Assembly: GCA_016124895.1 (NCBI GenBank)
Contig: WGMU01000050.1
Location: 1 to 64,000, forward strand
DNA: 64,000 bases
Direction: 5' to 3'
Origin: a bacterium
GTDB lineage: Bacteria; Planctomycetota; Planctomycetia; Planctomycetales; Planctomycetaceae
Under the pieces are notes generated by a model that saw only the letters and a list, made by a program, of their open reading frames with translations, made no database searches and was not told the origin of the DNA. Both the position numbers and the translations under genes were made by a program. Shown here piece after piece: positions 1 through 64,000 of the stretch (positions within the stretch are counted from its first letter, which is position 1; each line of letters starts with the position of its first letter).

Positions 1-98
1 CCCGAGAGTCGCCCGGCCGTCTGCAGCGCACCTGCCAGTCCGAGAATCCCGAACCCCGCACCCGCCCGCTGCAGCATGTCTCGTCGTGAAAGGAACAT
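1..98 (-). CDS. DUF1501 family protein, N-terminal fragment (cut by window edge)
   Basis: An open frame begins at an ATG at 98 on the minus strand and runs off the window start. Its 32 visible codons encode a twin-arginine export signal: SRRDMLQRAG followed by a short Gly/Ala/Leu-rich hydrophobic stretch. This is the usual N-terminus of DUF1501 proteins, which are predicted secreted sulfatase-like proteins encoded next to PSD1 cytochromes in planctomycetes. The gene lies 19 nt downstream of the PSD1 gene at 118-2298 on the same strand, the standard operon partner and order. Only the signal region is visible, so the assignment rests on the Tat motif plus the neighbour. Confidence 0.75.
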   Translation of the reverse strand, partial: MFLSRRDMLQRAGAGFGILGLAGALQTAGRLS

Positions 99-117
99 CG
101 TTATCTGTCTTTCTAAC

Positions 118-2298
118 TCAATCCACAATCAGCAGCTCGTTCGATGCCAGCAGGATCTGAGCAAACTGGTTCCATCGCTCGCTGCGGTCTTCCCTGTCCT
201 CTCCGATAAACGACGCAGCGAGTGCCGCTTCTTCCTGGTCCGGTTTCCGACCGAACACGATTCCCCACGCGGCGACAATCTGATCCTCAACGTTCTCCGC
301 CGAAGCCTGAATTCGCTGCGACAGTGCCTGTGCCTGACGCACCATGAACGGGCTGTTGAGCACAAACATCTTCTGCAACGGCGTCGTCGTTTCGACACGT
401 CGCGCCGCGTGGGCATTCGGGTCGGGGAAGTCGAACTTTGCGAGCATCGGGTTCAGATCGAGCCGGCTGATCTCGGCATACACGGATCGTCGAGTTTCTT
501 CCGGTTTCTGCGGATCGATCGACTCGCCGCCAACAGTTCGGTCGAGCCGGCCTGCGACTTCGAGAATCGTGTCTCGCCACGATTCGATATCCAGCCGCCG
601 CCGGTTGGCCCGCCACAGCAGTCGATTGGCCGGATCGATCTTCTGCTTCGCGACGTCGAGGTCGCTGCTCTGCTGCCAGGTCGCCGAGAGCAGAATCTCA
701 CGCGACAGCCACTTCAGCGACCAGCCGTTCTCCATGAAGCGAACGGCCAGATCGTCGAGCAGTTCCGGGTGCGTGGGTGCTTCGCCGAGGGCTCCGAAGT
801 TGCTCGGCGTGCCGACCAGCGGCGACCCGACCAGCGTTGCCCAGACGCGGTTGACTATGACGCGCGCCGTCAGCGGGTTGTCACGCGACGCGACGGCCTC
901 GGCGAGCTGCTTCCGACCGCTGCCCTCATTGAAGTGCGGACGTTCGCTCGGGCTGAGCACGCTGAGAAAAGCCCGCTCGACCACCGGGCCTTTCGTTTTG
1001 ACGTTTCCACGAATCTGAATCTCGATGTCGTGCGGGTTCTGATCGCGGACGATGTGCCGTGCTTCTTCCGGTTTCTTTGCGTGCCCGTTCTTCTCTTTTT
1101 CCCGTTCGTCGTCGAGCGGTTCGTTGAACATCTCGGTGCTCGCGAAGATTCCCGCCAGCGAGTAGTAATCGGTCGACGGAATCGGATCGAACTTGTGATC
1201 GTGGCAACGGGCGCAACCAACCGTTAGCCCCTGCAGTCCGCGCATGACCGTATCAATCTGGCTCTCCCACTCGTCAGCCATAACTTCGGCATCGCCACGG
1301 CGGTAATACTTCGGACCGAGCCCCAGGAAACCGAGCGCGACCTGCGCGTCATGGTCGTCGGCCGCGAACTGATCGGCGGCAAGCTGCAGCCGGACGAACT
1401 CGTCATAGGCAATGTCTGCATTGAGTGCCTCGATCACCCAGTCGCGATACATCCAGGCGTTCGGGTAACACAGCGAGCGATTGTTGCCGACGATGTGCGC
1501 CTGGTCCTCGGCATACCGCGCCACGTCGAGCCACAGCCGCGCGAGCCGCTCGCCATACTGCGGTGCTGCGAGAACCTGATCGACGAGATTGCTCCACGCG
1601 TTCGGTGACTCGTCTGCCAGAAACGCGTCGACCTGCTCGGGAGTCGGCGGCAAACCATGAACGGTCAGGTACAGACGCCGAACGAGCGTGCGTTTTTCTG
1701 CCCGCGGATTCGGCGTGAGCCCGGCCTGGTCCTGTCGTGCAAGGACGAAGGCATCGACCGGCCGCCGCACCCACTCGGCATTCTGCACGGCCGGAGCCTC
1801 GTAGCGCGTTGGCCGCTGAAACGACCAGAACTCGCGACCGGCGTCGATGTCGATCCCAGCAGCAGCTTTCGGGCGAGTCACTTCATCGCGTGGATCCGGG
1901 GCACCGAGTCTGATCCACTGCTCAAAGTCAGCCACGACCTTCTCAGGTAAACGCTGCGAAGGCGGCATTTCGAACGACTCGTACCGCAACGCTTCGAGCA
2001 GCAGACTCTCGCCCGGCTGGCCCGGAACGACCGCCGGACCGGACTCACCGCCAGCCCGCGTCGCCATGCGCGAATCGAGCAGCAGTCCGCCTTTCGCCTC
2101 TTTCGAGTCCGCCGAGTGGCACTCGTAACAGTGCTTGACGAGGACCGGCCGAATCTTCTTCTCGAAGAATTCGATCCCGGCTGCCTTGTCCGGGCCAGCA
2201 GTGGCAGCGGGTTCTTCAGCATCCGCAACGAGGCTTACGCCAACTGGCAAAATCAGCAGCAAGCCGAACGCAGCAACAGAACGATACAGAGTCTTCAT
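118..2298 (-). CDS. PSD1 and planctomycete cytochrome C domain-containing protein (DUF1549/DUF1553)
   Basis: A 726-residue exported protein of the planctomycete cytochrome family. Residues 1-27 are a signal peptide. A CYECH haem-binding motif (C57, C60, H61) marks the PSCyt1 domain. DUF1549 (PSCyt2) follows, containing a second CxxCH (CARCHDHKFDP), and then the C-terminal DUF1553 (PSD1) domain with NRVWATLVG and the usual arginine-rich stretch. The start is the ATG at 2298, which opens directly into the signal peptide; a TTG three codons upstream is less likely. The DUF1501 gene follows after 19 nt. Family members are thought to be periplasmic and to act with DUF1501 proteins, possibly in breakdown of sulfated or complex polymers, but no member's reaction can be read from sequence. 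Confidence 0.93.
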   Translation of the reverse strand: MKTLYRSVAAFGLLLILPVGVSLVADAEEPAATAGPDKAAGIEFFEKKIRPVLVKHCYECHSADSKEAKGGLLLDSRMATRAGGESGPAVVPGQPGESLLLEALRYESFEMPPSQRLPEKVVADFEQWIRLGAPDPRDEVTRPKAAAGIDIDAGREFWSFQRPTRYEAPAVQNAEWVRRPVDAFVLARQDQAGLTPNPRAEKRTLVRRLYLTVHGLPPTPEQVDAFLADESPNAWSNLVDQVLAAPQYGERLARLWLDVARYAEDQAHIVGNNRSLCYPNAWMYRDWVIEALNADIAYDEFVRLQLAADQFAADDHDAQVALGFLGLGPKYYRRGDAEVMADEWESQIDTVMRGLQGLTVGCARCHDHKFDPIPSTDYYSLAGIFASTEMFNEPLDDEREKEKNGHAKKPEEARHIVRDQNPHDIEIQIRGNVKTKGPVVERAFLSVLSPSERPHFNEGSGRKQLAEAVASRDNPLTARVIVNRVWATLVGSPLVGTPSNFGALGEAPTHPELLDDLAVRFMENGWSLKWLSREILLSATWQQSSDLDVAKQKIDPANRLLWRANRRRLDIESWRDTILEVAGRLDRTVGGESIDPQKPEETRRSVYAEISRLDLNPMLAKFDFPDPNAHAARRVETTTPLQKMFVLNSPFMVRQAQALSQRIQASAENVEDQIVAAWGIVFGRKPDQEEAALAASFIGEDREDRSERWNQFAQILLASNELLIVD

Positions 2299-2578
2299 GG
2301 CGAACAACGAACTGGCGGGAAAGAACAGGTGGGTGAGTCTGCGTTAGCCGCAGGCAGCGGCAGGAGTGCCAGGCTGGAAAACGAGCACTCGGGAAGGCTC
2401 AGGAGTCTACCAGGTAACTCAGCCCGTCGCACCTTCATATCACTTCCGGCAAATTGGATGTTCCTGAGCGACGTGGACTGTAAAGTGAAACAGGCATCCT
2501 GGCGGTCATCAGAGATGCTGCAGGCCCGTCAACCTCAACAGGCAGAATCTCTGCCTCTCGTTCAGGCAATTGTGAGAG

Positions 2579-3763
2579 ATGTCCGAGTCCGCATTTGACT
2601 GGTTTGTGCAGATGACGAGTGGCGTCGCGCTCGGCCCCATGCCACGTGAAGACCTCGTTGAACTGGCTCAGTCGGGCGGGCTGCTGCAGCATGATCTGGT
2701 CCGCGAAGGTGAAGACGGTGACTGGCGACCTGCGAGCGAAGTTCCCGGATTGCTGAGTGTCGATTTTGACGACTCAGAATCGCTCGGCGAGACCGACGAA
2801 GCCACCGCCTCCATCGAGACCGACAGCATCCTGGCGATCGACGGTCCACTCGAACTCGACGTGCCCATTGCAGGCAATTCGGTGCCGACGTTGCCGCCCC
2901 GGCCGACTCCGCCGAAACGACCAGGCTCACCTCCGCAGCCGGTATCACCCGCGCCGCCGAGGCAAGCGCCAACGCAACCTGCAGAATCCACGCCACAACA
3001 GCGGGAACAAACGGCGACAACAAACCATCCAGTAACCGCAGCGCCTCCGCCGCCATCAAAACAGACACCGCCCGAGCCTCCGGACTGGCTGGCCAATGCT
3101 TCGTCACTGGATGACCCGCCGTCACTGCCGGACCACTTCGATCTGTCACGGCTGGAAGACGAGAACTTTGACGACGATGATGACTGGGAGGACAGCTCCC
3201 CGTACGCTCTGAAGGCCGAGAACGAGCCAGTCCCGCTGGTCCGGATTGGAAAAAAGACTCCGTCGTCGCCAGGAACGCAAACTCCGTCCACACCGCCGCG
3301 GCGTCGAACATCAACCCGACGTGCGATTTCGGATCGTGTTGCGGAAGGCTGGTCCTGGGTGCCCCGGTCACTGCGGCGAAAGCTGATCTGGGCAGTGGTC
3401 GGTGCCGTCGCGCTGGCGATTTTCGAATTCGCGGCTCCGTCACTGCTGCCGGGCAACGCTCGGTACATTTACGAAGAATTTGTTTCAATTCACGACGAGA
3501 TGCAGGCCTTTGATGATGGAACCCTCGACGCTGCTGGATGGAACGAGTTCACTCAATCGGCCAGCGAGGAGCTTGACGCCGCGCTGCCGTGGCTTGAGGA
3601 AAACGCGGTGCCAGGCGACCGTGTGACGTCGCTGCTGCTTTATGTCGGTCGCGATCTGCAGGAAATGATCCGGCTGCCACCAGGATCCGAACGTCCGCAT
3701 CAGCAGCGGGTCGACGGCTTCTTCGATCAGCTCGACGAGTTCTACGCATCCAATAATGACTGA
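2579..3763 (+). CDS. GYF_2-domain membrane protein
   Basis: A 394-residue protein. Residues 6-58 resemble the bacterial GYF_2 domain (WF, then GPM and a tryptophan in DGDW), a probable peptide- or protein-binding module. Residues 100-170 are rich in proline and glutamine, residues 187-210 are very acidic (DDDDDWED), and a single membrane helix lies near 269-290. About 100 residues then follow on the far side of the membrane. The layout suggests a cytoplasmic GYF domain on a flexible linker with one anchor. The gene overlaps the radical SAM gene by 8 nt, so the two are probably translated together. No specific function is recognised. Confidence 0.8.
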
Positions 3764-5279
3764 CATCGTCCTGACGACGCTCAACGCCCGCTACTGGCAC
3801 AGCGCCTTTGGCCTCCGTTATCTGCTGTCGAATCTCGGCAATCTGAGCGAACAGACGACGCTGCTTGAGTTCGGTATCAACGACAATTCGCTCGACGTAC
3901 TGGCAGCGATCCTCGACCGGCAACCGCGGATTGTCGGCCTGGGTGTTTACATCTGGAATGTCGAACCGGCCACGCGGCTTGTTGCCGACCTCAAACGAGT
4001 CCGCCCGGACATTCAGATCGTGCTCGGCGGACCGGAAGTCAGTTACGAACTCGAAGGCCAGCGTATCGTCGAGCTGGCTGATTACGTCATCACCGGTGAG
4101 GGTGATCTCGCGTTTGCCGAACTGTGCCGGCAATTGCTCGCGGGAACGCCGCCGCTGCACAAAGTCATCAGCGCGCCGCTGCCGCAGTTCGATCAGTTGC
4201 GTCTGCCGTACGAACTTTACACCGACGATGACATCGCTCATCGCGTGCTGTATGTCGAAGCGTCGCGCGGCTGTCCCTTCACGTGCGAATTCTGCCTGTC
4301 GGCGCTGGACATCCCCGTGCGGCAGGTCGATCTCGATCAGTTTCTCGCCGCGATGCAGACGCTGCTTGATCGCGGCGCGCGGCAGTTCAAATTCGTCGAC
4401 CGCACGTTCAACCTCAATCTCAGAGCCAGCCGCGCGATCCTGGAGTTCTTTCTCGATCGCTGTGAACCGGGACTGTTTCTGCATTTCGAGATGGTTCCCG
4501 ATCGCCTGCCCGACGCGCTGCGCGAACTCATCGCCCGCTTCCCCGACGGCACGCTGCAGTTCGAGATCGGCGTGCAGACCTTCAACCCGCGCGTCGGTGA
4601 ACTGATCTCGCGACGGCAGGACAACGAAAAGCTCGCAGAAAATTTCCGCTTCCTGCGCGAACAGACCGGTGTGCATCTTCACGCGGATCTGATCGTCGGC
4701 CTGCCCGGCGAAACCGTCGAAAGTTTCGCCGCAGGTTTCGACCGACTCGTCGCGCTTCGGCCGCAGGAGATTCAGGTCGGTATCCTGAAACGCCTGCGTG
4801 GAACGCCGATCACGCGGCACGACGAAACGTGGCTGATGACCTACAGCGCCGCGCCGCCCTACGAAATCCTCAGCAATCGCCTGATCGACTTCCCGGCAAT
4901 GCAGCGTCTGCGACGTTTCGCCCGCTTCTGGGATCTGATCGGCAACAGTGGCAATTTCAGCGAGTCACTCGACCTGCTGTTCGCCTCCGCCGGTTCGGCG
5001 TTCGCAACCTTCACCGCGCTAAGCGACGCGGTCTTCGATCATGAGCAGCAGGCTCACGGCATTCCGCTGCAGCGTCTCGCCGAGTACGTCTTTCGTTTCC
5101 TGATCGACGAGCTGGCGATCCTACCGCAAATGGCCGCGGCTACTTTGTGGAACGACTACACCCGCGCGGGTCGCCACGATCGTCCGCACTTTCTGCGCGA
5201 GTTCGACCTGCCTCATCCCACCAGACCAGCACGCGACGCAGCGACGATTCCGCCGCGTCAGGCAAGACACGTGCGATAA
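3756..5279 (+). CDS. B12-binding-type radical SAM protein (DUF4080-like)
   Basis: A 507-residue protein. Residues 1-140 form a cobalamin-binding-type Rossmann domain ([10 protein letters not shown] and VITGEGD, the usual GG-PE and GEGE-like motifs). The radical SAM core follows with the cluster ligands C173, C177 and C180 in [10 protein letters not shown], then [17 protein letters not shown] and a [12 protein letters not shown] motif that are typical of this class. The C-terminal part resembles the DUF4080 extension. The substrate is unknown; relatives include methyltransferases and methylthiotransferases. The start ATG lies inside the end of the GYF gene, so the two are likely coupled. Family is confident, reaction is not. 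Confidence 0.9.
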
Positions 5280-5328
5280 CAATCCGTTGAAACACGAAAC
5301 GGAAACCTCTCGCATCTGGCAGGAAACG

Positions 5329-6795
5329 CTACGCCAGAATGCCTTCGACGGGACCGTTGTCTTCGACTCCAGTCAGGCGGACGTCGAGGCCCTGGAACTT
5401 GACGCTCAGGCGGCGGTGGTCGATGCCCAGGCACTTCAGAATCGTCGCGTTCATGTCGTGGATGTGGACGGGGTTCTCGACGATGTTGTAGCTGAAGTCG
5501 TCAGTCTCGCCGTACACGACGCCTGGCTTGATGCCGCCGCCGGCCATCCAGATCGAGAAGCAGCGCGGGTGATGATCGCGGCCGTAGTTCTCACGCGTCA
5601 GATTGCCCTGGCAGTAGACCGTGCGTCCGAACTCGCCGCCCCAGACAACCAGCGTGTCTTTCAGCATGTCGCGCTGTTTGAGATCCTGAATCAGTGCCCA
5701 CGAAGCCTGATCGACGTCCATCGCCTGTTTCGGCAGGTCGCCGCCGACGTTGCCGTGCTGGTCCCACCCGCGGTGGAAAATCTGCACAAAGCGCACATCG
5801 CGTTCGACCATCCGTCGAGCCAGCAGCGCTGAGTACGCAAACGTGCCAGGTTTTGTCGCGTCGGGACCGTACGTCTCCAGCGTCTCTTTGGTTTCGCCGC
5901 TGATGTCCATCAGGTCGGGAACCGACGTCTGCATCCGGAACGCCATCTCGTACTGAGCGATCCGCGACTGCGTTTCCGGATCACCGACACGGTCGAGCGT
6001 CTGCTGATTGAGCTTTGCCAGCGAGTCGAGCATCCGGCGCCGGACTTCGCGGCTGACGCCGTCCGGGTTCGAGAGAAACAGCACGGGATCGCCGTCTCGA
6101 CGCAGCGCGACACCAGCGTGCTTTGCGGGCAGAAATCCTGCTCCCCACAGTCGGTTGTAGAGTGCCTGGGCCTGGCGTCCGGAACTCCAGGTCGGAGTCA
6201 TCACGATGAACTCAGGCAGGTCCTGGTTGAGCGACCCGAGCCCGTAGCTCAGCCACGAACCGAGACTTGGCCGGCCGGGAAGCTGGGCTCCGGTGCAGAT
6301 GTAGGTGATCGCCGGGTCGTGGTTGATCGCCTCTGTGTGCAGCGTTTTGACAATCGCGATGTCGTCGACCATTTTCGCGGTATGCGGCAGCAGTTCGCTG
6401 ATCCAGGTTCCGTTTTCGCCGTGCTGCGAGAACTTGAACTTCGACGGCGCAATCGGAAACCGTTTCTGGCCGGAGGTCATCGTCGTCAGCCGTTGTCCCT
6501 GGCGAATGGAATCCGGCAGGTCCGTATCAAACAGCTCGTCCATCTTCGGCTTGTAATCGAGCAGGTCAATCTGGCACGGCGCTCCGGCCATGAAGAGATA
6601 GATCGCCCGCTTCGCCTTCGGTGCGAAGTGCGGCAGTTCCGGCAGCCCGCCGTAATGCTGAGGCTTACTTTCCGGTGTCGCAGCCTGAGTCCTGCTCAGC
6701 AGCGAAGCCAGCGCCGCCGTGCCGAGTCCCATCGACGCCCCACTGAAGAAATGCCGCCGCGTGATGGCCTGACCGTAATCATGAAATGGGTGCAT
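5329..6795 (-). CDS. DUF1501 family protein
   Basis: A 488-residue exported protein with a twin-arginine signal ([10 protein letters not shown], residues 12-21) and the DUF1501 domain over the rest. Family hallmarks visible are [26 protein letters not shown] near residues 68-84, [16 protein letters not shown], and a C-terminal GGEFGRT, DHHP and [10 protein letters not shown] series. The fold is related to sulfatases and phosphatases, but sulfatase activity has not been established for the family as far as I know. It is the last gene of a minus-strand set that starts with the PSD1 gene at 10335 and has a 121-residue gene in between. An inverted repeat lies in the 91-nt gap upstream. Confidence 0.93.
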
Positions 6796-6823
6796 GGTAG
6801 AACCTCGTGGGATTCAGGTTTCC

Positions 6824-6881
6824 GGCCGGTTCCCACCAGCCGATTGTCGCTAGTTACAAAAACGGCCGGCGGGAACCGGCC
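6824..6881. repeat. Imperfect inverted repeat, 19-bp arms
   Basis: Arms at 6824-6842 (GGCCGGTTCCCACCAGCCG) and 6863-6881 are complementary at 17 of 19 positions, separated by a 20-nt loop. It lies between the 121-residue gene and the DUF1501 gene, where the minus-strand transcript would form a strong hairpin. There is no T-tract, so it looks more like a dispersed palindromic element or an mRNA-processing structure than a terminator. Confidence 0.6.
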
Positions 6882-6886
6882 CTACG

Positions 6887-7252
6887 TCAAAACTCGTCGG
6901 CCGTGCCGGGCCGTTCGGGGAGTGACCAGGTGAGTTCGAGTTGTTCGTTGCTGATCCGGAACTGGAAGTCGACGTGCCCGCGGCCGTCGCGACAGATGTC
7001 GCTGCAGCCGTCCTGTTGAAGCCAGTCGAAGTTCAGTGACAACGAACCTTCCGTTTCCGACCGGAAGCTGATGTCGCGAATGCTCAGGGAGTTTTCGACG
7101 TACGCCGCATGTTCGTAGTGCAGTCGTGCCCAGAGCGACGCGGCGGTTGCGCAGGCGTCGAAGTTTCGCTCGACGCAGGCAGCGATGCCGGATCGGTCCG
7201 GTGAAGAATCGCCCAGCGGCAGTTGAATCAGTCGGTCGGTCGAGACAGTCAT
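6887..7252 (-). CDS. Hypothetical protein, translationally coupled to PSD1 gene
   Basis: A 121-residue protein without signal peptide or membrane helix. The C-terminal half (HVDFQFRISNEQLELTWSL) has an alternating beta-strand pattern. No family is recognised. Its ATG overlaps the stop codon of the PSD1 gene by one base (TGATG at 7250-7254), which strongly suggests coupled translation. A small cytoplasmic protein inserted between a secreted cytochrome and its secreted DUF1501 partner is unusual. Confidence 0.7.
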   Translation of the reverse strand: MTVSTDRLIQLPLGDSSPDRSGIAACVERNFDACATAASLWARLHYEHAAYVENSLSIRDISFRSETEGSLSLNFDWLQQDGCSDICRDGRGHVDFQFRISNEQLELTWSLPERPGTADEF

Positions 7253-10200
7253 CAGTTTTTCGTCAGCACTTCGTCGAGATTGAGAACCAGATTGGCGACC
7301 ATCGTCCAGGCCGCCAGGTCAGTCTGGTCCATACTGTCGGTGACTGGAGCTTCGCCGATTGCGAGCAGTTTGCCGGCCGCTTCGGGATCGGAAGCGAAGT
7401 CTTTTTTCAAATCGTTGAAGACGGACACCAGTTCGGCGATCTCGGCATCCGTTGGCTGTCGTGCGGTGGCAAGGTTCAGCATCCGGGCGGCGCGGGCTTC
7501 GGGAGAGTCTCCGGCTTCGATGGCAACGCGCTGCGCCAGGCCGCGGGCACATTCGACGTACTGCGGATCGTTCAGCAGCAGCAGCGCCTGCAGTGGCGTG
7601 TTGGTGCGTTCGCGGCGGACGGTGCAGGCTTCGCGTGACGGCGCGTCAAACGTACTCATCTCCGGCGCGACCGCCGTTCGCTTCAGGAAGGTGTACAGCG
7701 TCCGGCGATGGACCTTGTCGTCTCCCTTGTCGGCCACAAAGCGGACCGTGTTCGATCCGCTGTAACCGACGGCAAACCACAGGCCGTCGGGTTGCGGCGG
7801 CTTGACACTCGGGCCGCCGATCTTTTCGTTGAGCAGTCCGCTGACCACGAGTGCCTGGTCGCGGAGCATTTCGGCATCGAGCCGGAAACGCGGACCGCGG
7901 GCGAGGAGTCGGTTCGTCGGGTCGGCTTCCAGCACTTCCGGAGGAACGTCCGACGTCTGCCGGTAAGTCGCCGACAGCACCAGCCGCTTCATGAATGCCT
8001 TAACGTCCCAGCCGTCATCCTCGAACTGCACCGCGAGCCAGTCGAGCAGTTGTGGATGGCTCGGCGGTTCGCCCTGCGAGCCAAAGTCTTCGGTCGTTTT
8101 GACAATCCCCGTCCCGAAAACCTGCTGCCACAGCCGGTTGACAGTGACCCGGGCGGTCAGCGGGTGCGAGCGATCGACGAGCCATTCGGCAAATCCGAGC
8201 CGGTTGAGCGGTGCGCCTTCCGGGAGCGGCGGCAGCACTCCGGGAACGGCGCGCTGCACTTGTTCTTTCTGCTGGTCGTACTCACCGCGGTTCAACACGT
8301 ACGCGGGCTTCTGATCTTTCTTCTCACGGAAGATCAGCGTCGTCGGTGCGCTGTTTTTCGTGTCAGTGATCTGCTTTTCGGCGTCGGCGATCGCCGCGTG
8401 CAGCGGATCGAACGTCTTCTGCGTGCTGGCGAGAACGTTCTCGACAAAGTAGTCGAGCAACTGCTTCTGCTGAGCGTCGCTGCGTTTGTCGGCATCGAGT
8501 AGAACGATCGGCTTAATCGAGTCAGGCAGCGAGCCTGCGTTGGCTGCTTTCTGATCGCGTTCCCAGACGAGCAGCGAGTCATACAGCGGGTTCTGGTCCG
8601 ACTTGCTGACGATGCCAGCCTTATCCCACGAGACCTTGCCGTCGAACTGCGTGAATGCCCAGCCGTTGACCTGCGAGCCCTCTCTGAGACCGACCTGATC
8701 GACAGGGACTTCCAGACGCACCCACTCGCCAGCCTTCGGCAGATCTCCGATACGTCGGCGGCTGGGACTGTCGGCCTTACCCCAGTCGATATGGTCGCCA
8801 CCCCAGACGGCGCGATGCTCCCACGAGCCATCGTTCCACTGCAGCATGATCTCCTTCGGTGGATTCTTCTCATCGAGCCAGACGTAGCAGAAGAACTGAT
8901 CGCCGTCGGCGACGCGCAGCGGATTCTTCGCTCCGGTAAAGAAGTGCTGACTGAGGCCGGCAGCGGTGCGCGTCGAGACCTTACTGCCACTGACCGGTTT
9001 TGGATCATCGACGAACTGCCACGGGCTGTTGCCCTGAGCGTTCGCACCTTCCGGAACGGCGTCGTCGATCCAGACGAACTCTTTCGGTTCGGGGAGCTTC
9101 GCTTCGGCTGGCTGCTCCGGTTCGGTGTAGACGTACGCGGCAAGCTGTTTCGTGATCTCATTCCGCGTGCTGGCGATCTTCGCTTCGAGTTCGGCCACAC
9201 GCGACCTCTGTTCGTCAGTCATGACTTTGATGACCGGATCCGGATCCTTCTTGTTGCCGTCGAGCGGTGCGCCGTCGATTGAGTTGAAAAAGGCGAACAT
9301 CGAATAGAAATCGCGTTGCGTGAACGGGTCGTACTTGTGGTTGTGGCAGCGCGAGCAGTCGAACGTCATGCCCATGAACACGGTGCCGGTCGTCACGACC
9401 CGGTCGACGACGTTGCGGACATAAACCTCTTCGGCGATCGACCCGCCCTCGGAAGTTGTCACATGGCAGCGGTTGAAACCGGTCGCGATCAGGTCGTCTT
9501 CAGTTGGGTTTTCCAGCAGGTCACCGGCGAGCTGTTTGATGACGAACTGGTTGAACGGCAGGTTCTGATTGAACGCGTTGATGACCCAGTCACGGTAGAG
9601 CCACATCTCGCGGTAGTTGTCGAGATGCAGGCCATGAGTGTCGCCGTAGCGCGCGGCATCGAGCCAGAAGCGGGTCATGTGTTCGCCATAGTGCGGCGAT
9701 TCCAGCAGTCGGTCGACGACCTTCTCGTACGCGTCCGGCGATTCATCTTTGACAAAGGCGATGACGTCTTCAGGTTTCGGTGGCAGGCCGGTCAGGTCGA
9801 ACGAAACGCGTCGGATCAGGGTTTCGCGCGAGGCTTCGCGCGACGGATTGATGCGTTTCTCATCGAGACGCTTGCGAATGAACGCGTCGATCGGATTGCG
9901 GACCCAGGCGGGCTGCGACACGGTCGGCGGGGCGGGTTTCTGCGGAGCGATGAATGCCCAGTGTTCGTGCCAGGCAGCTCCGCTTGCAACCCAGCGTTTC
10001 AGCAGATCGATCTCCTCAGGCGAGAGCTTCTTCGTCGAATCGGCCGGCGGCATGACGAGGTCAGCGTCACCGGTCGAGATGCGGGCGACGAGTTCACTGG
10101 CCTCGGGCTGGCCGGGCACGATGACGATCTCTCCGGACTCGGCTGCTCCGTATGCGCTGTCCTTGCGGTCGAGTCGAAATCCTCCCTGGCGTTTGTTCTC

Positions 10201-10335
10201 ATCCGGGCCGTGGCAGGCATAGCACTTGTCGGACAGAATCGGTCGAATGTCGCGGTTGAAGTCGATTTCGTCGGCCGCAAAGGACGTGGAGGGCAGGACG
10301 ATGAGCAGGGCAGCAACGAGTCGATACGCAGTCAC
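7252..10335 (-). CDS. PSD1 and planctomycete cytochrome C domain-containing protein, long form
   Basis: A 1027-residue exported protein. A signal peptide (residues 1-20) is followed by PSCyt1 with CYACH (C38, C41, H42) and GGFRLD. DUF1549 comes next with a second CxxCH (CSRCHNHKYDPF). An insert of about 250 residues rich in beta-strand and tryptophan follows, and then C-terminal DUF1553 (ARVTVNRLWQQVFGTGIV, NTPLQALLLLNDPQYVE). The start codon is GTG at 10335, supported by a GAGGGGA ribosome-binding site five bases upstream. The insert makes it about 300 residues longer than the copy at 118-2298 and may carry a carbohydrate-binding or sandwich fold (inference). It heads the set with the 121-residue gene and the DUF1501 gene. 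Confidence 0.93.
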   Translation of the reverse strand: MTAYRLVAALLIVLPSTSFAADEIDFNRDIRPILSDKCYACHGPDENKRQGGFRLDRKDSAYGAAESGEIVIVPGQPEASELVARISTGDADLVMPPADSTKKLSPEEIDLLKRWVASGAAWHEHWAFIAPQKPAPPTVSQPAWVRNPIDAFIRKRLDEKRINPSREASRETLIRRVSFDLTGLPPKPEDVIAFVKDESPDAYEKVVDRLLESPHYGEHMTRFWLDAARYGDTHGLHLDNYREMWLYRDWVINAFNQNLPFNQFVIKQLAGDLLENPTEDDLIATGFNRCHVTTSEGGSIAEEVYVRNVVDRVVTTGTVFMGMTFDCSRCHNHKYDPFTQRDFYSMFAFFNSIDGAPLDGNKKDPDPVIKVMTDEQRSRVAELEAKIASTRNEITKQLAAYVYTEPEQPAEAKLPEPKEFVWIDDAVPEGANAQGNSPWQFVDDPKPVSGSKVSTRTAAGLSQHFFTGAKNPLRVADGDQFFCYVWLDEKNPPKEIMLQWNDGSWEHRAVWGGDHIDWGKADSPSRRRIGDLPKAGEWVRLEVPVDQVGLREGSQVNGWAFTQFDGKVSWDKAGIVSKSDQNPLYDSLLVWERDQKAANAGSLPDSIKPIVLLDADKRSDAQQKQLLDYFVENVLASTQKTFDPLHAAIADAEKQITDTKNSAPTTLIFREKKDQKPAYVLNRGEYDQQKEQVQRAVPGVLPPLPEGAPLNRLGFAEWLVDRSHPLTARVTVNRLWQQVFGTGIVKTTEDFGSQGEPPSHPQLLDWLAVQFEDDGWDVKAFMKRLVLSATYRQTSDVPPEVLEADPTNRLLARGPRFRLDAEMLRDQALVVSGLLNEKIGGPSVKPPQPDGLWFAVGYSGSNTVRFVADKGDDKVHRRTLYTFLKRTAVAPEMSTFDAPSREACTVRRERTNTPLQALLLLNDPQYVECARGLAQRVAIEAGDSPEARAARMLNLATARQPTDAEIAELVSVFNDLKKDFASDPEAAGKLLAIGEAPVTDSMDQTDLAAWTMVANLVLNLDEVLTKN

Positions 10336-10552
10336 TTGAGTCCCCTCGGGCTGAGGTTGTCGATGTCGGAGTGAAAGACGTTGGCAAGCAAACAGGCAGG
10401 ATGCCAGGGTGGGCTCTATTGTGGAGGGCGAGGTCCATTATCCACAGACTCCGATGCGACGTCGAGTGATCTCGCGGATTTGCAGTCGGACGGTTGATTG
10501 GACGGGCGAATCGCGCCGTCGTCCATCGTGTCGAAAGAAAGGTCCGTTGAAA

Positions 10553-10864
10553 ATGGATGACGTCGCTCTCGAAGCTCATGAGCAGGGAACTGTGCTGCCG
10601 GTGCAGGCTCAGCCGCGGGCGAAGAAGAACGGCATTGCGGGTTGCCACGATGGAGCGCTCAAGGTGCAGGTGACGCAGGCTCCAGAGAAGGGCAAGGCCA
10701 ACGACGCTCTGGTCAAGGTCATCGCGAAAGAGCTGGGACTGAGGAAGTCGCAGCTTCAGTTGCTCAGCGGCGCGACGTCGACACGCAAAAAGTTTCTGGT
10801 GGCCGGTGTCAGCGCCGCGGCACTCCGAAATCAGATCGAAACAGTCCTGAAATCCCGGCCATAG
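10553..10864 (+). CDS. YggU/DUF167 family protein
   Basis: A 103-residue protein matching the DUF167 (YggU) family. The conserved core VTQAPEKGKANDALVKVIAK and the LLSGATSTRKKFLV motif are both present. Family members are small alpha/beta proteins of unknown function. The frame is open for 48 more codons upstream, but the ATG at 10553 fits the family length (about 95-105 residues) and follows an AAAGG-like ribosome-binding site. It is transcribed away from the PSD1 gene; the 217-nt gap between them should hold divergent promoters. Confidence 0.9.
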   Translation: MDDVALEAHEQGTVLPVQAQPRAKKNGIAGCHDGALKVQVTQAPEKGKANDALVKVIAKELGLRKSQLQLLSGATSTRKKFLVAGVSAAALRNQIETVLKSRP

Positions 10865-10961
10865 ATCCCGTCGTGGAGAGGCGACGGATGCTTGTTTCGA
10901 GAGTTGTCTGCAACAGGCTCAGCGTCTGTCCAGACAGGCAGTTGCCGCGGTTTTCGGCTCG

Positions 10962-10990
10962 TTGACAGTAGATCCGGCGCGACCTAGCAT
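10962..10990 (+). promoter_or_regulatory. Candidate sigma70-type promoter for the envelope operon
   Basis: A perfect TTGACA at 10962-10967 is followed after 17 nt by TAGCAT at 10985-10990 (four of six matches to TATAAT). It lies 98 nt after the DUF167 stop and about 165 nt before the probable start of the first operon gene. Confidence 0.6.
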
Positions 10991-11155
10991 GGCCGACCAA
11001 CTCCTTGCCAGGCGGCGAATTCAGGCTGACCCGTTCGAGACATTCAGCCTGCTGCCGACTGAATCCGCGTTTTCCCGTCTGATCGATCTCCAGCGAACCC
11101 GGCCCGGTACTCCCGTCTCACGCGAGTGGTTTCCGGCTTCGGTAAAGGCCTGACT

Positions 11156-12061
11156 GTGTCCGTCTCCGAACCTCGTCCGCAGAACGATTACCGTCAGAAG
11201 CCAGTGATGAAAGTCACAGGCTATGACAAGTCGTCGGCGGGGATGATCGCCGCGGTACTGACACTGCTGGGCATTACGGCGCTGCTGGTCGCGGTTTACT
11301 TCACGAATTACCGCCCGCCGAAAATCGACGCAGTCCCGGTCGAACTGGTCGATATGCCGGGCGGCTATGAAGACGGCAGCCCGGACGAAACGCCGAACCT
11401 TGAATCTCCGGAAGAAGAAGTTCCAGACCCGGCCATCGCGGAGACGACGGACGAGGCTCAGGTGCAGGAGATGCTGGAGACAATCGTCGAACTGTCCGAC
11501 GCGGCAACGCAGCAGGTCGAGATGGTCATTCAGTCGGAGTCGTCACAGAATTCCGGCCAGAAGGGCAGTGCAACCGGCACCGGAGGCCGGCCGCTGGGAA
11601 CGGGAGGCGGCGGCAAGGGCGGGTTTCCGGCCGAGCAGCGCTGGTTCATCAAGTTCGACGACGACACGATCGACGTTTACGCGCGGCAGCTTGATTTCTT
11701 CGGCATTGAACTGGCCGCGTTTTATCAGTCTGAAGCGAAGCTGGTTTACATCAGTGATATGGCAAAGCCGAAGCCGACGGTGCGCGAAGTCAAAACCGGT
11801 GGCGACAACCGGCTGTTCATGACCTGGCGCGGCGGCACCCGGCGGCAGGCGGATGAATCGCTGTTCAAGAAGGCCGGCTACGAAGCGAAGGGCATCCCGA
11901 TTATGCACATGTATCCGAAGGCGACCGAGCAGTTGCTGGCCGAAGTCGAGGTCGCCTATCGCAACCGCAAGCCCACCGAGATTCGCCGGACTTATTTCAG
12001 CGTCCGCCAGGATGGAGCCGGCTTCAAGTTTGTCGTAACCAGCCAGTCCTACCTGCGGTAG
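11156..12061 (+). CDS. Single-pass envelope protein, first gene of ExbB/ExbD operon
   Basis: A protein of about 301 residues with a short cytoplasmic N-terminus, one membrane helix near residues 29-50, an acidic Pro/Glu-rich segment, a Gly-rich linker (TGGRPLGTGGGGKGG) and a C-terminal domain of about 150 residues beginning RWFIKFDDDTIDVYARQL. This layout (N-terminal anchor, extended linker, compact periplasmic domain) resembles that of TonB/TolA energy transducers, but no TonB_C or TolA motif is recognised. The start is uncertain: GTG at 11156 has AAAGG seven bases upstream, ATG at 11207 would also keep the helix, and GTG at 11126 is possible. It precedes the ExbB-type gene by 65 nt. Confidence 0.75.
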   Translation: MSVSEPRPQNDYRQKPVMKVTGYDKSSAGMIAAVLTLLGITALLVAVYFTNYRPPKIDAVPVELVDMPGGYEDGSPDETPNLESPEEEVPDPAIAETTDEAQVQEMLETIVELSDAATQQVEMVIQSESSQNSGQKGSATGTGGRPLGTGGGGKGGFPAEQRWFIKFDDDTIDVYARQLDFFGIELAAFYQSEAKLVYISDMAKPKPTVREVKTGGDNRLFMTWRGGTRRQADESLFKKAGYEAKGIPIMHMYPKATEQLLAEVEVAYRNRKPTEIRRTYFSVRQDGAGFKFVVTSQSYLR

Positions 12062-12126
12062 GCAGCGCGCGGCCGGCTGGTTTCGTTTCTCTCAGATTTC
12101 CCGCACCTTCTCTGACTGAACCCACA

Positions 12127-12789
12127 ATGGACCTGACGCTCATTCTTGAATGGATCGGCAACGGGATTTACGCCGCGATGGCGGCCGTTGCGATTTACGG
12201 TGTGTTTACCGCGATTCTGATTGCCCGACGAATCACTCAGAAACGATTCCGCAGTCATGCGGGCGCGGAGGAGTTTCTCGACGAGGTGCGTGACAATCTG
12301 GACAAGCAGCAGTACGAAGGCGTCGCCGATCTGTGCGACACGCCAGCGTACTGGGCGAAAGCCGTCCCGCAGCTTCTGCTGGTCGCGGTCGCCAACCGCA
12401 ATCGGCCTGTCGCCAAGATTCGCAAGCTGATGGGCGAGCACTTTGACCGCGAGATTCTGGCCGATCTGGATTACCGGATGTCGTGGATCAATACCGTGGT
12501 CAAGACAGCGCCGATGCTCGGGCTGCTGGGAACCGTGACCGGCATGATCGCGGCCTTCGGCAAGATCGCCGGTGCGTCAAAGACGGGTGCCGATCCGAGC
12601 GCCCTCGCCGGGGACATCAGCTTCGCGCTGTTCACGACGGCTATGGGCCTGATGATTGCCATTCCGCTGGTCATGCTCGGTGCATGGCTGCAGGTTCGGG
12701 TTGGCAAGCTGCAGGACGAAGTGCAGCAGTATCTGGGTGTCTTTCTGGAAGACCTTGAGAACGCGGTCATGAAAGCCGGGAGGCGTTAG
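12127..12789 (+). CDS. MotA/TolQ/ExbB proton channel family protein
   Basis: A 220-residue inner-membrane protein with three predicted helices (about residues 12-36, 118-142 and 155-182). The MotA/TolQ/ExbB signature TAPMLGLLGTVTGMIAAFGK is followed by ISFALFTTAMGLMIAIPLVM, as in ExbB and TolQ. Such proteins form the pentameric proton-conducting ring around the ExbD/TolR helices and power an envelope machine. It lies two bases upstream of the first ExbD gene, the normal order. Whether it is Tol-like, Exb-like or a separate class cannot be told from the sequence; no TolA, TolB, Pal or TonB-dependent receptor lies nearby. Confidence 0.93.
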   Translation: MDLTLILEWIGNGIYAAMAAVAIYGVFTAILIARRITQKRFRSHAGAEEFLDEVRDNLDKQQYEGVADLCDTPAYWAKAVPQLLLVAVANRNRPVAKIRKLMGEHFDREILADLDYRMSWINTVVKTAPMLGLLGTVTGMIAAFGKIAGASKTGADPSALAGDISFALFTTAMGLMIAIPLVMLGAWLQVRVGKLQDEVQQYLGVFLEDLENAVMKAGRR

Positions 12790-12791
12790 TC

Positions 12792-13232
12792 ATGGCCAGA
12801 CGCTCGATGTCGGGCAAAAAGAAGAAGGCGGACGAAGCGGACCTCGACATCACGCCGATGATCGACGTCACGTTTCTGCTGCTGATCTTCTTTATGGTCG
12901 CGTCCAAAATGGACCCGCAGAAGCAGGCGAACGTACCGCCGGCAGTGCATGGCGCTGGTGTCGATGCAAACGCTGCGACAATTGTCTCCGTGTTCGCCGA
13001 CCCGGGAGGCGGTCCCGCGCGAGTCGTGCTCGGCGACGGTCCGGACGGCGAAGAAGCGCCCAGTATGGAACTCGTCAAACGCTATGTGCAGACCGGACTG
13101 CAGGACGGCAAAGAGATCTGCATTGTCAAAGCTGACCGTGACGTGAACGAGGGCAAGGTTCAGGAAGTACTGAAAGTGCTTGGTGAGCTGGAGGGCCTGC
13201 AGTTCGCCGTCGGCGTCAAGGATCCACAATAG
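12792..13232 (+). CDS. ExbD/TolR family protein (first copy)
   Basis: A 146-residue protein with a lysine-rich cytoplasmic N-terminus and one membrane helix (about residues 23-42, starting DITPMIDVTFLLLIFFMV). D25 occupies the place of the essential proton-carrying aspartate of ExbD/TolR. The small periplasmic domain has KEICIVKADRDVNEGKVQEV, typical of the C-terminal ExbD/TolR fold. It follows the ExbB-type gene after two bases and precedes a second ExbD gene after ten bases. Two adjacent ExbD genes usually mean two different subunits in one stator. Confidence 0.95.
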   Translation: MARRSMSGKKKKADEADLDITPMIDVTFLLLIFFMVASKMDPQKQANVPPAVHGAGVDANAATIVSVFADPGGGPARVVLGDGPDGEEAPSMELVKRYVQTGLQDGKEICIVKADRDVNEGKVQEVLKVLGELEGLQFAVGVKDPQ

Positions 13233-13242
13233 AGAGGATCAG

Positions 13243-14142
13243 ATGCCGATCAGATTCCGCTGCCCGAAGTGCTCTCAGACTTACAGCATTTCGTCGAAAA
13301 AGGCCGGTACGAAAATCCGCTGCCAGAAGTGCGGCGCGAAAATGCGCATCCCGTCACTCGAACCGAAGGACGCGGCGGATGATGAGCAGCCGGCTGGCGA
13401 GCTGGACGAAGCGGAAGAGAACCCGGCGCTGACGCCGGAACTCAAAAATGCGTTCGATAACCTGTTCAATGACGATGACTTCGCGGACGACGGTCAGGAT
13501 GTCGATTTCGCCGAAGCGTCAGAACCGGCTGACGCGACTGCGCGTGCGGCTGAATCGACAGAAGCGGCGACGACCGAACGGGGGTTCGAGGATGTTGATG
13601 CCGTTCTGGAGTTCGAGCGGGAACTCGAAGAAGCCGGTCACGAGGCCGCTGCGCCAGCGCCCGTTTATATCCCGGACGAACTGTTTGCTGGCGAGGATGA
13701 CGATGACGACGAGGAAGACGTTCTCTTCGGTGGCGGACGCGGCGGCGATGACGAGGAAATGGACCTGACGCCGATGGTCGACGTTACGTTCCTGCTGCTG
13801 ATCTTTTTCATGATCACTGCGTCGTTCAGCATCCAGAAGACGCTGGAAGTGCCCGCTCCCGACCCGGATGAAGAAGGGGCTTCGACGTCGATTTCAATTC
13901 AGGAAATGGAAGAGACCTCGGTCACCGTGCATATCGATTCGCGCAACGTCATGTACGTTGACGACGAACCGGTCAGCGACCCGACCCGCCTGCCGGACAT
14001 GCTGCGGGCCAGCCGGATGAATGAGGTGTTGATTACATCTCACGAAGACGCGCTGCACGAGATGGTCGTCAAGGCGATCGACGCAGCGAACGAGGTTCAG
14101 ATGCAGAAGATACGGCTCGGCGTGACGCGCGGGGCGGAGTAG
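13243..14142 (+). CDS. Zinc-ribbon-fused ExbD/TolR family protein (second copy)
   Basis: A 299-residue protein. Residues 1-40 form a zinc ribbon with two CxxC pairs (CPKC and CQKC), beginning MPIRFRCPKC. A long, very acidic linker (about 45-170) follows, then the ExbD helix with LTPMVDVTFLLLIFFMI and the conserved aspartate at D180, then a periplasmic ExbD domain. Ordinary ExbD proteins have about 20-25 cytoplasmic residues; this one has about 175 with a metal site. The ATG at 13243 is preceded by AGAGAGG and matches the MPI start of two other ribbon proteins in the window. The zinc ribbon may let the stator bind a cytoplasmic partner (inference). Confidence 0.93.
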   Translation: MPIRFRCPKCSQTYSISSKKAGTKIRCQKCGAKMRIPSLEPKDAADDEQPAGELDEAEENPALTPELKNAFDNLFNDDDFADDGQDVDFAEASEPADATARAAESTEAATTERGFEDVDAVLEFERELEEAGHEAAAPAPVYIPDELFAGEDDDDDEEDVLFGGGRGGDDEEMDLTPMVDVTFLLLIFFMITASFSIQKTLEVPAPDPDEEGASTSISIQEMEETSVTVHIDSRNVMYVDDEPVSDPTRLPDMLRASRMNEVLITSHEDALHEMVVKAIDAANEVQMQKIRLGVTRGAE

Positions 14143-14358
14143 CGAACAGTTAAGCCAGACACGGAACGCGGTTTCGGACGATTCAGACAACCCATAACGC
14201 CTTCGGCGTACGTCTCAATTGACCTCTGCAGAAACAAGTGATTGCCTGAGTCGACGCGGAACGTCGGAACAGAACTCTGACGCACTCGATGATCTCGATG
14301 ATAAAGACAACCTGACCTGCCGGTTCGCTGAGCCGGCTCGCAGGAAGGACTGATTGCG

Positions 14359-17300
14359 ATGGCGAAAAAAGACGGGACACCCGACTGGCTCGACGAAGAG
14401 GATCTCTTCGACGACGACGAGGGCGATGTCTTCGACGAAGATTCCGGTCCGCAAAAGCCGCCTGTGCTGAAACGCGGCGGGGGCACCGTCGACGAAAAGC
14501 AGTCGGCACAAACAGCGGTCGACGACGATGATTCGGACGCCGGCAAAGAGAAGACAAAGAAGGAGCCATCGGCGCTCGCACGCATGGCGCTGAAGCACCA
14601 GAAGCGGCCGGGCGAGCAGGAATCGGTCAAGTCGCCACTGGTGCTTTCGCTCGCCGGTCTGGCAGTGGCACTCGCCGTCGCCGCTGGCGCGTACTGGTTC
14701 ATCATCGGACGAAAAGCGACCGAACAGGAACTCGCTGCGATCGACGGAGCGATCTCTGAGCAGCGGTACTCGCAAGCCATTGCGTCGCTGGACGATTTTC
14801 TGCTGCGACATGGCCGCGACAGCTACACGTATCCGGCAACCGTGAAGCGGGCGAAGGCACGCATCGATAAGGAGATCGCCGGCTCGGCGCCCGCCTGGGA
14901 AAACGGTCTGAAGGAACTGAATCAGTACAACGAAGATGTCCGCGACTTCGAGGAATACAAGGAAGAGTATCCGGCTCTGGCAGAGTACTCCGAAAAGATC
15001 GCCCTGGGCTCGCTGGAGAGTGCCGCGAAGCTGAAACGTGAAGAATTACTCACTGTGTCGAAAGATGCGGAGTTGCTGATCGATCGGTTCAGCGATCCGG
15101 AGAATCCGCCGACCGAGCTGCACGACCAGATCAAGCTCGCGCGCGAGAAGGCGGAAGCGGCGATTACGAAACACAAAGCGACTCAGGCGACTTATGCGGA
15201 GATCGCGAAGTTTCTCGAACGCAGGACGCCACTGGAAGCGCTCAAGTCGCGTCGTCGACTGCTGGATCGCTACTCCGAACTCGCGACCGATAAGAAGCTG
15301 AACGAACTGCTGGAGCAGACGCTCGAAACCGAACGCGATCTCGTCAAACGCGAGGACCTGAAACAGGAAGCGTCGACGGAAGATCGACCGCTGCCGGTTC
15401 CGCCGCCACTGTCGCTGACGTTGCACACGCGGGCGCGTACCGACGAAATGGCTTCCGGCCGGACCGTCTTCGCAGTGGCTCAAGGCTGTGTGTACGGCAT
15501 CGATACAGCGACCGGAGATCCGGTCTGGCGTCGTTCGATTGGGCCGGACACGCCGTTCTTTCCCGTCGAGGTCAACACGTTCGTCGACGGTCTGCTCTGC
15601 TTCGACACGACCTGGCGGGAACTGGTGCTGCTCAATCGGCTGACGGGTGAACTGGCCTGGCGGCAGACGCTCGATGAACCCGTCTCGGGCGAACCTCTTG
15701 TTCACAGCGGTCAGGTTTATCTGCCGACGCTGGGCAACCATCTCTACAAGATCGAACTCGAATCCGGAACCGCCACTGCACGGCTGACGTTTTCGCAACC
15801 CGTCTATTCGCCGCCGGTGCTGACTCGCGATCAGGAACACCTGGTCATCGCAGGTGACGAAGCCGTCTGCTATTCGGTCAGCACACGTGAAATGCAGTGC
15901 GAAGTCGTCTCGTTTATCGGCCAGCGTCCGGGAACAATTGACGTGCCTCTGCTGTCGATGGGCGAGCTGGTACTGATGGTCGAGAACGATCAGACCAATT
16001 CGGCACTGCTTCGCGTGCTGGACGCATCGGCCGCGGGTGACGGTCTGACCGAACGCGGGAGAATCCGCGTCGAAAAGCATGTACGAGATCGGCCGGTTCT
16101 GCGCGGCAATCAACTGTTCGTGCCGGCGGAAGGTGAGCAGTTCAACGTGTTCACGGTCAGCGACGATCCGGACAAGCAGCCGCTGAGTCCGATCGCCAAA
16201 CCGCCGAAGCTGTCCGACTACGCCGGGCCGGTGCATCTGCTGGCCGGAGCGGACGGCATGGTCTGGTCGGCCAGCGACAACCTGCGTCTGTTTCAGTTGA
16301 ACCAGGACTCAATGCTCGAAGACCAGCAGAAGCGGGTCTTCATCGGCGCGGCGGCTCAGCCGCTGCAGAGTATCGGGCGGACGCTGTTCGTCGGCTGGCA
16401 TCAGCTCGAAAGTGATTCCGTCGCGCTGTACCAGTACGACGGCGAAACAATGACCGACCAGTGGAAGACGGTCGTCGGCAGTGGTCTGCTTCAGATCATG
16501 CCGAGCGGTGACAGCAGCGCGGTCTGTCTGACGAAATCAGGTGAGCTGTTTCAGGTGACGGAAAAGGATCTCGAAGCGGGTGGCTTCCGGTTCCAGCCGA
16601 ATGGAACGCTCGAACTCCCGGCTGAACTCGAAGAACCGCTGCACGCCGGGCTGCTGCCGAATCAGCAGATGGCCGTTTCGATGGGCGGCCAGAGTGCGCG
16701 GCTGTGGATCGTCAATCAGGCTGGAAAAATCGGCCAGGACTTTCCGATGGAAGCCGGCGCGGTGCTCGATCCGGTTCCCGTGGCTGGCGGAGCCGTCGTG
16801 CCACTCGCGGCAAAACTGCGCGTCGTTGGAGTGCCTGGTTCGCTGGTCGAAGATTATCTCGGCACGATCGAACAGGCGGAAGGCGTGCAGTGGGTCGCGC
16901 TGCAGCCGATCGACGACAACGACGTGCTGATTGTTGATCGTGCAGGCCGCGTCAGTCGGCTGCAGTATCGAACGTCGCCGTCGCCGCACCTGCAGCAGGT
17001 CGACACCCTGGAACTCGGTCAGCCCGTCGATGTGCAGCCGGTTGTCAACAACGGCCGTGTGGTGCTCGCCGATTCCGGAGGCACACTGCGGGCGCTCAAC
17101 GCAGCCGGGTTCGAGCGGCTGGCGGAAACGAAACTCGGTTCACCGGTCGTCGGGAAGCTGGTCGTCGCCGGCGATCTGGTTCTCGCCGAGGATGCGAAAG
17201 GCTCGTTGCACTGCCTCGATCTGACGCAGGATCTCAAGGATCGCTGGACAACGCCGTTGCAGGGTGATCATCTCAGTGGGACGCCGCTGTTGAAAAACGG

Positions 17301-17490
17301 TCGCCTGGTTGTCGCGACAATGAACGGAACGGTTCGTGTCTTTGATGCCGGGTCGGGTGAGGCCGTCCGGTCGTCGCAGCTCGACCAGCCAATCGAGCAC
17401 GGACCGATACAGATCGGGAAATTCCTCGTGGTGGCGTCGATCGACGGCAGCCTGTACCGCATCGACAGCCTGCTGGGAGGTGAGCAATGA
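14359..17490 (+). CDS. PQQ-type beta-propeller membrane protein
   Basis: A 1043-residue protein. A very acidic cytoplasmic segment (residues 10-65) leads to one membrane helix (93-117), a helical coiled-coil-like or TPR-like region (about 125-330), and then a long series of PQQ/pyrrolo-quinoline-type repeats (for example VFAVAQGCVYGIDTATGDPVW and GTVRVFDAGSGEAV). This predicts a periplasmic propeller similar in general form to BamB, but anchored and much longer. The start has AGGAAGGA upstream. The 216-nt gap before it is the largest in the operon; its end overlaps the next gene by 4 nt (ATGA). It is probably a scaffold or ligand-binding component of the machine. Confidence 0.85.
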   Translation: MAKKDGTPDWLDEEDLFDDDEGDVFDEDSGPQKPPVLKRGGGTVDEKQSAQTAVDDDDSDAGKEKTKKEPSALARMALKHQKRPGEQESVKSPLVLSLAGLAVALAVAAGAYWFIIGRKATEQELAAIDGAISEQRYSQAIASLDDFLLRHGRDSYTYPATVKRAKARIDKEIAGSAPAWENGLKELNQYNEDVRDFEEYKEEYPALAEYSEKIALGSLESAAKLKREELLTVSKDAELLIDRFSDPENPPTELHDQIKLAREKAEAAITKHKATQATYAEIAKFLERRTPLEALKSRRRLLDRYSELATDKKLNELLEQTLETERDLVKREDLKQEASTEDRPLPVPPPLSLTLHTRARTDEMASGRTVFAVAQGCVYGIDTATGDPVWRRSIGPDTPFFPVEVNTFVDGLLCFDTTWRELVLLNRLTGELAWRQTLDEPVSGEPLVHSGQVYLPTLGNHLYKIELESGTATARLTFSQPVYSPPVLTRDQEHLVIAGDEAVCYSVSTREMQCEVVSFIGQRPGTIDVPLLSMGELVLMVENDQTNSALLRVLDASAAGDGLTERGRIRVEKHVRDRPVLRGNQLFVPAEGEQFNVFTVSDDPDKQPLSPIAKPPKLSDYAGPVHLLAGADGMVWSASDNLRLFQLNQDSMLEDQQKRVFIGAAAQPLQSIGRTLFVGWHQLESDSVALYQYDGETMTDQWKTVVGSGLLQIMPSGDSSAVCLTKSGELFQVTEKDLEAGGFRFQPNGTLELPAELEEPLHAGLLPNQQMAVSMGGQSARLWIVNQAGKIGQDFPMEAGAVLDPVPVAGGAVVPLAAKLRVVGVPGSLVEDYLGTIEQAEGVQWVALQPIDDNDVLIVDRAGRVSRLQYRTSPSPHLQQVDTLELGQPVDVQPVVNNGRVVLADSGGTLRALNAAGFERLAETKLGSPVVGKLVVAGDLVLAEDAKGSLHCLDLTQDLKDRWTTPLQGDHLSGTPLLKNGRLVVATMNGTVRVFDAGSGEAVRSSQLDQPIEHGPIQIGKFLVVASIDGSLYRIDSLLGGEQ

Positions 17491-20129
17491 GCGATGTTCG
17501 CCTGCCTGGCCGGTTTCGTCGACGTACCACTATTGCGGTGCTGCCGGTGTCGGTACGTCATCCCGCACTGACCGCTCTGCTCACGCTGCTGTTCACGTTG
17601 CCGCTGTCGAGTTCGACGGTCGTCCATGCTCAGAATCAGACCACTCCGAATACCGAGCCCGCTCAGCCTGCCGCCGAAGCAGAGAAACCGAAGCTGCCGC
17701 TGGTCTCGGAGATGAAACTTCCGTCAGCGGAAGAACTACTGACGGGCGATCCGCTCGACTGGATCGTTCTGCAGAAGGAAGAAGTGCTCGTCACTCAGCC
17801 GGTCTATCCGCGTCCGGCAACGCTGGAAAAACTCGCGAAGCAGAACGAGGACCTGCGGAGTGCGAAAACCCGTCCGCCGCGCGATCCGGGTGAAACTCAG
17901 GAAGAGTATCAGGAGCGGATGGCCCGGCTGATTGACGAGACGCTCAATCTGACGGTCATCCTGCCGGACACGGTGAAGGTCGACGCGGTCAATCAGGCAG
18001 CCGAATACAAGTTGAACATCGCGCGCAACATTGATCGGATCATCTATCACGAAGACCTGATGCTCCGGCGGACGGACATTCTGATCAACGAGGGAAAGCT
18101 CGATACCGCGTTTGAGATGCTGCTGGCGCTTGATCGTACTGCGAAGGGCTGGCCGGGTTTTGAAGAGCGGCGCAACCGGCTGATCTTCGAGGAGGCTCAG
18201 GTTCGTCTGCGTGAGGATGATCTCGAATCCGCACTGGCGTTCTTTGAAGAGCTTTACACGCTGGCACCGCAGTACGCCGGATTACGTGAAGGGATCGGCC
18301 GGACGATCGAACGACTGGTCCTCAGCGCTCGGGAAAAGAATGATCTGCGGCAGGCACGTTATTACATCACGCGGCTGCAGCAGTCTGATCCGCAGCACCC
18401 GATCGCGGTCTCTCTGACGAAGCAGTTCACTCAGGAAGCGGCTGACCTGCTGCAGCAGGCGTCGGCGCAGTTCGGTCGAGGCGAGTTTCCCGAAGCAGTG
18501 GCCTCCGCTCAGCAGGCTGCCCGTGTCTGGCCGGTGCATCCACAGTTGCGGAATGTCTTTCGCATGGTGGCTTCGCGTTATCAGGTGCTGTCGGTCGGCG
18601 TCCAGCGTCTGCCCGGCGATCCGACACCGTTCTTCCTGCCGACCGCCGCTGATCAACGGCACCTGTCACTGCTGGCCGCTGACCTGTTCGAGATCCGCAG
18701 CTTCGACCGGGCACCGGCTTATCAGTCACGTTTCTTTGAAGAGTGGACGCCGACGGATCTCGGGCGGCAGATTGTGTTCTCACTGCAGCCGCGTCGCGCG
18801 GCGTGGGAGTCGATTCCCGTACTGACCGCTCCGCAGATCGTCCGTTCGATTGGGGATCGACTGCGTCCCGACTCGCCGTGGTACGACGAACGGCTCGCGA
18901 CGTTCGTGCATTCGATCGATGTCCGATCGCCGTACGAATTCGAGATGAACTTCCTGAACGTTCCGGTTCGGCCGCAGGCGCTGTTCCGGTTTCCGGTACG
19001 CGGCCTCTCGCACGACCGGTCTCCTTCTCTTGAGGATGGAACCACCGCAGGCAATAGCGTCACTGCGGAAAGCAATGCGGTGGGGGACGGCGTTGCGACT
19101 TCGGCCGAGCCTGACTTCCTGGCGAATCTGCTTTCGTCGCGGTTTCAGGTTCATGATCAGACAGAAGAGCGAGTGGTCTTCCGCCGGATGATTCCGCAGA
19201 GCGAACGGCTGTCGTCGTTTGCCGTTGCCGAGATCATTGAAACGAAATACGGCAACGATGAATCCTGCGTCAAAGGTCTGCTCAGCGGCGACGTTTCCGT
19301 CGTGCCGCATCTTCCGATCTGGCTGGCGGAACAGTTTGACTCGGATGAGCGTTTCTTCGTCGAACCGTACGGCGTGCCGACAACGCACGTGCTGCAGTTC
19401 AATCCGGAAAGCAAAGCGCTGCAGAATTCCGAATTCCGCCGGGCACTGGCGACGTCGCTTGACCGGCAGAAGATTCTCAGCGAGACCGTGCTGCGGAATC
19501 CGAACTCGACCCGCGGTCGCATCGTGTCGGCTCCGTTCCCCAGTCGCAGTTACGCGTACGACCCGACGATCGAACCGCGTGAACGCGACCTGCCGCTGTC
19601 GATTTCTCTGCTGACGTTTGCGAAGAAGCGTTTCGGCGGCGAACTCCCGGAACTCACGATGGTCTGCGAACCCGACGACACGGTACGACAGGCCGCCGAA
19701 GAGATCGCTCAGCAATGGCAGCGATTCGGGTTAAAAGTCGACGTGGTCTCGGACAACGGTGCGCCGACACCGAAGAAATGGGACATCGTTTACCGGACCG
19801 TCAGCATGGCCGAACCGGTCACGGACCTGTGGCCGTTCCTCACGATGAAACCGGACGCCCGCGTCGCAGACCTCGAATATCTTCCGGACTGGTTGCGACA
19901 GTCGATGATCGAACTGGAGCAGTCCGTCGACTTCAACGGCTCGGTTGCGAAACTGAAGGAACTGCACTTCCGGCTGCGCGAACTCGCTCTGGTCATCCCG
20001 CTGTGGGAAATCGACGACGTGATCGTCATACGAAAAAACATTCAGGGCTTCTCGCAGCGACCGACGCAGCCGTACCAGAACGTCGAACGCTGGACGGTGC
20101 AGCCGTTTTACCCGCAGGATGGCATCTGA
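17487..20129 (+). CDS. TPR-like plus family-5 solute-binding protein
   Basis: An 880-residue exported protein. A long signal peptide ends near residue 48 (VHAQ). Residues 180-380 are helical and TPR-like (DDLESALAFFEELYTLAPQY is a typical repeat). From about 410 to the end it matches peptide/nickel-type ABC solute-binding proteins of family 5 (SBP_bac_5): THVLQFNPESKALQNSEFRR, LATSLDRQKIL and LVIPLWEID are typical. No ABC permease or ATPase gene is present in the operon, and the TPR-like front is unusual. The gene overlaps the propeller gene by 4 nt, so both products are probably made in fixed ratio. The ligand is unknown. Confidence 0.85.
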   Translation: MSDVRLPGRFRRRTTIAVLPVSVRHPALTALLTLLFTLPLSSSTVVHAQNQTTPNTEPAQPAAEAEKPKLPLVSEMKLPSAEELLTGDPLDWIVLQKEEVLVTQPVYPRPATLEKLAKQNEDLRSAKTRPPRDPGETQEEYQERMARLIDETLNLTVILPDTVKVDAVNQAAEYKLNIARNIDRIIYHEDLMLRRTDILINEGKLDTAFEMLLALDRTAKGWPGFEERRNRLIFEEAQVRLREDDLESALAFFEELYTLAPQYAGLREGIGRTIERLVLSAREKNDLRQARYYITRLQQSDPQHPIAVSLTKQFTQEAADLLQQASAQFGRGEFPEAVASAQQAARVWPVHPQLRNVFRMVASRYQVLSVGVQRLPGDPTPFFLPTAADQRHLSLLAADLFEIRSFDRAPAYQSRFFEEWTPTDLGRQIVFSLQPRRAAWESIPVLTAPQIVRSIGDRLRPDSPWYDERLATFVHSIDVRSPYEFEMNFLNVPVRPQALFRFPVRGLSHDRSPSLEDGTTAGNSVTAESNAVGDGVATSAEPDFLANLLSSRFQVHDQTEERVVFRRMIPQSERLSSFAVAEIIETKYGNDESCVKGLLSGDVSVVPHLPIWLAEQFDSDERFFVEPYGVPTTHVLQFNPESKALQNSEFRRALATSLDRQKILSETVLRNPNSTRGRIVSAPFPSRSYAYDPTIEPRERDLPLSISLLTFAKKRFGGELPELTMVCEPDDTVRQAAEEIAQQWQRFGLKVDVVSDNGAPTPKKWDIVYRTVSMAEPVTDLWPFLTMKPDARVADLEYLPDWLRQSMIELEQSVDFNGSVAKLKELHFRLRELALVIPLWEIDDVIVIRKNIQGFSQRPTQPYQNVERWTVQPFYPQDGI

Positions 20130-20180
20130 AATCCAATTCGGCGTTTGACCGAGGTTCGTTCGAGCTGATCGCCAACAGGA

Positions 20181-22157
20181 ATGATGGAAATGCGATTGCC
20201 CCGGATTCTGATCACACTGCTGTTCGGCGCTGTTCTGGCGCTGCTGGCTGGTGATCGCTGGCTCGTCGACCTGTCGGCGCAGGAGGCTGCTCAGCAACAG
20301 GCAATGAAGACGCCGGCGGCTCAGGACGCTCCGTCGACAACCGCGGCTGCGCAGCCTGCCGCACCAGAAGCCGGGTCAAACGCCGCTGCCGCGGACACAG
20401 AAACGGAAGTCGAACCGCCGCCGGTGAAGATTCCGCCACCGCCCCCGGTCCGGCCGGACAAAGTCGATATCGATCTTGAGCGTTACCGCGTCGAGATCCC
20501 GATCGTGTTTCAGCCGCATCCACGCATGGGACCGGAATTCCGGCAGGGGATCATAGACGAACTGAAGACCATCGCGGATCGATCGATTGGTCCCATGTGG
20601 GATCTCTCAATCACCACCGCCGACTGGATCACGCCGCAGGCCGAACAGGGGATCGAGCGGCTGACTCTGGAGCAGATCAAAAGGCGGCAGACGGAAGAGG
20701 CGTACTACCTCGCGATTCACGAACAGATTGCGGCGCAGAGCGACGGCAAGTTTCCGTCCGTGCCGCTCAAACCGCTCGACGACTCAACGCGCAGCCGGCT
20801 GCGTATGGTTCTTGACACGCCGGAAGACGCCAGGCAGGAAGCGTTACTGCGTGAATTTGTTGACGCCGTCGCCGGGGGCGAAATTCCGGAAGAGAAGCTC
20901 GATACCGCCAGCGAAGTCGTGTTTCTGTATCTCACTCCGCCGGAGATGACGCTCGACAAGCTGTACCCTGTGTCGGTGGAACTCGACGGTTCAGAGTATT
21001 CAGTCGCATCGCGTGAATGGGATCGAGCATCGGAACTCATCACGCCGGTGCGTCGCCGGTCGACAATCGACCGCCGCGCTGTTGCGACAGAAATCGCACG
21101 GCTGCTGACCGAACTCTTCCGTCCGCTGGTGCAGATCGAATCGGCCGATCCGGTATCAGCCCGCGTGCGAACGATGGCCAGCGAGTATGTGCCCGCGGAT
21201 CCCGGCTTCCGCCAGGTCAGGGAGGGCACGATGTTCATTCCGCTGTTCCGCTATCTCGACCGCAACCGCGTGGTGCAGAAGATTCAGTTTCTGCCCTGGA
21301 CGTATCTGACGGCGGAGCAACTCGAACGGACGCGGGCCAACTGCCGCGTCGACACCGGTGTCAAAACGCCGCTGGGAGCTTTCCGTCGGCGTCGTATGGA
21401 ACTGCGGGCACTGCGCATCAACCCGGAACTCGATGCGAGCACACTGACGCTGGTGCCGCGTCGCAATCAGTCGAAACCGCTCGTCGGATACCTCGTCGCC
21501 GTCTACAACGACCCGCCGCCACCGCCACCGAAAGAAGACGAAAAGAAATCCTCTGAGGAAGTGGCCGAGGCAGAAAAGGCCGACGAGGAACGTGAAAAGC
21601 CGGACGTCTATCGCAGCGATCGACTGGGGCAGGTGACGATCCCCGTCGATCCGGAAGACGCTCTGCAGTGGGTGTTTATTCGCAGCGGAACCGCTCTGCT
21701 GGCGAAGTTTCCGATCGTCGTCGGCACGGAAGCGAACATGATTGTCGAATGTCCGGACGACACAATTCGCCTGGACGTCGAAGGCCAGATCGCGTTGCTG
21801 CAGAGCAGTCTCGTCGACACGATCGCCAAGCGGGAAATGGTTAAGGCAATGATTCGTAACCGGATGAAGAAGGACGAGTGGGACAAGGTCGACGAATCGG
21901 TGGGCGAACTGAAATCGCTGCCCGGTTACGAGGACTTCAAGAAAGAAGTCGGAGAGATTCAGTACTCCGCGATCAAACGTGCCCAGGCCCGAAAGGACCG
22001 CATCTCAGAATCCCGAATCAAAAAGCTCGGCGACGAGGTGCTCAAGATCGCATCGATCCATCTGGACGAGAAAAAGATCAACGACCTGATTGAAGAGGTT
22101 CAGGAGCAGCGTCCCGGTGGTCCGGTGGGACGTAAGAAGGTGCCGGGGCAGCCCTGA
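20181..22157 (+). CDS. Large unknown envelope protein of the ExbB/ExbD operon
   Basis: A protein of about 658 residues with an N-terminal signal or anchor (residues 5-24), an Ala/Pro-rich stretch (about 35-100), a mixed globular region, a PPPPPPKEDEKKSSEE linker near 450 and a charged helical C-terminus. No known family is recognised. ATG codons at 20181, 20184 and 20190 are all possible starts; the AGGA at 20178 best suits the last. It sits 51 nt after the solute-binding gene and 49 nt before a small membrane gene in the same direction. Its job is presumed to be in the same envelope complex (inference). Confidence 0.75.
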   Translation: MMEMRLPRILITLLFGAVLALLAGDRWLVDLSAQEAAQQQAMKTPAAQDAPSTTAAAQPAAPEAGSNAAAADTETEVEPPPVKIPPPPPVRPDKVDIDLERYRVEIPIVFQPHPRMGPEFRQGIIDELKTIADRSIGPMWDLSITTADWITPQAEQGIERLTLEQIKRRQTEEAYYLAIHEQIAAQSDGKFPSVPLKPLDDSTRSRLRMVLDTPEDARQEALLREFVDAVAGGEIPEEKLDTASEVVFLYLTPPEMTLDKLYPVSVELDGSEYSVASREWDRASELITPVRRRSTIDRRAVATEIARLLTELFRPLVQIESADPVSARVRTMASEYVPADPGFRQVREGTMFIPLFRYLDRNRVVQKIQFLPWTYLTAEQLERTRANCRVDTGVKTPLGAFRRRRMELRALRINPELDASTLTLVPRRNQSKPLVGYLVAVYNDPPPPPPKEDEKKSSEEVAEAEKADEEREKPDVYRSDRLGQVTIPVDPEDALQWVFIRSGTALLAKFPIVVGTEANMIVECPDDTIRLDVEGQIALLQSSLVDTIAKREMVKAMIRNRMKKDEWDKVDESVGELKSLPGYEDFKKEVGEIQYSAIKRAQARKDRISESRIKKLGDEVLKIASIHLDEKKINDLIEEVQEQRPGGPVGRKKVPGQP

Positions 22158-22206
22158 CAGCGTCTGCCAATCAATTACCCGCAGCATCGCCGATGGGAGC
22201 AACGGA

Positions 22207-22788
22207 ATGTGGTTCACTGAGGATGCCTGGTCGCCCATCGTTCTGTGCGTGATTGCTGCGGTGATCTTCTTTATTGCGTGGTCGACGACACAGCGCCCAC
22301 GGCTGTTGCTGGGAGTTCCGCTCGCGTTGCTGGCGGCGGTCGTGATCTACTTCGTCGAGCAGTCCATCGTGACGGACCGCGAGCAGGTCGAAGCCGATCT
22401 TGATTCTCTGCTGCATACGTTCGTTGAAGAGTCTCAGGAACTGCATGGCAGTGCCAGCCAGACTCCCGCGAATCTGCGTACGCTTGATTTCTTCTCGGCT
22501 CAGAACACGACAGACCGGGCGCGTGTCGCTGCCGCGCTGAATCTGGTCGTCGTCGAAGATGTGCGCATTACCGACGTTCAGACGCGACTGACGAACGAAG
22601 ACACTCGCGCCGTGACGCACTTCCGAGCCAACGGAAACGTCTCGCTCTCGGGCTCCAGCGGCGGCAGTCATTATTCGTCCCGCTGGGAACTGACCTGGCA
22701 GAAAGAAGCCGGCCGCTGGACTGTCACGCGAACAAAGATGCTCAACATCATGACGGGCGAGGAGCAGTCGATCCCCCGAATCGATTGA
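22207..22788 (+). CDS. Two-helix membrane protein with NTF2-like C-terminus
   Basis: A 193-residue protein, last of the envelope operon. Two membrane helices (about residues 8-25 and 32-52) are followed by a soluble domain of about 140 residues with alternating strands ending SRWELTWQKEAGRWTVTRTK. That pattern is like NTF2/SnoaL-type domains, but the match is only by pattern. The start ATG follows GGGAGCAACGG; the frame is open further upstream, where it overlaps the preceding gene. Nothing else about its role can be read. Confidence 0.75.
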   Translation: MWFTEDAWSPIVLCVIAAVIFFIAWSTTQRPRLLLGVPLALLAAVVIYFVEQSIVTDREQVEADLDSLLHTFVEESQELHGSASQTPANLRTLDFFSAQNTTDRARVAAALNLVVVEDVRITDVQTRLTNEDTRAVTHFRANGNVSLSGSSGGSHYSSRWELTWQKEAGRWTVTRTKMLNIMTGEEQSIPRID

Positions 22789-23025
22789 CACTTGCTGATT
22801 GCGGACGTTTTCGACTTCTCGCAGCAGCGAAAGCGCCCAGGCGTTCGGCGGTGTGGTCCGAAACTCTCCGCAGGTTCGCTGCTTCTGAACAAACCTCCGA
22901 AGTAGCCGGCTCACCGGGCACCACGACTGGTTGCGATGGCGAGTCTGCACCCGGTATCAACCGCGGCTGACAGCAGTTCGTTTTCTTTGCCGGTCGGTGC
23001 CGGCGTCCGCACGGATGGTGAGTTC

Positions 23026-24810
23026 ATGGCCAGACAATGGAGATTCCCGCCGTATGACGAAGCAATCGTGCGGCAGATCAGCACAGACCTGAAGCTGCCG
23101 GTGTTGATCGCTCAGGTTCTGGCCGCTCGCGGTTTTCAGAACGGCGCGCAGGCGTCGGCGTTTCTCTCGGCAAAGCTGACCGACCTGCACGATCCCGCGC
23201 TGCTTCCGGGTGTCGCAGCCGCGACGGACCGCATCGTGGCCGCCGTCGAAGCCAGACGCCGGATTACGATTTATGGTGACTACGACGTCGACGGCGTGAC
23301 GGCGACCTCAATTCTCTGGCACTGTCTGAAGCTGCTCGGCGCGACGGTCGACTATTACATCCCGCATCGCATGGACGAGGGTTATGGGCTCAATGCTCAG
23401 GCGATCCGCTCGCTGCACGAAGAGGACGCGGATCGGCTGGTCATTACCGTCGACTGCGGGATCACCAGCGTCGAGCACGCGCGGCTGGCGAAGGATCTCG
23501 GTCTCGAACTGATCATCACCGATCATCACCACATGGCGGATGAACTGCCCGACGCCGCAGCGCTGGTGCATCCACGACTGCCTGACACCGCGTACCCGTT
23601 CGGCGAACTCTGCGGGGCCGGCGTCGCGTTCAAACTGGCCTGGTCGGTCTGCCAGCGCATGGGCGACGGAAAGAAAGCGTCGCCGCAGATGCGTGAGTTT
23701 CTGCTCTCGGCAGTCGGTCTCGCGGCGATCGGTACCGTTGCCGACGTTGTTCCGCTGCACGACGAGAACCGGATCATCGTCAAGTACGGACTGGCGAGCC
23801 TCACAGACCGGTCGTCGTGCGGCCTGCGGGCGCTGATGGCCGTCTCGAAGCTGACCGAGCGGGAAACGTTGACGTCCGAAGACATCGGCTTCGCCATCGG
23901 ACCACGGATCAATGCCGCCGGACGACTCGGCCAGGCACGACTGGCGGTCGAATTGCTCACGACCGAAGACCGCGATCGAGCGATCGCGCTGGCTGACTAT
24001 CTGGAACAGCTCAACGGCAATCGCAAAACGGTCGAACGCCGCATTCTGAAACAGGCGAAGGAACTGGTCGAAGAGAATCCGCAGTGGACCGAGCAGCCTG
24101 CGCTGGTTCTCGCGCATGCGGACTGGCATCCCGGCGTGATCGGGATCGTCGCCAACCGCGTCGCGGAACACTTTGAACGGCCGACCGTGCTGATCTCGCT
24201 GCACCGGCCGGACGAAGCGGGGCAGGGCTCCGGGCGGTCATATGCGAACTTTGACCTGCACTCGGGAATCATCGCCTGTCGCGAGCATCTGCTGTCCTTT
24301 GGTGGTCACAAAGCGGCAGCCGGACTGAAGATTGAGCGGGATCAGATCGACGCGTTCCGCGACGCGTTCTGCCAGTTCGTGTCTGAGAATCACGACGTCA
24401 CTCCGGCCGACACGCAGATTCGCATCGACGCGGAAGTGCGACTTGCGGACCTGACGCTGCGAGCCGTCTCGCAGATCGAACAGCTCGGCCCGTTCGGCGC
24501 CGGCAACCCGCGACCGGTCTTTGCCGCGACAAAGGTCGAGGTCGTCGGGCAGCCGAAAACGATGGGCGAAGGCGGCCGGCATCTTGACCTGCGCGTCCGG
24601 CATTACGGTGCGACGATGCGAGCGATCTCGTTCGGCCAGGGCGAATGGGCGGAAGAGATCGCCGCCGTCGACGGCCCCATCTCGATCGTCTTCGCCCCGT
24701 CAATCAACCGCTTCCGCGGCCGTGAGAATGTCGAAATGCAGCTCATCGACTGGAAGCCGGTCAACGCCGAAACGACTGCCGGAATCCCCGTCGGCGCTGT
24801 TGCGACGTAG
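23026..24810 (+). CDS. recJ: Single-stranded-DNA-specific exonuclease RecJ
   Basis: A 594-residue protein with the DHH-family motifs of RecJ: DYDVDGVTAT (D85, D87, D89), the metal-binding DCGI and the DHH triad (D166, H167, H168). The DHHA1 motif GGHKAAAGL follows, and then a C-terminal OB-like domain (GPFGAGNPRPVF). RecJ degrades single-stranded DNA 5' to 3' in mismatch repair and recombination. The start at 23026 follows GGTGAG and gives the normal N-terminus (MARQWRFPPYD); an ATG at 22936 would add 30 unlikely residues. Upstream, 22789-23025 shows no clear signal. Confidence 0.95.
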   Translation: MARQWRFPPYDEAIVRQISTDLKLPVLIAQVLAARGFQNGAQASAFLSAKLTDLHDPALLPGVAAATDRIVAAVEARRRITIYGDYDVDGVTATSILWHCLKLLGATVDYYIPHRMDEGYGLNAQAIRSLHEEDADRLVITVDCGITSVEHARLAKDLGLELIITDHHHMADELPDAAALVHPRLPDTAYPFGELCGAGVAFKLAWSVCQRMGDGKKASPQMREFLLSAVGLAAIGTVADVVPLHDENRIIVKYGLASLTDRSSCGLRALMAVSKLTERETLTSEDIGFAIGPRINAAGRLGQARLAVELLTTEDRDRAIALADYLEQLNGNRKTVERRILKQAKELVEENPQWTEQPALVLAHADWHPGVIGIVANRVAEHFERPTVLISLHRPDEAGQGSGRSYANFDLHSGIIACREHLLSFGGHKAAAGLKIERDQIDAFRDAFCQFVSENHDVTPADTQIRIDAEVRLADLTLRAVSQIEQLGPFGAGNPRPVFAATKVEVVGQPKTMGEGGRHLDLRVRHYGATMRAISFGQGEWAEEIAAVDGPISIVFAPSINRFRGRENVEMQLIDWKPVNAETTAGIPVGAVAT

Positions 24811-24811
24811 C

Positions 24812-24978
24812 CATCTCGCGGAGCGAAAGAAGCTGTCTGTGTAAACGGCGGTCGTTGCTGCCAGCACGTTTCGTCTACGAGACACGGGGACGGACGGTGC
24901 CGCCTTTCTTCTGGCAGGGCTGCCTCCTCTGTGGAAGCCTGCTTCGTCTGACTGCAGCTCATCTCGCGGAGCGAGATG
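24812..24978. repeat. Paired REP-like element CATCTCGCGGAGCGA
   Basis: The 15-mer CATCTCGCGGAGCGA occurs at 24812-24826, directly after the recJ stop, and again at 24960-24974. The second copy continues into a perfect palindrome (CATCTCGC, GGA, GCGAGATG, 24960-24978). The pair frames most of the gap between the convergent recJ and esterase genes. It could be a dispersed palindromic repeat or a bidirectional transcription stop without a T-tract. Confidence 0.6.
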
Positions 24979-24993
24979 GCCACTTTGTGCGAG

Positions 24994-25902
24994 CTACTTC
25001 GAGCTGAACTTTTTCGCGGTCAGCAGACTGATCGCATCCGGCAGCCAGCCGGAGTTCCAGGCGTGCGGTCGTTGCGGACCGTCGGCGTAGATGTGGGGGA
25101 TCTGCTGGTTGTTGAGCAGTGTCTCGAAGCCGGAATGCTCACTGCGGAAGTTGCCGAAGCCGAGATGGATCAGACGCGGGTGCGTGTTGGCGCGGAGCGG
25201 TTCGGCGCAAGCGGCCAGCAGTTTTGAAAGCTGATATGTGGCGAAGTTTTCCGGCGTGCCGAAGATCGGGCCGGAGCCGTAACGGCCGGGAGTGTCCATC
25301 ATCAGCGGTGCATCCCAGGCGGCGGCTCGGTCGAACACGTCAGGGTGACGCAGCAACAGCGAGAACGCACCCCAGCCAGACTTACTGAAGCCGACCAGCA
25401 GTCGGCCTTCGCGCGCTGCGATCGTTGGAAACGATTCGTCGACCCAGGGGACGACTCCGTTGAGCAGATACGACTCCTGTCGAATCCTCGGATCGGTCGG
25501 ATGGTCGGCGTACCAGGGTAGATCGGAGAAAGTCGGCATCACACAGATCAATCGATGCACGTTCTGCAGTCCGCTGAGTCGGACTTCATTGAAACCATCG
25601 CCCCAGCGCGTGCCCTCGCCGGCTTCAACCGGCAGAACAAGCAGGACACGAAGTCGTTCGTCGGGAGTCACGCCATCGGGAAGCAACACGCGAATGATGG
25701 TTTCATCGTGCTGCCAGGGACTCGTGACGCGATACGCGATTTCGCCGCCGTCGCGCTGCTCAATGGCGACGACTTTGAGTCCAACATCCGCGGCAACGGA
25801 ACGAGTTTCCTCTGCGGCATTGAGCGGCGAATTCAGGCCAGATATCAGGCTCACCGAGACGAACGTTTGCGCGACGCAAAGCCAGCGAATGGATGTGGTC
25901 AT
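24994..25902 (-). CDS. Secreted alpha/beta-hydrolase (esterase-like)
   Basis: A 302-residue protein with a signal peptide (about 1-30) and an alpha/beta-hydrolase core. The nucleophile elbow is LLVGFSKSGWGAF, with S173 the likely catalytic serine; RAAAWDAPL follows and a late histidine lies in RPHAWNS. The pattern is close to esterase-D or feruloyl-esterase-like proteins that act on surface polymers, but the substrate is not known. Its ATG overlaps the stop of the upstream membrane gene by one base (TGATG at 25900-25904), so the two are coupled. It converges with recJ. Confidence 0.75.
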   Translation of the reverse strand: MTTSIRWLCVAQTFVSVSLISGLNSPLNAAEETRSVAADVGLKVVAIEQRDGGEIAYRVTSPWQHDETIIRVLLPDGVTPDERLRVLLVLPVEAGEGTRWGDGFNEVRLSGLQNVHRLICVMPTFSDLPWYADHPTDPRIRQESYLLNGVVPWVDESFPTIAAREGRLLVGFSKSGWGAFSLLLRHPDVFDRAAAWDAPLMMDTPGRYGSGPIFGTPENFATYQLSKLLAACAEPLRANTHPRLIHLGFGNFRSEHSGFETLLNNQQIPHIYADGPQRPHAWNSGWLPDAISLLTAKKFSSK

Positions 25903-27527
25903 CAGTGTCGACTCCTTGAGGCAGTCTCGATTGGAATCCCGTAGACGCGGTACGTTTCGTTCTGATAGACGACCGGCAGGTCAAATGGCCCGAAGCGGCG
26001 CGACAGGATGTGGGTGATGCCGGTTTCGTCCGACAAAGTCTGAGCCTGCCGTGCGGTGTAGCCATTCGGTGTGAGGTTTTCCTGGCCCCACTTCTGAATG
26101 AAGTTCAGCCGGCGGTTCCATTCGATGATTCCAGCCGCGTCCTGCGGACAGTCTTTACGCGCCACGTACTCGGGCCGCTGAGCGAACCACTTGAACGCCC
26201 AGCTTTCGTCGGGTGTCAGAAACAGCACGTCACGTGGAGTGTTCTGGCGAATCCAGTCGCACGCGGACCGCCAGTCAGCTTCCTGCTGTGGGTTCAGACG
26301 ATGCACCGATCCCCAGCCGGCATTGAGCAGCAGCGCTGTGACATATGTCGCCGCAAGGCCGACGGCACGCAGTTTCCGCGGCACCAGTACGCTCGTAAGT
26401 CGTTGCCGTGAGAGCAGACTCGCGACCTGCAACGCAACCAGCAGTGGCAGCAACGCGTCGAACAGACGAAACGGATAGAACTTCAGCAGCTTCATGCGAA
26501 TCTCGTAATACGGCATCTCCGTCGGCGGTCGTTTGCCAAACCCGATGGCCACGCCACAGGCTGCGATGATCCCCGCGCAGAAAACCAGCCGGTTCAGTGT
26601 CGCTCGCCCAGGCGTTCGCGGCCGCAAACGGCTCAACAGCCAGGCGATGAAGCTCAGCCCGCCATACATCACGTAATGGCTGGGTGGAAACTCCATCGGG
26701 TCGACGTGGTGTTTCAGCCGGAAGAAGACCTGCAGATATGTCGCCGCAAAAGTTTCACGTTCGGTCGCGCCACGCATCGTGTCGAGCGCCGGCAAAATGC
26801 CCCACGCGGCAAGACAGCTCATCAGAACAGCGCCGATCAGAAACGATTCGGACTTCAGCTCGGACAGTCGAATCAGCGATATCGACTGCTCATTCACAGC
26901 CTCGCTGGATCGCCCCGGACGTCGTAGAAGCCAGCCAGCAACAGCCGTCATGCCAAGCGCCATCAGTGTCCACAGCCCAACGAGAGGGTGAAACGCAATG
27001 GCGGCGCCGAGCCACGGACCGGCGAACGCCCACCGCCGCTGCAGACACTCGGTCAGGCAGTGCAGCACGCAGCCGTACGCGACGACTTTGCCTTCAACAC
27101 CGCCGACAATCCATTCGCCCGAGAAGTTGCCGATCGACTGCAGCAGCAGAAATGTCACCGCTGCAGTAACGCTGCTCCAGCCGTCACCGGACAAAGCTCG
27201 ACAGAGTCGCGTCAGTCCCGCTGCCAGCAGCAGCAGAGCGACATACCGTCCCAGACTCGCTGAATCGTGAAATTGAAATACGTGCGTCAGCCAGCCAATC
27301 GTCTGATAGAAGACCAGGTGCGGATTCGACGACTCCAGAAAAAAGTCGCCGCGGCACCACTCGGGTTCCCAGTAGTGCTTCGCTTTGCACAGGTAGTGCG
27401 GCTCGTTGACACCGGGGATCGGTGCGTGGCAGAACGAGTACGCGACGAACAGAACCCAGACAAACAGAACTGGCTCGACCAGCGTCATCAGGGCAATTAC
27501 TCGGGAGTTACGATCGGTCGAGACCAT
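25902..27527 (-). CDS. Polytopic membrane protein (DUF6798-like)
   Basis: A 541-residue protein with roughly ten hydrophobic helices spread over residues 12-420, beginning LVEPVLFVWVLFVAYSF, and a soluble C-terminal segment of about 130 residues. VNEPHYLCKAKHYWEP and DFFLESSNPH near residues 38-70 lie in the first outer loop. The general form recalls membrane glycosyltransferases or mannosyltransferases that use lipid-linked sugars, and planctomycete proteins annotated DUF6798, but no catalytic motif is certain. It is translated just ahead of the esterase-like gene, so the pair may act on one envelope substrate (inference). Confidence 0.7.
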   Translation of the reverse strand: MVSTDRNSRVIALMTLVEPVLFVWVLFVAYSFCHAPIPGVNEPHYLCKAKHYWEPEWCRGDFFLESSNPHLVFYQTIGWLTHVFQFHDSASLGRYVALLLLAAGLTRLCRALSGDGWSSVTAAVTFLLLQSIGNFSGEWIVGGVEGKVVAYGCVLHCLTECLQRRWAFAGPWLGAAIAFHPLVGLWTLMALGMTAVAGWLLRRPGRSSEAVNEQSISLIRLSELKSESFLIGAVLMSCLAAWGILPALDTMRGATERETFAATYLQVFFRLKHHVDPMEFPPSHYVMYGGLSFIAWLLSRLRPRTPGRATLNRLVFCAGIIAACGVAIGFGKRPPTEMPYYEIRMKLLKFYPFRLFDALLPLLVALQVASLLSRQRLTSVLVPRKLRAVGLAATYVTALLLNAGWGSVHRLNPQQEADWRSACDWIRQNTPRDVLFLTPDESWAFKWFAQRPEYVARKDCPQDAAGIIEWNRRLNFIQKWGQENLTPNGYTARQAQTLSDETGITHILSRRFGPFDLPVVYQNETYRVYGIPIETASRSRH

Positions 27528-27652
27528 AGCGGGTTTGAGTAAGCTCGCTGGTTGAAATCCTGATCGTTGCCGTTCAGCTCATTTTCGGCAGCGAGTTCGA
27601 GTTGTGACATGTCTGCCAGCCCTGCGCCAACTGACTCGAACCGCAGCGCAGC

Positions 27653-27683
27653 TTGACACTCTGAGCGGTCGGGCTGATGCTAT
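27653..27683 (+). promoter_or_regulatory. Weak promoter candidate upstream of the cytochrome/WD40 gene
   Basis: TTGACA at 27653-27658 is followed after 19 nt by TGCTAT at 27678-27683, about 125 nt before the start codon at 27809. The -35 box is perfect, but the spacer is long and the -10 box weak. Confidence 0.3.
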
Positions 27684-27808
27684 CAGTCTCGCCTGATGTG
27701 TGGCGAATTCCTCGTTGATGATCCTGCCATCGATTGGTCGGTCGACACGGCAATCTCTCCTGCCCGCCGGCCACTCCCCGTTTCCCTCCAGCACTCCGGA
27801 CATGACCC

Positions 27809-29776
27809 ATGATTCGTGATCTCCTTCTGTCGCTCCGGCCTGTTCGTGTTTTCTCCTGCAGTCTGCTGCTGCTCGCGTTTTCGGTCGGCGCGTTCGCACA
27901 GGATGATGCCGCCGCGAAGGCCGAGGCGGAAAAGCAGGCCGCCGAGCTTGTCAAAGCCGCCGATGCGGCGAAGCAGCAGGCCGATCAGGCCGAGGCTGCA
28001 CTGAAGGCCGCTCAGCAGAAGGCCGCCGAACTGCAGAACGCCGAAGTCAAACTGAAGAGCGACGCGGCGAAAGCGGAAAAGGCGACGAAGGAAGCTGAAG
28101 AGAAGCTCAAGCCCGAGCAGGAAAAAGTCACAAAGGCAGATGCAGCGAAGGCCGCAGCAGAAAAGGCAGCGAACGATGCGAAAGCCGCACTCGACGCCTT
28201 GAAGAAGCAACTGGCCGACGCGGAAAAGAAAGCCGCCGATGAAACTGCAAAAGCCGCCGCGGCTCAGAAGGCTCTGGCCGACGCTCAGGCCGCAATGGCC
28301 GCCGTCCAGAAAACGGTCAACGACGCAAAGACCGCTCTCACCGCCGCACAGACCGGTCTTAAGCAGACGGGAGAGCAGCTTGCCGCCTTCAAGCCGCAGC
28401 TTGATAAAGCCGGAGAGACATTCGCGGCACTCGATCGGGCTCACATTGAAAAGCGCCAAGCCGCCGAGCACGCACTGATCAAGATCGGCAAGCTGGTTTC
28501 GTTCGCCGAAAGCGTCGCGCCGATCTTCGCGAAACGCTGCCTCGCGTGTCACAACGCGAAGACCGCCAAAGGCCGCTACAACATGGAAACGTTCGCCGCA
28601 ACGCTGAAAGGCGGCGAGTCGGGAGAGGCCCTGGTTGCCGGTGACCCGGACAGTTCGACACTGTTCGCGATGCTGGAAGACGGCTCAATGCCGAAAGACG
28701 CCGACCCGCTGACGCCGGAACAGCTTGCGGCTGTCAAACAGTGGATTGCCACCGGAGCGATTCTCGATGCCGGCTTCGCACCCAATCAGCCGCTCATTGA
28801 AATCATGCCGAAACTTCCGCAGCCGCCGGCGCCGGAAGCTTATCCAGTACCAATTCCAGTAACCGCCGTCGCATTCAGCCCGGACGGAACACAGCTCGCC
28901 ACCAGCGGCTATCACGAAGTGGTTCTGTGGAATGTCGGAGATGGCAAGATCATTCGGCGCATCACCAACGTTGCTGAACGGGTTTACGACGTCGAATTCA
29001 CCGCCGACGGACAGCAGCTTGTCGTCGCCGCCGGCACGCCAGCTCAGATCGGCGAGGCGAAGATCTTCAACGTGGCCGATGGCGCGCTTCTCGGTGATCT
29101 GATTCGGACCGACGATTCTGTCTTCGGTGTCTCGCTGAGTCCGGATGGCAAGCGTCTCGCGACCTGTGGAGCTGACCGCTCGATCCGCGTGTTTGACTAC
29201 GCGTCGAAGCAGCAGCAGCTTCTGATCGAGGATCACGCCGACTGGGTGATGGACATTGCCTGGTCCCCCGACGGCAGCAAACTTGCCTCGGCCAGCCGCG
29301 ACAAGACCTCCAAAGTCTTCGACGCCAATACCGGTGATTCGCTCGTTACGTTCAACGGTCATGGTCAGCCGGTCTATGGTGTCGCGTTCTCACCAGACGG
29401 CAATCTGGTGGTGACCAGCGGCAGCGATAAGCAGATTCGCGTCTGGAACACTGGTGATGCCAAGCAGGTCCGCGCGATCGGCGGCTTCGGCAACGAGGTG
29501 TTTCGACTGGTCGTGACGGCGGACGGCAACGTCTTCAGTTGCAGCGCCGATAAGAATGCCCGGATCCATCAGATCTCCGACGGCAAGCTGGTCCGGACGT
29601 TCGGTGGTCATGCCGACTGGGTTTACTCGATCGCTGTCAATCCCGGCACAAAACGCGTCGCTGCCGGCGCCTACAACGGAGACGTTCGCATCTGGAATCT
29701 TGACGACGCTGCTGAGACGCTGAAGTTCGTTGCCGCTCCCGGATATACCCCTCCGGCAGCGACGGCTGCAAAATGA
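27809..29776 (+). CDS. Coiled-coil, cytochrome c and WD40-repeat fusion protein
   Basis: A 655-residue exported protein. After a signal peptide (residues 1-31), residues 32-225 are almost entirely Ala, Lys, Glu, Asp and Gln in heptad order, predicting a long coiled coil. A cytochrome c domain follows, with C244, C247 and H248 in CLACH and a MPKDADPLTPEQ region before its end. From about residue 345, WD40 or YVTN-type repeats form a beta-propeller (VAFSPDGNLVVTSGSDKQIR, DIAWSPDGSKLASASRDKT). Cytochrome plus WD40 fusions are common in planctomycetes; the coiled-coil front is not usual. The protein probably sits in the periplasm. It is followed by a strong terminator. Confidence 0.9.
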   Translation: MIRDLLLSLRPVRVFSCSLLLLAFSVGAFAQDDAAAKAEAEKQAAELVKAADAAKQQADQAEAALKAAQQKAAELQNAEVKLKSDAAKAEKATKEAEEKLKPEQEKVTKADAAKAAAEKAANDAKAALDALKKQLADAEKKAADETAKAAAAQKALADAQAAMAAVQKTVNDAKTALTAAQTGLKQTGEQLAAFKPQLDKAGETFAALDRAHIEKRQAAEHALIKIGKLVSFAESVAPIFAKRCLACHNAKTAKGRYNMETFAATLKGGESGEALVAGDPDSSTLFAMLEDGSMPKDADPLTPEQLAAVKQWIATGAILDAGFAPNQPLIEIMPKLPQPPAPEAYPVPIPVTAVAFSPDGTQLATSGYHEVVLWNVGDGKIIRRITNVAERVYDVEFTADGQQLVVAAGTPAQIGEAKIFNVADGALLGDLIRTDDSVFGVSLSPDGKRLATCGADRSIRVFDYASKQQQLLIEDHADWVMDIAWSPDGSKLASASRDKTSKVFDANTGDSLVTFNGHGQPVYGVAFSPDGNLVVTSGSDKQIRVWNTGDAKQVRAIGGFGNEVFRLVVTADGNVFSCSADKNARIHQISDGKLVRTFGGHADWVYSIAVNPGTKRVAAGAYNGDVRIWNLDDAAETLKFVAAPGYTPPAATAAK

Positions 29777-30252
29777 GTCATCCGGCTTCCCGCTGACTCA
29801 GTGGACGGCCGTTGCGAATGTCGCACGCTCGTTCTTACGGCAACCGAAGACTTGCGTGAGAGTCGTTGCAGACGACTCCTTGCCAGCCACTCGCTGGATT
29901 CGATTCACGGTCCGCACAAAATGACGAGTGCGGACAGTCGCACATATTCGCATCATCCAGCTCAGACCCGGATCCGCCCTGCGGTTCCGGGTCTTTCTGT
30001 TGACAGCACACGGGAGGAAAACCCCGCGGTTGATGCAGGCGTGACTCTGCATTCAATTCACCACTCTGGCAGAGTTGCGTCAGTTGCCGCAGGCTCGACC
30101 TATGTTTGTCCGAACTTCGACACGCACCACTGGGTGATCCACGTCCACACAGTGTGCGATCAAGTAGCCGCACGTTGCCGTCAGTTCGATCAGCAGAGCA
30201 CACGCCGCGTCGACCGACAGGCTGCCTCAAACGCATCAAGAATCACGCCACC
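29777..30252. other. Gene-free stretch with a terminator
   Basis: No credible gene is seen between the WD40 fusion and the histidine kinase. The stretch contains the hairpin terminator at 29964-29994 and presumably the kinase promoter, which was not recognised. An open frame continuing upstream from the kinase start to a TTG at 30106 is not supported by a ribosome-binding site. Confidence 0.6.
29964..29996 (+). terminator. Rho-independent terminator after the WD40 fusion gene
   Basis: Arms at 29964-29977 (AGACCCGGATCCGC) and 29981-29994 pair at 13 of 14 positions around a three-base loop, and the second arm runs into TTTCTGTT. It lies 188 nt after the stop codon of the plus-strand gene. Confidence 0.8.
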
Positions 30253-33200
30253 ATGAATACTGCCAGGACTGAATCGACATTGAAGAGGACCGATGTTCCA
30301 GGCTCGGAAGCCGACACGGAACAGGCAGTGCCGCTGGGTAAACGGACGCGATGGCATTACATCTATTTCCTTCTGGCAGGGATCGACATCCTCGCGATTA
30401 CTGCCAGCATCTCGTTCAGTCGGGCGATAACGAACGATTTCTCGCATTCCGTTCTGGTCAATCGTGAGTGGGTTCAGCGTCAGGGGCTGTATGCGGACCT
30501 CGCGGAACAATCCGAAAGCTTCGGAGAACACACGCGTGTCGCCATTGATTCGCAGACCGGTACGCTCGAACGGATGCGTCTGCTCGCCAGTCTGGAACAG
30601 ATCATCACGCAACTGCAGGTCGCCCGCGACGATGCAGCAGCAATGACCGGCAATGGTCCGTCCGAGGAACTGGCTCGCCGCCTCGAACAGACAATCACGC
30701 TCAGTGGCGATGTGAAACGCGAAGCCGAAAACATGTTTACGCGTCTGGAAGCCGGCAACGCCGACCAGGCCGAAAAGCACCTGGTCGCGCTGCAGCATGC
30801 CTGCTCCGAGCTGACCAAGCTGTTGAGCGAACTCAATCAGTTTGCGCGTGGCACGCAGGATGTCCGCTTTGAGCAGCAGATTGCCCACGCGGATTCCATG
30901 CGTGGCTATCAGTCGATGTTTGCGTCCGGCATCCTGGTCATGGTGATTGTTGTTGCCTGGTACGGACACAAGCTGGCTCGTGCCGTCCATCAGTACGTCG
31001 ACACGGCTGCCGAACAGGCAGAGACCCTTGCTGATCAGGAAGCCCGGCTGCGGACGATCTTCAACACGTGTGCCGAAGGCATCATCACCATTAACCCGCA
31101 GGGTCTGATTGAATCCTGTAACCAGGCCACGCTGGAACTGTTTCAGTGTGAGGAGAGCGACATCATCGGCACGCAGCTTGGTTCGTTGATGGAACACCGT
31201 GACGAAGACGAATCGGGCGAAAACAAACGCAGCTCGCGCATTCTTGATATCAACGCACTGATCGGCAGCAAGCACGAACTGGTCGCAATCCGTCCGGACG
31301 GCTCGCAGTTCATTGTCGATTTCGCCGCTGCAGAAGTCCGGTTCGACGACCACAGCGTCATCACGGGCGTCCTGCACGACATCACGGAACGTAAGCAGTC
31401 GGAACTGGAACTGCAGAATGCCCGCATAGCCGCAGAATCGGCCACCGAAGCGAAAAGCCAGTTTCTGGCAAACATGAGTCACGAAATCCGGACGCCGATG
31501 ACGGCCATCATTGGTTATTCCGACCTGCTGCTTGATCCACAACAGCCATCGGAAGACCGTGTCCAGTGCGTCGAAACTATCCGTCGCAACGCAGACCATC
31601 TGCTGACGCTGATTAACGACATCCTCGACCTGTCGAAGATCGAAGCCGAAAAGATGACTGTCGAGCAGATTGGTTGCTCGCCATGCCAGATTGTCAGCGA
31701 CGTTGCCTCGCTGATGCGTGTCCGTGCGTCCGAAAAGAACATTGGCTTCTTTGTCGAGTACGAAAGTGCGATCCCCGAAACGATTATCAGCGATCCGGTC
31801 CGCGTTCGGCAGATTCTGATCAACCTCGTGGGTAACTCGATCAAGTTCACGAAGTCCGGTTACGTCAAAACGCAGATTCACCTGGAAGCAGGTGACGGTA
31901 CGAATCCGATGCTGCATTTCAAGGTGGTCGACACCGGCATTGGAATGACCGACGAGCAGCGCAACCGGCTGTTCCGTCCCTTCACGCAGGCGGATTATTC
32001 GACCACGCGGCAGTTCGGCGGTACCGGGCTCGGCCTGACAATCTGCAAACGGCTGGTCGAAATGCTCGGTGGCTCAATCGACGTCACCAGTGTGCCAGGT
32101 CTCGGTTCGAGTTTCCTCTTCCGCATTCCGACCGGCTCGCTCGACGGTGTCACGCTGCTGCAGTCGCCCAGTGAGGTGGAGGTCGTCACCGGCATATCGG
32201 AGGAAGATGAGGCATCAAACAAATCATGCCATGAGACGCTGGCCGCGCGCGTGCTGCTGGCGGAAGACGGCGTCGACAATCGGCGTCTGATTTCCCATCA
32301 CCTCAAGAAAGCCGGTGTCGAAGTCACGACCGCCGAGAACGGCAAGCTGGCCTTCGAGGCTGCCACCGCTGCCATGACCGGCGGGACACCGTTCGATCTG
32401 ATCTTTATGGATATGCAGATGCCCGTCATGGACGGCTATCAGGCAACGTCACGACTGCGTCAGGAGGGTTATCGCGGGCCAATCGTTGCCTTGACAGCTC
32501 ACGCCATGAGCGGCGACCGCGAAAAGTGCAGCATGGCCGGCTGCGACGAGTACCTGACAAAGCCGATCGATCCTCAGAAACTCTTCGCGATGATTAGAAA
32601 TCTTGCTCCGGAAACCGTGACCGACAGTCCGTTGGCCAGGCAACCAGTCGCGTCAGCGCCGGTTGTTGTGCCGCCTCAACCGGTCAGTCCCGCTGCCGCT
32701 CTGACGGAACTTCCGCCCCACGCAAAAGCTCAGAATGGAGAGAACTCATCAATGACTGCCAGCAGGCCGTTAGCCACAGTTCCGGCTGCCGTACCGGTCG
32801 TTGCCTGCGAGCCACTGTTCAGCGATTTTGCCGACGATGCAGAGATGATAGAGATTATCGAGCCCTTCGTGATGAGTTTGGCAGAGCGGATTGAAACGAT
32901 GCAGCAGGCCCTCAACGCTGCTGATTACGAATCGCTGTCGTGCGTTGCTCATCAGTTGAAGGGAGCAGCCGGCGGATACGGTTACCCGTCAATCAGCGAT
33001 GCCGCGAAGTCGGTTGAGCTCGGAGCCAGATCGCAGCAGCCTGTCGACTCCCTGCGTTCGTCAATCGCTCGTGTTGCGTCACTGTGTGCTGGAGCCCGGT
33101 GCGGGTTTGCCGGAGTCGAGTCGACCGCTTCTGCCCAGCCGACAGTGAGCAGCGAAGCAGAGATCACGATCCCGACTCCAGCGAACGCGACTGCCACTAC

Positions 33201-33420
33201 TCGCACAGCGGTTCCGGGCGGTGAAACAGTCGCTTCGACCGGCACGCCTGGAGACAATCAACCGTCTGGGCCAATGACCATCGCCCCAGTCGCCCCTGAG
33301 TCCGTCAGTCTTGCAAAGATGTCATCGGAACTTGAGCGGCTGATGGCCGAAATCGCAGCACTACGGCAGCAATCGACTGCACCACCGTTGGCAACTGTCA
33401 CAGGAGCGGCTCACGATTAA
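30253..33420 (+). CDS. Hybrid histidine kinase (PAS, HisKA, HATPase, REC, HPt)
   Basis: A protein of about 1055 residues. Membrane helices at about 36-56 and 222-241 flank a periplasmic sensor segment of about 165 residues. A PAS domain (about 265-385), HisKA with H410 ([10 protein letters not shown]), an ATPase domain with N box ([11 protein letters not shown]), DTGIGM and GGTGLGL, a receiver domain with D720 ([11 protein letters not shown]) and an HPt domain with H900 ([12 protein letters not shown]) follow. The tail after 940 is low-complexity Ala/Thr/Pro. All phosphorelay residues are intact. The start ATG is 30253; a longer frame from a TTG at 30106 is less likely. A REC-GGDEF gene follows after 104 nt and is the probable target. 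Confidence 0.92.
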
Positions 33421-33524
33421 CGGGTTCATGGTTTAAGACCGGCGTGAAAACGTCCCGTTAAAAAACAATCTTCGAATTCCATACATCATTTCTGCTGACT
33501 CCCCACTCAGAAAGATACAGACCG

Positions 33525-34472
33525 ATGACGCAGAAGATTCTGGTTATCGACGATTCGCCAGACATCCATCAATTGCTGAAAGTGCGGCTGAAGAATCTGG
33601 ACGTTTCGCTGACGCACGCCTTCTGTGGCAGCGAAGGTGTTGCAAAGGCCGTGGAAACGAAGCCGGATCTCATTCTGCTGGACGTCCACATGCCGGATGC
33701 CTCTGGTTTCGACGTCTGCCGGGAACTGAAGGGCCGTTCCGAAACGCAGAACATTCCGATTATTTTTCTCACTGGTGCAGCGGACGTCGATCAGAAGGTT
33801 CTGGGGTTTGAACTCGGAGCCGTCGACTATATCCAGAAGCCATTTGATTCGGCTGAGCTGAATGCCCGTGTTCGAGCGGCGCTGCGGACAAAGCGATTTC
33901 AGGACATGCTCGCGCAGCGCGCGATGATCGACGGACTGACGGGTCTGTGGAACCGCACTCAGTTTGAGCTGCGGCTGCAGGACGAAGTGGCGTCGACGCA
34001 ACGTTACGACCGGCCGCTGTCGCTGATCATGCTCGACGTCGATCACTTCAAAAAGCTGAACGACAATCACGGGCACCCGTTCGGCGACGAAGTGTTGCAG
34101 GCCGTCGGTGACGCACTCGCTCAGACGGCGAGAACAACTGACTGGGCCTGCCGCTACGGTGGCGAAGAGTTCGCGCTGATTCTTCGCGAGACGAACCTTG
34201 ACGGTGCTCTCATTCTTGCCGAACGACTGCGGCAGCTCATCGAAGGACTGACGCTGCGGGACAAAGGTCAGAACGTTCGCGTCACTGCGAGCTTTGGCGT
34301 TTCCTGCAGCGAACTGTGTATGAATCCGGTTGACTTCTCGCGCCGGTGGCTGATCACGTCCGCGGATGGGGCGCTCTACGCAGCCAAACATGCTGGCCGG
34401 AATCGCGTCCGATTCGCCGACCGTGCCGTTGTGACGCCCACGACGGAAACGCATCTTGCTGAAGGAATCTGA
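33525..34472 (+). CDS. Response regulator with GGDEF diguanylate cyclase domain
   Basis: A 315-residue cytoplasmic protein. The receiver domain (about 1-120) has D53 in LILLDVHMPD and the conserved lysine in IQKPFD. The GGDEF domain (about 135-300) has the active-site GGEEF at 212-216 and an inhibitory I-site RTTD at 203-206, exactly five residues before it. It is therefore predicted to make cyclic-di-GMP with product inhibition, switched by phosphorylation. The overall layout is like PleD with one receiver. It follows the hybrid kinase by 104 nt on the same strand and converges on the peptidase gene. Confidence 0.95.
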   Translation: MTQKILVIDDSPDIHQLLKVRLKNLDVSLTHAFCGSEGVAKAVETKPDLILLDVHMPDASGFDVCRELKGRSETQNIPIIFLTGAADVDQKVLGFELGAVDYIQKPFDSAELNARVRAALRTKRFQDMLAQRAMIDGLTGLWNRTQFELRLQDEVASTQRYDRPLSLIMLDVDHFKKLNDNHGHPFGDEVLQAVGDALAQTARTTDWACRYGGEEFALILRETNLDGALILAERLRQLIEGLTLRDKGQNVRVTASFGVSCSELCMNPVDFSRRWLITSADGALYAAKHAGRNRVRFADRAVVTPTTETHLAEGI

Positions 34473-34494
34473 ATTTAACAGAAGTGACAGCGGC

Positions 34495-35463
34495 TCAATC
34501 AGATGTCGGTTCCAGTGGACGCGCCTCGGGTAGTCCGGCGATGAGCAGATGCCGGACGGCGTTCAAGCTGCCCTCAGTGACTGCGTGCAGAAACGCAAAG
34601 TCGAGCGTTTCCAGCGAATCGCTCGCCTGGTGGTAATGCGGATTCCGCAGGAAGCTGGTGTCGGTGATCATCAGCGCTGGAAAGCCGGCATCCCAGAACG
34701 GGCTGTGATCGCTCAGTCGAGTCGCCTGCAGCAGCGTTCCGTTTTCCGGGACCTGCAGAGTCTCGACGGGCAACTGCCGGATGGTAGACATGCCCTGCCG
34801 CGCGACTTCAATCAGCTCGGTCGAATTCTGATTCCCGATGATTGCAATAAAGTCTCCGGTGTCTGGATACAGCCCGGCCAGACTGCGCGGCAGTTGCTGA
34901 CTGTTCGGCCGGTGATCGCAGTAACCGAGCATCTCCAGTGAGATCATCCCGCGCAAATCCGTGCCGGCTTCGCGGGCCAGCCGGGCATGTTCGCGTCCGC
35001 CGAGCATTCCGTTTTCTTCCAGATCGAACGCGACAAGTTCCAGTTCGAGCTGCGCGTCCGCTGGCCAGTCCTCACCGAGCAGCCGCGCGATTTCGAGAAG
35101 CGCCGCAACCGCACTCGCATTGTCGTCCGCCCCCGGAGTATCCGGACGGGAATCCAGATGCGCACCAACGCAGAGTCTCGGCAGTGACATCGTGGCGCCG
35201 GTCGCCTCGTCCGTCGTTGGCCGCGTCGCGACCAGATTGATCCCCGTCAGCGACTCGCCGAAATTCAGCTCGCCGAAGTCATTGACCTCAGACCACTGAT
35301 GCCGTCGCACAATCCAGCCAGATTCTTCCAGCAACCGCGTCACGTACTGGCGGCAGAACTCCAGCTCCACACTGTGACACGGCCGCGGCACACGAGTCAG
35401 CTCAGTGATGTGCTCGCGGATCCGGTCGATGTCGGTTTCAAACCGCGGTACTCCGCGCATCAT
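34495..35463 (-). CDS. M28 family zinc peptidase
   Basis: A 322-residue protein of the aminopeptidase Y/S (M28) type. Zinc ligands and catalytic residues are visible: H102 and D104 (AHLDSRPDTPGADDN), D113, the E149/E150 pair (DLEENGMLGG), a later acidic position in LEMLGYCD and a late histidine in NPHYHQASDS. There is no clear signal peptide, so it may act in the cytoplasm. Two ATG codons (35463 and 35460) begin the frame. It lies 129 nt downstream of prfB on the same strand and converges with the GGDEF gene at a 22-nt gap. Confidence 0.88.
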   Translation of the reverse strand: MMRGVPRFETDIDRIREHITELTRVPRPCHSVELEFCRQYVTRLLEESGWIVRRHQWSEVNDFGELNFGESLTGINLVATRPTTDEATGATMSLPRLCVGAHLDSRPDTPGADDNASAVAALLEIARLLGEDWPADAQLELELVAFDLEENGMLGGREHARLAREAGTDLRGMISLEMLGYCDHRPNSQQLPRSLAGLYPDTGDFIAIIGNQNSTELIEVARQGMSTIRQLPVETLQVPENGTLLQATRLSDHSPFWDAGFPALMITDTSFLRNPHYHQASDSLETLDFAFLHAVTEGSLNAVRHLLIAGLPEARPLEPTSD

Positions 35464-35592
35464 GGAATCGACCTTTCAAGCTGTTGAAATACTCGATTCG
35501 ACACGTTTGCCAGTGCCAACGACAGGAAAGTCCGGCAGCGAGAAAGCACTGGCAGCGCCCGTGGCATACGGATTCGACGCCGCGTTCGCCAT

Positions 35593-36709
35593 TTACCGTC
35601 CAATCGACCAGCGCAGCCATGCTTCGATGAACTGGTCGAGCTTTTCGCCATTCAACACGGCGTCCGGATTGCCTGATTTCTCGCCAGTACGCGAATCCTT
35701 GACGTAGCGGTCCGGATGCAGCACGTAATGGCGGATCGTTTCGCCACCGAATCCGATGCGGGATTTCGCGCCGCGCTTCGCGGCCTGTTCGGCGTCGCGT
35801 TTTGACTTCTCGATCTGGTACAGCCGCGCGATCAGCATCTTGCGGGCCTGAGCCCGGTTCTTATGCTGACTGCGTTCGTTCTGACACTGCACGACTTCCC
35901 CGGTGGGCAGGTGGGTCAGACGAACGGCGGAGTCTGTTTTGTTAACGTGCTGTCCGCCGGCGCCGCTGGAGCGGTACGTGTCTTCGCGCACAATCTTGTC
36001 GTCCGTGAAGTCGACCTCGATACCGATCGTCTCGTCGACTTCCGGAGTGACATCGACAGCGGCGAACGACGTCTGCCGGCGGCCGGCCGAGTCAAACGGA
36101 CTGATCCGAATGAGACGATGATTGCCGATCTCGCTTTTCAGGTACCCGTAGGCATAGTCGCCACGGATCGCGATCGTGGCGTTACGGATGCCGGCTTCTT
36201 CACCGGGCGACAGGTCGAGTTCCTCGATCTTGAAGCCCTTCAGCTCAGCCCAGCGCGCGTACATCCGCAGCAGCATTTCGGCCCAGTCGGCTGCGTCCGT
36301 GCCGCCTTCGCCCGCCTGCACCTGCAGGTACGCATTACACGCGTCTTCGGGCTCGCCCATCATCGCTTTGAGTTCGACTTCTTCGAGCTGCTGGTCGAGC
36401 TGTTCGATGTGCTGCCGGATCTCGTTCTCGGTTTCGTCCGAGTCGTCTTCTTCGGCAAACTCGATCAACACTTCGAGATCGTCACCGCTTTTACACAGCG
36501 AGGAGAGCGGCTTGACCGTTCCGTTCAGGATGCGAAGTTCGCCGGTGATTTTCTGAGCGGTCTCCTGGTCATCCCAGAAACCAGCTCCGGCCATCAGTTG
36601 ATTGATTTCCGCAATGCGGGACTGCTTGCCGGCGAGGTCAAAGAGAGTCCCTCAGATGAACGATCCGCTGCAGCATGTCAGAGCATGTGTCTCGAAGTTC
36701 GGCGTCCAT
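35593..36709 (-). CDS. prfB: Peptide chain release factor 2 with programmed +1 frameshift
   Basis: RF2 terminates translation at UGA and UAA. The gene is in two frames: a 23-codon first frame from ATG at 36709 ends in an in-frame TGA at 36640-36638, and a +1 shift joins it to the long frame. The site reads AGGGACTCTCTTTGAC (CTT-TGA-C, with AGGG placed as in the classical RF2 site). Together they give about 371 residues. The anticodon-recognition SPF motif (about 203-205) and the catalytic GGQ (about 251-253) are in the main frame, close to their E. coli positions. Starting at the first ATG of the main frame (36594) would lose about 38 residues of the N-terminus. Confidence 0.95.
36636..36652 (-). 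promoter_or_regulatory. prfB: RF2 programmed frameshift site
   Basis: On the minus strand the sequence AGGGACTCTCTTTGAC combines an internal Shine-Dalgarno-like AGGG, a slippery CTT, the UGA stop and a following C. In RF2 genes low RF2 lets the ribosome slip at CTT and read on, so the factor regulates its own synthesis. Confidence 0.93.
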
Positions 36710-36779
36710 CCTGCGAGGGCCTCGGCAGAGATTTCGGAAACGGGAAAAGTCAGAAGGTCGCGGAGTATAGCGGCCGAGC

Positions 36780-38186
36780 TTACTTCGTCACGTGAGTCTC
36801 CGGCAGGACTTTCTTCAGCGCTTCGACAATCTTCGCTTCACTTCCGCGAGCCACCCAGCGCCAGCCGTGCCCGAAGCCATCGTCGAACGCCGCCTTTGTT
36901 GGAATGTACCCCGGCCAGCTCTCGCCGTACCCAATACTCATCACGAATGTGTCCGGCGAAAGCTGTTGAGCCATCAACTGGTAACCGACAAAAGCCTCGC
37001 CGGGAAACACAACGATCTGTGCCGGTCCGAAGTCGACGCACGGCAGATCGATCGGCTGCTTCCGCTCGACACGGTCGAGGCTGCTGAGGCTCATGGCTGC
37101 AAGGATGCGGGTCTCCGTTTTGAGTTGGCCGTTCTCCAGCTCCGCCAGCAGTTGCTCACGCTTGAATTCCTCGCCTTCGTGAAACGGCAGTTCGAGCGGC
37201 GCTGAACGAAACGCGAGTTGCGTCAGTGGCTGCTTCTGCGTCGCGCGCCACGCCTCGGTCATTGCCTTGTGCAACCGCTCGGCCAGCAGCGGACGCATCT
37301 GTGGCGAGCCGTCGTTGAACTTGCCGGCCGTGACGTCGCCACTGCAGCCGGACACGTAAATCTGCGGCACGCCGGGCAGATCCTTTTGTCGCAATCGCCT
37401 GGCCAGTCCGACGAAATCCGCACTGACGCCGCCCTTGCCGTAATGGCTCATCGGATGCGTCGCGTACGAATGCAGAGCCAGCAGCGGCTTATCGCCATTC
37501 CAGAAGCTGATCGTACGCAGCAGCGGGTCGATGTCTCCCTCCGGCGCGTTCGCGTGAAATGCGTTCCCGCCCGAGGCGCTGTATCGGTCGAAATCGACGC
37601 GGCCGTCCGGATGCACGACGCGACGGCTCGACGCGATGCCTTGAACGCGAGCCTTACCCAACCCGAGATGCGTGACCGGCTGCGCTGTGGCCAGCGATTC
37701 CTTCAATGCCTCGCACACGCGGCGAATACAGTCGCTGTGAAACTCCCGATCGTACAGCTCACCTTGCAGTCCGACTTTGTCGAGCCACGCCTGCGCTCCT
37801 GAGTCCGTCACGGGAGCGTCATGCTGATGCAGCGCGCTGAGGAGCACTCGTGTCCGTGTTGTCCCGGCAGCCGCAGCCAGCGCGTTTCGCCATTCGTCGT
37901 AAGCGCCATTGCGAACTTCGCACCAGTCGAGTGCCAGCAGCACAATCGGCTGTTGATTATCGCTCAGCAGCACAAAACCGCGTGCGTCGAGCGGGTCGTC
38001 GATCGTCTTCGATTTCGTCGGCAGCACACCCATGCAGCGATGCCCGAGCGGGACCGTGACATCCGCCGAGAATGGCGCGACGCGGACTACCTCGTCCGCC
38101 GCACCGAAAGACGGGTCCGTTCCGAACAGCACGAAGAAACAAAGAGCAACGGCGAGGCAACTCAGACGGCTTCGATCGCGACACAT
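36780..38186 (-). CDS. Secreted ceramidase-like protein
   Basis: A 468-residue exported protein. The ATG at 38186 opens directly into a signal peptide (LSCLAVALCFFVLFG) and follows AGGAG seven bases upstream; the frame continues 23 codons further to a TTG that is less likely. The mature part resembles the N-terminal domain of neutral/alkaline non-lysosomal ceramidases (DPLDARGFVLLSD, IVLLALDWCE, RVLLSALHQHDAP, ALHSYATHPM, YVSGCSGDVTAGK). Planctomycetes carry many such paralogues whose substrates are unknown; a true ceramidase reaction should not be assumed. It lies upstream of prfB on the same strand with a 70-nt gap. Confidence 0.75.
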   Translation of the reverse strand: MCRDRSRLSCLAVALCFFVLFGTDPSFGAADEVVRVAPFSADVTVPLGHRCMGVLPTKSKTIDDPLDARGFVLLSDNQQPIVLLALDWCEVRNGAYDEWRNALAAAAGTTRTRVLLSALHQHDAPVTDSGAQAWLDKVGLQGELYDREFHSDCIRRVCEALKESLATAQPVTHLGLGKARVQGIASSRRVVHPDGRVDFDRYSASGGNAFHANAPEGDIDPLLRTISFWNGDKPLLALHSYATHPMSHYGKGGVSADFVGLARRLRQKDLPGVPQIYVSGCSGDVTAGKFNDGSPQMRPLLAERLHKAMTEAWRATQKQPLTQLAFRSAPLELPFHEGEEFKREQLLAELENGQLKTETRILAAMSLSSLDRVERKQPIDLPCVDFGPAQIVVFPGEAFVGYQLMAQQLSPDTFVMSIGYGESWPGYIPTKAAFDDGFGHGWRWVARGSEAKIVEALKKVLPETHVTK

Positions 38187-38401
38187 GCGGCGGCTCCTCG
38201 AACCAATACGGCAAAACGAGTTTGTGACAGTTCTGATTCTCGCGCAGCGATGCAAGATGCAGAGTTTTCCGGACAGTTTTCTCTACGGCTCCGCGCCACT
38301 CCGCGAGATTTCCACGCTGAGGTTCGCGTCTCTGTGACGCAGGACTCGCAGTGAAACTCTGTCGTTGACGATAGCGAGATTGGACGCGTTCTGCGCGGAG
38401 G

Positions 38402-39148
38402 TCAGGCTGCGATGCGTTCTGTATTGTCAGCCGGCTCTGCGGCACTGCTGGAAGCCGCCAGCGCGATCGCAGTCTCGCCGTCGAGCTGTCCCGATACGAC
38501 CTGTCGAACAAGTTCGTCCAGCCGGTCCATGGCCGACTGAATCTGGCACGTAAACCTTTCGAGTTCTTCTTTCGAGGCTTTGGGCGGAACGCGGATCGGC
38601 TCCCCGGCCAGGCCGTACAATGTCGAGAACGGCTTCGGAATCATCAGGTCGGTCCACCTGCCCTGCAGATACCAGGCGTGGCGACTCGCAAACGCCGTCG
38701 GAATGATGGGCTTGCCGGTGCGCGAGGCCATGAATGCCAGACCGGGTTTCAACTGGCGACGCGGACCCCGCGGACCGTCCGGTGTCAGCACGAGATGGAG
38801 ATCACGAGTGTCTGCGACCAGTTGCCGCAACGCCTGACTGCCGCCGCGTGAACTGGAACCTCGAACGCTGCCAATTCCGACTGACTGCAGAATTGTCGAG
38901 ACGTACGTCCCGTCTGTGTGTGTTCCGACAAGGGCCACCATCGATGACTGACGTCCGCCGAAAATCGGTGCCGCCATCGAGTCGTGCCAGATCGGATAAA
39001 TGAAGAACTGCCCGTCGGCCTGGGAGTACGGCCGCGCGGCTTCGTCGACGCAGAAGAACCGAATCCGCAGCGTGGCGAACAGCAGCTTGAAACCGCAGCT
39101 CAACAACCACGCCGCCGCAATGTTTAACTGGTGACTCCTGATTCGCAC
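38402..39148 (-). CDS. DUF374-type lysophospholipid acyltransferase-like protein
   Basis: A 248-residue protein with an N-terminal hydrophobic segment and the DUF374 core: YPIWHDSM (an H-x4-D-like site), a LTPDGPRGPRRQLKPG motif and GKPIIPTAF. These match the PlsC-related acyltransferase fold found in lipid A and phospholipid synthesis. The likely start is the GTG at 39148, giving MRIRSHQ, the usual N-terminus in this family; the same frame stays open upstream into the ftsI region but has no supported start there. It lies 173 nt downstream of ftsI on the same strand. Confidence 0.85.
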   Translation of the reverse strand: MRIRSHQLNIAAAWLLSCGFKLLFATLRIRFFCVDEAARPYSQADGQFFIYPIWHDSMAAPIFGGRQSSMVALVGTHTDGTYVSTILQSVGIGSVRGSSSRGGSQALRQLVADTRDLHLVLTPDGPRGPRRQLKPGLAFMASRTGKPIIPTAFASRHAWYLQGRWTDLMIPKPFSTLYGLAGEPIRVPPKASKEELERFTCQIQSAMDRLDELVRQVVSGQLDGETAIALAASSSAAEPADNTERIAA

Positions 39149-39321
39149 TCGTCTGCATCCCTGCGGTGAAAAGCGATTAGCAATTAGTTGCCCCGTTCCT
39201 GCGGCTTCCTGTTGCCGGCTGCCGACTCCCTGCTGCCCTGTTGAACCGAAGTCTCGCACAACCCGCCGTTCCGCAACAACGGCGATTTTACCGTCTCCCG
39301 GCGAGTCACCAGCGACAGCGA

Positions 39322-41166
39322 CTACTGATACGAGCGGATAATGGCCGCAGCCGCCCGGTTGTCCCGATCCGGGTGGACCCGCAGATAGACGAGCGTTCGT
39401 TGCAGGATTTCCGCGGCGGCTGGGGCGGCGACCAGTCCGCCTCCGTGCGTCTCGCCCGACTTCGGCTCGTCGACGACAACCAGCACAAGCACCTTCGGAT
39501 GGTGAGCCGGTGCGCCGCAAATAAACGAACTGGTGTACTTCGTTTCGGAGTAGGTGCCAGTTTCCGGGTCGAACTTCTGAGCCGTGCCCGTTTTGCCGAA
39601 CACCGTCCACGGAGCGAGGTGTGCCCGCCGGCCGGTACCGCGTTCGACGACCTGAACCATCGGCTCTTCGACAACCCACTCGGCGATCTCTTCGGGCACC
39701 GTGCCGGTCACAATTGTCGCCGGCACAGCGACGTCGGGGTCGTCGGTCGACGTTAGAAACAGTGAGTCGCGGTCGCTGCGATTTCCCTGCACGCCGTACA
39801 GGATCCGTGGAGTGATCAGCCGCCCGCCGTTGGCCAACGCGGCGTGAGCCGTGATCAACTGCAGCGGGGTCACCGCAAGTTCCTGGCCCATTGGGATTGA
39901 GCCGGTCGAGTAGCTGTTCCACTCCTTCAACGGTCGCAGGATGCCAGACAGTTCGCCCGGCAGATCGATCCCCGTCGGCCGGCCGAAACCGAACGTGACC
40001 GTCGCGTCGTACAGCGCGACGTTCTGCAGTCGCTGACCGATCTTCGCCATCCCGATATTGCTCGACTTGACCAGAATGTCGGTCACGCTGAGCTTCCCAT
40101 ACCGATGATGGTCGCGGAGCAACCGGCCGCCCATCTGGTACTCACCGTTCTCGCAGTCGAAGACCTCGTCGGGCTTCAGCACGCCCTGCTGCAGAGCCCA
40201 CGCCACAACGAACGGCTTAAACGTCGAACCCGGCTCGTACACGATATTGATCGCCTGGTTCCGCCAGGCGTTCGCAGGTACGTTCGCCAGATCATTCGGC
40301 GAGTACGTCGGGCGCGACGCCATCGCCAGCACTTCGCCGGTTTGTGGATTCATCACGACCGCGCAGGCAGCCGCCGGCTTCCAGGCTTCAGCCACCTGGT
40401 CGAGGGCTTTCTCGGCAAACATCTGGACCGGCAGGTCGAGTGTCAGTTGCACCGTCTCAAAACGTTGCGGCTCAAGCCGCGGGTCGAAGCTGACCTCGAC
40501 GATGCGGCCCATCGCGTCCCGGACGAGCCGTCGAACACCCGGCTTGCCCTGAATCAGATAGTTGAGACTCTGCTCGACACCGCCGGAGCCTTCGCCGTCG
40601 ATGTTCCGCAGCCCAAGCACATGCGAAGCCAGCCGGCCTTGCGGATACTGCCGCAGAAACTCGTCGCGGAACCCGAACGAACTATCCGGCCAGTCGAGCG
40701 CGATGACGCGTTCAACCTCCTCGTCGGTCAGCCGTCGCTTGATCCAGAGAAACTGCTTGTCACGGTAGCGTTCGAGCTGCTCAGCCAGATTGTCAGCGTC
40801 GAGTTCGAGCGTCTCGGCGAGTCGCTGCACAAAGGCAGGTTCGACGTCGAGCCGCGACGGATTGACGAAGAGGCTCGGCGTGACAACCGTCGTCGCGAGC
40901 AGCTTGCCGTTGCGATCGACGATGTCCGCCGGACGCGCGGGCACTTCGACTTCGATCTGATGCTGCCGAGCCGCGACGCGAGAGAGTTCTTCAGACTGCA
41001 GCCCCTGAATCTGAACAAGCCGCGTGACGACAACGAGCCACAGTGTTGTCATCAACCCCGCCATGAACCGCATCCGCCAGTTCGGACGACGCGCTGGCTG
41101 CCTGAGCGACTTCAATGTCGGATCTGAAATCTCAGATGGCCGAGCAGACGACCGGCGGCCGGTCAT
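39322..41166 (-). CDS. ftsI: Class B penicillin-binding protein (FtsI/SpoVD type)
   Basis: A 614-residue transpeptidase. A short cytoplasmic N-terminus precedes a membrane helix (about 33-52), a pedestal domain (R-x-I-x-DRNG near 79-90), then the penicillin-binding domain with S314-T-F-K317, S368-S-N370 and K525-T-G527. The three motifs have normal spacing, so it should crosslink peptidoglycan. No PASTA domain is present. It overlaps the ftsL-like gene by 4 nt, which is the usual division-cluster arrangement. A complete transpeptidase matters here because planctomycetes lack FtsZ and were long thought to lack peptidoglycan. The gene could also be called pbp2-like; FtsI is chosen from its neighbours. 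Confidence 0.88.
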   Translation of the reverse strand: MTGRRSSARPSEISDPTLKSLRQPARRPNWRMRFMAGLMTTLWLVVVTRLVQIQGLQSEELSRVAARQHQIEVEVPARPADIVDRNGKLLATTVVTPSLFVNPSRLDVEPAFVQRLAETLELDADNLAEQLERYRDKQFLWIKRRLTDEEVERVIALDWPDSSFGFRDEFLRQYPQGRLASHVLGLRNIDGEGSGGVEQSLNYLIQGKPGVRRLVRDAMGRIVEVSFDPRLEPQRFETVQLTLDLPVQMFAEKALDQVAEAWKPAAACAVVMNPQTGEVLAMASRPTYSPNDLANVPANAWRNQAINIVYEPGSTFKPFVVAWALQQGVLKPDEVFDCENGEYQMGGRLLRDHHRYGKLSVTDILVKSSNIGMAKIGQRLQNVALYDATVTFGFGRPTGIDLPGELSGILRPLKEWNSYSTGSIPMGQELAVTPLQLITAHAALANGGRLITPRILYGVQGNRSDRDSLFLTSTDDPDVAVPATIVTGTVPEEIAEWVVEEPMVQVVERGTGRRAHLAPWTVFGKTGTAQKFDPETGTYSETKYTSSFICGAPAHHPKVLVLVVVDEPKSGETHGGGLVAAPAAAEILQRTLVYLRVHPDRDNRAAAAIIRSYQ

Positions 41167-41531
41167 TCGTCTGCCTCCTGCAGCCGCGGATCAGCGAGCG
41201 GCCTCTGGAAAAACAGCAGCGGAATACGCCGCTCGGCCTGTTCTGACGAATCATCGCTTTCGTCACTGTTGGCGGAGTCAGGCGCGGTCACTGGCAGCTT
41301 CGGATGCGATAGCTCGGTGCCGTCCTGCTCGACGGTCTGAAAGAGTCGATCGACCGCGGCAAGCTGCTGGCACTTCAGCCGCAGTCGCGCGTGCTCATCA
41401 CGGAGCACGTCCATCCGGTAATGCTGCCGGCTGAGGTCGCGGCGCAGATCGAGACTGCGTTTCTCGATCGCAATGCCGAGCAACGAAATCAGCACCACCA
41501 GAAAGAGTCCGGCTCCGAAGCGGAAGAACAT
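41163..41531 (-). CDS. FtsL-like small division protein
   Basis: A 122-residue protein with one N-terminal membrane helix (about 4-22) and a following helical coiled-coil-like segment (RSLDLRRDLSRQHYRMDVLRD to about 62), then an acidic low-complexity tail. Size, topology and its position directly before ftsI (4-nt ATGA overlap) are those of FtsL, which recruits FtsI in classical divisomes. FtsL sequences are poorly conserved, so this assignment rests on form and place rather than similarity. Confidence 0.7.
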   Translation of the reverse strand: MFFRFGAGLFLVVLISLLGIAIEKRSLDLRRDLSRQHYRMDVLRDEHARLRLKCQQLAAVDRLFQTVEQDGTELSHPKLPVTAPDSANSDESDDSSEQAERRIPLLFFQRPLADPRLQEADE

Positions 41532-41543
41532 AAGCGATGCACA

Positions 41544-41640
41544 AAGTCGGAATGCGGAAATCGGAAGTCGGATTCCACCGATAGGACGAGGATTTCGGCA
41601 CTGTTGAATGTTCCGACTTCCCCGTTCCGAATTCCGACTT
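41544..41640. repeat. Long intergenic inverted repeat between LysM and ftsL-like genes
   Basis: Arms at 41545-41572 and 41612-41639 are complementary at 24 of 28 positions (5' arm begins AGTCGGAATGCGGAAATC). The 39-nt spacer holds no gene. The element fills most of the 117-nt gap inside the minus-strand cluster. It is built of near-repeats of TCGGAA/TTCCGA, and looks like a dispersed palindromic repeat. Confidence 0.7.
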
Positions 41641-41648
41641 CTATTCCA

Positions 41649-43922
41649 TCATCGGAGTGACGAGGTGCGGTCGATCAGCGGGACTCGGCTGGCATCGCCG
41701 GGGAGCTTGAGGACGAGGCCCGGCGCCAGCTCATTCGGACTCTTCAAAGCTGCCTGATTCATCCGGTAAATCTGCTTCCACCGGGAAGCTCGTCCCAGAT
41801 GATCCGCCGCGATCGCCGTCAGCGTGTCACCGCTCGCCACACGATACATCGGGTACCCCTGATTCCCGATGAAGAAGCCAGCCTTCTGACTGTCGCCGAT
41901 CGTTGTATTGGTCGGCGCTGACGCGACCGTCTGAACTGCTTCAGAATCGCCAGCCGGCTCAATTGGCAGAATGTCCCCACTCAGCCCGGCCGGATTGCCC
42001 TCCGATCGATTTGTGCCTGCCGTCACCGGCAGACTGCTGGCTGCTGTCGGCAGTCCTGAACGAGATCGGCCACCGTCCGCGATCGCCTGCGGCGACGCAG
42101 GCGTTCCGCCGTCGAGATAGTCCGCGAGGATCGACGGCGACGGCGTGTCGAGCACCATACCAGGCTTGAGCTTCTTCGGATCGTCGACCTTCGAGCGGTT
42201 GTACCTCTGCAGGGCCTCAAAGTACTTCGACGTTCCGTACACCTTGCGCGAGATCGACCAGAACGAATCGCTTTCCTCAACCGTGTAGATGCTGTCGTCC
42301 AGCGTCGCAGCGCCGGCATCTGACCGCTGGCTGCTGCCAGACCGGACCGTAGTCGCAGAACCGGTTGCCGACTCAAAACCACTCGGCGAATCGAACACCG
42401 ATGGCGAGCTCAGGCCGCTCCTGCCAGATGAACTCAGCCCACTGCGACCGAAGGGATCGTTCTGATCTGCAACGACGGGAGCCTTGAAGCCGTCCGCGGG
42501 CTCAGAGCCAAATGGTTCGCTGGAGAGTGCGCCGGGACCAGCGTCGGCCGGCAGTAGATCGTTACCGAGCCTTGCCGGAGACGACGGCGAATCCGTCATC
42601 AGACTGTCGTTACCGAGTTGCGGGGAACCGGACTCGGAATCGCGATTGCCGCCAACAGGTTGCCCGAACGGGCCGCTGCCCGACAGTCCGCCATCACCGG
42701 CAACAGTCGGCAGCGAGTTGGAAGACAGTGGCAGGGAGCCAGCGGCTGGCTCAGACGCGAAGCCCGAACCGTCAGGGAGCGGCGCATTCAGATTTCCCGA
42801 CTGTCCGAGGCTGTCACTGGAAGAAAGTCCCGAGTCGAATGCGTCCCGCTGACCGCCCGCCAGTGTGTCGCGTGCCGGCCTGGCGTCTTTGGTTGGCTTC
42901 CTGTTCCCTGCCAGCTCGCTGTCGAAGAGGCCGCGAGGACGTTCGCCGATCGAGGTTGCTCCGCTGCCAGCAGCAGCCTGAGAGCCGAAGGGTTCGGAGC
43001 CAAACGATTCGGAACTCAACGCTCCAGTTCCAGGAGACGGCGAACCGCTCAGCAGATCGCCTTCGGGCAGCATGGCTGCCGGCTGACTGGCACCGAGGGA
43101 ACCGCCGGCACCAAATGGATCGCTCGCCCCGAGCCCGGCAGAATCATTCTGTGACAGCAGCGGATCGACCTCCGGCAACGAACCCGCGACGACAGGCTCG
43201 GAACCAAACGGAGAAACGCCGGGCAGCGAGTCAACTGCCGGCTGCGATTCGAATCCAGAAGCTGATGCCCCGCTGCCGGCCGGTCCGCCAAAGATCGAAT
43301 CGCGAGACGCGACGTTCATTCCGCTGCCGGTCGAACCACCCGGTTCTGCGCTTTCAAACGAGTCAGAAGCCGGCGCGGCAAACGGATCCGCCGAGCCCAC
43401 AGCTCCGGTCTGACCACCAAGCCCCGGTTCGAACTGGTCATTCAACGGGGCGTTGAGATCTCCGGCCAGTGGCGGCTCATCCGAGCCGATTTGAGCGAGT
43501 GTTGCAGAACCCGGCGCGGCGGCATTGGGATCGTCATCGCCCGGCTGACCTTCGGCGAACGGATCGGTGGCCGACTTCGGATCGCTTTCCGCTCCGAGCG
43601 TCCCTTTCGGAACGGTCTTGCCATCGTCGTCGGTCGAAGCAACCTGATCTCCATCGCCGCTGAACTGGTTGTAAACGACGAATCCAAAGATCCCGACAAG
43701 CCCCAGCACGGCGACAAGCCCCAGCACGACTTCTCTGGAGAAGCGAGGTTTCTTCGTTTCGAAACCCCACTCGACATGTTCCATTTCGCCGCTGGCGGCT
43801 TCGTCGGTGCCGTCGATCGCGTCTTCGGCCGAAGCTTCCGCGTCGTCTTCGTACTCGTCTTCCGCCGAGTTCTCGACGTCTTCTTCTTCGTAATCTTCGT
43901 CTTCGTAGCGTTCTTCGCTCAT
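41649..43922 (-). CDS. Large acidic membrane protein with two LysM domains
   Basis: A 757-residue protein. Residues 1-45 are extremely acidic (EERYEDEDYEEEDVEN). One membrane helix spans about 64-86. Residues 90-540 are a low-complexity Ser/Gly/Pro/Phe region with recurring units such as GSEPFGS and DPFG. Two LysM domains follow (546-594 beginning YTVEESDSFWSI, and 693-742 beginning YRVASGDTLTAI), which would bind N-acetylglucosamine polymers such as peptidoglycan in the periplasm. It overlaps rsmH by 4 nt and is followed by the ftsL-like gene. The position suggests a cell-wall-tethering role at division (inference). Confidence 0.85.
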   Translation of the reverse strand: MSEERYEDEDYEEEDVENSAEDEYEDDAEASAEDAIDGTDEAASGEMEHVEWGFETKKPRFSREVVLGLVAVLGLVGIFGFVVYNQFSGDGDQVASTDDDGKTVPKGTLGAESDPKSATDPFAEGQPGDDDPNAAAPGSATLAQIGSDEPPLAGDLNAPLNDQFEPGLGGQTGAVGSADPFAAPASDSFESAEPGGSTGSGMNVASRDSIFGGPAGSGASASGFESQPAVDSLPGVSPFGSEPVVAGSLPEVDPLLSQNDSAGLGASDPFGAGGSLGASQPAAMLPEGDLLSGSPSPGTGALSSESFGSEPFGSQAAAGSGATSIGERPRGLFDSELAGNRKPTKDARPARDTLAGGQRDAFDSGLSSSDSLGQSGNLNAPLPDGSGFASEPAAGSLPLSSNSLPTVAGDGGLSGSGPFGQPVGGNRDSESGSPQLGNDSLMTDSPSSPARLGNDLLPADAGPGALSSEPFGSEPADGFKAPVVADQNDPFGRSGLSSSGRSGLSSPSVFDSPSGFESATGSATTVRSGSSQRSDAGAATLDDSIYTVEESDSFWSISRKVYGTSKYFEALQRYNRSKVDDPKKLKPGMVLDTPSPSILADYLDGGTPASPQAIADGGRSRSGLPTAASSLPVTAGTNRSEGNPAGLSGDILPIEPAGDSEAVQTVASAPTNTTIGDSQKAGFFIGNQGYPMYRVASGDTLTAIAADHLGRASRWKQIYRMNQAALKSPNELAPGLVLKLPGDASRVPLIDRTSSLR

Positions 43923-44803
43923 AACTTCACCGCCGTGCGAAGCTTCGCGCTTCTCGAACGTGGATTGACTCGGACCTCGGCCGGGGTCGGCACGACGGGT
44001 TTCTTCGTCGTCGTTTCCCAGCGGCTTCCATCCTTGAAAGCGTCCTTGACGAGTCGATCTTCGAGGGAATGAAACGTGATAATCGCCAGCCGCCCGCCGG
44101 GCGCCAGCGCGTCGTACAGTTCGGTCTTGAGTGCCGTCTCAAGATGCCGCAGTTCTTCGTTGGCCGCGATCCGCAGTGCCTGGAAAACTCGCGTCGCCGG
44201 TTCGCGCCGAGCATCCCGCCGGAACTTCGCCGGAATGGTCGCCTCAATCGCGTTGCACAGATCAGCCGTCGTTCTGACTGGATTTCCTCGGCGCCGATTG
44301 ACGATTTCGCGCGCGATCGCCGCGCTGAACCGCTCTTCGCCGTAGCGAGTGAAAATGTCTTCGAGTTCCGCTTCGTCCAGACGCGCAAGCAGCGCGTGAG
44401 CTGGCTCGCCAGACCGCGTATCAAACCGCATGTCGAGCGGCGCGTCGGTCGCGTAACCAAAACCGCGATCGCGGTCGGTCAACTGGTCCGACGACAGTCC
44501 CAGATCGAGCAGAATACGGTCCACGGAATCGATACTCAGTTCCTGAAGAACAGTGCGGATTTCGGAGTAGCTGGCCTGCCGCAGATGCCGGTTCCCGTCG
44601 GGAATCCGCTCGGCGGCAAACGCCAGCATCATCGGGTCACGATCCAGTCCGATCAGTGTTCCGTCGGGAGCGATCAGTTCGGCGATCCGACGGCTGTGCC
44701 CGCCGGCTCCGACCGTGCCATCAACGACCGTCAGCCCCGGCCGAAGCTCAAGCTGCTGCAGCACTTCGCGCAGCATCACGGGAACGTGAACGGAGGCAGT
44801 CAA
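43919..44803 (-). CDS. rsmH: 16S rRNA m4C1402 methyltransferase RsmH
   Basis: A 294-residue SAM-dependent methyltransferase. HVPVMLREVL at the N-terminus, DGTVGAGGHS (SAM binding, about 28-37), LIGLDRDPMML, DRILLDLGLSSDQL, RGFGYATDAPLDMR and FHSLEDRLVK are all RsmH hallmarks. The likely start is a TTG at 44803 with AGG upstream; no ATG or GTG near it gives a normal N-terminus, and longer frames run into non-conserved sequence. RsmH (MraW) methylates C1402 of 16S rRNA and usually opens the division cluster, as it does here. Confidence 0.93.
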   Translation of the reverse strand: MTASVHVPVMLREVLQQLELRPGLTVVDGTVGAGGHSRRIAELIAPDGTLIGLDRDPMMLAFAAERIPDGNRHLRQASYSEIRTVLQELSIDSVDRILLDLGLSSDQLTDRDRGFGYATDAPLDMRFDTRSGEPAHALLARLDEAELEDIFTRYGEERFSAAIAREIVNRRRGNPVRTTADLCNAIEATIPAKFRRDARREPATRVFQALRIAANEELRHLETALKTELYDALAPGGRLAIITFHSLEDRLVKDAFKDGSRWETTTKKPVVPTPAEVRVNPRSRSAKLRTAVKL

Positions 44804-45115
44804 TCGAAAACCTGACGGGAAAACAGACGAACCGCGAAGAGTCCAGCGAGGAACGCAACCGGCCGGAATGGCCAAAGGAAGGGACACGAGAGGGGATGTC
44901 TGGCTGGGTGAGAATCTCAGGATGATCAACAGACGCCGCGTTTTAGGCAGTTTCCGGATCCGCCGAAAGACCAGTTCGACGTCAGGAAGGGTCATACAAA
45001 GACACCAAGCCACGAAGATTTGGCGAGTTGACTTCGTGCCTTGGCGTCTTTGTGTGAGAATCCCGACCGGCATTTCACTGCAACACGTTCACGAACTTCT
45101 TCTGATTGGTCTCGC
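44804..45115. other. Gene-free stretch between divergent rsmH and enolase-superfamily genes
   Basis: The stretch should hold both promoters, but no convincing -35/-10 pair was seen. Its main feature is the 21-bp-arm hairpin repeat at 44996-45053. Confidence 0.5.
44996..45053. repeat. Dispersed palindromic repeat (CAAAGACACCAAG type)
   Basis: Arms at 44997-45017 (CAAAGACACCAAGCCACGA then AG) and 45032-45052 pair at 19 of 21 positions around a 14-nt loop, with one further flanking pair. The unit is a familiar kind of intergenic repeat in planctomycetes and related phyla. Confidence 0.7.
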
Positions 45116-46561
45116 ATGAAGCTTCACGTTCGCGATGTCCGTTTCTTTGTTCTGCCGATGCGGACGCGGTTTCCGTTTCGGTATGGCATAGCGACGATGA
45201 CGGAAGTGCCGCATCTGTTTGTGCGGGCGGAGGTGGATGTCGACGGGGTGGTTGGCTTCGGTATCAGTTCGGAAGGTCTGCCGCCGAAGTGGTTCACCAA
45301 GAATCCAGACTCGTCGTTTGAGAACGATGATGTCCCGGAGATGTACCGCGTGATCCGGCACGCGGCAGATCGGGCCATCGGCGCCGGCCGCTGCAATTCG
45401 TATTTCGACTGGTGGCGCGCGGTCTCGACCGGACAGTCGCAGTGGAGTGCGGAAAACGGAATCGCTCCACTGCTGGGGAATCTCGGGACGAGTCTGCTCG
45501 AACGCGCGGTGCTCGACGCGATTTGCCGAACGACAAGGCGAACGATCGATGCGCAGCTTCGGGAAAACACGCTGGAAATCCAGCTCGGTGAGGTGCGTTC
45601 GGTGCTGACGGGTCTTGAGCCGCGGGATGCGCTGGCAGAGCAGCCGCTGCGGCGGGTTGCGATCCGGCACACGGTCGGCATTGGCGACCCGCTGACCGAT
45701 GGCGACATCGCTGACGAGGACCGCGTTGACGATGGGCTGCCGCAGTCACTGATGGCGAGCATCCGCGCGTACGGGCTGCAGTATTTCAAAGTCAAACTGT
45801 CCGGCGACGAACGGATCGATCAGGAGCGGTTGTGTGCGTTGTTCGAGGTGTTTCAGGCGGAGGTGCCTGACGGTGCGAAGTTTACGCTCGACGGCAACGA
45901 AAACTTTTCAGACATCGCGGCGTTTCGGGATCAGTGGGACGCGCATCGCGGAAACGCTCAGATTCGCAACCTGATCGAACAAAGTCTGTTGTTTGTCGAG
46001 CAGCCGCTGCATCGCGACCGGGCGCTCGACGAAAGCGTGCGAACGGAACTCGAACACTGGCCGGACGCGCCGCCGATCATCATCGACGAATCGGATGCCG
46101 AACTGACGAGCCTGCCGCGGGCGCTCGAACTGGGTTATTCGGGCACCAGTCACAAGAACTGCAAGGGCATCGTGAAGGGGCTCGCCAATGCGGCGCTACT
46201 GAAACAGCGACGAGCCGCCGGTCAGACGGCGATTCTCTCCGGCGAGGACCTCGGCAACGTCGGGCCGGTCACGCTGCTGCACGACTTTGCAATGATCGCG
46301 TCGCTGGGCATTGAGCACGTCGAACGCAACGCTCACCACTACTTCCGGGGTCTGAGCATGTATCCGGCGGCGGTTCAGGAACTCGTGCTGCAACAGCACG
46401 GGGACCTGTACTCACGCCATGACGACGGCTATCCGATGCTCAGGATCCTCGACGGAAAGGTCGACCTGACGAGCGTTGTCACGGCGCCGTTCGGCTTCGC
46501 GAGTCGGCTCGACGTTGAGCAGTTCGACGAAGTGACGCTCCGCGATGAAAGCGAGTTCTGA
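45116..46561 (+). CDS. Enolase-superfamily (mandelate racemase/muconate lactonizing type) protein
   Basis: A 481-residue protein with an enolase-superfamily barrel: K225 and K227 (FKVKLSG), D259 (LDGNENF), E295 (FVEQPLHRD), D324/E325 (IIDESDAE) and K347 or K350 (SHKNCKG) are candidates for the acid/base and metal-binding residues. It is longer than usual because of an extended N-terminal domain. Family members abstract a proton alpha to a carboxylate; the substrate here is unknown. The start ATG at 45116 is chosen because it starts the conserved domain; a longer frame enters the palindromic repeat. It converges with the next gene at a 3-nt gap. Confidence 0.85.
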   Translation: MKLHVRDVRFFVLPMRTRFPFRYGIATMTEVPHLFVRAEVDVDGVVGFGISSEGLPPKWFTKNPDSSFENDDVPEMYRVIRHAADRAIGAGRCNSYFDWWRAVSTGQSQWSAENGIAPLLGNLGTSLLERAVLDAICRTTRRTIDAQLRENTLEIQLGEVRSVLTGLEPRDALAEQPLRRVAIRHTVGIGDPLTDGDIADEDRVDDGLPQSLMASIRAYGLQYFKVKLSGDERIDQERLCALFEVFQAEVPDGAKFTLDGNENFSDIAAFRDQWDAHRGNAQIRNLIEQSLLFVEQPLHRDRALDESVRTELEHWPDAPPIIIDESDAELTSLPRALELGYSGTSHKNCKGIVKGLANAALLKQRRAAGQTAILSGEDLGNVGPVTLLHDFAMIASLGIEHVERNAHHYFRGLSMYPAAVQELVLQQHGDLYSRHDDGYPMLRILDGKVDLTSVVTAPFGFASRLDVEQFDEVTLRDESEF

Positions 46562-46564
46562 GCC

Positions 46565-47134
46565 TCACTCGGAAGTGGCGACGAGCGTCTTTGCGTTCTG
46601 GCCGGACTGTGTGGCGGCGATGACTTTGCCGCCGAGCGGGTAAACGATCGGGTCGTCGAGGTGGACCGCGTTTTCCGGAATCTTTTCATCCCGGTCCCAG
46701 CCAATGGCTCGAAAACTGAAGCCGTGAACGTGCCAGCGGCCTCGGTACTGAAACACCTTGAAGTCAAAGACGGTCGGCCCGTTAGCTCCATTCGCGACAC
46801 CGTACAGCTTGACGGCGTGTGACGAGATGCGCTCATAGGCAACCACGTCGTACGACTCGAACTGCATCCGCAGGCGTCCCAGCGGCAGAAACAGTTTCAG
46901 CCAGCTATCGTGAAACTTCTGCAGCGAGTCAGGGGAACGGAACGCCGGATTGACTTCCGTTTCGAGTTTCTCGAACGACTCTTCAACCTGGTTCTCCCCG
47001 ATCAGCTCGACAGCCCGCGCAAGTGTCGGGATGTAATCGGCCAGCTCTGAAATCGGGAACTCCGGCGGAGCGTCCTGGGCTCCCGCGGAGGGAGCCACAG
47101 CCAGCGTCAGCAGCAGAAGAAAGGCAGATCTCAT
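46565..47134 (-). CDS. Secreted hypothetical protein
   Basis: A 189-residue protein with a signal peptide (residues 1-19, ending AGAQ). The mature part has a helical first half (LARAVELIGENQVEESFEKL) and a beta-strand-rich second half containing VFDFKVFQYRGRWHVHGFSF, which resembles small NTF2-like or DUF4864-like exported domains by pattern only. The start follows GGAG nine bases upstream. No close neighbour suggests its function. Confidence 0.7.
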   Translation of the reverse strand: MRSAFLLLLTLAVAPSAGAQDAPPEFPISELADYIPTLARAVELIGENQVEESFEKLETEVNPAFRSPDSLQKFHDSWLKLFLPLGRLRMQFESYDVVAYERISSHAVKLYGVANGANGPTVFDFKVFQYRGRWHVHGFSFRAIGWDRDEKIPENAVHLDDPIVYPLGGKVIAATQSGQNAKTLVATSE

Positions 47135-47303
47135 CGTTCACTCCTGTATTTGTCGCAGGTCAGTCCATTCGTCACTGAAACGACATTCTGGCCGACCGGG
47201 AATTCGATTGAAAGCAGTCGCTATCGGCCCGTCGCGTGAGCAGGCTCCGACGGGTAGACTCGACTGCCTGTTCCATTGACACTGTTGAGACAGCGATCTT
47301 TCC

Positions 47304-47630
47304 GTGAGTACCGGTGACGCGTTGAATTCTGAAGAGCGTAATACGAAGCAGGTTGCGAGACTGCGGCGTCTGTTATCGCAGTTGCTGATCTCCGGAAGCG
47401 TGCTGACCGTCGTGCTGATCATTGCCGCTGGCCTGACGCTGATTTTGCGAGCGTCCGGCGACGCTGCGGGTGCGGCCGCGGTCCGCGGGCTTGCGTGGGT
47501 GGCAGTATCAGGACTGGCGCTCAACCTGCTGGCCCTGATTTCGGCACTGACGTTTGCAGTTCTGCAGCTCCTGGAACAGAAGCCGGACTCCACAACCTGC
47601 ACGCCTGCCGACAGGCCGTCCTCACCCTGA
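47304..47630 (+). CDS. Small two-helix membrane protein
   Basis: A 108-residue protein with a GTG start and two predicted membrane helices (about residues 28-50 and 65-90). It has a charged N-terminal segment and a polar tail. No family is recognised. It lies nine nt upstream of the zinc-ribbon gene at 47640 and is probably in the same transcript. The weak ribosome-binding site leaves the start unsure. Confidence 0.55.
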   Translation: MSTGDALNSEERNTKQVARLRRLLSQLLISGSVLTVVLIIAAGLTLILRASGDAAGAAAVRGLAWVAVSGLALNLLALISALTFAVLQLLEQKPDSTTCTPADRPSSP

Positions 47631-47639
47631 ACGACCGAT

Positions 47640-48962
47640 ATGCCGATCAAATTCCGCTGCCAGCAGTGCCGCCAGTTTCTGGGCATCTCGCGTGCCCGGG
47701 CCGGTGAGATTGTTGACTGCCCAACCTGCGGACGGACGATTCGTGTTCCAGAACTCGACGGCACGGTGAATCCACTGCCAGAGCCGGGCCTCAAATTTGA
47801 CGATACACGCCTGAAGCACGCGCTCGACGAGATTGCTTTGATCGGTGACGAGCCACCCGGGAAATCGAAACCGGCTGCCGAAGAAAAAGCCGGCGCCCCA
47901 GCATCGAGTGATCGCAGCGCGTCGAAAGGCGACTCCAGCTCACGCACCGGCGCGGCCACGCTCGACGAACCCAGTGCGATCGAACTGCCGCCTCTGCCTC
48001 CGCCGGACCCTGTCTCGATTGGTCCGTTACCGATCCGTGATATCAAACTCCGCTCCACTGCTGGTGAGGCATCGTCTGACGAGTCTCTGGAAGAAGATCC
48101 GCCTTGGCGCAGTACGGCTCAACCCCGGGATTCCTGGAAGCAGTTGCTGGCTGCCGCCGCGCTGAAGGAGCAGGAAGACTGGGAGGTCTCTCAGGCGAAA
48201 ACGGCGTCTGGCCCGACGTCGTCCGGACGCAGTAGCAACGTCAACGACACGAATTCAGAACAGTCAGACGCGGTTGCGGCGGGCGAAGCACTCAGCAGCA
48301 GGCCGTCCGGTCCCGACGTTCTCTGTGATCGTGAGTCGGCGTTTCTGGGGTTTTCGACCTGGTTCGCGATCATCGGAATCATTGTGCTGATCTGCTCGGC
48401 CGGCTTCTGGATTGGTCGCAGCACGGCGATTACCTGGAGTATCGATCAGAGCAGTCGATCCGAACTCGAACCGGCTCTGGCCACCGGGCCGGATCCGGCA
48501 TCGGCGGTCGACGTCGCGGCCGGTCTCGAAGGGCGAATCACCTGGAAATCGGCTGCCGGCCAATGGAACCCGGATCGAGATGCCTGCGTGATTCTGCTGC
48601 CGGTCGACCGCGAGGGCGTCTCGCGAGTTTCGTCGGTCGGCCTGCGCAGCGGCGACACAAATGAGGATCGCAAGATGGCCGAATCGTCACTGCAGGCGAT
48701 GGGAGGGGCTGTTGGCTTCGCGGATGAGACTGGGCGATTCCAGATCAAACTGCGTGAGCCGGGGGAGTATTTCGTTCTGATACTGTCCCGCTCTGCCGGA
48801 CGATCGGAGGGAGCCGACGACGCGGAAACCATCGATATCCTGTCCAGATACTTCGACCGCGCCGAACAGCTTCTCGGTCACGTGGCGTACCGGTTCGAGA
48901 AGATTCGCCTGTCTGGCAGAGATGCCATGCCTCTCGATTCCGGATTTGCATCGCCCCGGTGA
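47640..48962 (+). CDS. Zinc-ribbon membrane protein with extracytoplasmic domain
   Basis: A 440-residue protein. Residues 1-40 form a zinc ribbon (CQQC and CPTC) starting MPIKFRCQQC, closely parallel to the ribbon on the second ExbD at 13243 and on the RDD protein at 59224-60882. A long polar Ser/Pro/Glu linker leads to one membrane helix near residues 236-258, then about 180 residues outside the membrane. The last part contains GEYFVLILSRSAGR and looks like a beta-sandwich (inference). No function is recognised. Confidence 0.75.
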   Translation: MPIKFRCQQCRQFLGISRARAGEIVDCPTCGRTIRVPELDGTVNPLPEPGLKFDDTRLKHALDEIALIGDEPPGKSKPAAEEKAGAPASSDRSASKGDSSSRTGAATLDEPSAIELPPLPPPDPVSIGPLPIRDIKLRSTAGEASSDESLEEDPPWRSTAQPRDSWKQLLAAAALKEQEDWEVSQAKTASGPTSSGRSSNVNDTNSEQSDAVAAGEALSSRPSGPDVLCDRESAFLGFSTWFAIIGIIVLICSAGFWIGRSTAITWSIDQSSRSELEPALATGPDPASAVDVAAGLEGRITWKSAAGQWNPDRDACVILLPVDREGVSRVSSVGLRSGDTNEDRKMAESSLQAMGGAVGFADETGRFQIKLREPGEYFVLILSRSAGRSEGADDAETIDILSRYFDRAEQLLGHVAYRFEKIRLSGRDAMPLDSGFASPR

Positions 48963-48999
48963 GCAGGACGGCCTGGATCACGGAGAAGTGACTCCGTTC

Positions 49000-49027
49000 G
49001 AGTCGTCTGAGGCGACTCCTGCTTTTT
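49000..49027 (+). terminator. Probable terminator after the zinc-ribbon gene
   Basis: Arms GAGTCG (49000-49005) and CGACTC (49013-49018) pair around a seven-base loop, followed by a T-run at 49023-49027. It lies 38 nt after the stop codon at 48962 and before the HD-GYP gene. Confidence 0.5.
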
Positions 49028-49194
49028 CGATCGCTTCCGTTCGGCAATGAGGCACCCGACCGGCGACGGGAGGCGAATTGCTCAGGGCCGCCCCTGATTG
49101 GGGGTACGGAAATCCGTCATCAGGCCGTTTGTGTCAGCCTGCCCGGAAACGCGACCTACGTTTTTCAGAACGGGGCTACGCGTGGAGTCGGGTA

Positions 49195-50817
49195 ATGACT
49201 ATTGACACTTATGACCATTGCGAACTGGGAAGCGCTTCGTGGCCGCTGGGAAGCCTCTATCGGAGTGCTCTCAGCGAACGCGAACCTGCGTTGATTCAGC
49301 TGCGCGAGTATGCGGAGGCGACCAGTCTGCCGTTCATGTGTGTCGATGCGCAGTCCGGCAGCATTCTGGCGAAAACGCGTGAGCATCTGCTGGAGCTGCT
49401 GCCGTGGACGGTGCAGTCGCAACTTTCCGGTGTCACTGCTGTCCGTCTGATTGAACTCAGCTCGGGGCTTGTGTTTTACGCGCTGCCTCTGCCGAGCGTT
49501 GATGGCACTCCAACCGTCGCAGTCGGCTACGTGTTGAATGGTGGCCCTGGAGAACAGCCGGAAGAGATTGTCGAACTCGTCGAATCACTCGGCTGGAGTT
49601 CGGCCGAGATCGATGACTGGTGCGCCCGGCAGCAATTCTGCCGGCCTGAAATTCTCGAACGCCTGCTCGTCACGGTATTTGAATCCAGCACTCACGAACG
49701 CGGCCTCGAAGAAGAAATCCAGCGTCTGGCGAATGAAGTTCAGCGAACTTACGAAGAGATCGGCATTCTGCACGAACTGACCGCCAGTCTGCAGTTGTCG
49801 CGCAGCCCGCTGGATCTTGCCGAACTGTGTCTCGACCGCGTCTACGAATTGATCGGTGCTCAGGGGAACGCCGTTGTCATTGATACTTGGAAGCAGCGGC
49901 GACATCTATTGCTTAAAGGGCATCTGCCGATTGACGATGCCGGCATTCAGCGCATGATCCGCCGCTTCGAAACACATGACTGGTCACGACCACTCGTCAA
50001 AAATCAGATTCAGGGCACGCTGCTGGGATCGGACTTCCCCGGCCTGAAAAACTTCGTGCTCGTTCCGATCACGGATGGGATTGAGCGATCTGGCTGGGTC
50101 ATGCTCTGCAACCTGCCGGGCGAGCGTCAGTTTGGCGTCGTCGAGACGTCGCTGATCAGTTCGCTGGCGACGATCATGGCGACGCATCACCGCAACCTGT
50201 CGCTTTATCAGGAACATCAGGATCTGCTGCTGCAGTTCGTCAGCTCGCTGATCTCAACGCTGGATGCCAAAGATCCTTACACCGCCGGGCACAGCGAACG
50301 GGTGGGACGAATCGGCAGACAGCTCGGTCAGGAACTTGGCCTGCCGGAAGAAGATCTCGACGACATCTATCAGGCTGGCCTGCTGCACGACATCGGCAAG
50401 ATTGGAATTAACGACTCGATTCTGCTGAAGAATGGAGACCTGAACGCGAACGAGTTCACCGAAATCAAACGCCATCCACTCATCGGGTACCGCATTCTGA
50501 AGGGTCTGGGCAATATTCAGAAGCTCCTGCCCGGCGTTCGCAATCACCACGAGAACTACAGCGGGACAGGCTATCCCGACGGACTGGCTGGAGAAGAAAT
50601 CCCAATGCTCGCACGCATTCTGGCAGTAGCAGATGCCTATGATGCGATGCGCAGCGATCGTCCCTATCGCAAGGGAATGCCCATCGAGAAGATCGAACAG
50701 ATTTTCAAACGAGGTGCTGGACAGCAATGGGATCCGCAGATCATCGATGCTTATTTCCGGGCAAACGACCGGATCCGCGAGATCGGGGATGCGGGTGTGT
50801 CTGTCGACGCGGACTGA
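49195..50817 (+). CDS. HD-GYP domain protein (probable cyclic-di-GMP phosphodiesterase)
   Basis: A 540-residue protein. The front half (about 1-180) is an unassigned sensor region, then a helical segment and a GAF-like domain (about 200-340), then the HD-GYP domain (about 345-515). The metal-binding HD pair is H398-D399 (LLHDIGKIGI), preceded by AGHSERV, and the GYP loop is G459-Y460-P461 (HHENYSGTGYPDG), followed by LARILAVADAYDAM. All catalytic residues are present, so it should break down cyclic-di-GMP. The ATG at 49195 follows GGAG. It is followed by a strong bidirectional terminator. Confidence 0.93.
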   Translation: MTIDTYDHCELGSASWPLGSLYRSALSEREPALIQLREYAEATSLPFMCVDAQSGSILAKTREHLLELLPWTVQSQLSGVTAVRLIELSSGLVFYALPLPSVDGTPTVAVGYVLNGGPGEQPEEIVELVESLGWSSAEIDDWCARQQFCRPEILERLLVTVFESSTHERGLEEEIQRLANEVQRTYEEIGILHELTASLQLSRSPLDLAELCLDRVYELIGAQGNAVVIDTWKQRRHLLLKGHLPIDDAGIQRMIRRFETHDWSRPLVKNQIQGTLLGSDFPGLKNFVLVPITDGIERSGWVMLCNLPGERQFGVVETSLISSLATIMATHHRNLSLYQEHQDLLLQFVSSLISTLDAKDPYTAGHSERVGRIGRQLGQELGLPEEDLDDIYQAGLLHDIGKIGINDSILLKNGDLNANEFTEIKRHPLIGYRILKGLGNIQKLLPGVRNHHENYSGTGYPDGLAGEEIPMLARILAVADAYDAMRSDRPYRKGMPIEKIEQIFKRGAGQQWDPQIIDAYFRANDRIREIGDAGVSVDAD

Positions 50818-50926
50818 TCGCCGGCCACATCGGGCTGCAGAACGAACTCAGGCGGACCCACTCTGCAGTCGTGCCAGCAATTGAAGCGTTGATCGCTCAC
50901 TCGTCGTAAACGCTTGGTATCGCACA

Positions 50927-50964
50927 AAAAAGGCAGTCGGACTCAATGTCACGACTGCCTTTTT
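50927..50964. terminator. Bidirectional rho-independent terminator
   Basis: Arms AAAAAGGCAGTCG (50927-50939) and CGACTGCCTTTTT (50952-50964) are perfectly complementary over 13 bp with a 12-nt loop. The A- and T-runs at the two ends serve both the plus-strand HD-GYP gene and the minus-strand HTH gene. Confidence 0.93.
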
Positions 50965-51085
50965 CGTCTGCATTCGACGCCATCTGTTGAAGTGACTGCC
51001 CAGGCCATCTGCCTGTGCTCAGTCCATGCAGTGCTCAGGCCGAGTCGCTGCCGAGACCCGTGCCGTCACGCACAGATGGCGGACT

Positions 51086-51373
51086 TCAGCCGCGTTTCAC
51101 TCGGAAACGTTCGAGCCATTCGATCACTTCTGAGCGGCGATAGCGATAATCGCCGCCGATCTTGAATGCGGGCAACTGCTCCTTGTTGACCAGCTCCCAG
51201 ATCTTGGTTCGTGACAAGCTCAGAAACTCCATGAGCTGGCGAGTCGTCATCAACTCGTCATCCCAGTGGATTGTTCGTTTGGGCTTGTCTGGCTGAGCCT
51301 GTGCAGCAGCTTGCCTTTCGGCTTCCTCTGCGACACGAGCTTCAGCGACTTCCTGCAGCTTTGTTTCGGACAT
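51086..51373 (-). CDS. Excisionase-like helix-turn-helix protein
   Basis: A 95-residue protein with a 40-residue Ala/Glu-rich helical front and a C-terminal excisionase/AlpA-type HTH: LMTTRQLMEFLSLSRTKIWE, then LPAFKIGGDYRYRRSEVIEW. That fold binds DNA in phage excisionases, but free-standing chromosomal versions are common in planctomycetes and probably act as regulators. No integrase or attachment site lies nearby, so there is no sign it belongs to a mobile element. It faces the HD-GYP gene across the bidirectional terminator. Confidence 0.85.
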   Translation of the reverse strand: MSETKLQEVAEARVAEEAERQAAAQAQPDKPKRTIHWDDELMTTRQLMEFLSLSRTKIWELVNKEQLPAFKIGGDYRYRRSEVIEWLERFRVKRG

Positions 51374-51902
51374 GATTCACTCCCGTGACGCGTTGCGTCT
51401 CCCGAGTAAGGAAGTGGGGGCAGTTGCTGTGAGTGCTCCGTTCGCCAAACTGAATGGCCCACTCGTTGAAGCGCCGCAAGTTACCCCTGACCAGAAATAC
51501 GACCGCCAGAAGTTATCTGACGGGTACGGCATTTTACAGCGACCGCCGGAAGTCATGTGAACAGCGCTTTCCACAAAATCTTCTCGTTTCTTCTTTTCGG
51601 ATCTGTCCTCTGGCGTCCAGGTCCTCAGCGTGCCGCCACGGCGGAACGACGCCAGACTGTCATAATCCCGAGACATGCGCATATTCGCCCAGGCAGGCAA
51701 AGTTGACGCCGACGTCAGGTGTGACTGAATTCTGCGATCGAACCCGCCTGATCCAGGAACCAAGCGATGGCAGGCTGGGATGCTCCAGAGAAAAGCGATA
51801 TCCGCTGCTCCCGATGCGCTGCTCGCTGTCGGTCAGGCTGCAACTCCAGCTACAAAGCGCTTTGTGCCGGGACACGTTCTGCCACTTCATCAGGACCGTG
51901 AA
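51374..51902. other. Gene-free stretch between divergent HTH and aminopeptidase genes
   Basis: No convincing gene is seen in this 529-nt stretch. A 62-codon plus-strand frame (51372-51560) starts at an ATG overlapping the HTH gene's start but has no supported ribosome-binding site or recognisable fold. An extended -10 promoter candidate lies at 51658-51666. Confidence 0.5.
51658..51666 (+). promoter_or_regulatory. Extended -10 promoter candidate upstream of the aminopeptidase gene
   Basis: TGTCATAAT gives a TG-n extension and CATAAT (five of six matches). No -35 box is apparent. It lies about 237 nt before the start codon at 51903. Confidence 0.3.
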
Positions 51903-52976
51903 ATGACCAATCTGCAGCGACTTCGCGACGCTCTCTGCTCAGCCGACTGCGCCGCCATGCTCATCACCGCGCCTGCTTCAATACGATGGTTGACCGGATT
52001 TTCGGGTTCTTTCGGTGCTGTACTGGTCGCAGCGAACGCCGAATACTTTCTGACGGACAGTCGCTACACAATTCAAGCGGCCGAGCAGGTTGCCGATCTT
52101 CCGACACGATCGTTCAAGAGCCCTCAGAAGTTTGAGGAGTTCCTGACAGACATTGTCCGGGAAGCTGGGCTGTCGCAGTTAGCCTTTGACCAGAATCACG
52201 TCACTGTCGGATCGCTCGCCAAATGGCAGAAGGCGATGCCCACTGTCGAACTGGTGCCAGCCAACGATCCGATTGAGCAGCTTCGCGAGATCAAATCGGC
52301 AGACGAAATCGCCCGCATCAGGTCCGCGTGCCAGCTTACCGACGACGCGCTGACACTGCTGCTCGACAAGACTCGGCCAGGCGTCAAAGAGATCGAACTG
52401 TTCTGGACGCTGGAGGACTTCCTGCGGCCACACGGGGCGACACTCGCCTTCGATCCGATTATCGTCAGTGGTCCGCGAACTGCGAGACCGCACGGCGAAC
52501 CGAGCGACCGGCCGATTGAACGCGGCGATTTCGTGACGTTTGATATTGGAGCGCGGCTCGACGGCTACTGCAGCGACATTACGCGGACTGTCGTCGTCGG
52601 CCCGGCCAGCGATCGGCAGCGCGAGGTTTACGAGCATCTGCTGAAGGCTCAGGTCGCCTGCATTGAGGCGATGAAGCCGGGGGCGAAGGGCAGAGTCGTT
52701 GACTCGCTTGCCCGGACGATCCTCGACGAAAAAGGCCTCGCTCAGTATTTCGGTCACGGCCTCGGTCACGGCCTCGGCGCCCTCGTTCATGATTCCGGTC
52801 GCCTCTCACAGACCGTCGACCACGATATTCAGGCCGGGCAGGTCTGGACGATCGAGCCGGGCGTCTATATCGACGGGTTCGGCGGAATGCGCATCGAAGA
52901 CGACATCGTGATCACTGAGTCCGGCAACGAAGTGCTGACGGGCTTTCCGAAGCATCTGATCGAACTGCCCTGCTGA
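51903..52976 (+). CDS. M24 family Xaa-Pro aminopeptidase
   Basis: A 357-residue creatinase/prolidase-type peptidase. The N-terminal domain (1-125) contains WLTGFSGSFGAVLV; the pita-bread domain holds five metal ligands D214, D225, H289, E318 and E332 (FDIGARLDGYCSDITRT, FGHGLGHG, TIEPGVYI, RIEDDIVI). It is predicted to remove N-terminal residues preceding proline. At the HE-x-P position the sequence is H296-D297, a conservative change from the common HE. The ATG at 51903 follows AGGA and gives the family N-terminus. The neighbouring pdxJ starts 147 nt downstream. Confidence 0.92.
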   Translation: MTNLQRLRDALCSADCAAMLITAPASIRWLTGFSGSFGAVLVAANAEYFLTDSRYTIQAAEQVADLPTRSFKSPQKFEEFLTDIVREAGLSQLAFDQNHVTVGSLAKWQKAMPTVELVPANDPIEQLREIKSADEIARIRSACQLTDDALTLLLDKTRPGVKEIELFWTLEDFLRPHGATLAFDPIIVSGPRTARPHGEPSDRPIERGDFVTFDIGARLDGYCSDITRTVVVGPASDRQREVYEHLLKAQVACIEAMKPGAKGRVVDSLARTILDEKGLAQYFGHGLGHGLGALVHDSGRLSQTVDHDIQAGQVWTIEPGVYIDGFGGMRIEDDIVITESGNEVLTGFPKHLIELPC

Positions 52977-53123
52977 CAATGGTGTCTGGCAGAGTTGGAC
53001 GCAGTGGCAGTTGCGGCGACTCTCAACCAACTGATGCAAAGAACGACAGTCGAAACTCCAGGTGAGTTTCGCGACTGAATTCTCAACAGCACTCTCAACC
53101 GCGCCCCTCGAAGAGGCCTCACC

Positions 53124-53840
53124 ATGCCGAAACTCGGCGTCAATATCGACCACGTTGCAACGATCCGTCAGGCCCGACGCACCATCGAGCCCGATCCCGT
53201 CTGGGCGGCGTCTCTGGCGGAACTGGCCGGAGCGGACGGCATCACGATTCACCTGCGAGAAGATCGGCGGCACATCCAGGATCGCGATGTGCGGCTGCTG
53301 CGCGAGACCGTGCAGGTCAAATTGAATCTCGAAATGGCAACCGCAGAGGAGATCGTTGAAATCGCGATCGCCACGCAGCCTCATCAGGTGACGCTGGTCC
53401 CGGAGAAACGTGAAGAGGTCACCACCGAAGGCGGCCTCGACGTCATTCAGCATCGAGAGCGCGTCGGCGAAGTCGTCGACCGGCTGCAGAATGCGGGGAT
53501 CGAGGTCAGTCTGTTCATCGATCCCGAACGCGACCAGATTGCCGTGTCAAAGGAACTCGGCGTGCAGGCGATCGAGCTGCACACGGGCTGCTATGCCGAC
53601 GCGGCTTCCGAAACCGCTCAGCACAGCGAACTGCAGCGTCTGATTGACGCCGGTGCGTTCGCCGTCGAGCAGGGCCTGTTACTGCACATGGGGCATGGTC
53701 TGACGTATCGCAACGTCGTCCCCGTCGCGTTGATTCCCGGAGTGTCGGAGCTGAACATCGGCCACAGCATTGTCTCGCGAGCCGTTCTGGTTGGCATGGA
53801 ACGGGCTGTCCGCGAGATGAAAGAACTGATTTCGATCTGA
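53124..53840 (+). CDS. pdxJ: Pyridoxine 5'-phosphate synthase PdxJ
   Basis: A 238-residue TIM-barrel enzyme of the DXP-dependent vitamin B6 pathway, joining 1-deoxyxylulose 5-phosphate with 3-amino-2-oxopropyl phosphate. Clear family motifs are [75 protein letters not shown] and [12 protein letters not shown]. Length and all conserved blocks are normal, so it is expected to be active. The other B6 genes are not in the window. Confidence 0.97.
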
Positions 53841-53926
53841 ACAGTTCGACTGACCGCTACGAGCCTGCCTGCTCCTGAAGAACCCTGCAAAACAAGGGGC
53901 GAGGCTGTCGATTCCGATTCTTCCCG

Positions 53927-53935
53927 TGATATGAT
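53927..53935 (+). promoter_or_regulatory. Extended -10 promoter candidate for the DUF3299 operon
   Basis: TGATATGAT has the TG-n extension followed by TATGAT (five of six matches to TATAAT). It lies about 103 nt before the first DUF3299 gene; no clear -35 box is visible, as is common for extended -10 promoters. Confidence 0.5.
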
Positions 53936-54037
53936 CAATCCGAACGTACCGACGCGGAATTCTGCTCGACCGTGATTCATCAGCCGCCTCTTTCTTTCTG
54001 CGGCTGTTTGTGCCCTCTGAGTCAAAGGTAATTGTCA

Positions 54038-54745
54038 ATGTCCGGCACGCTGGAACACGCTCCTGCCACTCTGCGCCCGGCAAGTAACGAATTCAGTTAT
54101 CGTCCAACTCCGCCGTCGGCGCTTGTTGCCCTGATCACCGGGCTACTGTCGCTGCTGGCTCTGCTGACGCCACTCGCGCTTCCCCTGACGGTGATCGGAC
54201 TCGTCCTGGCACTGCTCGCACTGCGGACCATTCGGGCAGCCAACGGCGAATTCAGTGGCAAAGCGATTTCGCTGATCGGCCTCGTTCTGTGTACGGTTTC
54301 CCTGGTCGGTGGTGCCTCCTGGCACTCATACGCGTACGCAACTGAAGTTCCGAAGGGTTATCAGCGGATCAGCTTCTCGCGAGACGTCTCGAAAAAGGGC
54401 TTTGTTTTCGCCAACGGAGTGAACTCGTATCACCCCGACGTGAAAGCCCTTGACGGTCAGAAGGTCTTTATCAAAGGTTACATGTACCCGGACGGTCAGA
54501 TGGAAGGCATCCGGAACTTCATCTTCTGCAAAGACAGTGGCGACTGCTGTTTCGGCGGAAGCCCGAAGCTGACCGATATGATGGAAGTCGTCATTGCTGA
54601 GAACGCTCGGCCGGCGACGTTTACCACCGGACTGGTCGCGGTCGCCGGGACATTGAAACTTCGCGACCTGCGCCGCGCCGGAGAAATGCACCCGACCTAT
54701 GAAGTCGTGGCTGACCAGGTTGGCCTCGCCAGGAGCATGTACTGA
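54038..54745 (+). CDS. DUF3299 protein with membrane-spanning N-terminus
   Basis: A 235-residue protein. The first part (about 30-100) has two or three helices of DUF4190-like type (VALITGLLSLLALL, ISLIGLVLCTVSLVGG). The C-terminal part, about 140 residues, is DUF3299: a FIKGYMYPDGQMEGIRNF block and the dicysteine motif SGDCCFGGSPKLTDMMEV. It probably faces the periplasm. The start ATG at 54038 follows AAAGG; a TTG two codons earlier is unlikely. It is three nt upstream of a second DUF3299 gene. Confidence 0.85.
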   Translation: MSGTLEHAPATLRPASNEFSYRPTPPSALVALITGLLSLLALLTPLALPLTVIGLVLALLALRTIRAANGEFSGKAISLIGLVLCTVSLVGGASWHSYAYATEVPKGYQRISFSRDVSKKGFVFANGVNSYHPDVKALDGQKVFIKGYMYPDGQMEGIRNFIFCKDSGDCCFGGSPKLTDMMEVVIAENARPATFTTGLVAVAGTLKLRDLRRAGEMHPTYEVVADQVGLARSMY

Positions 54746-54748
54746 TCA

Positions 54749-55591
54749 ATGACCCGTCGCGACGTTGCGGTAGTTCTGATTCTGCTGATTCTTCCGGTCC
54801 TGTCGATCGGATGCGGGGACTCTGAGTCGGACGGTTACCGTGAGATTACGGCGCCAGTCGATTCGCCTCCGCCGACGACCGACGCGGACGACGCTGCTCA
54901 GTACCCGCAATCGAAAGAGACTGCCCTCGACGGTGCCGCCGCAGCGTCTGGTCCGCTGCCGGTCGTCGAACCACGTTCCGAGCTCGACGCGGATGGAAGC
55001 AAAGCCGCGTCAAAGGTTCCTGAAGACCCCGGCGAGGTCGAACCGAAGAACGCTGATCCCAGCACCGCAACATCTGGTGACACTGCGGTTGCTGACCGCT
55101 CCGCCGATTTGGCCGACCCGACTGCGTCTCCCGACAGGACGACAGAAGAGAAGCCGAAACGTGAGATCAAGCTGCTGATCCCGTCGAAGAAGTTCAAAGT
55201 CGAAGGCCCGGACGAGGCCGTTCGTGTCAGCTTCGACGATGTCGACCTACTCAAGGTCCTCAACATGGACCCGGTCATTCCCAAAGCTCCCGAGCTGATG
55301 CCTGACTGGCTGAAGCAGCTCGACGGCAAGCGAATTCGCATCCGCGGCTTTATGATTCCGCCGTTTTCGGAAACCGACGTCCGGGCCTTCACGCTGGCTC
55401 GTGACACGCAGCTTTGCTGCTTCGGACGAAATCCGCTGCCGTACGATCTGATCGACGTCTTCCTGAAAGAGGGTGCCGAGACAGAGTACATCGAGCTGCG
55501 ACCGTTTGATGTCGTCGGCGTGTTTCACATCGGCGAGGAAATCGAGCCCGGCTATCTGTACTCAATTGATGACGCGGTCGTCATTCAGTAG
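54749..55591 (+). CDS. DUF3299 lipoprotein
   Basis: A 280-residue protein with a lipoprotein signal: a hydrophobic stretch and the lipobox LSIGC (cysteine at residue 22). A polar Ser/Pro/Asp-rich linker (about 25-130) leads to the C-terminal DUF3299 domain with RIRGFMIPPFSETDVRAFTL and TQLCCFGRNPLPYDLIDVFL, again with adjacent cysteines. It differs from the first DUF3299 protein mainly in how it is attached to the membrane. Three nt separate the two genes. The domain's function is not known. Confidence 0.87.
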   Translation: MTRRDVAVVLILLILPVLSIGCGDSESDGYREITAPVDSPPPTTDADDAAQYPQSKETALDGAAAASGPLPVVEPRSELDADGSKAASKVPEDPGEVEPKNADPSTATSGDTAVADRSADLADPTASPDRTTEEKPKREIKLLIPSKKFKVEGPDEAVRVSFDDVDLLKVLNMDPVIPKAPELMPDWLKQLDGKRIRIRGFMIPPFSETDVRAFTLARDTQLCCFGRNPLPYDLIDVFLKEGAETEYIELRPFDVVGVFHIGEEIEPGYLYSIDDAVVIQ

Positions 55592-55673
55592 GACAAACTC
55601 CGACGACGGCCACCGACGCGTCGTCCGCTCTGTAAATCACTCCGCAGTTCTCGAAATCTCAGGAGGCTGAACG

Positions 55674-56915
55674 ATGCGAGTTTCAGCACGATTCATTCTG
55701 ACAGCCACACTGGCTGCGATTCTGGCACTCTCACTGGCGGTTGCTCCCGTCTTGAGTTGCCCGTTCTGTTCCGCCTCCGCCCCGTCGCTGACGCTGGCCG
55801 AGCAGCTTGCTCAGGCCGATGCCGCCGTGCTCGTCCAGTGGGCCGACGGCACGAAACCGACCGAGACATCGGCCGGCAGCACCATCTACGAGATCAAGCA
55901 GATCGTGCGGAACCACAAAAGCACGCTGAAGGTCGGTGATCGGATCACGCTGCCTCGCTATCGCGCCAGCAAAGTCGGCGACCTGTTCATGCTGATGGGC
56001 AGCAAAGGGACAACGATTGAATGGGGCAGTCCGCTGGAAGTCTCCGAAGCCAGCTTCAACTACATCGCCCAGTCACCGGCTCCGGAAACACCGACTGCTA
56101 AGCGGCTCGCCTACTATCTGAAGTTTCTGGAGTACCCGGATCCACTGGTTGCCAACGATGCGTACGGCGAATTCGCCAACGCGCCGTACGAAGACATCGC
56201 CCAGGTCGCCGATCAGTTGCCGCGGGAAAAGCTGCTGAAGTGGTCGACGAGTCCCGAGACGCCCGCGACGCGGCTTGGTCTGTACGGACTGCTGGTCGGG
56301 CTGTGCGGAAACAAGGCCGATGCTCAGGCGATTGAAAAACGCATCGTTGAGGATACAGAAGACTTCCGGCTCGGCATCGACGGCCTGATGAGCGGCTATC
56401 TGCTGCTGAGCGGCAATGACGGTCTGGAAGTCATCGAGAAGACCAAGCTGAAGGACCCGAGCGTCCCGTTCAGCGAGACTTACGCTGCCATGCAGGCGCT
56501 GCGGTTCATGTGGAAGTACGCGGAAGGTCGCATCGAACCGGAACGTCTACGCGAGTCGATGCGCATCCTGCTCGATCGCCCGGAACTCGCCGATCTGGTC
56601 ATCGCCGACCTGGCACGCTGGAACGACTGGGGAGTTCAGGACCGCCTGATGACTCTTTATCGCCGCACTCAGGAGCCGCCGAAGAAGTCGGCGAACGGCG
56701 AAGAAACACCCGATCCGTACAACATCCCGTCGGTCAAACGGGCAATTGTGCGGTACATGCTCGTCAGCTCAAAAGACGTTGCAGAAGACGCAGTCGCTGG
56801 TGAAGACGCGAAGCTGCCCGAGCACGTCGTCAAAGGTCGGGCATACGTCGAAGAACTGCGGAAGCTCGACCCGAAGACCGTTCGCGAAGCCGAGCGTTTT
56901 TTTTTCCTCAAGTAG
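55674..56915 (+). CDS. Secreted CPFC-motif protein, helical-repeat type
   Basis: A 413-residue exported protein. A signal peptide ends near residue 28; the mature protein starts SCPFCSASAPSLTLAEQLAQ, giving a CxxC pair (C29, C32) at its very N-terminus. A beta-rich segment (about 45-120) precedes a long helical region to the end with HEAT-like spacing. The start follows a perfect AGGAGG. It is the last gene of the DUF3299 set (82 nt after the lipoprotein gene). A run of nine T residues lies in the last codons before the stop. Proteins with this N-terminus recur in planctomycetes with no known function. Confidence 0.8.
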   Translation: MRVSARFILTATLAAILALSLAVAPVLSCPFCSASAPSLTLAEQLAQADAAVLVQWADGTKPTETSAGSTIYEIKQIVRNHKSTLKVGDRITLPRYRASKVGDLFMLMGSKGTTIEWGSPLEVSEASFNYIAQSPAPETPTAKRLAYYLKFLEYPDPLVANDAYGEFANAPYEDIAQVADQLPREKLLKWSTSPETPATRLGLYGLLVGLCGNKADAQAIEKRIVEDTEDFRLGIDGLMSGYLLLSGNDGLEVIEKTKLKDPSVPFSETYAAMQALRFMWKYAEGRIEPERLRESMRILLDRPELADLVIADLARWNDWGVQDRLMTLYRRTQEPPKKSANGEETPDPYNIPSVKRAIVRYMLVSSKDVAEDAVAGEDAKLPEHVVKGRAYVEELRKLDPKTVREAERFFFLK

Positions 56916-57017
56916 GCAAACGTTGTGACGTGCCACCTTTTAATGGCTGCCTGTTGAGCGACCCGACTGCATTGAAAGTCTTTGACTGGCAGGTGACTCA
57001 CGATCGTTGATCCTTCG

Positions 57018-59075
57018 TCAGCGATTGAGTTCCGGCTGCGTAATCTCGTTCCCCGCCGCATCGACTGGCTGCTCGATCGTCAGCCAGTCGTCTGGCATCA
57101 GACGCACGAGGTCCGGCAGGTCGTAGTGCCGTAGCACTCCGTGAATCTCGTTGGGCAGTTGACGGTTCGTGACCGGCGTTTCAATGACGCTTTGCCAGCG
57201 CTGCAGCGGGCGTCGCAGTGTCACGTGCCCGAACAGCAATGGTTCGACCACTGCCGCATGGAGCGCCGGTACGCAGGGTTCTCCGACCGCCTGCACATCG
57301 ACCGGACCGGACCAGTTCGTCGCCTGCTTGAGCCAGCGAGCGGCCAACAGAATCTGATCGCCTCGCAGCCCGACAAACGACCTGCCGAGCATGTACGAGA
57401 CGAACCATTCCGCCGAGTTCGGCCCCAGCACGCCAGCCATCGATCCATAACGCCACGGTTTCATGGTGGTCTGCCCGAGCCCCGCCAGATCGACAGAGAG
57501 GACCGCCGCGCCGTCGTGGGCCAGTGCGTTTGTTTGCTCGATTGTCTGCAAGCCGAGTTCCGTCGCTGCGTCCGCCAGAACGAGCACGCACCGGTTCATC
57601 GGTTTTCCGACAGGCAGCACAAGCCGACCAGGGAGAACGAGATCCTCATCGTGCCGCAGACGGATCGTCGCAACCTGCAGACCGTCGCTGGCCGGCTGCG
57701 TTTCGACGGTCGCTTCAACAGCGGGCAGCGTTTCGAGTTCTCGAATTCCTGCCGTCCTGCGGACAAGTCGCCGCTTCCCGTCGCCGTCCAACTCCGCCCA
57801 CTGCGGAGCACGCGCCGCGGCCAGCCGTGCCGCCGATTCACGATTCAGATCGAAAATGGAACGGCTGCCTGCTTCGAGCAGAGCCTGCCCGTGCTCCGTG
57901 CAGAGCAGGCTGGCGTCCGGCAGCGTCGGAACATCGACTGGTTCCGTGATCGCATCTTCGATGTCGAGCAGCCAGCGACGCATGAAACGGACCATCGCGA
58001 CGCGCAGTTCCGAATTGTAACCGTGTTTGTCATCAGTTTCGGCGAGGTCAACCCGCTCTGAAAAACCCATTCGCGTATAAAGCCGCTTCGCCTGACGGAA
58101 CGCGATCCACGAACCCTCAATCGGGACGAAATCCTGAGTCGCGGCCAGAATCAGTGTCGGCCGCGGAGCGCGCAACATGACGAAATCCGGATGATCGAGC
58201 CCATCGCTGATCTGCCCGAAGATGTTCTGCTCGGCGTCGCCCGGACCGGGTCGATCATTTTTGATTCTGGTCGTCGTAATGAAGTTGCCTGGCGCGGCAG
58301 CGACGATCCGATCATCGAGAGCCATCAGAAAGCTGGTCTGATTGCCGCCGCCTGAGTTACCGGTGCAGCCAATCTTCGACGCATCAATGTCCGGGCGGCT
58401 GCAGAGATAATCGATGCCGCGGATGCCGTCCCAGACGAGCTGCGTCGCAAGGTTTTCTCCCAGCAGGATCGGCGCGACGCCGGTCACCATGTGCTCGCCC
58501 GTCGCCCCGTAGGCGCCCTCTGCAGATTCTTGTCCGTCAGCGTCCGACTTGAGCACCTGCTTCCGCTCACCCTGTCCGACGGGGTCGAAGATCAGCGCCG
58601 CGCAGCCGTTTCTCGCGAGCAGAATGCAGGCCTTCTGGTATGCCGAATATGCCTTGCCGTTTTCGCTGTGTCCGCATGGAAACAGCACGCCAGGAAACGG
58701 CATTTCCTGCATGGGCAGATACAGATTCGCGGTGACCGGAAATCCCGGCCGACTCTCGAAGATGATCTTTTCAATCCGATGATCGCCGCGATCGAGCCTC
58801 CCGACGACGCGCGCATTCAACGGTGTCTTCTCAGGAAACCCGCCGAGTCGTTCGACGAACTTCGCTCGCAGGTCGCGTTGCCAGGCGGCAATCTGCTCAG
58901 CCGTCTTTAGTGACTCGTAATGTTCGAGCCGCCGATCCAGCGCCGCGTGAGCGAGCCGCCGGAAGTGGGCCTGCAGCATCCTGTCCGGAACGGCGTCGGG
59001 TTCCGCCGCCGACAGGCAGAGAGCACTCGTCAGCAGAAACAGAGTTACCAGCGCCAGCGGTCCGCGATGAACCAT
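57018..59075 (-). CDS. Secreted acetyl-xylan-esterase-like alpha/beta hydrolase
   Basis: A 685-residue exported protein. A signal peptide (1-23) is followed by an alpha/beta-hydrolase of the acetyl xylan esterase/dienelactone hydrolase group: GVLFPCGHSENGKA, IFDPVGQGERKQ, the nucleophile elbow CTGNSGGGNQTSF and TDDKHGYNSELRVAM. The C-terminal third holds a second hydrolase-like region that lacks an obvious nucleophile (a probable inactive or binding domain). The ATG at 59075 follows GGAGG and opens a signal peptide; the frame continues to 59399 with no supported start. Such proteins deacetylate plant-type polysaccharides; the exact substrate is unknown. Confidence 0.85.
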   Translation of the reverse strand: MVHRGPLALVTLFLLTSALCLSAAEPDAVPDRMLQAHFRRLAHAALDRRLEHYESLKTAEQIAAWQRDLRAKFVERLGGFPEKTPLNARVVGRLDRGDHRIEKIIFESRPGFPVTANLYLPMQEMPFPGVLFPCGHSENGKAYSAYQKACILLARNGCAALIFDPVGQGERKQVLKSDADGQESAEGAYGATGEHMVTGVAPILLGENLATQLVWDGIRGIDYLCSRPDIDASKIGCTGNSGGGNQTSFLMALDDRIVAAAPGNFITTTRIKNDRPGPGDAEQNIFGQISDGLDHPDFVMLRAPRPTLILAATQDFVPIEGSWIAFRQAKRLYTRMGFSERVDLAETDDKHGYNSELRVAMVRFMRRWLLDIEDAITEPVDVPTLPDASLLCTEHGQALLEAGSRSIFDLNRESAARLAAARAPQWAELDGDGKRRLVRRTAGIRELETLPAVEATVETQPASDGLQVATIRLRHDEDLVLPGRLVLPVGKPMNRCVLVLADAATELGLQTIEQTNALAHDGAAVLSVDLAGLGQTTMKPWRYGSMAGVLGPNSAEWFVSYMLGRSFVGLRGDQILLAARWLKQATNWSGPVDVQAVGEPCVPALHAAVVEPLLFGHVTLRRPLQRWQSVIETPVTNRQLPNEIHGVLRHYDLPDLVRLMPDDWLTIEQPVDAAGNEITQPELNR

Positions 59076-59107
59076 AGTGCCCTCCAGGCGAAGACATTGC
59101 GGGTCTT

Positions 59108-59185
59108 GTTTGACCCGAAGCCGCAGGCGATGGCGTTCTGGCAGAACCGATCTGAAACGCCGTCGTCTGCGGCTTCGGGTCAAAC
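59108..59185. repeat. Strong palindromic repeat (TTTGACCCGAAGCCGCAG type)
   Basis: Arms at 59108-59137 (starting GTTTGACCCGAAGCCGCAG) and 59156-59185 pair at 28 of 30 positions around an 18-nt loop. It sits upstream of the acetyl-xylan-esterase-like gene and downstream of the RDD gene. A further GC-rich palindromic region (GGCCGG-type) lies at about 59190-59222. It is probably a dispersed element. Confidence 0.75.
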
Positions 59186-59223
59186 GAATGGCCGGCCGCC
59201 ATCCTGGCACACGCCGGCCGAAG

Positions 59224-60882
59224 TCAATGCACCTCACCCTTCCACACAACGCGGGTCTTCGACATCTTGTCGTGCAGCGTTTTTCGATCTTTGTCGAACG
59301 CGCACATAAAGAAGCCAATCCCGAGAATTGCGCCGCTGGCGATCCTTCCGATGTACCTGCTGAACGCGACTCCCTGGGAAATCGGTGCTTTGAAGTCATC
59401 GTAAACGACGGTCAAGCCGAGCGCTTTCATGCCCATGGTTGCCCGGCCTGGTCCACTTTCCGTGAACGTGAAGTAGAGAATTGAAAACACAAGCGAGACA
59501 ACTCCGGGAGCATAGTTGACACTTTCCGGGATCCAGTCCATTTCCAGACTCAGCAGCATCAGCCGCGCAACGATTAATGCGCCCCCGACGACAATCCCCG
59601 CCACGTTGATAATGACCAGGTCAACCAGATAGGCGAGGTAGCGAATCCAGAATCCGGCAGGCTCGTTGGCGATGACCTTATCACCCGTTTCCAGATCGCG
59701 TGCGAAGTAATAGGCCAGCAGGCCGGTGGGCCGCATCATGAAGAACGACGACATGCAGGAAATGGCCCCGAGAATCACGAATATCAGATAAATCAATGCG
59801 AAGCCGAAGACGGCGCCCAGCAGACCATAGAGAAACCCGCGCTGATCGGGAGCGATGTCGACGCCGCACAGTTCAATCAGCCAGTTGAGGCTCGTGATAA
59901 AGCTCTCAAATAGCTTCCCGTAAAACAGGCCGGCAACGACCGAGATCGCAATTGTGACGATGTAGACGCAGATGGCGATCAGCCACCACCAGGCGACGGG
60001 GGCAAAGTTCTTGAATGTGATCCTCAGCATGTGATACGGGATGTAGGCCTTCCACGTGTACTTTGCGGAGAGGTGGCACATGGCGACGGGGAACGTCAGC
60101 ACGGCGACCAGGTAGATCGCCAGCGACCCGAATGCGGCGATCATCGGGTCGAGAAGTAACCCCGCGACTCCGGCCCAGACGGCCAGCAATGGGAACGCGA
60201 CCGCGACTGGCCAGAAGATCGCTTTGACGCCGAACGCGACATCGGCGAAGAAATCAAAATTGAAGCGTTTGAGTTCGTCCTTCTGATCCATCGTGGCTTT
60301 GACAATCTCGGTCCACAACTGCCAGAAGCAGCCGATTGAACCGAGGTAGAAGGCGGTGGCAAGTCCACCCCAGAACAGCTTCGGCGGGAACTGTTCGCAA
60401 TAGGTGACCATGAACACGGCTGCTGAGGTCAGCGTCATGAAGAATGACCAGAACAGACTCAGCCTCAAACCCAGTGTCCAGTTCTTCTTGAAGAAGGTCC
60501 ACGAGTCCGTCCACGCCAGACGATAGTACAGATCGGGATCGGGGCCGCCGCGGGAGCGTTTCTTTTTCTGCTTCGCGCTGAGCTGGCCCGTTTCCAGATT
60601 GATGCCGCATTCCGGGCACTCGATGTCTTCTTCGTCGACTTCGGCAGCGCATTTCGGGCAGATGCGGATGTCGCCGTGCTCGGCGCCCCCCAGATCGAGC
60701 TGGTTGAAGAAATCCTCGTCGTGAACATCGGCTTGAGGCTGCGGCGCTGCGGCTTTCTTCCGCCGCGGACCGCCTGGAACGCGAACCGGCGATCCGCACT
60801 TTTTGCACTTCACGGTCTTGCCGCGCGCAGCGTCGGGAACCGTCAGCCCCGCTCCGCACTCACAACGCACTTTGATCGGCAT
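59224..60882 (-). CDS. Zinc-ribbon, multi-helix RDD-family membrane protein
   Basis: A 552-residue protein. Residues 1-40 hold a zinc ribbon (CxC and CKKC) starting MPIKVRCECG, and a second ribbon lies near residues 75-95 (CPKC and CPEC). A polar Lys-rich linker follows, then several helices (about 140-370) and a C-terminal RDD domain (IRYLAYLVDLVIINVAGIVV; GRATMGMKALGLTVV; FSRYIGRI). RDD proteins are membrane proteins with roles in transport or stress. The start ATG at 60882 follows GGGAG and matches the MPI start of the other ribbon proteins; a GTG two codons upstream is less likely. Confidence 0.85.
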   Translation of the reverse strand: MPIKVRCECGAGLTVPDAARGKTVKCKKCGSPVRVPGGPRRKKAAAPQPQADVHDEDFFNQLDLGGAEHGDIRICPKCAAEVDEEDIECPECGINLETGQLSAKQKKKRSRGGPDPDLYYRLAWTDSWTFFKKNWTLGLRLSLFWSFFMTLTSAAVFMVTYCEQFPPKLFWGGLATAFYLGSIGCFWQLWTEIVKATMDQKDELKRFNFDFFADVAFGVKAIFWPVAVAFPLLAVWAGVAGLLLDPMIAAFGSLAIYLVAVLTFPVAMCHLSAKYTWKAYIPYHMLRITFKNFAPVAWWWLIAICVYIVTIAISVVAGLFYGKLFESFITSLNWLIELCGVDIAPDQRGFLYGLLGAVFGFALIYLIFVILGAISCMSSFFMMRPTGLLAYYFARDLETGDKVIANEPAGFWIRYLAYLVDLVIINVAGIVVGGALIVARLMLLSLEMDWIPESVNYAPGVVSLVFSILYFTFTESGPGRATMGMKALGLTVVYDDFKAPISQGVAFSRYIGRIASGAILGIGFFMCAFDKDRKTLHDKMSKTRVVWKGEVH

Positions 60883-61285
60883 GTCCACTCCCGCAAAGTT
60901 GTCACGGAATCGAGTTCCACACGATGGGCAGACGCGACGCCACGGCCTCGCTGTTTTCGATGCTGCCCGCGTCGGTCACGTCAATGAGCAGCCCAAATAT
61001 CGGCATTTGGCAAAGTCGGTAACTCTAGCAGTGTCGGTCAGGCGATTTCACGTCTGCAACGCGTTCTCGCACCGGCAAAACGCGTGGGATTCCGAATCGA
61101 ATTGTGACACGGATCGATCACATTGCCGTCTGTGAACTAGGCTCTTTCGGAAAACTCAGTACGACTCGATTCTACTGCTTTCAAATCGAGTCAGGCTTTC
61201 GAGGAACCTGGCCCGTCGCGTTCTGCCGCTATCGAATGACGCCGTTCCGGTATTTCTGATTCTGTGTTTTTGCGGGCACGCTGCC
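60883..61285. other. Gene-free stretch between divergent RDD and secreted-protein genes
   Basis: No gene is seen. Two small perfect palindromes stand out: CCAAAT-ATCGGC-ATTTGG at 60993-61010, and GACTCGATT paired with AATCGAGTC at 61163-61192 (9-bp arms, 12-nt loop). Either could be an operator or a transcript hairpin. No strong -35/-10 pair was seen. Confidence 0.5.
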
Positions 61286-62500
61286 ATGAGTCGATCGAAC
61301 CGTCCACCCCTGTACGTGCTTGGCGCAACGAGCATGCTCTTTGCGTCTACGCTTCTGTTGCGTCCTGACAAAGATGCAGATTCGTCACAATCGGCTGAGC
61401 CGGGCGTCCTGGTTCTGCCGCAGCCGCTTGCCGCCGCTGAACTGGAAAACGAGCCGCCACCGTTACGTGACGGTGCGACGAAGGCTTCGGCGCGACACGC
61501 AGTCGGCCCGGCAACGACGACGGCGGGCATTGATCAGCCGCCAGCGTCGGACGAGCCGCAGGCGCACAAGGAAACCTCGACTCAGAGTTCGTCGAAAAGC
61601 GATGCGCGAGTCGGGGACGCGAAGTCAACCGCGCCGCAATTGCACACAACGATCGGTTCGGTCGAAATCTTTCCGACGTCGAACGAGTGGAATCGACGGG
61701 TCGACGCTCTGCCGGTGCATCAGCTTTCGCCAGTCTGGTTGCGATCGATCGGGCTCGACAAAGGGCTGCATCCGGATTTCGGCACGACCTGGCGAGGCGT
61801 CCCGAACGGCATTCCGTTTGTCGTTGTACGGCCGGAACAGCCGAAAGTCGCAGTGGCGTTTGAGTACGCGGACGAGAGCGATCCCGGTCCGTATCCGATC
61901 CCACCCAACCCGCCGATTGAAGGCGGCCGCGACGCCCCATGGGACAGCGACCGGCACGTAATCATGATCGACCCGCAACAACGGCGTCTCTACGAGCTGT
62001 ATCAGTTAATCCCGGATCCGATCGTCGGCTGGCGAGCCGGTTCCGGAGCGATCTTTGACCTGAGCCGCAATCATGACCGTCCGGAAGGCTGGACCTCGGC
62101 CGACGCTGCCGGCCTGCCGATCTTTCCGGGACTGGTTCGCTATGACGAGGTCGCCGCCGGTGAGATTCGACATGCGCTGCGTTTCACCGTGGTGAAGTCA
62201 CAGCGAGCGTACATCTTTCCGGCGAGACACTTTGCCAGCCGGTCCAGTGATCCGAACCTGCCACCGATGGGCCTGCGCGTCCGGTTGCGAGCCGACTTCG
62301 ACGTCTCGAAGTTCCCGCCAGGTGTCCGCGTCATTCTCACAGCGCTGCAGCGTTACGGGATGCTGCTGGCTGATAACGGCAGCGACTGGTTCATCTCCGG
62401 CGCACCAGACCCACGCTGGAACGACAGCGAACTCGCGACGCTCAAGCAGATCAAGGGTCGCGATCTCGAATGTGTCGTGACGGGCGAGCTGAACCCGTAG
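61286..62500 (+). CDS. Secreted or membrane-anchored hypothetical protein
   Basis: A 404-residue protein with an N-terminal hydrophobic segment (about 9-25), then a low-complexity polar linker (about 28-110) and a compact domain of about 280 residues. That domain contains WNRRVDALPVHQLSPVW, DRHVIMIDPQQRRLYELYQL and DWFISGAPDPRWNDSELA. The pattern is like surface proteins annotated hypothetical in several bacteria; no catalytic motif is certain. A hairpin directly follows its stop codon. Confidence 0.75.
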   Translation: MSRSNRPPLYVLGATSMLFASTLLLRPDKDADSSQSAEPGVLVLPQPLAAAELENEPPPLRDGATKASARHAVGPATTTAGIDQPPASDEPQAHKETSTQSSSKSDARVGDAKSTAPQLHTTIGSVEIFPTSNEWNRRVDALPVHQLSPVWLRSIGLDKGLHPDFGTTWRGVPNGIPFVVVRPEQPKVAVAFEYADESDPGPYPIPPNPPIEGGRDAPWDSDRHVIMIDPQQRRLYELYQLIPDPIVGWRAGSGAIFDLSRNHDRPEGWTSADAAGLPIFPGLVRYDEVAAGEIRHALRFTVVKSQRAYIFPARHFASRSSDPNLPPMGLRVRLRADFDVSKFPPGVRVILTALQRYGMLLADNGSDWFISGAPDPRWNDSELATLKQIKGRDLECVVTGELNP

Positions 62501-62520
62501 GCAGGTTTTCCAGAACCTGC
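62501..62520 (+). terminator. Hairpin directly after stop codon, no T-tract
   Basis: GCAGGTT at 62501-62507 and AACCTGC at 62514-62520 are perfectly complementary with a six-base loop, starting one base after the stop of the gene at 61286-62500. There is no T-run, so termination is uncertain. Confidence 0.35.
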
Positions 62521-62652
62521 AGTGACGCAGGGAGCGATTTCGAAATCAGCCTGCCATTGCCACGCAGGCGGAAGGCTTCAACCTGGGATAAAAGAGTCGA
62601 GTAATCACACCTTGCCGCGAGCGGACCGCAATCCAGTTTCGGAAAAACCGGA

Positions 62653-63801
62653 CTACTGCTGGCTGGCCATGACAGACTGCTGCTCGTGATGCGGGATCAG
62701 ATGGAACTCACCGTTGTGGCGTTCGGCCAGGCGTTTCATAAAGAGAACGGAATCCGCGGCGAGTTCGGCTTTGCGGAAACCACGGGCTGACGAGATCGCA
62801 TCGCGAGCGGCTTCGCGGTCGCCAGCAATCAGCAGCCGGAACGCGTTGATCAGTTCTCCCTCGAAAACTTCTTCGAAGGCAAACGTGTGCAGCGACGTTC
62901 TGCCAAACGGAAGCCGCAGCAGATCGGCCTGCGTCTTATGAATAAAGCTGCCATCGGTCAGAAAGTAAATCACGTCGGGCTGCAGTCGCAGAGCAAGCTG
63001 CATGGCCGCGGTTGGTTCCGTGTTTCCATCGGCCTTGAGCGTCTGCATCCATGCCAGGTAGTGCTGCTTCGCTCCGCTGCTGGCTGCAACGGGCATCGAC
63101 GAGGGCATCGTGATTGGCCCTTCATTGAAGAAGATCAGGAAGAACTCCTGATCGACCGACATCGACGCGACCGACTTCACGAGTTCCAGCTTGAGGCGTT
63201 TGAATCGTGTTTTCGCCTCGCTGTCGTGCGGATGGTTCATGCTGCGCGAACAGTCGAGAACGAAGACGAATCGCCGCCCGCTGCTCTGACTGCCGAAGAA
63301 TCCATGACCGGTTCCGTCGCCCGCAGCGTTGCCGTCGCCGTGACCAGTACCGAGTTTCGCCGTCACGCCCGCTGACGTCGCCGGGATTCCGGCAACGTGC
63401 TGACTGAGATCGGCGGTGTTCCAGGCGGGTTGTTCACCAGCGTAATCACTGCTCGTCAGTCGCTGCTGGCGAAAGACGGCGGCTGGCTCGCGAAGCGTCA
63501 CGAGTGCGAATGCGGACGTCTGACCTCCAGCCTGCGCCGACTGGATCTGTTCAGCCGGCGGCAGCGGAGGCACGCATCGTACGAGTTCGAGCTGCTCGAT
63601 CTCGTCCTGAAACGATGCCGCAAATCTGCCGGTCGTCTCGACGGGCGAATGATCCACGATCGAAATCAGTCCGAGACAGACGACCAGAACGACGTGTACA
63701 ACAGCGGACGCCGCTACAGCAAACTTTGACTGCGCCATGGGCTGACGCGGCGCGAAGTTCGCGGCTGAAGCGGCAAGCGGTTCGTGCAGTCCAGTCGTCA
63801 C
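62653..63801 (-). CDS. VWA domain protein with TonB-like N-terminal anchor
   Basis: A 382-residue protein. A membrane helix (about 26-48) contains S32-A-V-V-H36, the same S-x-x-x-H spacing as the ExbB-contacting helix of TonB. A Gly-rich linker follows, then a von Willebrand factor A domain (about 175-370) with the full metal site: DCSRS (D183, S185, S187), the T of DGNTEP and FLTDGSF. The start is GTG at 63801 with AAGGA upstream; an ATG 21 codons in is possible but lacks a ribosome-binding site. VWA domains bind partner proteins through a metal ion. Confidence 0.82.
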   Translation of the reverse strand: MTTGLHEPLAASAANFAPRQPMAQSKFAVAASAVVHVVLVVCLGLISIVDHSPVETTGRFAASFQDEIEQLELVRCVPPLPPAEQIQSAQAGGQTSAFALVTLREPAAVFRQQRLTSSDYAGEQPAWNTADLSQHVAGIPATSAGVTAKLGTGHGDGNAAGDGTGHGFFGSQSSGRRFVFVLDCSRSMNHPHDSEAKTRFKRLKLELVKSVASMSVDQEFFLIFFNEGPITMPSSMPVAASSGAKQHYLAWMQTLKADGNTEPTAAMQLALRLQPDVIYFLTDGSFIHKTQADLLRLPFGRTSLHTFAFEEVFEGELINAFRLLIAGDREAARDAISSARGFRKAELAADSVLFMKRLAERHNGEFHLIPHHEQQSVMASQQ

Positions 63802-64000
63802 GATCGGCGGGTTCCTTCACAAGTGGAAAACGCTGCGTGAGCCTACCCGCCAGCGGAACGACGTGCCAAACAGTTCCGCTCGGCCAACGACAGATTGCCC
63901 GGCTGCCCAGGTCAGGTCGCAACGACTTCAAGGATTGCGGGCCGACTTCGATCGCCAGGTTTGCAGAACGGCTGACTGCGACGATGTGGAGGCTCGCTCA

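Follow-up and report, generated by a model that had tools for sequence, protein, structure and literature searches.

What a proton-driven stator might be coupled to, when none of its usual partners is encoded beside it, is the question raised by a conserved cluster at positions 11,126 to 22,157 of the window, a 64,000-nt stretch of contig WGMU01000050.1 (GCA_016124895.1) from a member of the Planctomycetaceae. The original prediction, an energised eight-gene envelope machine, held that the operon encodes no TonB receptor, TolA, TolB, Pal or Mot protein, and Pfam searches indeed find no TonB, TolA, TolB, Pal or Mot domain within the cluster. All eight predicted open reading frames (A to H) are present, every one on the + strand, with short or overlapping spacing: 65 bp between A and B, 2 bp between B and C, 10 bp between C and D, 216 bp between D and E, a 4-bp overlap of E and F, 51 bp between F and G, and about 49 bp between G and H. 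Pfam and hydropathy confirm an ExbB-type protein, two ExbD proteins, a membrane-anchored propeller and a TPR/solute-binding protein, with A, C, D and E each crossing the membrane once, and F and G each starting with a hydrophobic signal. The genes are as follows.

Gene A, 11,126 to 12,061, + strand: bitopic inner-membrane protein; start uncertain, 11,126 to 11,204.
Gene B, 12,127 to 12,789, + strand: ExbB/TolQ-type proton channel subunit (PF01618, E=3.3e-26).
Gene C, 12,792 to 13,232, + strand: ExbD/TolR-type subunit 1 (PF02472, E=3e-15).
Gene D, 13,243 to 14,142, + strand: second ExbD (PF02472, E=1.3e-20) with an N-terminal zinc ribbon (E=6.9e-6).
Gene E, 14,359 to 17,490, + strand: membrane-anchored BamB-like propeller (PF13360, E=4.5e-26).
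Gene F, 17,487 to 20,129, + strand: exported; weak TPRs together with a solute-binding domain of family 5 (PF00496, E=2e-15).
Gene G, 20,181 to 22,157, + strand: exported, periplasmic, FlgT/TolB_N-like protein with no Pfam family.
Gene H, 22,207 to 22,788, + strand: two-TM protein outside the conserved machine.

Two features of the predicted unit were not borne out. The one good promoter thought to precede it is no better than chance, since a scan of 15.5 kb gave 2 matches and shuffled sequences gave 2.4 +/- 1.6; a promoter could also lie inside the 216-bp D-E gap, which counts against the reading as a single unit. The eighth gene, H, with two transmembrane segments by hydropathy, is found only in the genus of the window and at none of 80 named loci, and was rejected as a core part because it is genus-restricted; the conserved unit is A to G. 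An upstream DUF167 gene was also rejected as a part, because it adjoins the cluster only in the nearest relatives.

The co-occurrence in relatives on which the original prediction had staked itself beforehand extends across the Planctomycetia: the order A-B-C-D-E-F-G is found on one contig in 47 loci and scrambled in none, which is far beyond chance. The set, single copy as a rule, is present in nearly all Planctomycetia checked except the Gemmata group. Split clusters occur in six genomes, and the detached block is located elsewhere in the same genome, so the parts stay together as one set. B-C-D is separate in three Isosphaeraceae-type genomes and in genome G009, A-B-C-D is separate from E-F-G in G032, and A lies apart in G002 as well as in a Planctopirus-like genome; detached B proteins score 191 to 226 bits, and no paralogue scores above 106. 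By these searches, which for F and G across class and phylum used single-protein or trimmed queries, the set is restricted to the class Planctomycetia, as the label "planctomycete-specific" had anticipated. G-like matches outside the class (G103, G075 and G204) were rejected as distant or chance, the two examined having no A-F neighbours; one A-like match (G088, E 2e-5) was rejected at only 22 bits. The set is apparently absent from the Gemmata-like family: in two of its genomes none of the best ExbB genes is a true B, G is missing, and F is kept only in a distant form; the machine would therefore not be universally required. The Gemmata-like genus carries squalene epoxidase, and its members have genomes of 9-10 Mb.

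The motor subunits exceed the curated Pfam cut-offs (91.9 bits for B, where the cut-off is 22.9; 56.8 for C and 74.2 for D, where it is 25.4), and the nearest solved structures to B in a PDB search are TolQ (E=3.4e-9). The pore threonines of B, Thr136 and Thr171, are 100% conserved in 69 sequences, as are the proton-binding Asp25 of C in 68 and Asp180 of D in 64; the equivalent threonine pair of ExbB and membrane aspartate of ExbD are called essential (PMC12905483). With these domains, the threonine pair and the aspartate, B, C and D belong to the MotA/TolQ/ExbB - ExbD/TolR motor superfamily. The proton-driven stator of the original prediction thus retains invariant motor residues in all three subunits, and these intact residues point to a working motor.

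The cytosolic side of D varies, a feature out of reach of the original prediction. In the window it consists of a zinc ribbon and an acidic linker ahead of the ExbD domain, and a zinc ribbon is the cytosolic module in 58 of 74 cases. In eight loci of seven species its place is taken by a complete Ser/Thr kinase (HRDIKPEN, DFG and VAVK intact) with ExbD in the same reading frame, and in Isosphaeraceae-type genomes and G032 by a GYF_2-like module. The kinase-bearing proteins form one clade nested among zinc-ribbon forms. The cytosolic domain of D is thus interchangeable, the zinc ribbon having been replaced by a kinase in one lineage, which suggests a signal-gated motor. No account of the A-G cluster or of kinase-ExbD fusions was found in open-licence papers; the fusions would be a seemingly undescribed means of direct phosphorylation control of a proton-driven stator.

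Gene A had been proposed as a force-transmitting rod because of its TonB/TolA-like layout. The layout stands: A has a transmembrane segment, a disordered, acidic and Gly-rich linker and, at its C terminus, an alpha/beta domain some 140 aa long. The structure model (numbered from 11,204; the start may be GTG at 11,126 or a downstream codon up to 11,204) gives a transmembrane helix at 6-35 and a confident domain at 143-283. Five residues (W147, Y159, D217, E249 and T263) are invariant in 100 sequences. The SHLS motif (S-3x-H-6x-L-3x-S), with which TonB and TolA bind their motor, on the other hand, is found in none of 100 A sequences, 94 of which have no histidine at all in the transmembrane region, and 23 members give no Pfam match above noise, no TonB_C at E up to 1, and no vWA domain. 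A PDB fold search stayed at noise level (best E of 0.5, best Z of 3.2); the fold of A may be new. Since A lacks the motif and any recognisable TonB/TolA C-terminal domain, "force rod" is only an analogy, and A may be considered a candidate force transmitter.

The remaining proteins would extend the machine across the periplasm. E has an acidic cytosolic tail, a transmembrane helix at 94-112 by hydropathy, a helical region and BamB-like beta-propeller repeats at about 365-1040, and matches BamB chains in the PDB (E=3.6e-9). F, detected in 65 of 79 genomes of Planctomycetia, matches OppA/AccA chains (E about 1e-3 to 1e-2), and no permease or ATPase lies beside its solute-binding domain in the operon. 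G is modelled by AlphaFold2 (mean pLDDT 83.6) as FlgT/TolB_N-like and CnaB/Ig-like domains followed by a C-terminal helical bundle. Foldseek matches G to FlgT (8z5n, 3w1e) at E about 1e-6 and probability 1.0; VIA gives Z 7.5-8.6 at rmsd 8-10 A (for Z 8.6, rmsd 8.4 with 201 aligned), and up to Z 10.3 for the Ig-like domain (rmsd 3.0, 81 aligned). No sequence link to FlgT was found, with no Pfam FlgT match in 34 members. The first two domains of G align with FlgT of the Vibrio flagellar H ring, but G has additional Ig-like and helical domains and a non-flagellar operon. TolB, CsgG and PelC, too, contain TolB_N-like folds.

Judged from these sequences, A to G is neither a Ton nor a Tol system, because SHLS is absent from A, five of eight genomes have no TonB receptor, and none has TolB. 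B, C and D fall below the NCBIfam equivalog cut-offs (tolQ 70.9 bits versus 221; tolR 42.8 and 40.7 versus 127.3); TolB_N (PF04052) is absent from all eight Planctomycetia genomes, with controls such as E. coli positive; and the TonB plug domain has no copies in five of eight genomes, one in each of the other three, and none in the cluster. All eight except the Gemmata-like genome carry the set. It shares motor residues with ExbB-ExbD-TonB, but TonB is missing from the cluster. With Tol-Pal (TolQRA-TolB-Pal-CpoB) it shares a TolQ/TolR-type motor, a long-linker inner-membrane protein, a propeller protein, a TPR protein and a wide single-copy distribution; it differs in the C-terminal domain of A, in its BamB-like propeller anchored to the inner membrane, and in having two ExbDs plus solute-binding and FlgT-like parts. 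A partial Tol system, for instance with Pal, possibly exists alongside it.

The reading we favour, with a probability of about 0.5, is that A to G form one Agl-Glt-like proton-driven machine transmitting force across the envelope, most likely for envelope upkeep. B, by analogy with ExbB/TolQ in five copies, would form with the C/D pair an inner-membrane motor, which the cytosolic domain of D would gate or tune on a cytosolic signal. Movement would pass across the periplasm through the inner-membrane-anchored A and E to F, a ligand-binding adaptor that may relay it to G near the wall or outer membrane. What the sequences show is the set itself, its conservation, its intact motor residues and the swapped domains of D; that the proteins form a complex which transmits force, is gated and acts on the outer membrane, and what role it plays, is inferred. 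The job would most likely be regulated envelope maintenance or remodelling, as for Tol-Pal in other diderms; the lack of TolB_N, the zero or one TonB plug domains, the nearness of B to TolQ and the TolB_N/FlgT-like G all point to an open Tol-like slot. The solute-binding domain of F suits substrate recognition better than pure maintenance and counts against upkeep, and the apparent absence of the set from the Gemmata-like family also speaks against the favoured reading. Tentatively, A to G may be a class of machine private to the Planctomycetia, signal-gated through swappable ExbD inputs that include a kinase, with a transducer of new fold, doing the job of Tol-Pal without a Tol-Pal partner. 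Planctomycetia have an unusual envelope and import macromolecules; to our knowledge they lack FtsZ, and we know of no identified energiser of their outer membrane, for which A to G is a concrete candidate. The main text of a genome-wide transposon insertion study of Planctopirus limnophila (PMC10632474) does not mention ExbB or ExbD; with genetic tools also available for this species, the role of A to G is testable there.

The original prediction left the task as uptake or movement of material; the energised envelope machine stays the best reading of the locus, and uptake has become one option among several. F could capture an oligopeptide or oligosaccharide, or form a complex with an outer-membrane protein, with the motor driving import of large substrates to the periplasm without TonB receptors, which most genomes checked lack. 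This would explain the uptake of dextran and chondroitin sulphate into the planctomycete periplasm, for which the machinery is not known; in Gemmata obscuriglobus the protonophore CCCP abolishes the uptake of dextran (PMC5394234, PMC5520146). G. obscuriglobus imports dextran, however, and the two Gemmata-like genomes have no true B or G and only a distant F, and permease, porin and glycan genes are not consistently linked to the cluster; uptake is thus an unlikely role.

Surface transport or movement, in which the motor would drag envelope proteins with an extracellular polymer, holdfast or fibre, is likewise improbable. AglRQS of Myxococcus has one TolQ-type and two TolR-type subunits, as B, C and D do, and Agl-Glt adds TPR proteins, along with inner-membrane proteins that bear a signalling domain on their cytosolic side, such as GltG with FHA (PMC3169522); this motor class is versatile and modular (PMC3858216), and G resembles flagellar FlgT. 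In Agl-Glt/Agl-Nfs of Myxococcus xanthus, likewise, the two TolR-type subunits differ, the TPR proteins are periplasmic, and motor and output are modular. In A to G, unlike these systems, the signalling domain is on ExbD itself and not on separate inner-membrane proteins, A lacks the TonB_C of GltG, and propeller, solute-binding-TPR and FlgT-like proteins stand in place of Glt. No GltA-K homologue was identified in the set beyond a weak gliding_GltJ match of D (22 bits, cut-off 450; E=6.8e-5) spanning the zinc ribbon and linker, and the set is found in lineages of very different lifestyle. Trans-envelope signalling, in which ligand bound by F would alter proton flow and D would report to the cytosol (as kinase output), is in keeping with a periplasmic ligand-binding domain and the kinase, zinc ribbon or GYF-like modules of D but is very improbable, since full conservation of the proton-path residues of B, C and D implies energy use and a catalytic output domain is found in one clade only.

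Planctomycetes also possess TPR-TolQ-TolR-TolR-vWA transducer clusters of the PVC bacteria, which resemble A to G in placing one TolQ-like and two heterologous TolR-like proteins beside an unusual candidate transducer, but their transducer has a vWA domain and the SHLS histidine (PMC12204202), and A has neither. Other ExbB loci in the genome of the window have TPR or vWA neighbours and are therefore separate systems.

The planctomycete genome containing the window (8.1 Mb, completeness about 99.8%) carries eight plus-strand genes, A to H, between a DUF167 gene (10,409) and recJ (22,936).

Genes A to G of the cluster, window 11126-22157, and gene H
A, + strand: single transmembrane (TM) helix, then a linker that is first acidic and then glycine-rich, and a C-terminal domain that matches no Pfam family
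B, + strand: ExbB
C, + strand: ExbD
D, + strand: cytosolic zinc ribbon preceding ExbD
E, + strand: acidic tail in the cytosol, one TM helix, long BamB-like propeller region
F, + strand: exported; weak TPRs and a family-5 solute-binding domain
G, + strand: exported; assigned to no known family
H, 22207-22788, + strand: two-TM protein

The one good promoter of the original prediction was not upheld: the match at 10,962 is no better than chance (two found against 2.4 expected), so the case for co-transcription comes from spacing and conservation, and a second promoter could lie within the 216 bp gap preceding E. The DUF167/YggU gene 5' of A (10409-10864) adjoins the cluster in the closest relatives only. 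Further upstream, on the minus strand (7252-10335), is a gene for a 1027 aa protein that carries a cytochrome-like motif, CYACHG, close to the N-terminus and homologues of which occur near the cluster in some relatives at no fixed position.

A GTDB scan with A (one genome per species) returned 126 relatives, nearly all with planctomycete names, of which 80 were kept. When neighbourhoods were scored with profiles, A-B-C-D-E-F-G was found with order and direction kept in most of the genomes from the window's family, and also in two further families. Among all loci fetched, the complete order lies on a single contig at 47 (a count that includes some genomes twice) and a scrambled order at none, which bears out the expected co-occurrence of the genes across Planctomycetia; the proposed eight-gene unit shrinks to seven, as H was seen in the window's genus only. 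The set is planctomycete-specific as predicted, A and G being essentially confined to the window's class when about 390 and 290 genomes, respectively, from across the phylum were searched. G is present in 34 of 40 relatives sampled from genus, family and class, and F was detected in 65 of 79 genomes of the class, its absences and weakest matches falling mostly in family f3. A contig filed as Alphaproteobacteria MarineAlpha3_Bin4 (L142) encodes A at 47% identity and is probably a mis-binned planctomycete contig. One genome with a complete cluster also has a second, diverged A without B-G alongside (L235, G340:C1 near 1383556).

The strongest evidence that A-G form one functional unit is the retention of detached parts. 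Isosphaeraceae such as Singulisphaera acidiphila (L169) have A-E-F-G with no B-C-D adjoining. In three genomes of family f2, which matches Isosphaeraceae (G025, G030 and G034), and in G009, the absent trio was located elsewhere in the genome; the detached B reaches 191-226 bits on the B profile, and no other ExbB paralogue scored exceeds 106 bits. G032 has A-B-C-D and E-F-G on two separate contigs; G002 and the Planctopirus-like G316 keep B-G together with A elsewhere, and A is likewise at a separate site in G354. Schlesneria-labelled contigs include loci with A alone, as seen at the locus level only.

The motor of A-G falls in a known superfamily. No variation occurs at the pair of pore threonines in B or at the membrane aspartate in C and in D, and these positions correspond by motif to residues described as essential in ExbB (Thr148/Thr181) and ExbD (Asp25) and in TolQ (Thr145/Thr178) and TolR (Asp23) (PMC12905483). 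The solved structure nearest to B is TolQ, yet B falls far under the TolQ equivalog cut-off. A has the predicted TonB/TolA-like layout, and its model combines a confident TM helix with a confident alpha/beta domain of 140 residues that matched nothing in the PDB. Its proposed role as a force-transmitting rod fared less well than its layout: the SHLS motif by which TonB/TolA-type transducers bind the motor occurs in none of 100 A sequences, and TonB_C, TolA and vWA domains in none of 23 members tested; by analogy, A may still transmit force. For G, which had no family match by sequence search, the model shows domains resembling FlgT/TolB_N (Foldseek E about 1e-6 against two FlgT structures), together with a domain of Ig/CnaB type and a C-terminal helical part.

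A TonB-plug receptor is absent from five of eight genomes tested, with one in each of the other three, and TolB_N was found in none of the eight, control genomes being positive. The ExbB family has nine genes in the window's genome; three other ExbB loci were examined (L208, G000:C112; L212, G000:C69; L210, G000:C154), with TPR and ExbD genes at two and two vWA proteins near the motor at one, and these TPR and vWA loci resemble the force-transducer classes of PMC12204202. The A-G set is thus distinct from Ton, Tol and those classes. Relative to the known superfamily, the partner set and the interchangeable control domain on D appear new, since neither was found described in the open-licence literature searched.

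A CxxC-CxxC zinc ribbon precedes the TM helix in 58 of 74 D homologues, a few of the remainder being broken off at contig ends. In seven species belonging to a single Planctomycetaceae clade (L049, L113, L130, L136, L141, L150, L234; eight loci in total), D instead carries an entire Ser/Thr kinase (Pkinase in Pfam, E 1e-47 to 3e-51) that shares an uninterrupted reading frame with the TM helix and ExbD domain (E 1e-15 to 5e-20); the kinase motifs (VAVK lysine, HRDIKPEN and DFG) are all intact. Isosphaeraceae-type genomes and G032 have a weak GYF_2-like domain (E 0.004-0.03; assigned by eye in L222). In a tree of E (FastTree only), the kinase-bearing forms group with full support in a single clade that lies within the zinc-ribbon forms. 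This points to one probable replacement of the ribbon, after which the fusion was retained over long branches. Because it is exchanged while the other parts stay, this domain is most readily interpreted as a module for input or control, comparable to the cytosolic domains of Myxococcus Glt proteins, such as the FHA domain on GltG (PMC3169522); such a switchable domain suggests, by analogy, a regulated machine of the Agl-Glt kind.

Envelope upkeep, uptake and surface transport remain as candidate roles. Macromolecule import is attractive because planctomycetes bring both dextran and chondroitin sulphate into the periplasm with no assigned machinery, and dextran uptake in Gemmata obscuriglobus is CCCP-sensitive (PMC5394234, PMC5520146). 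However, in a genus that looks like Gemmata from its genomes (9-10 Mb in several members, squalene epoxidase in five of five tested), two genomes have no detectable G, and none of the three top-scoring ExbB genes in either is a true B; a distant F (about 190 bits; L228, L229, L230) is retained with none of the six other genes nearby, making A-G unlikely, on gene content, as a general planctomycete uptake route. Envelope upkeep is the favoured candidate, since retention is broad and mostly single-copy, catabolic genes are not linked, and the TolB slot is empty.
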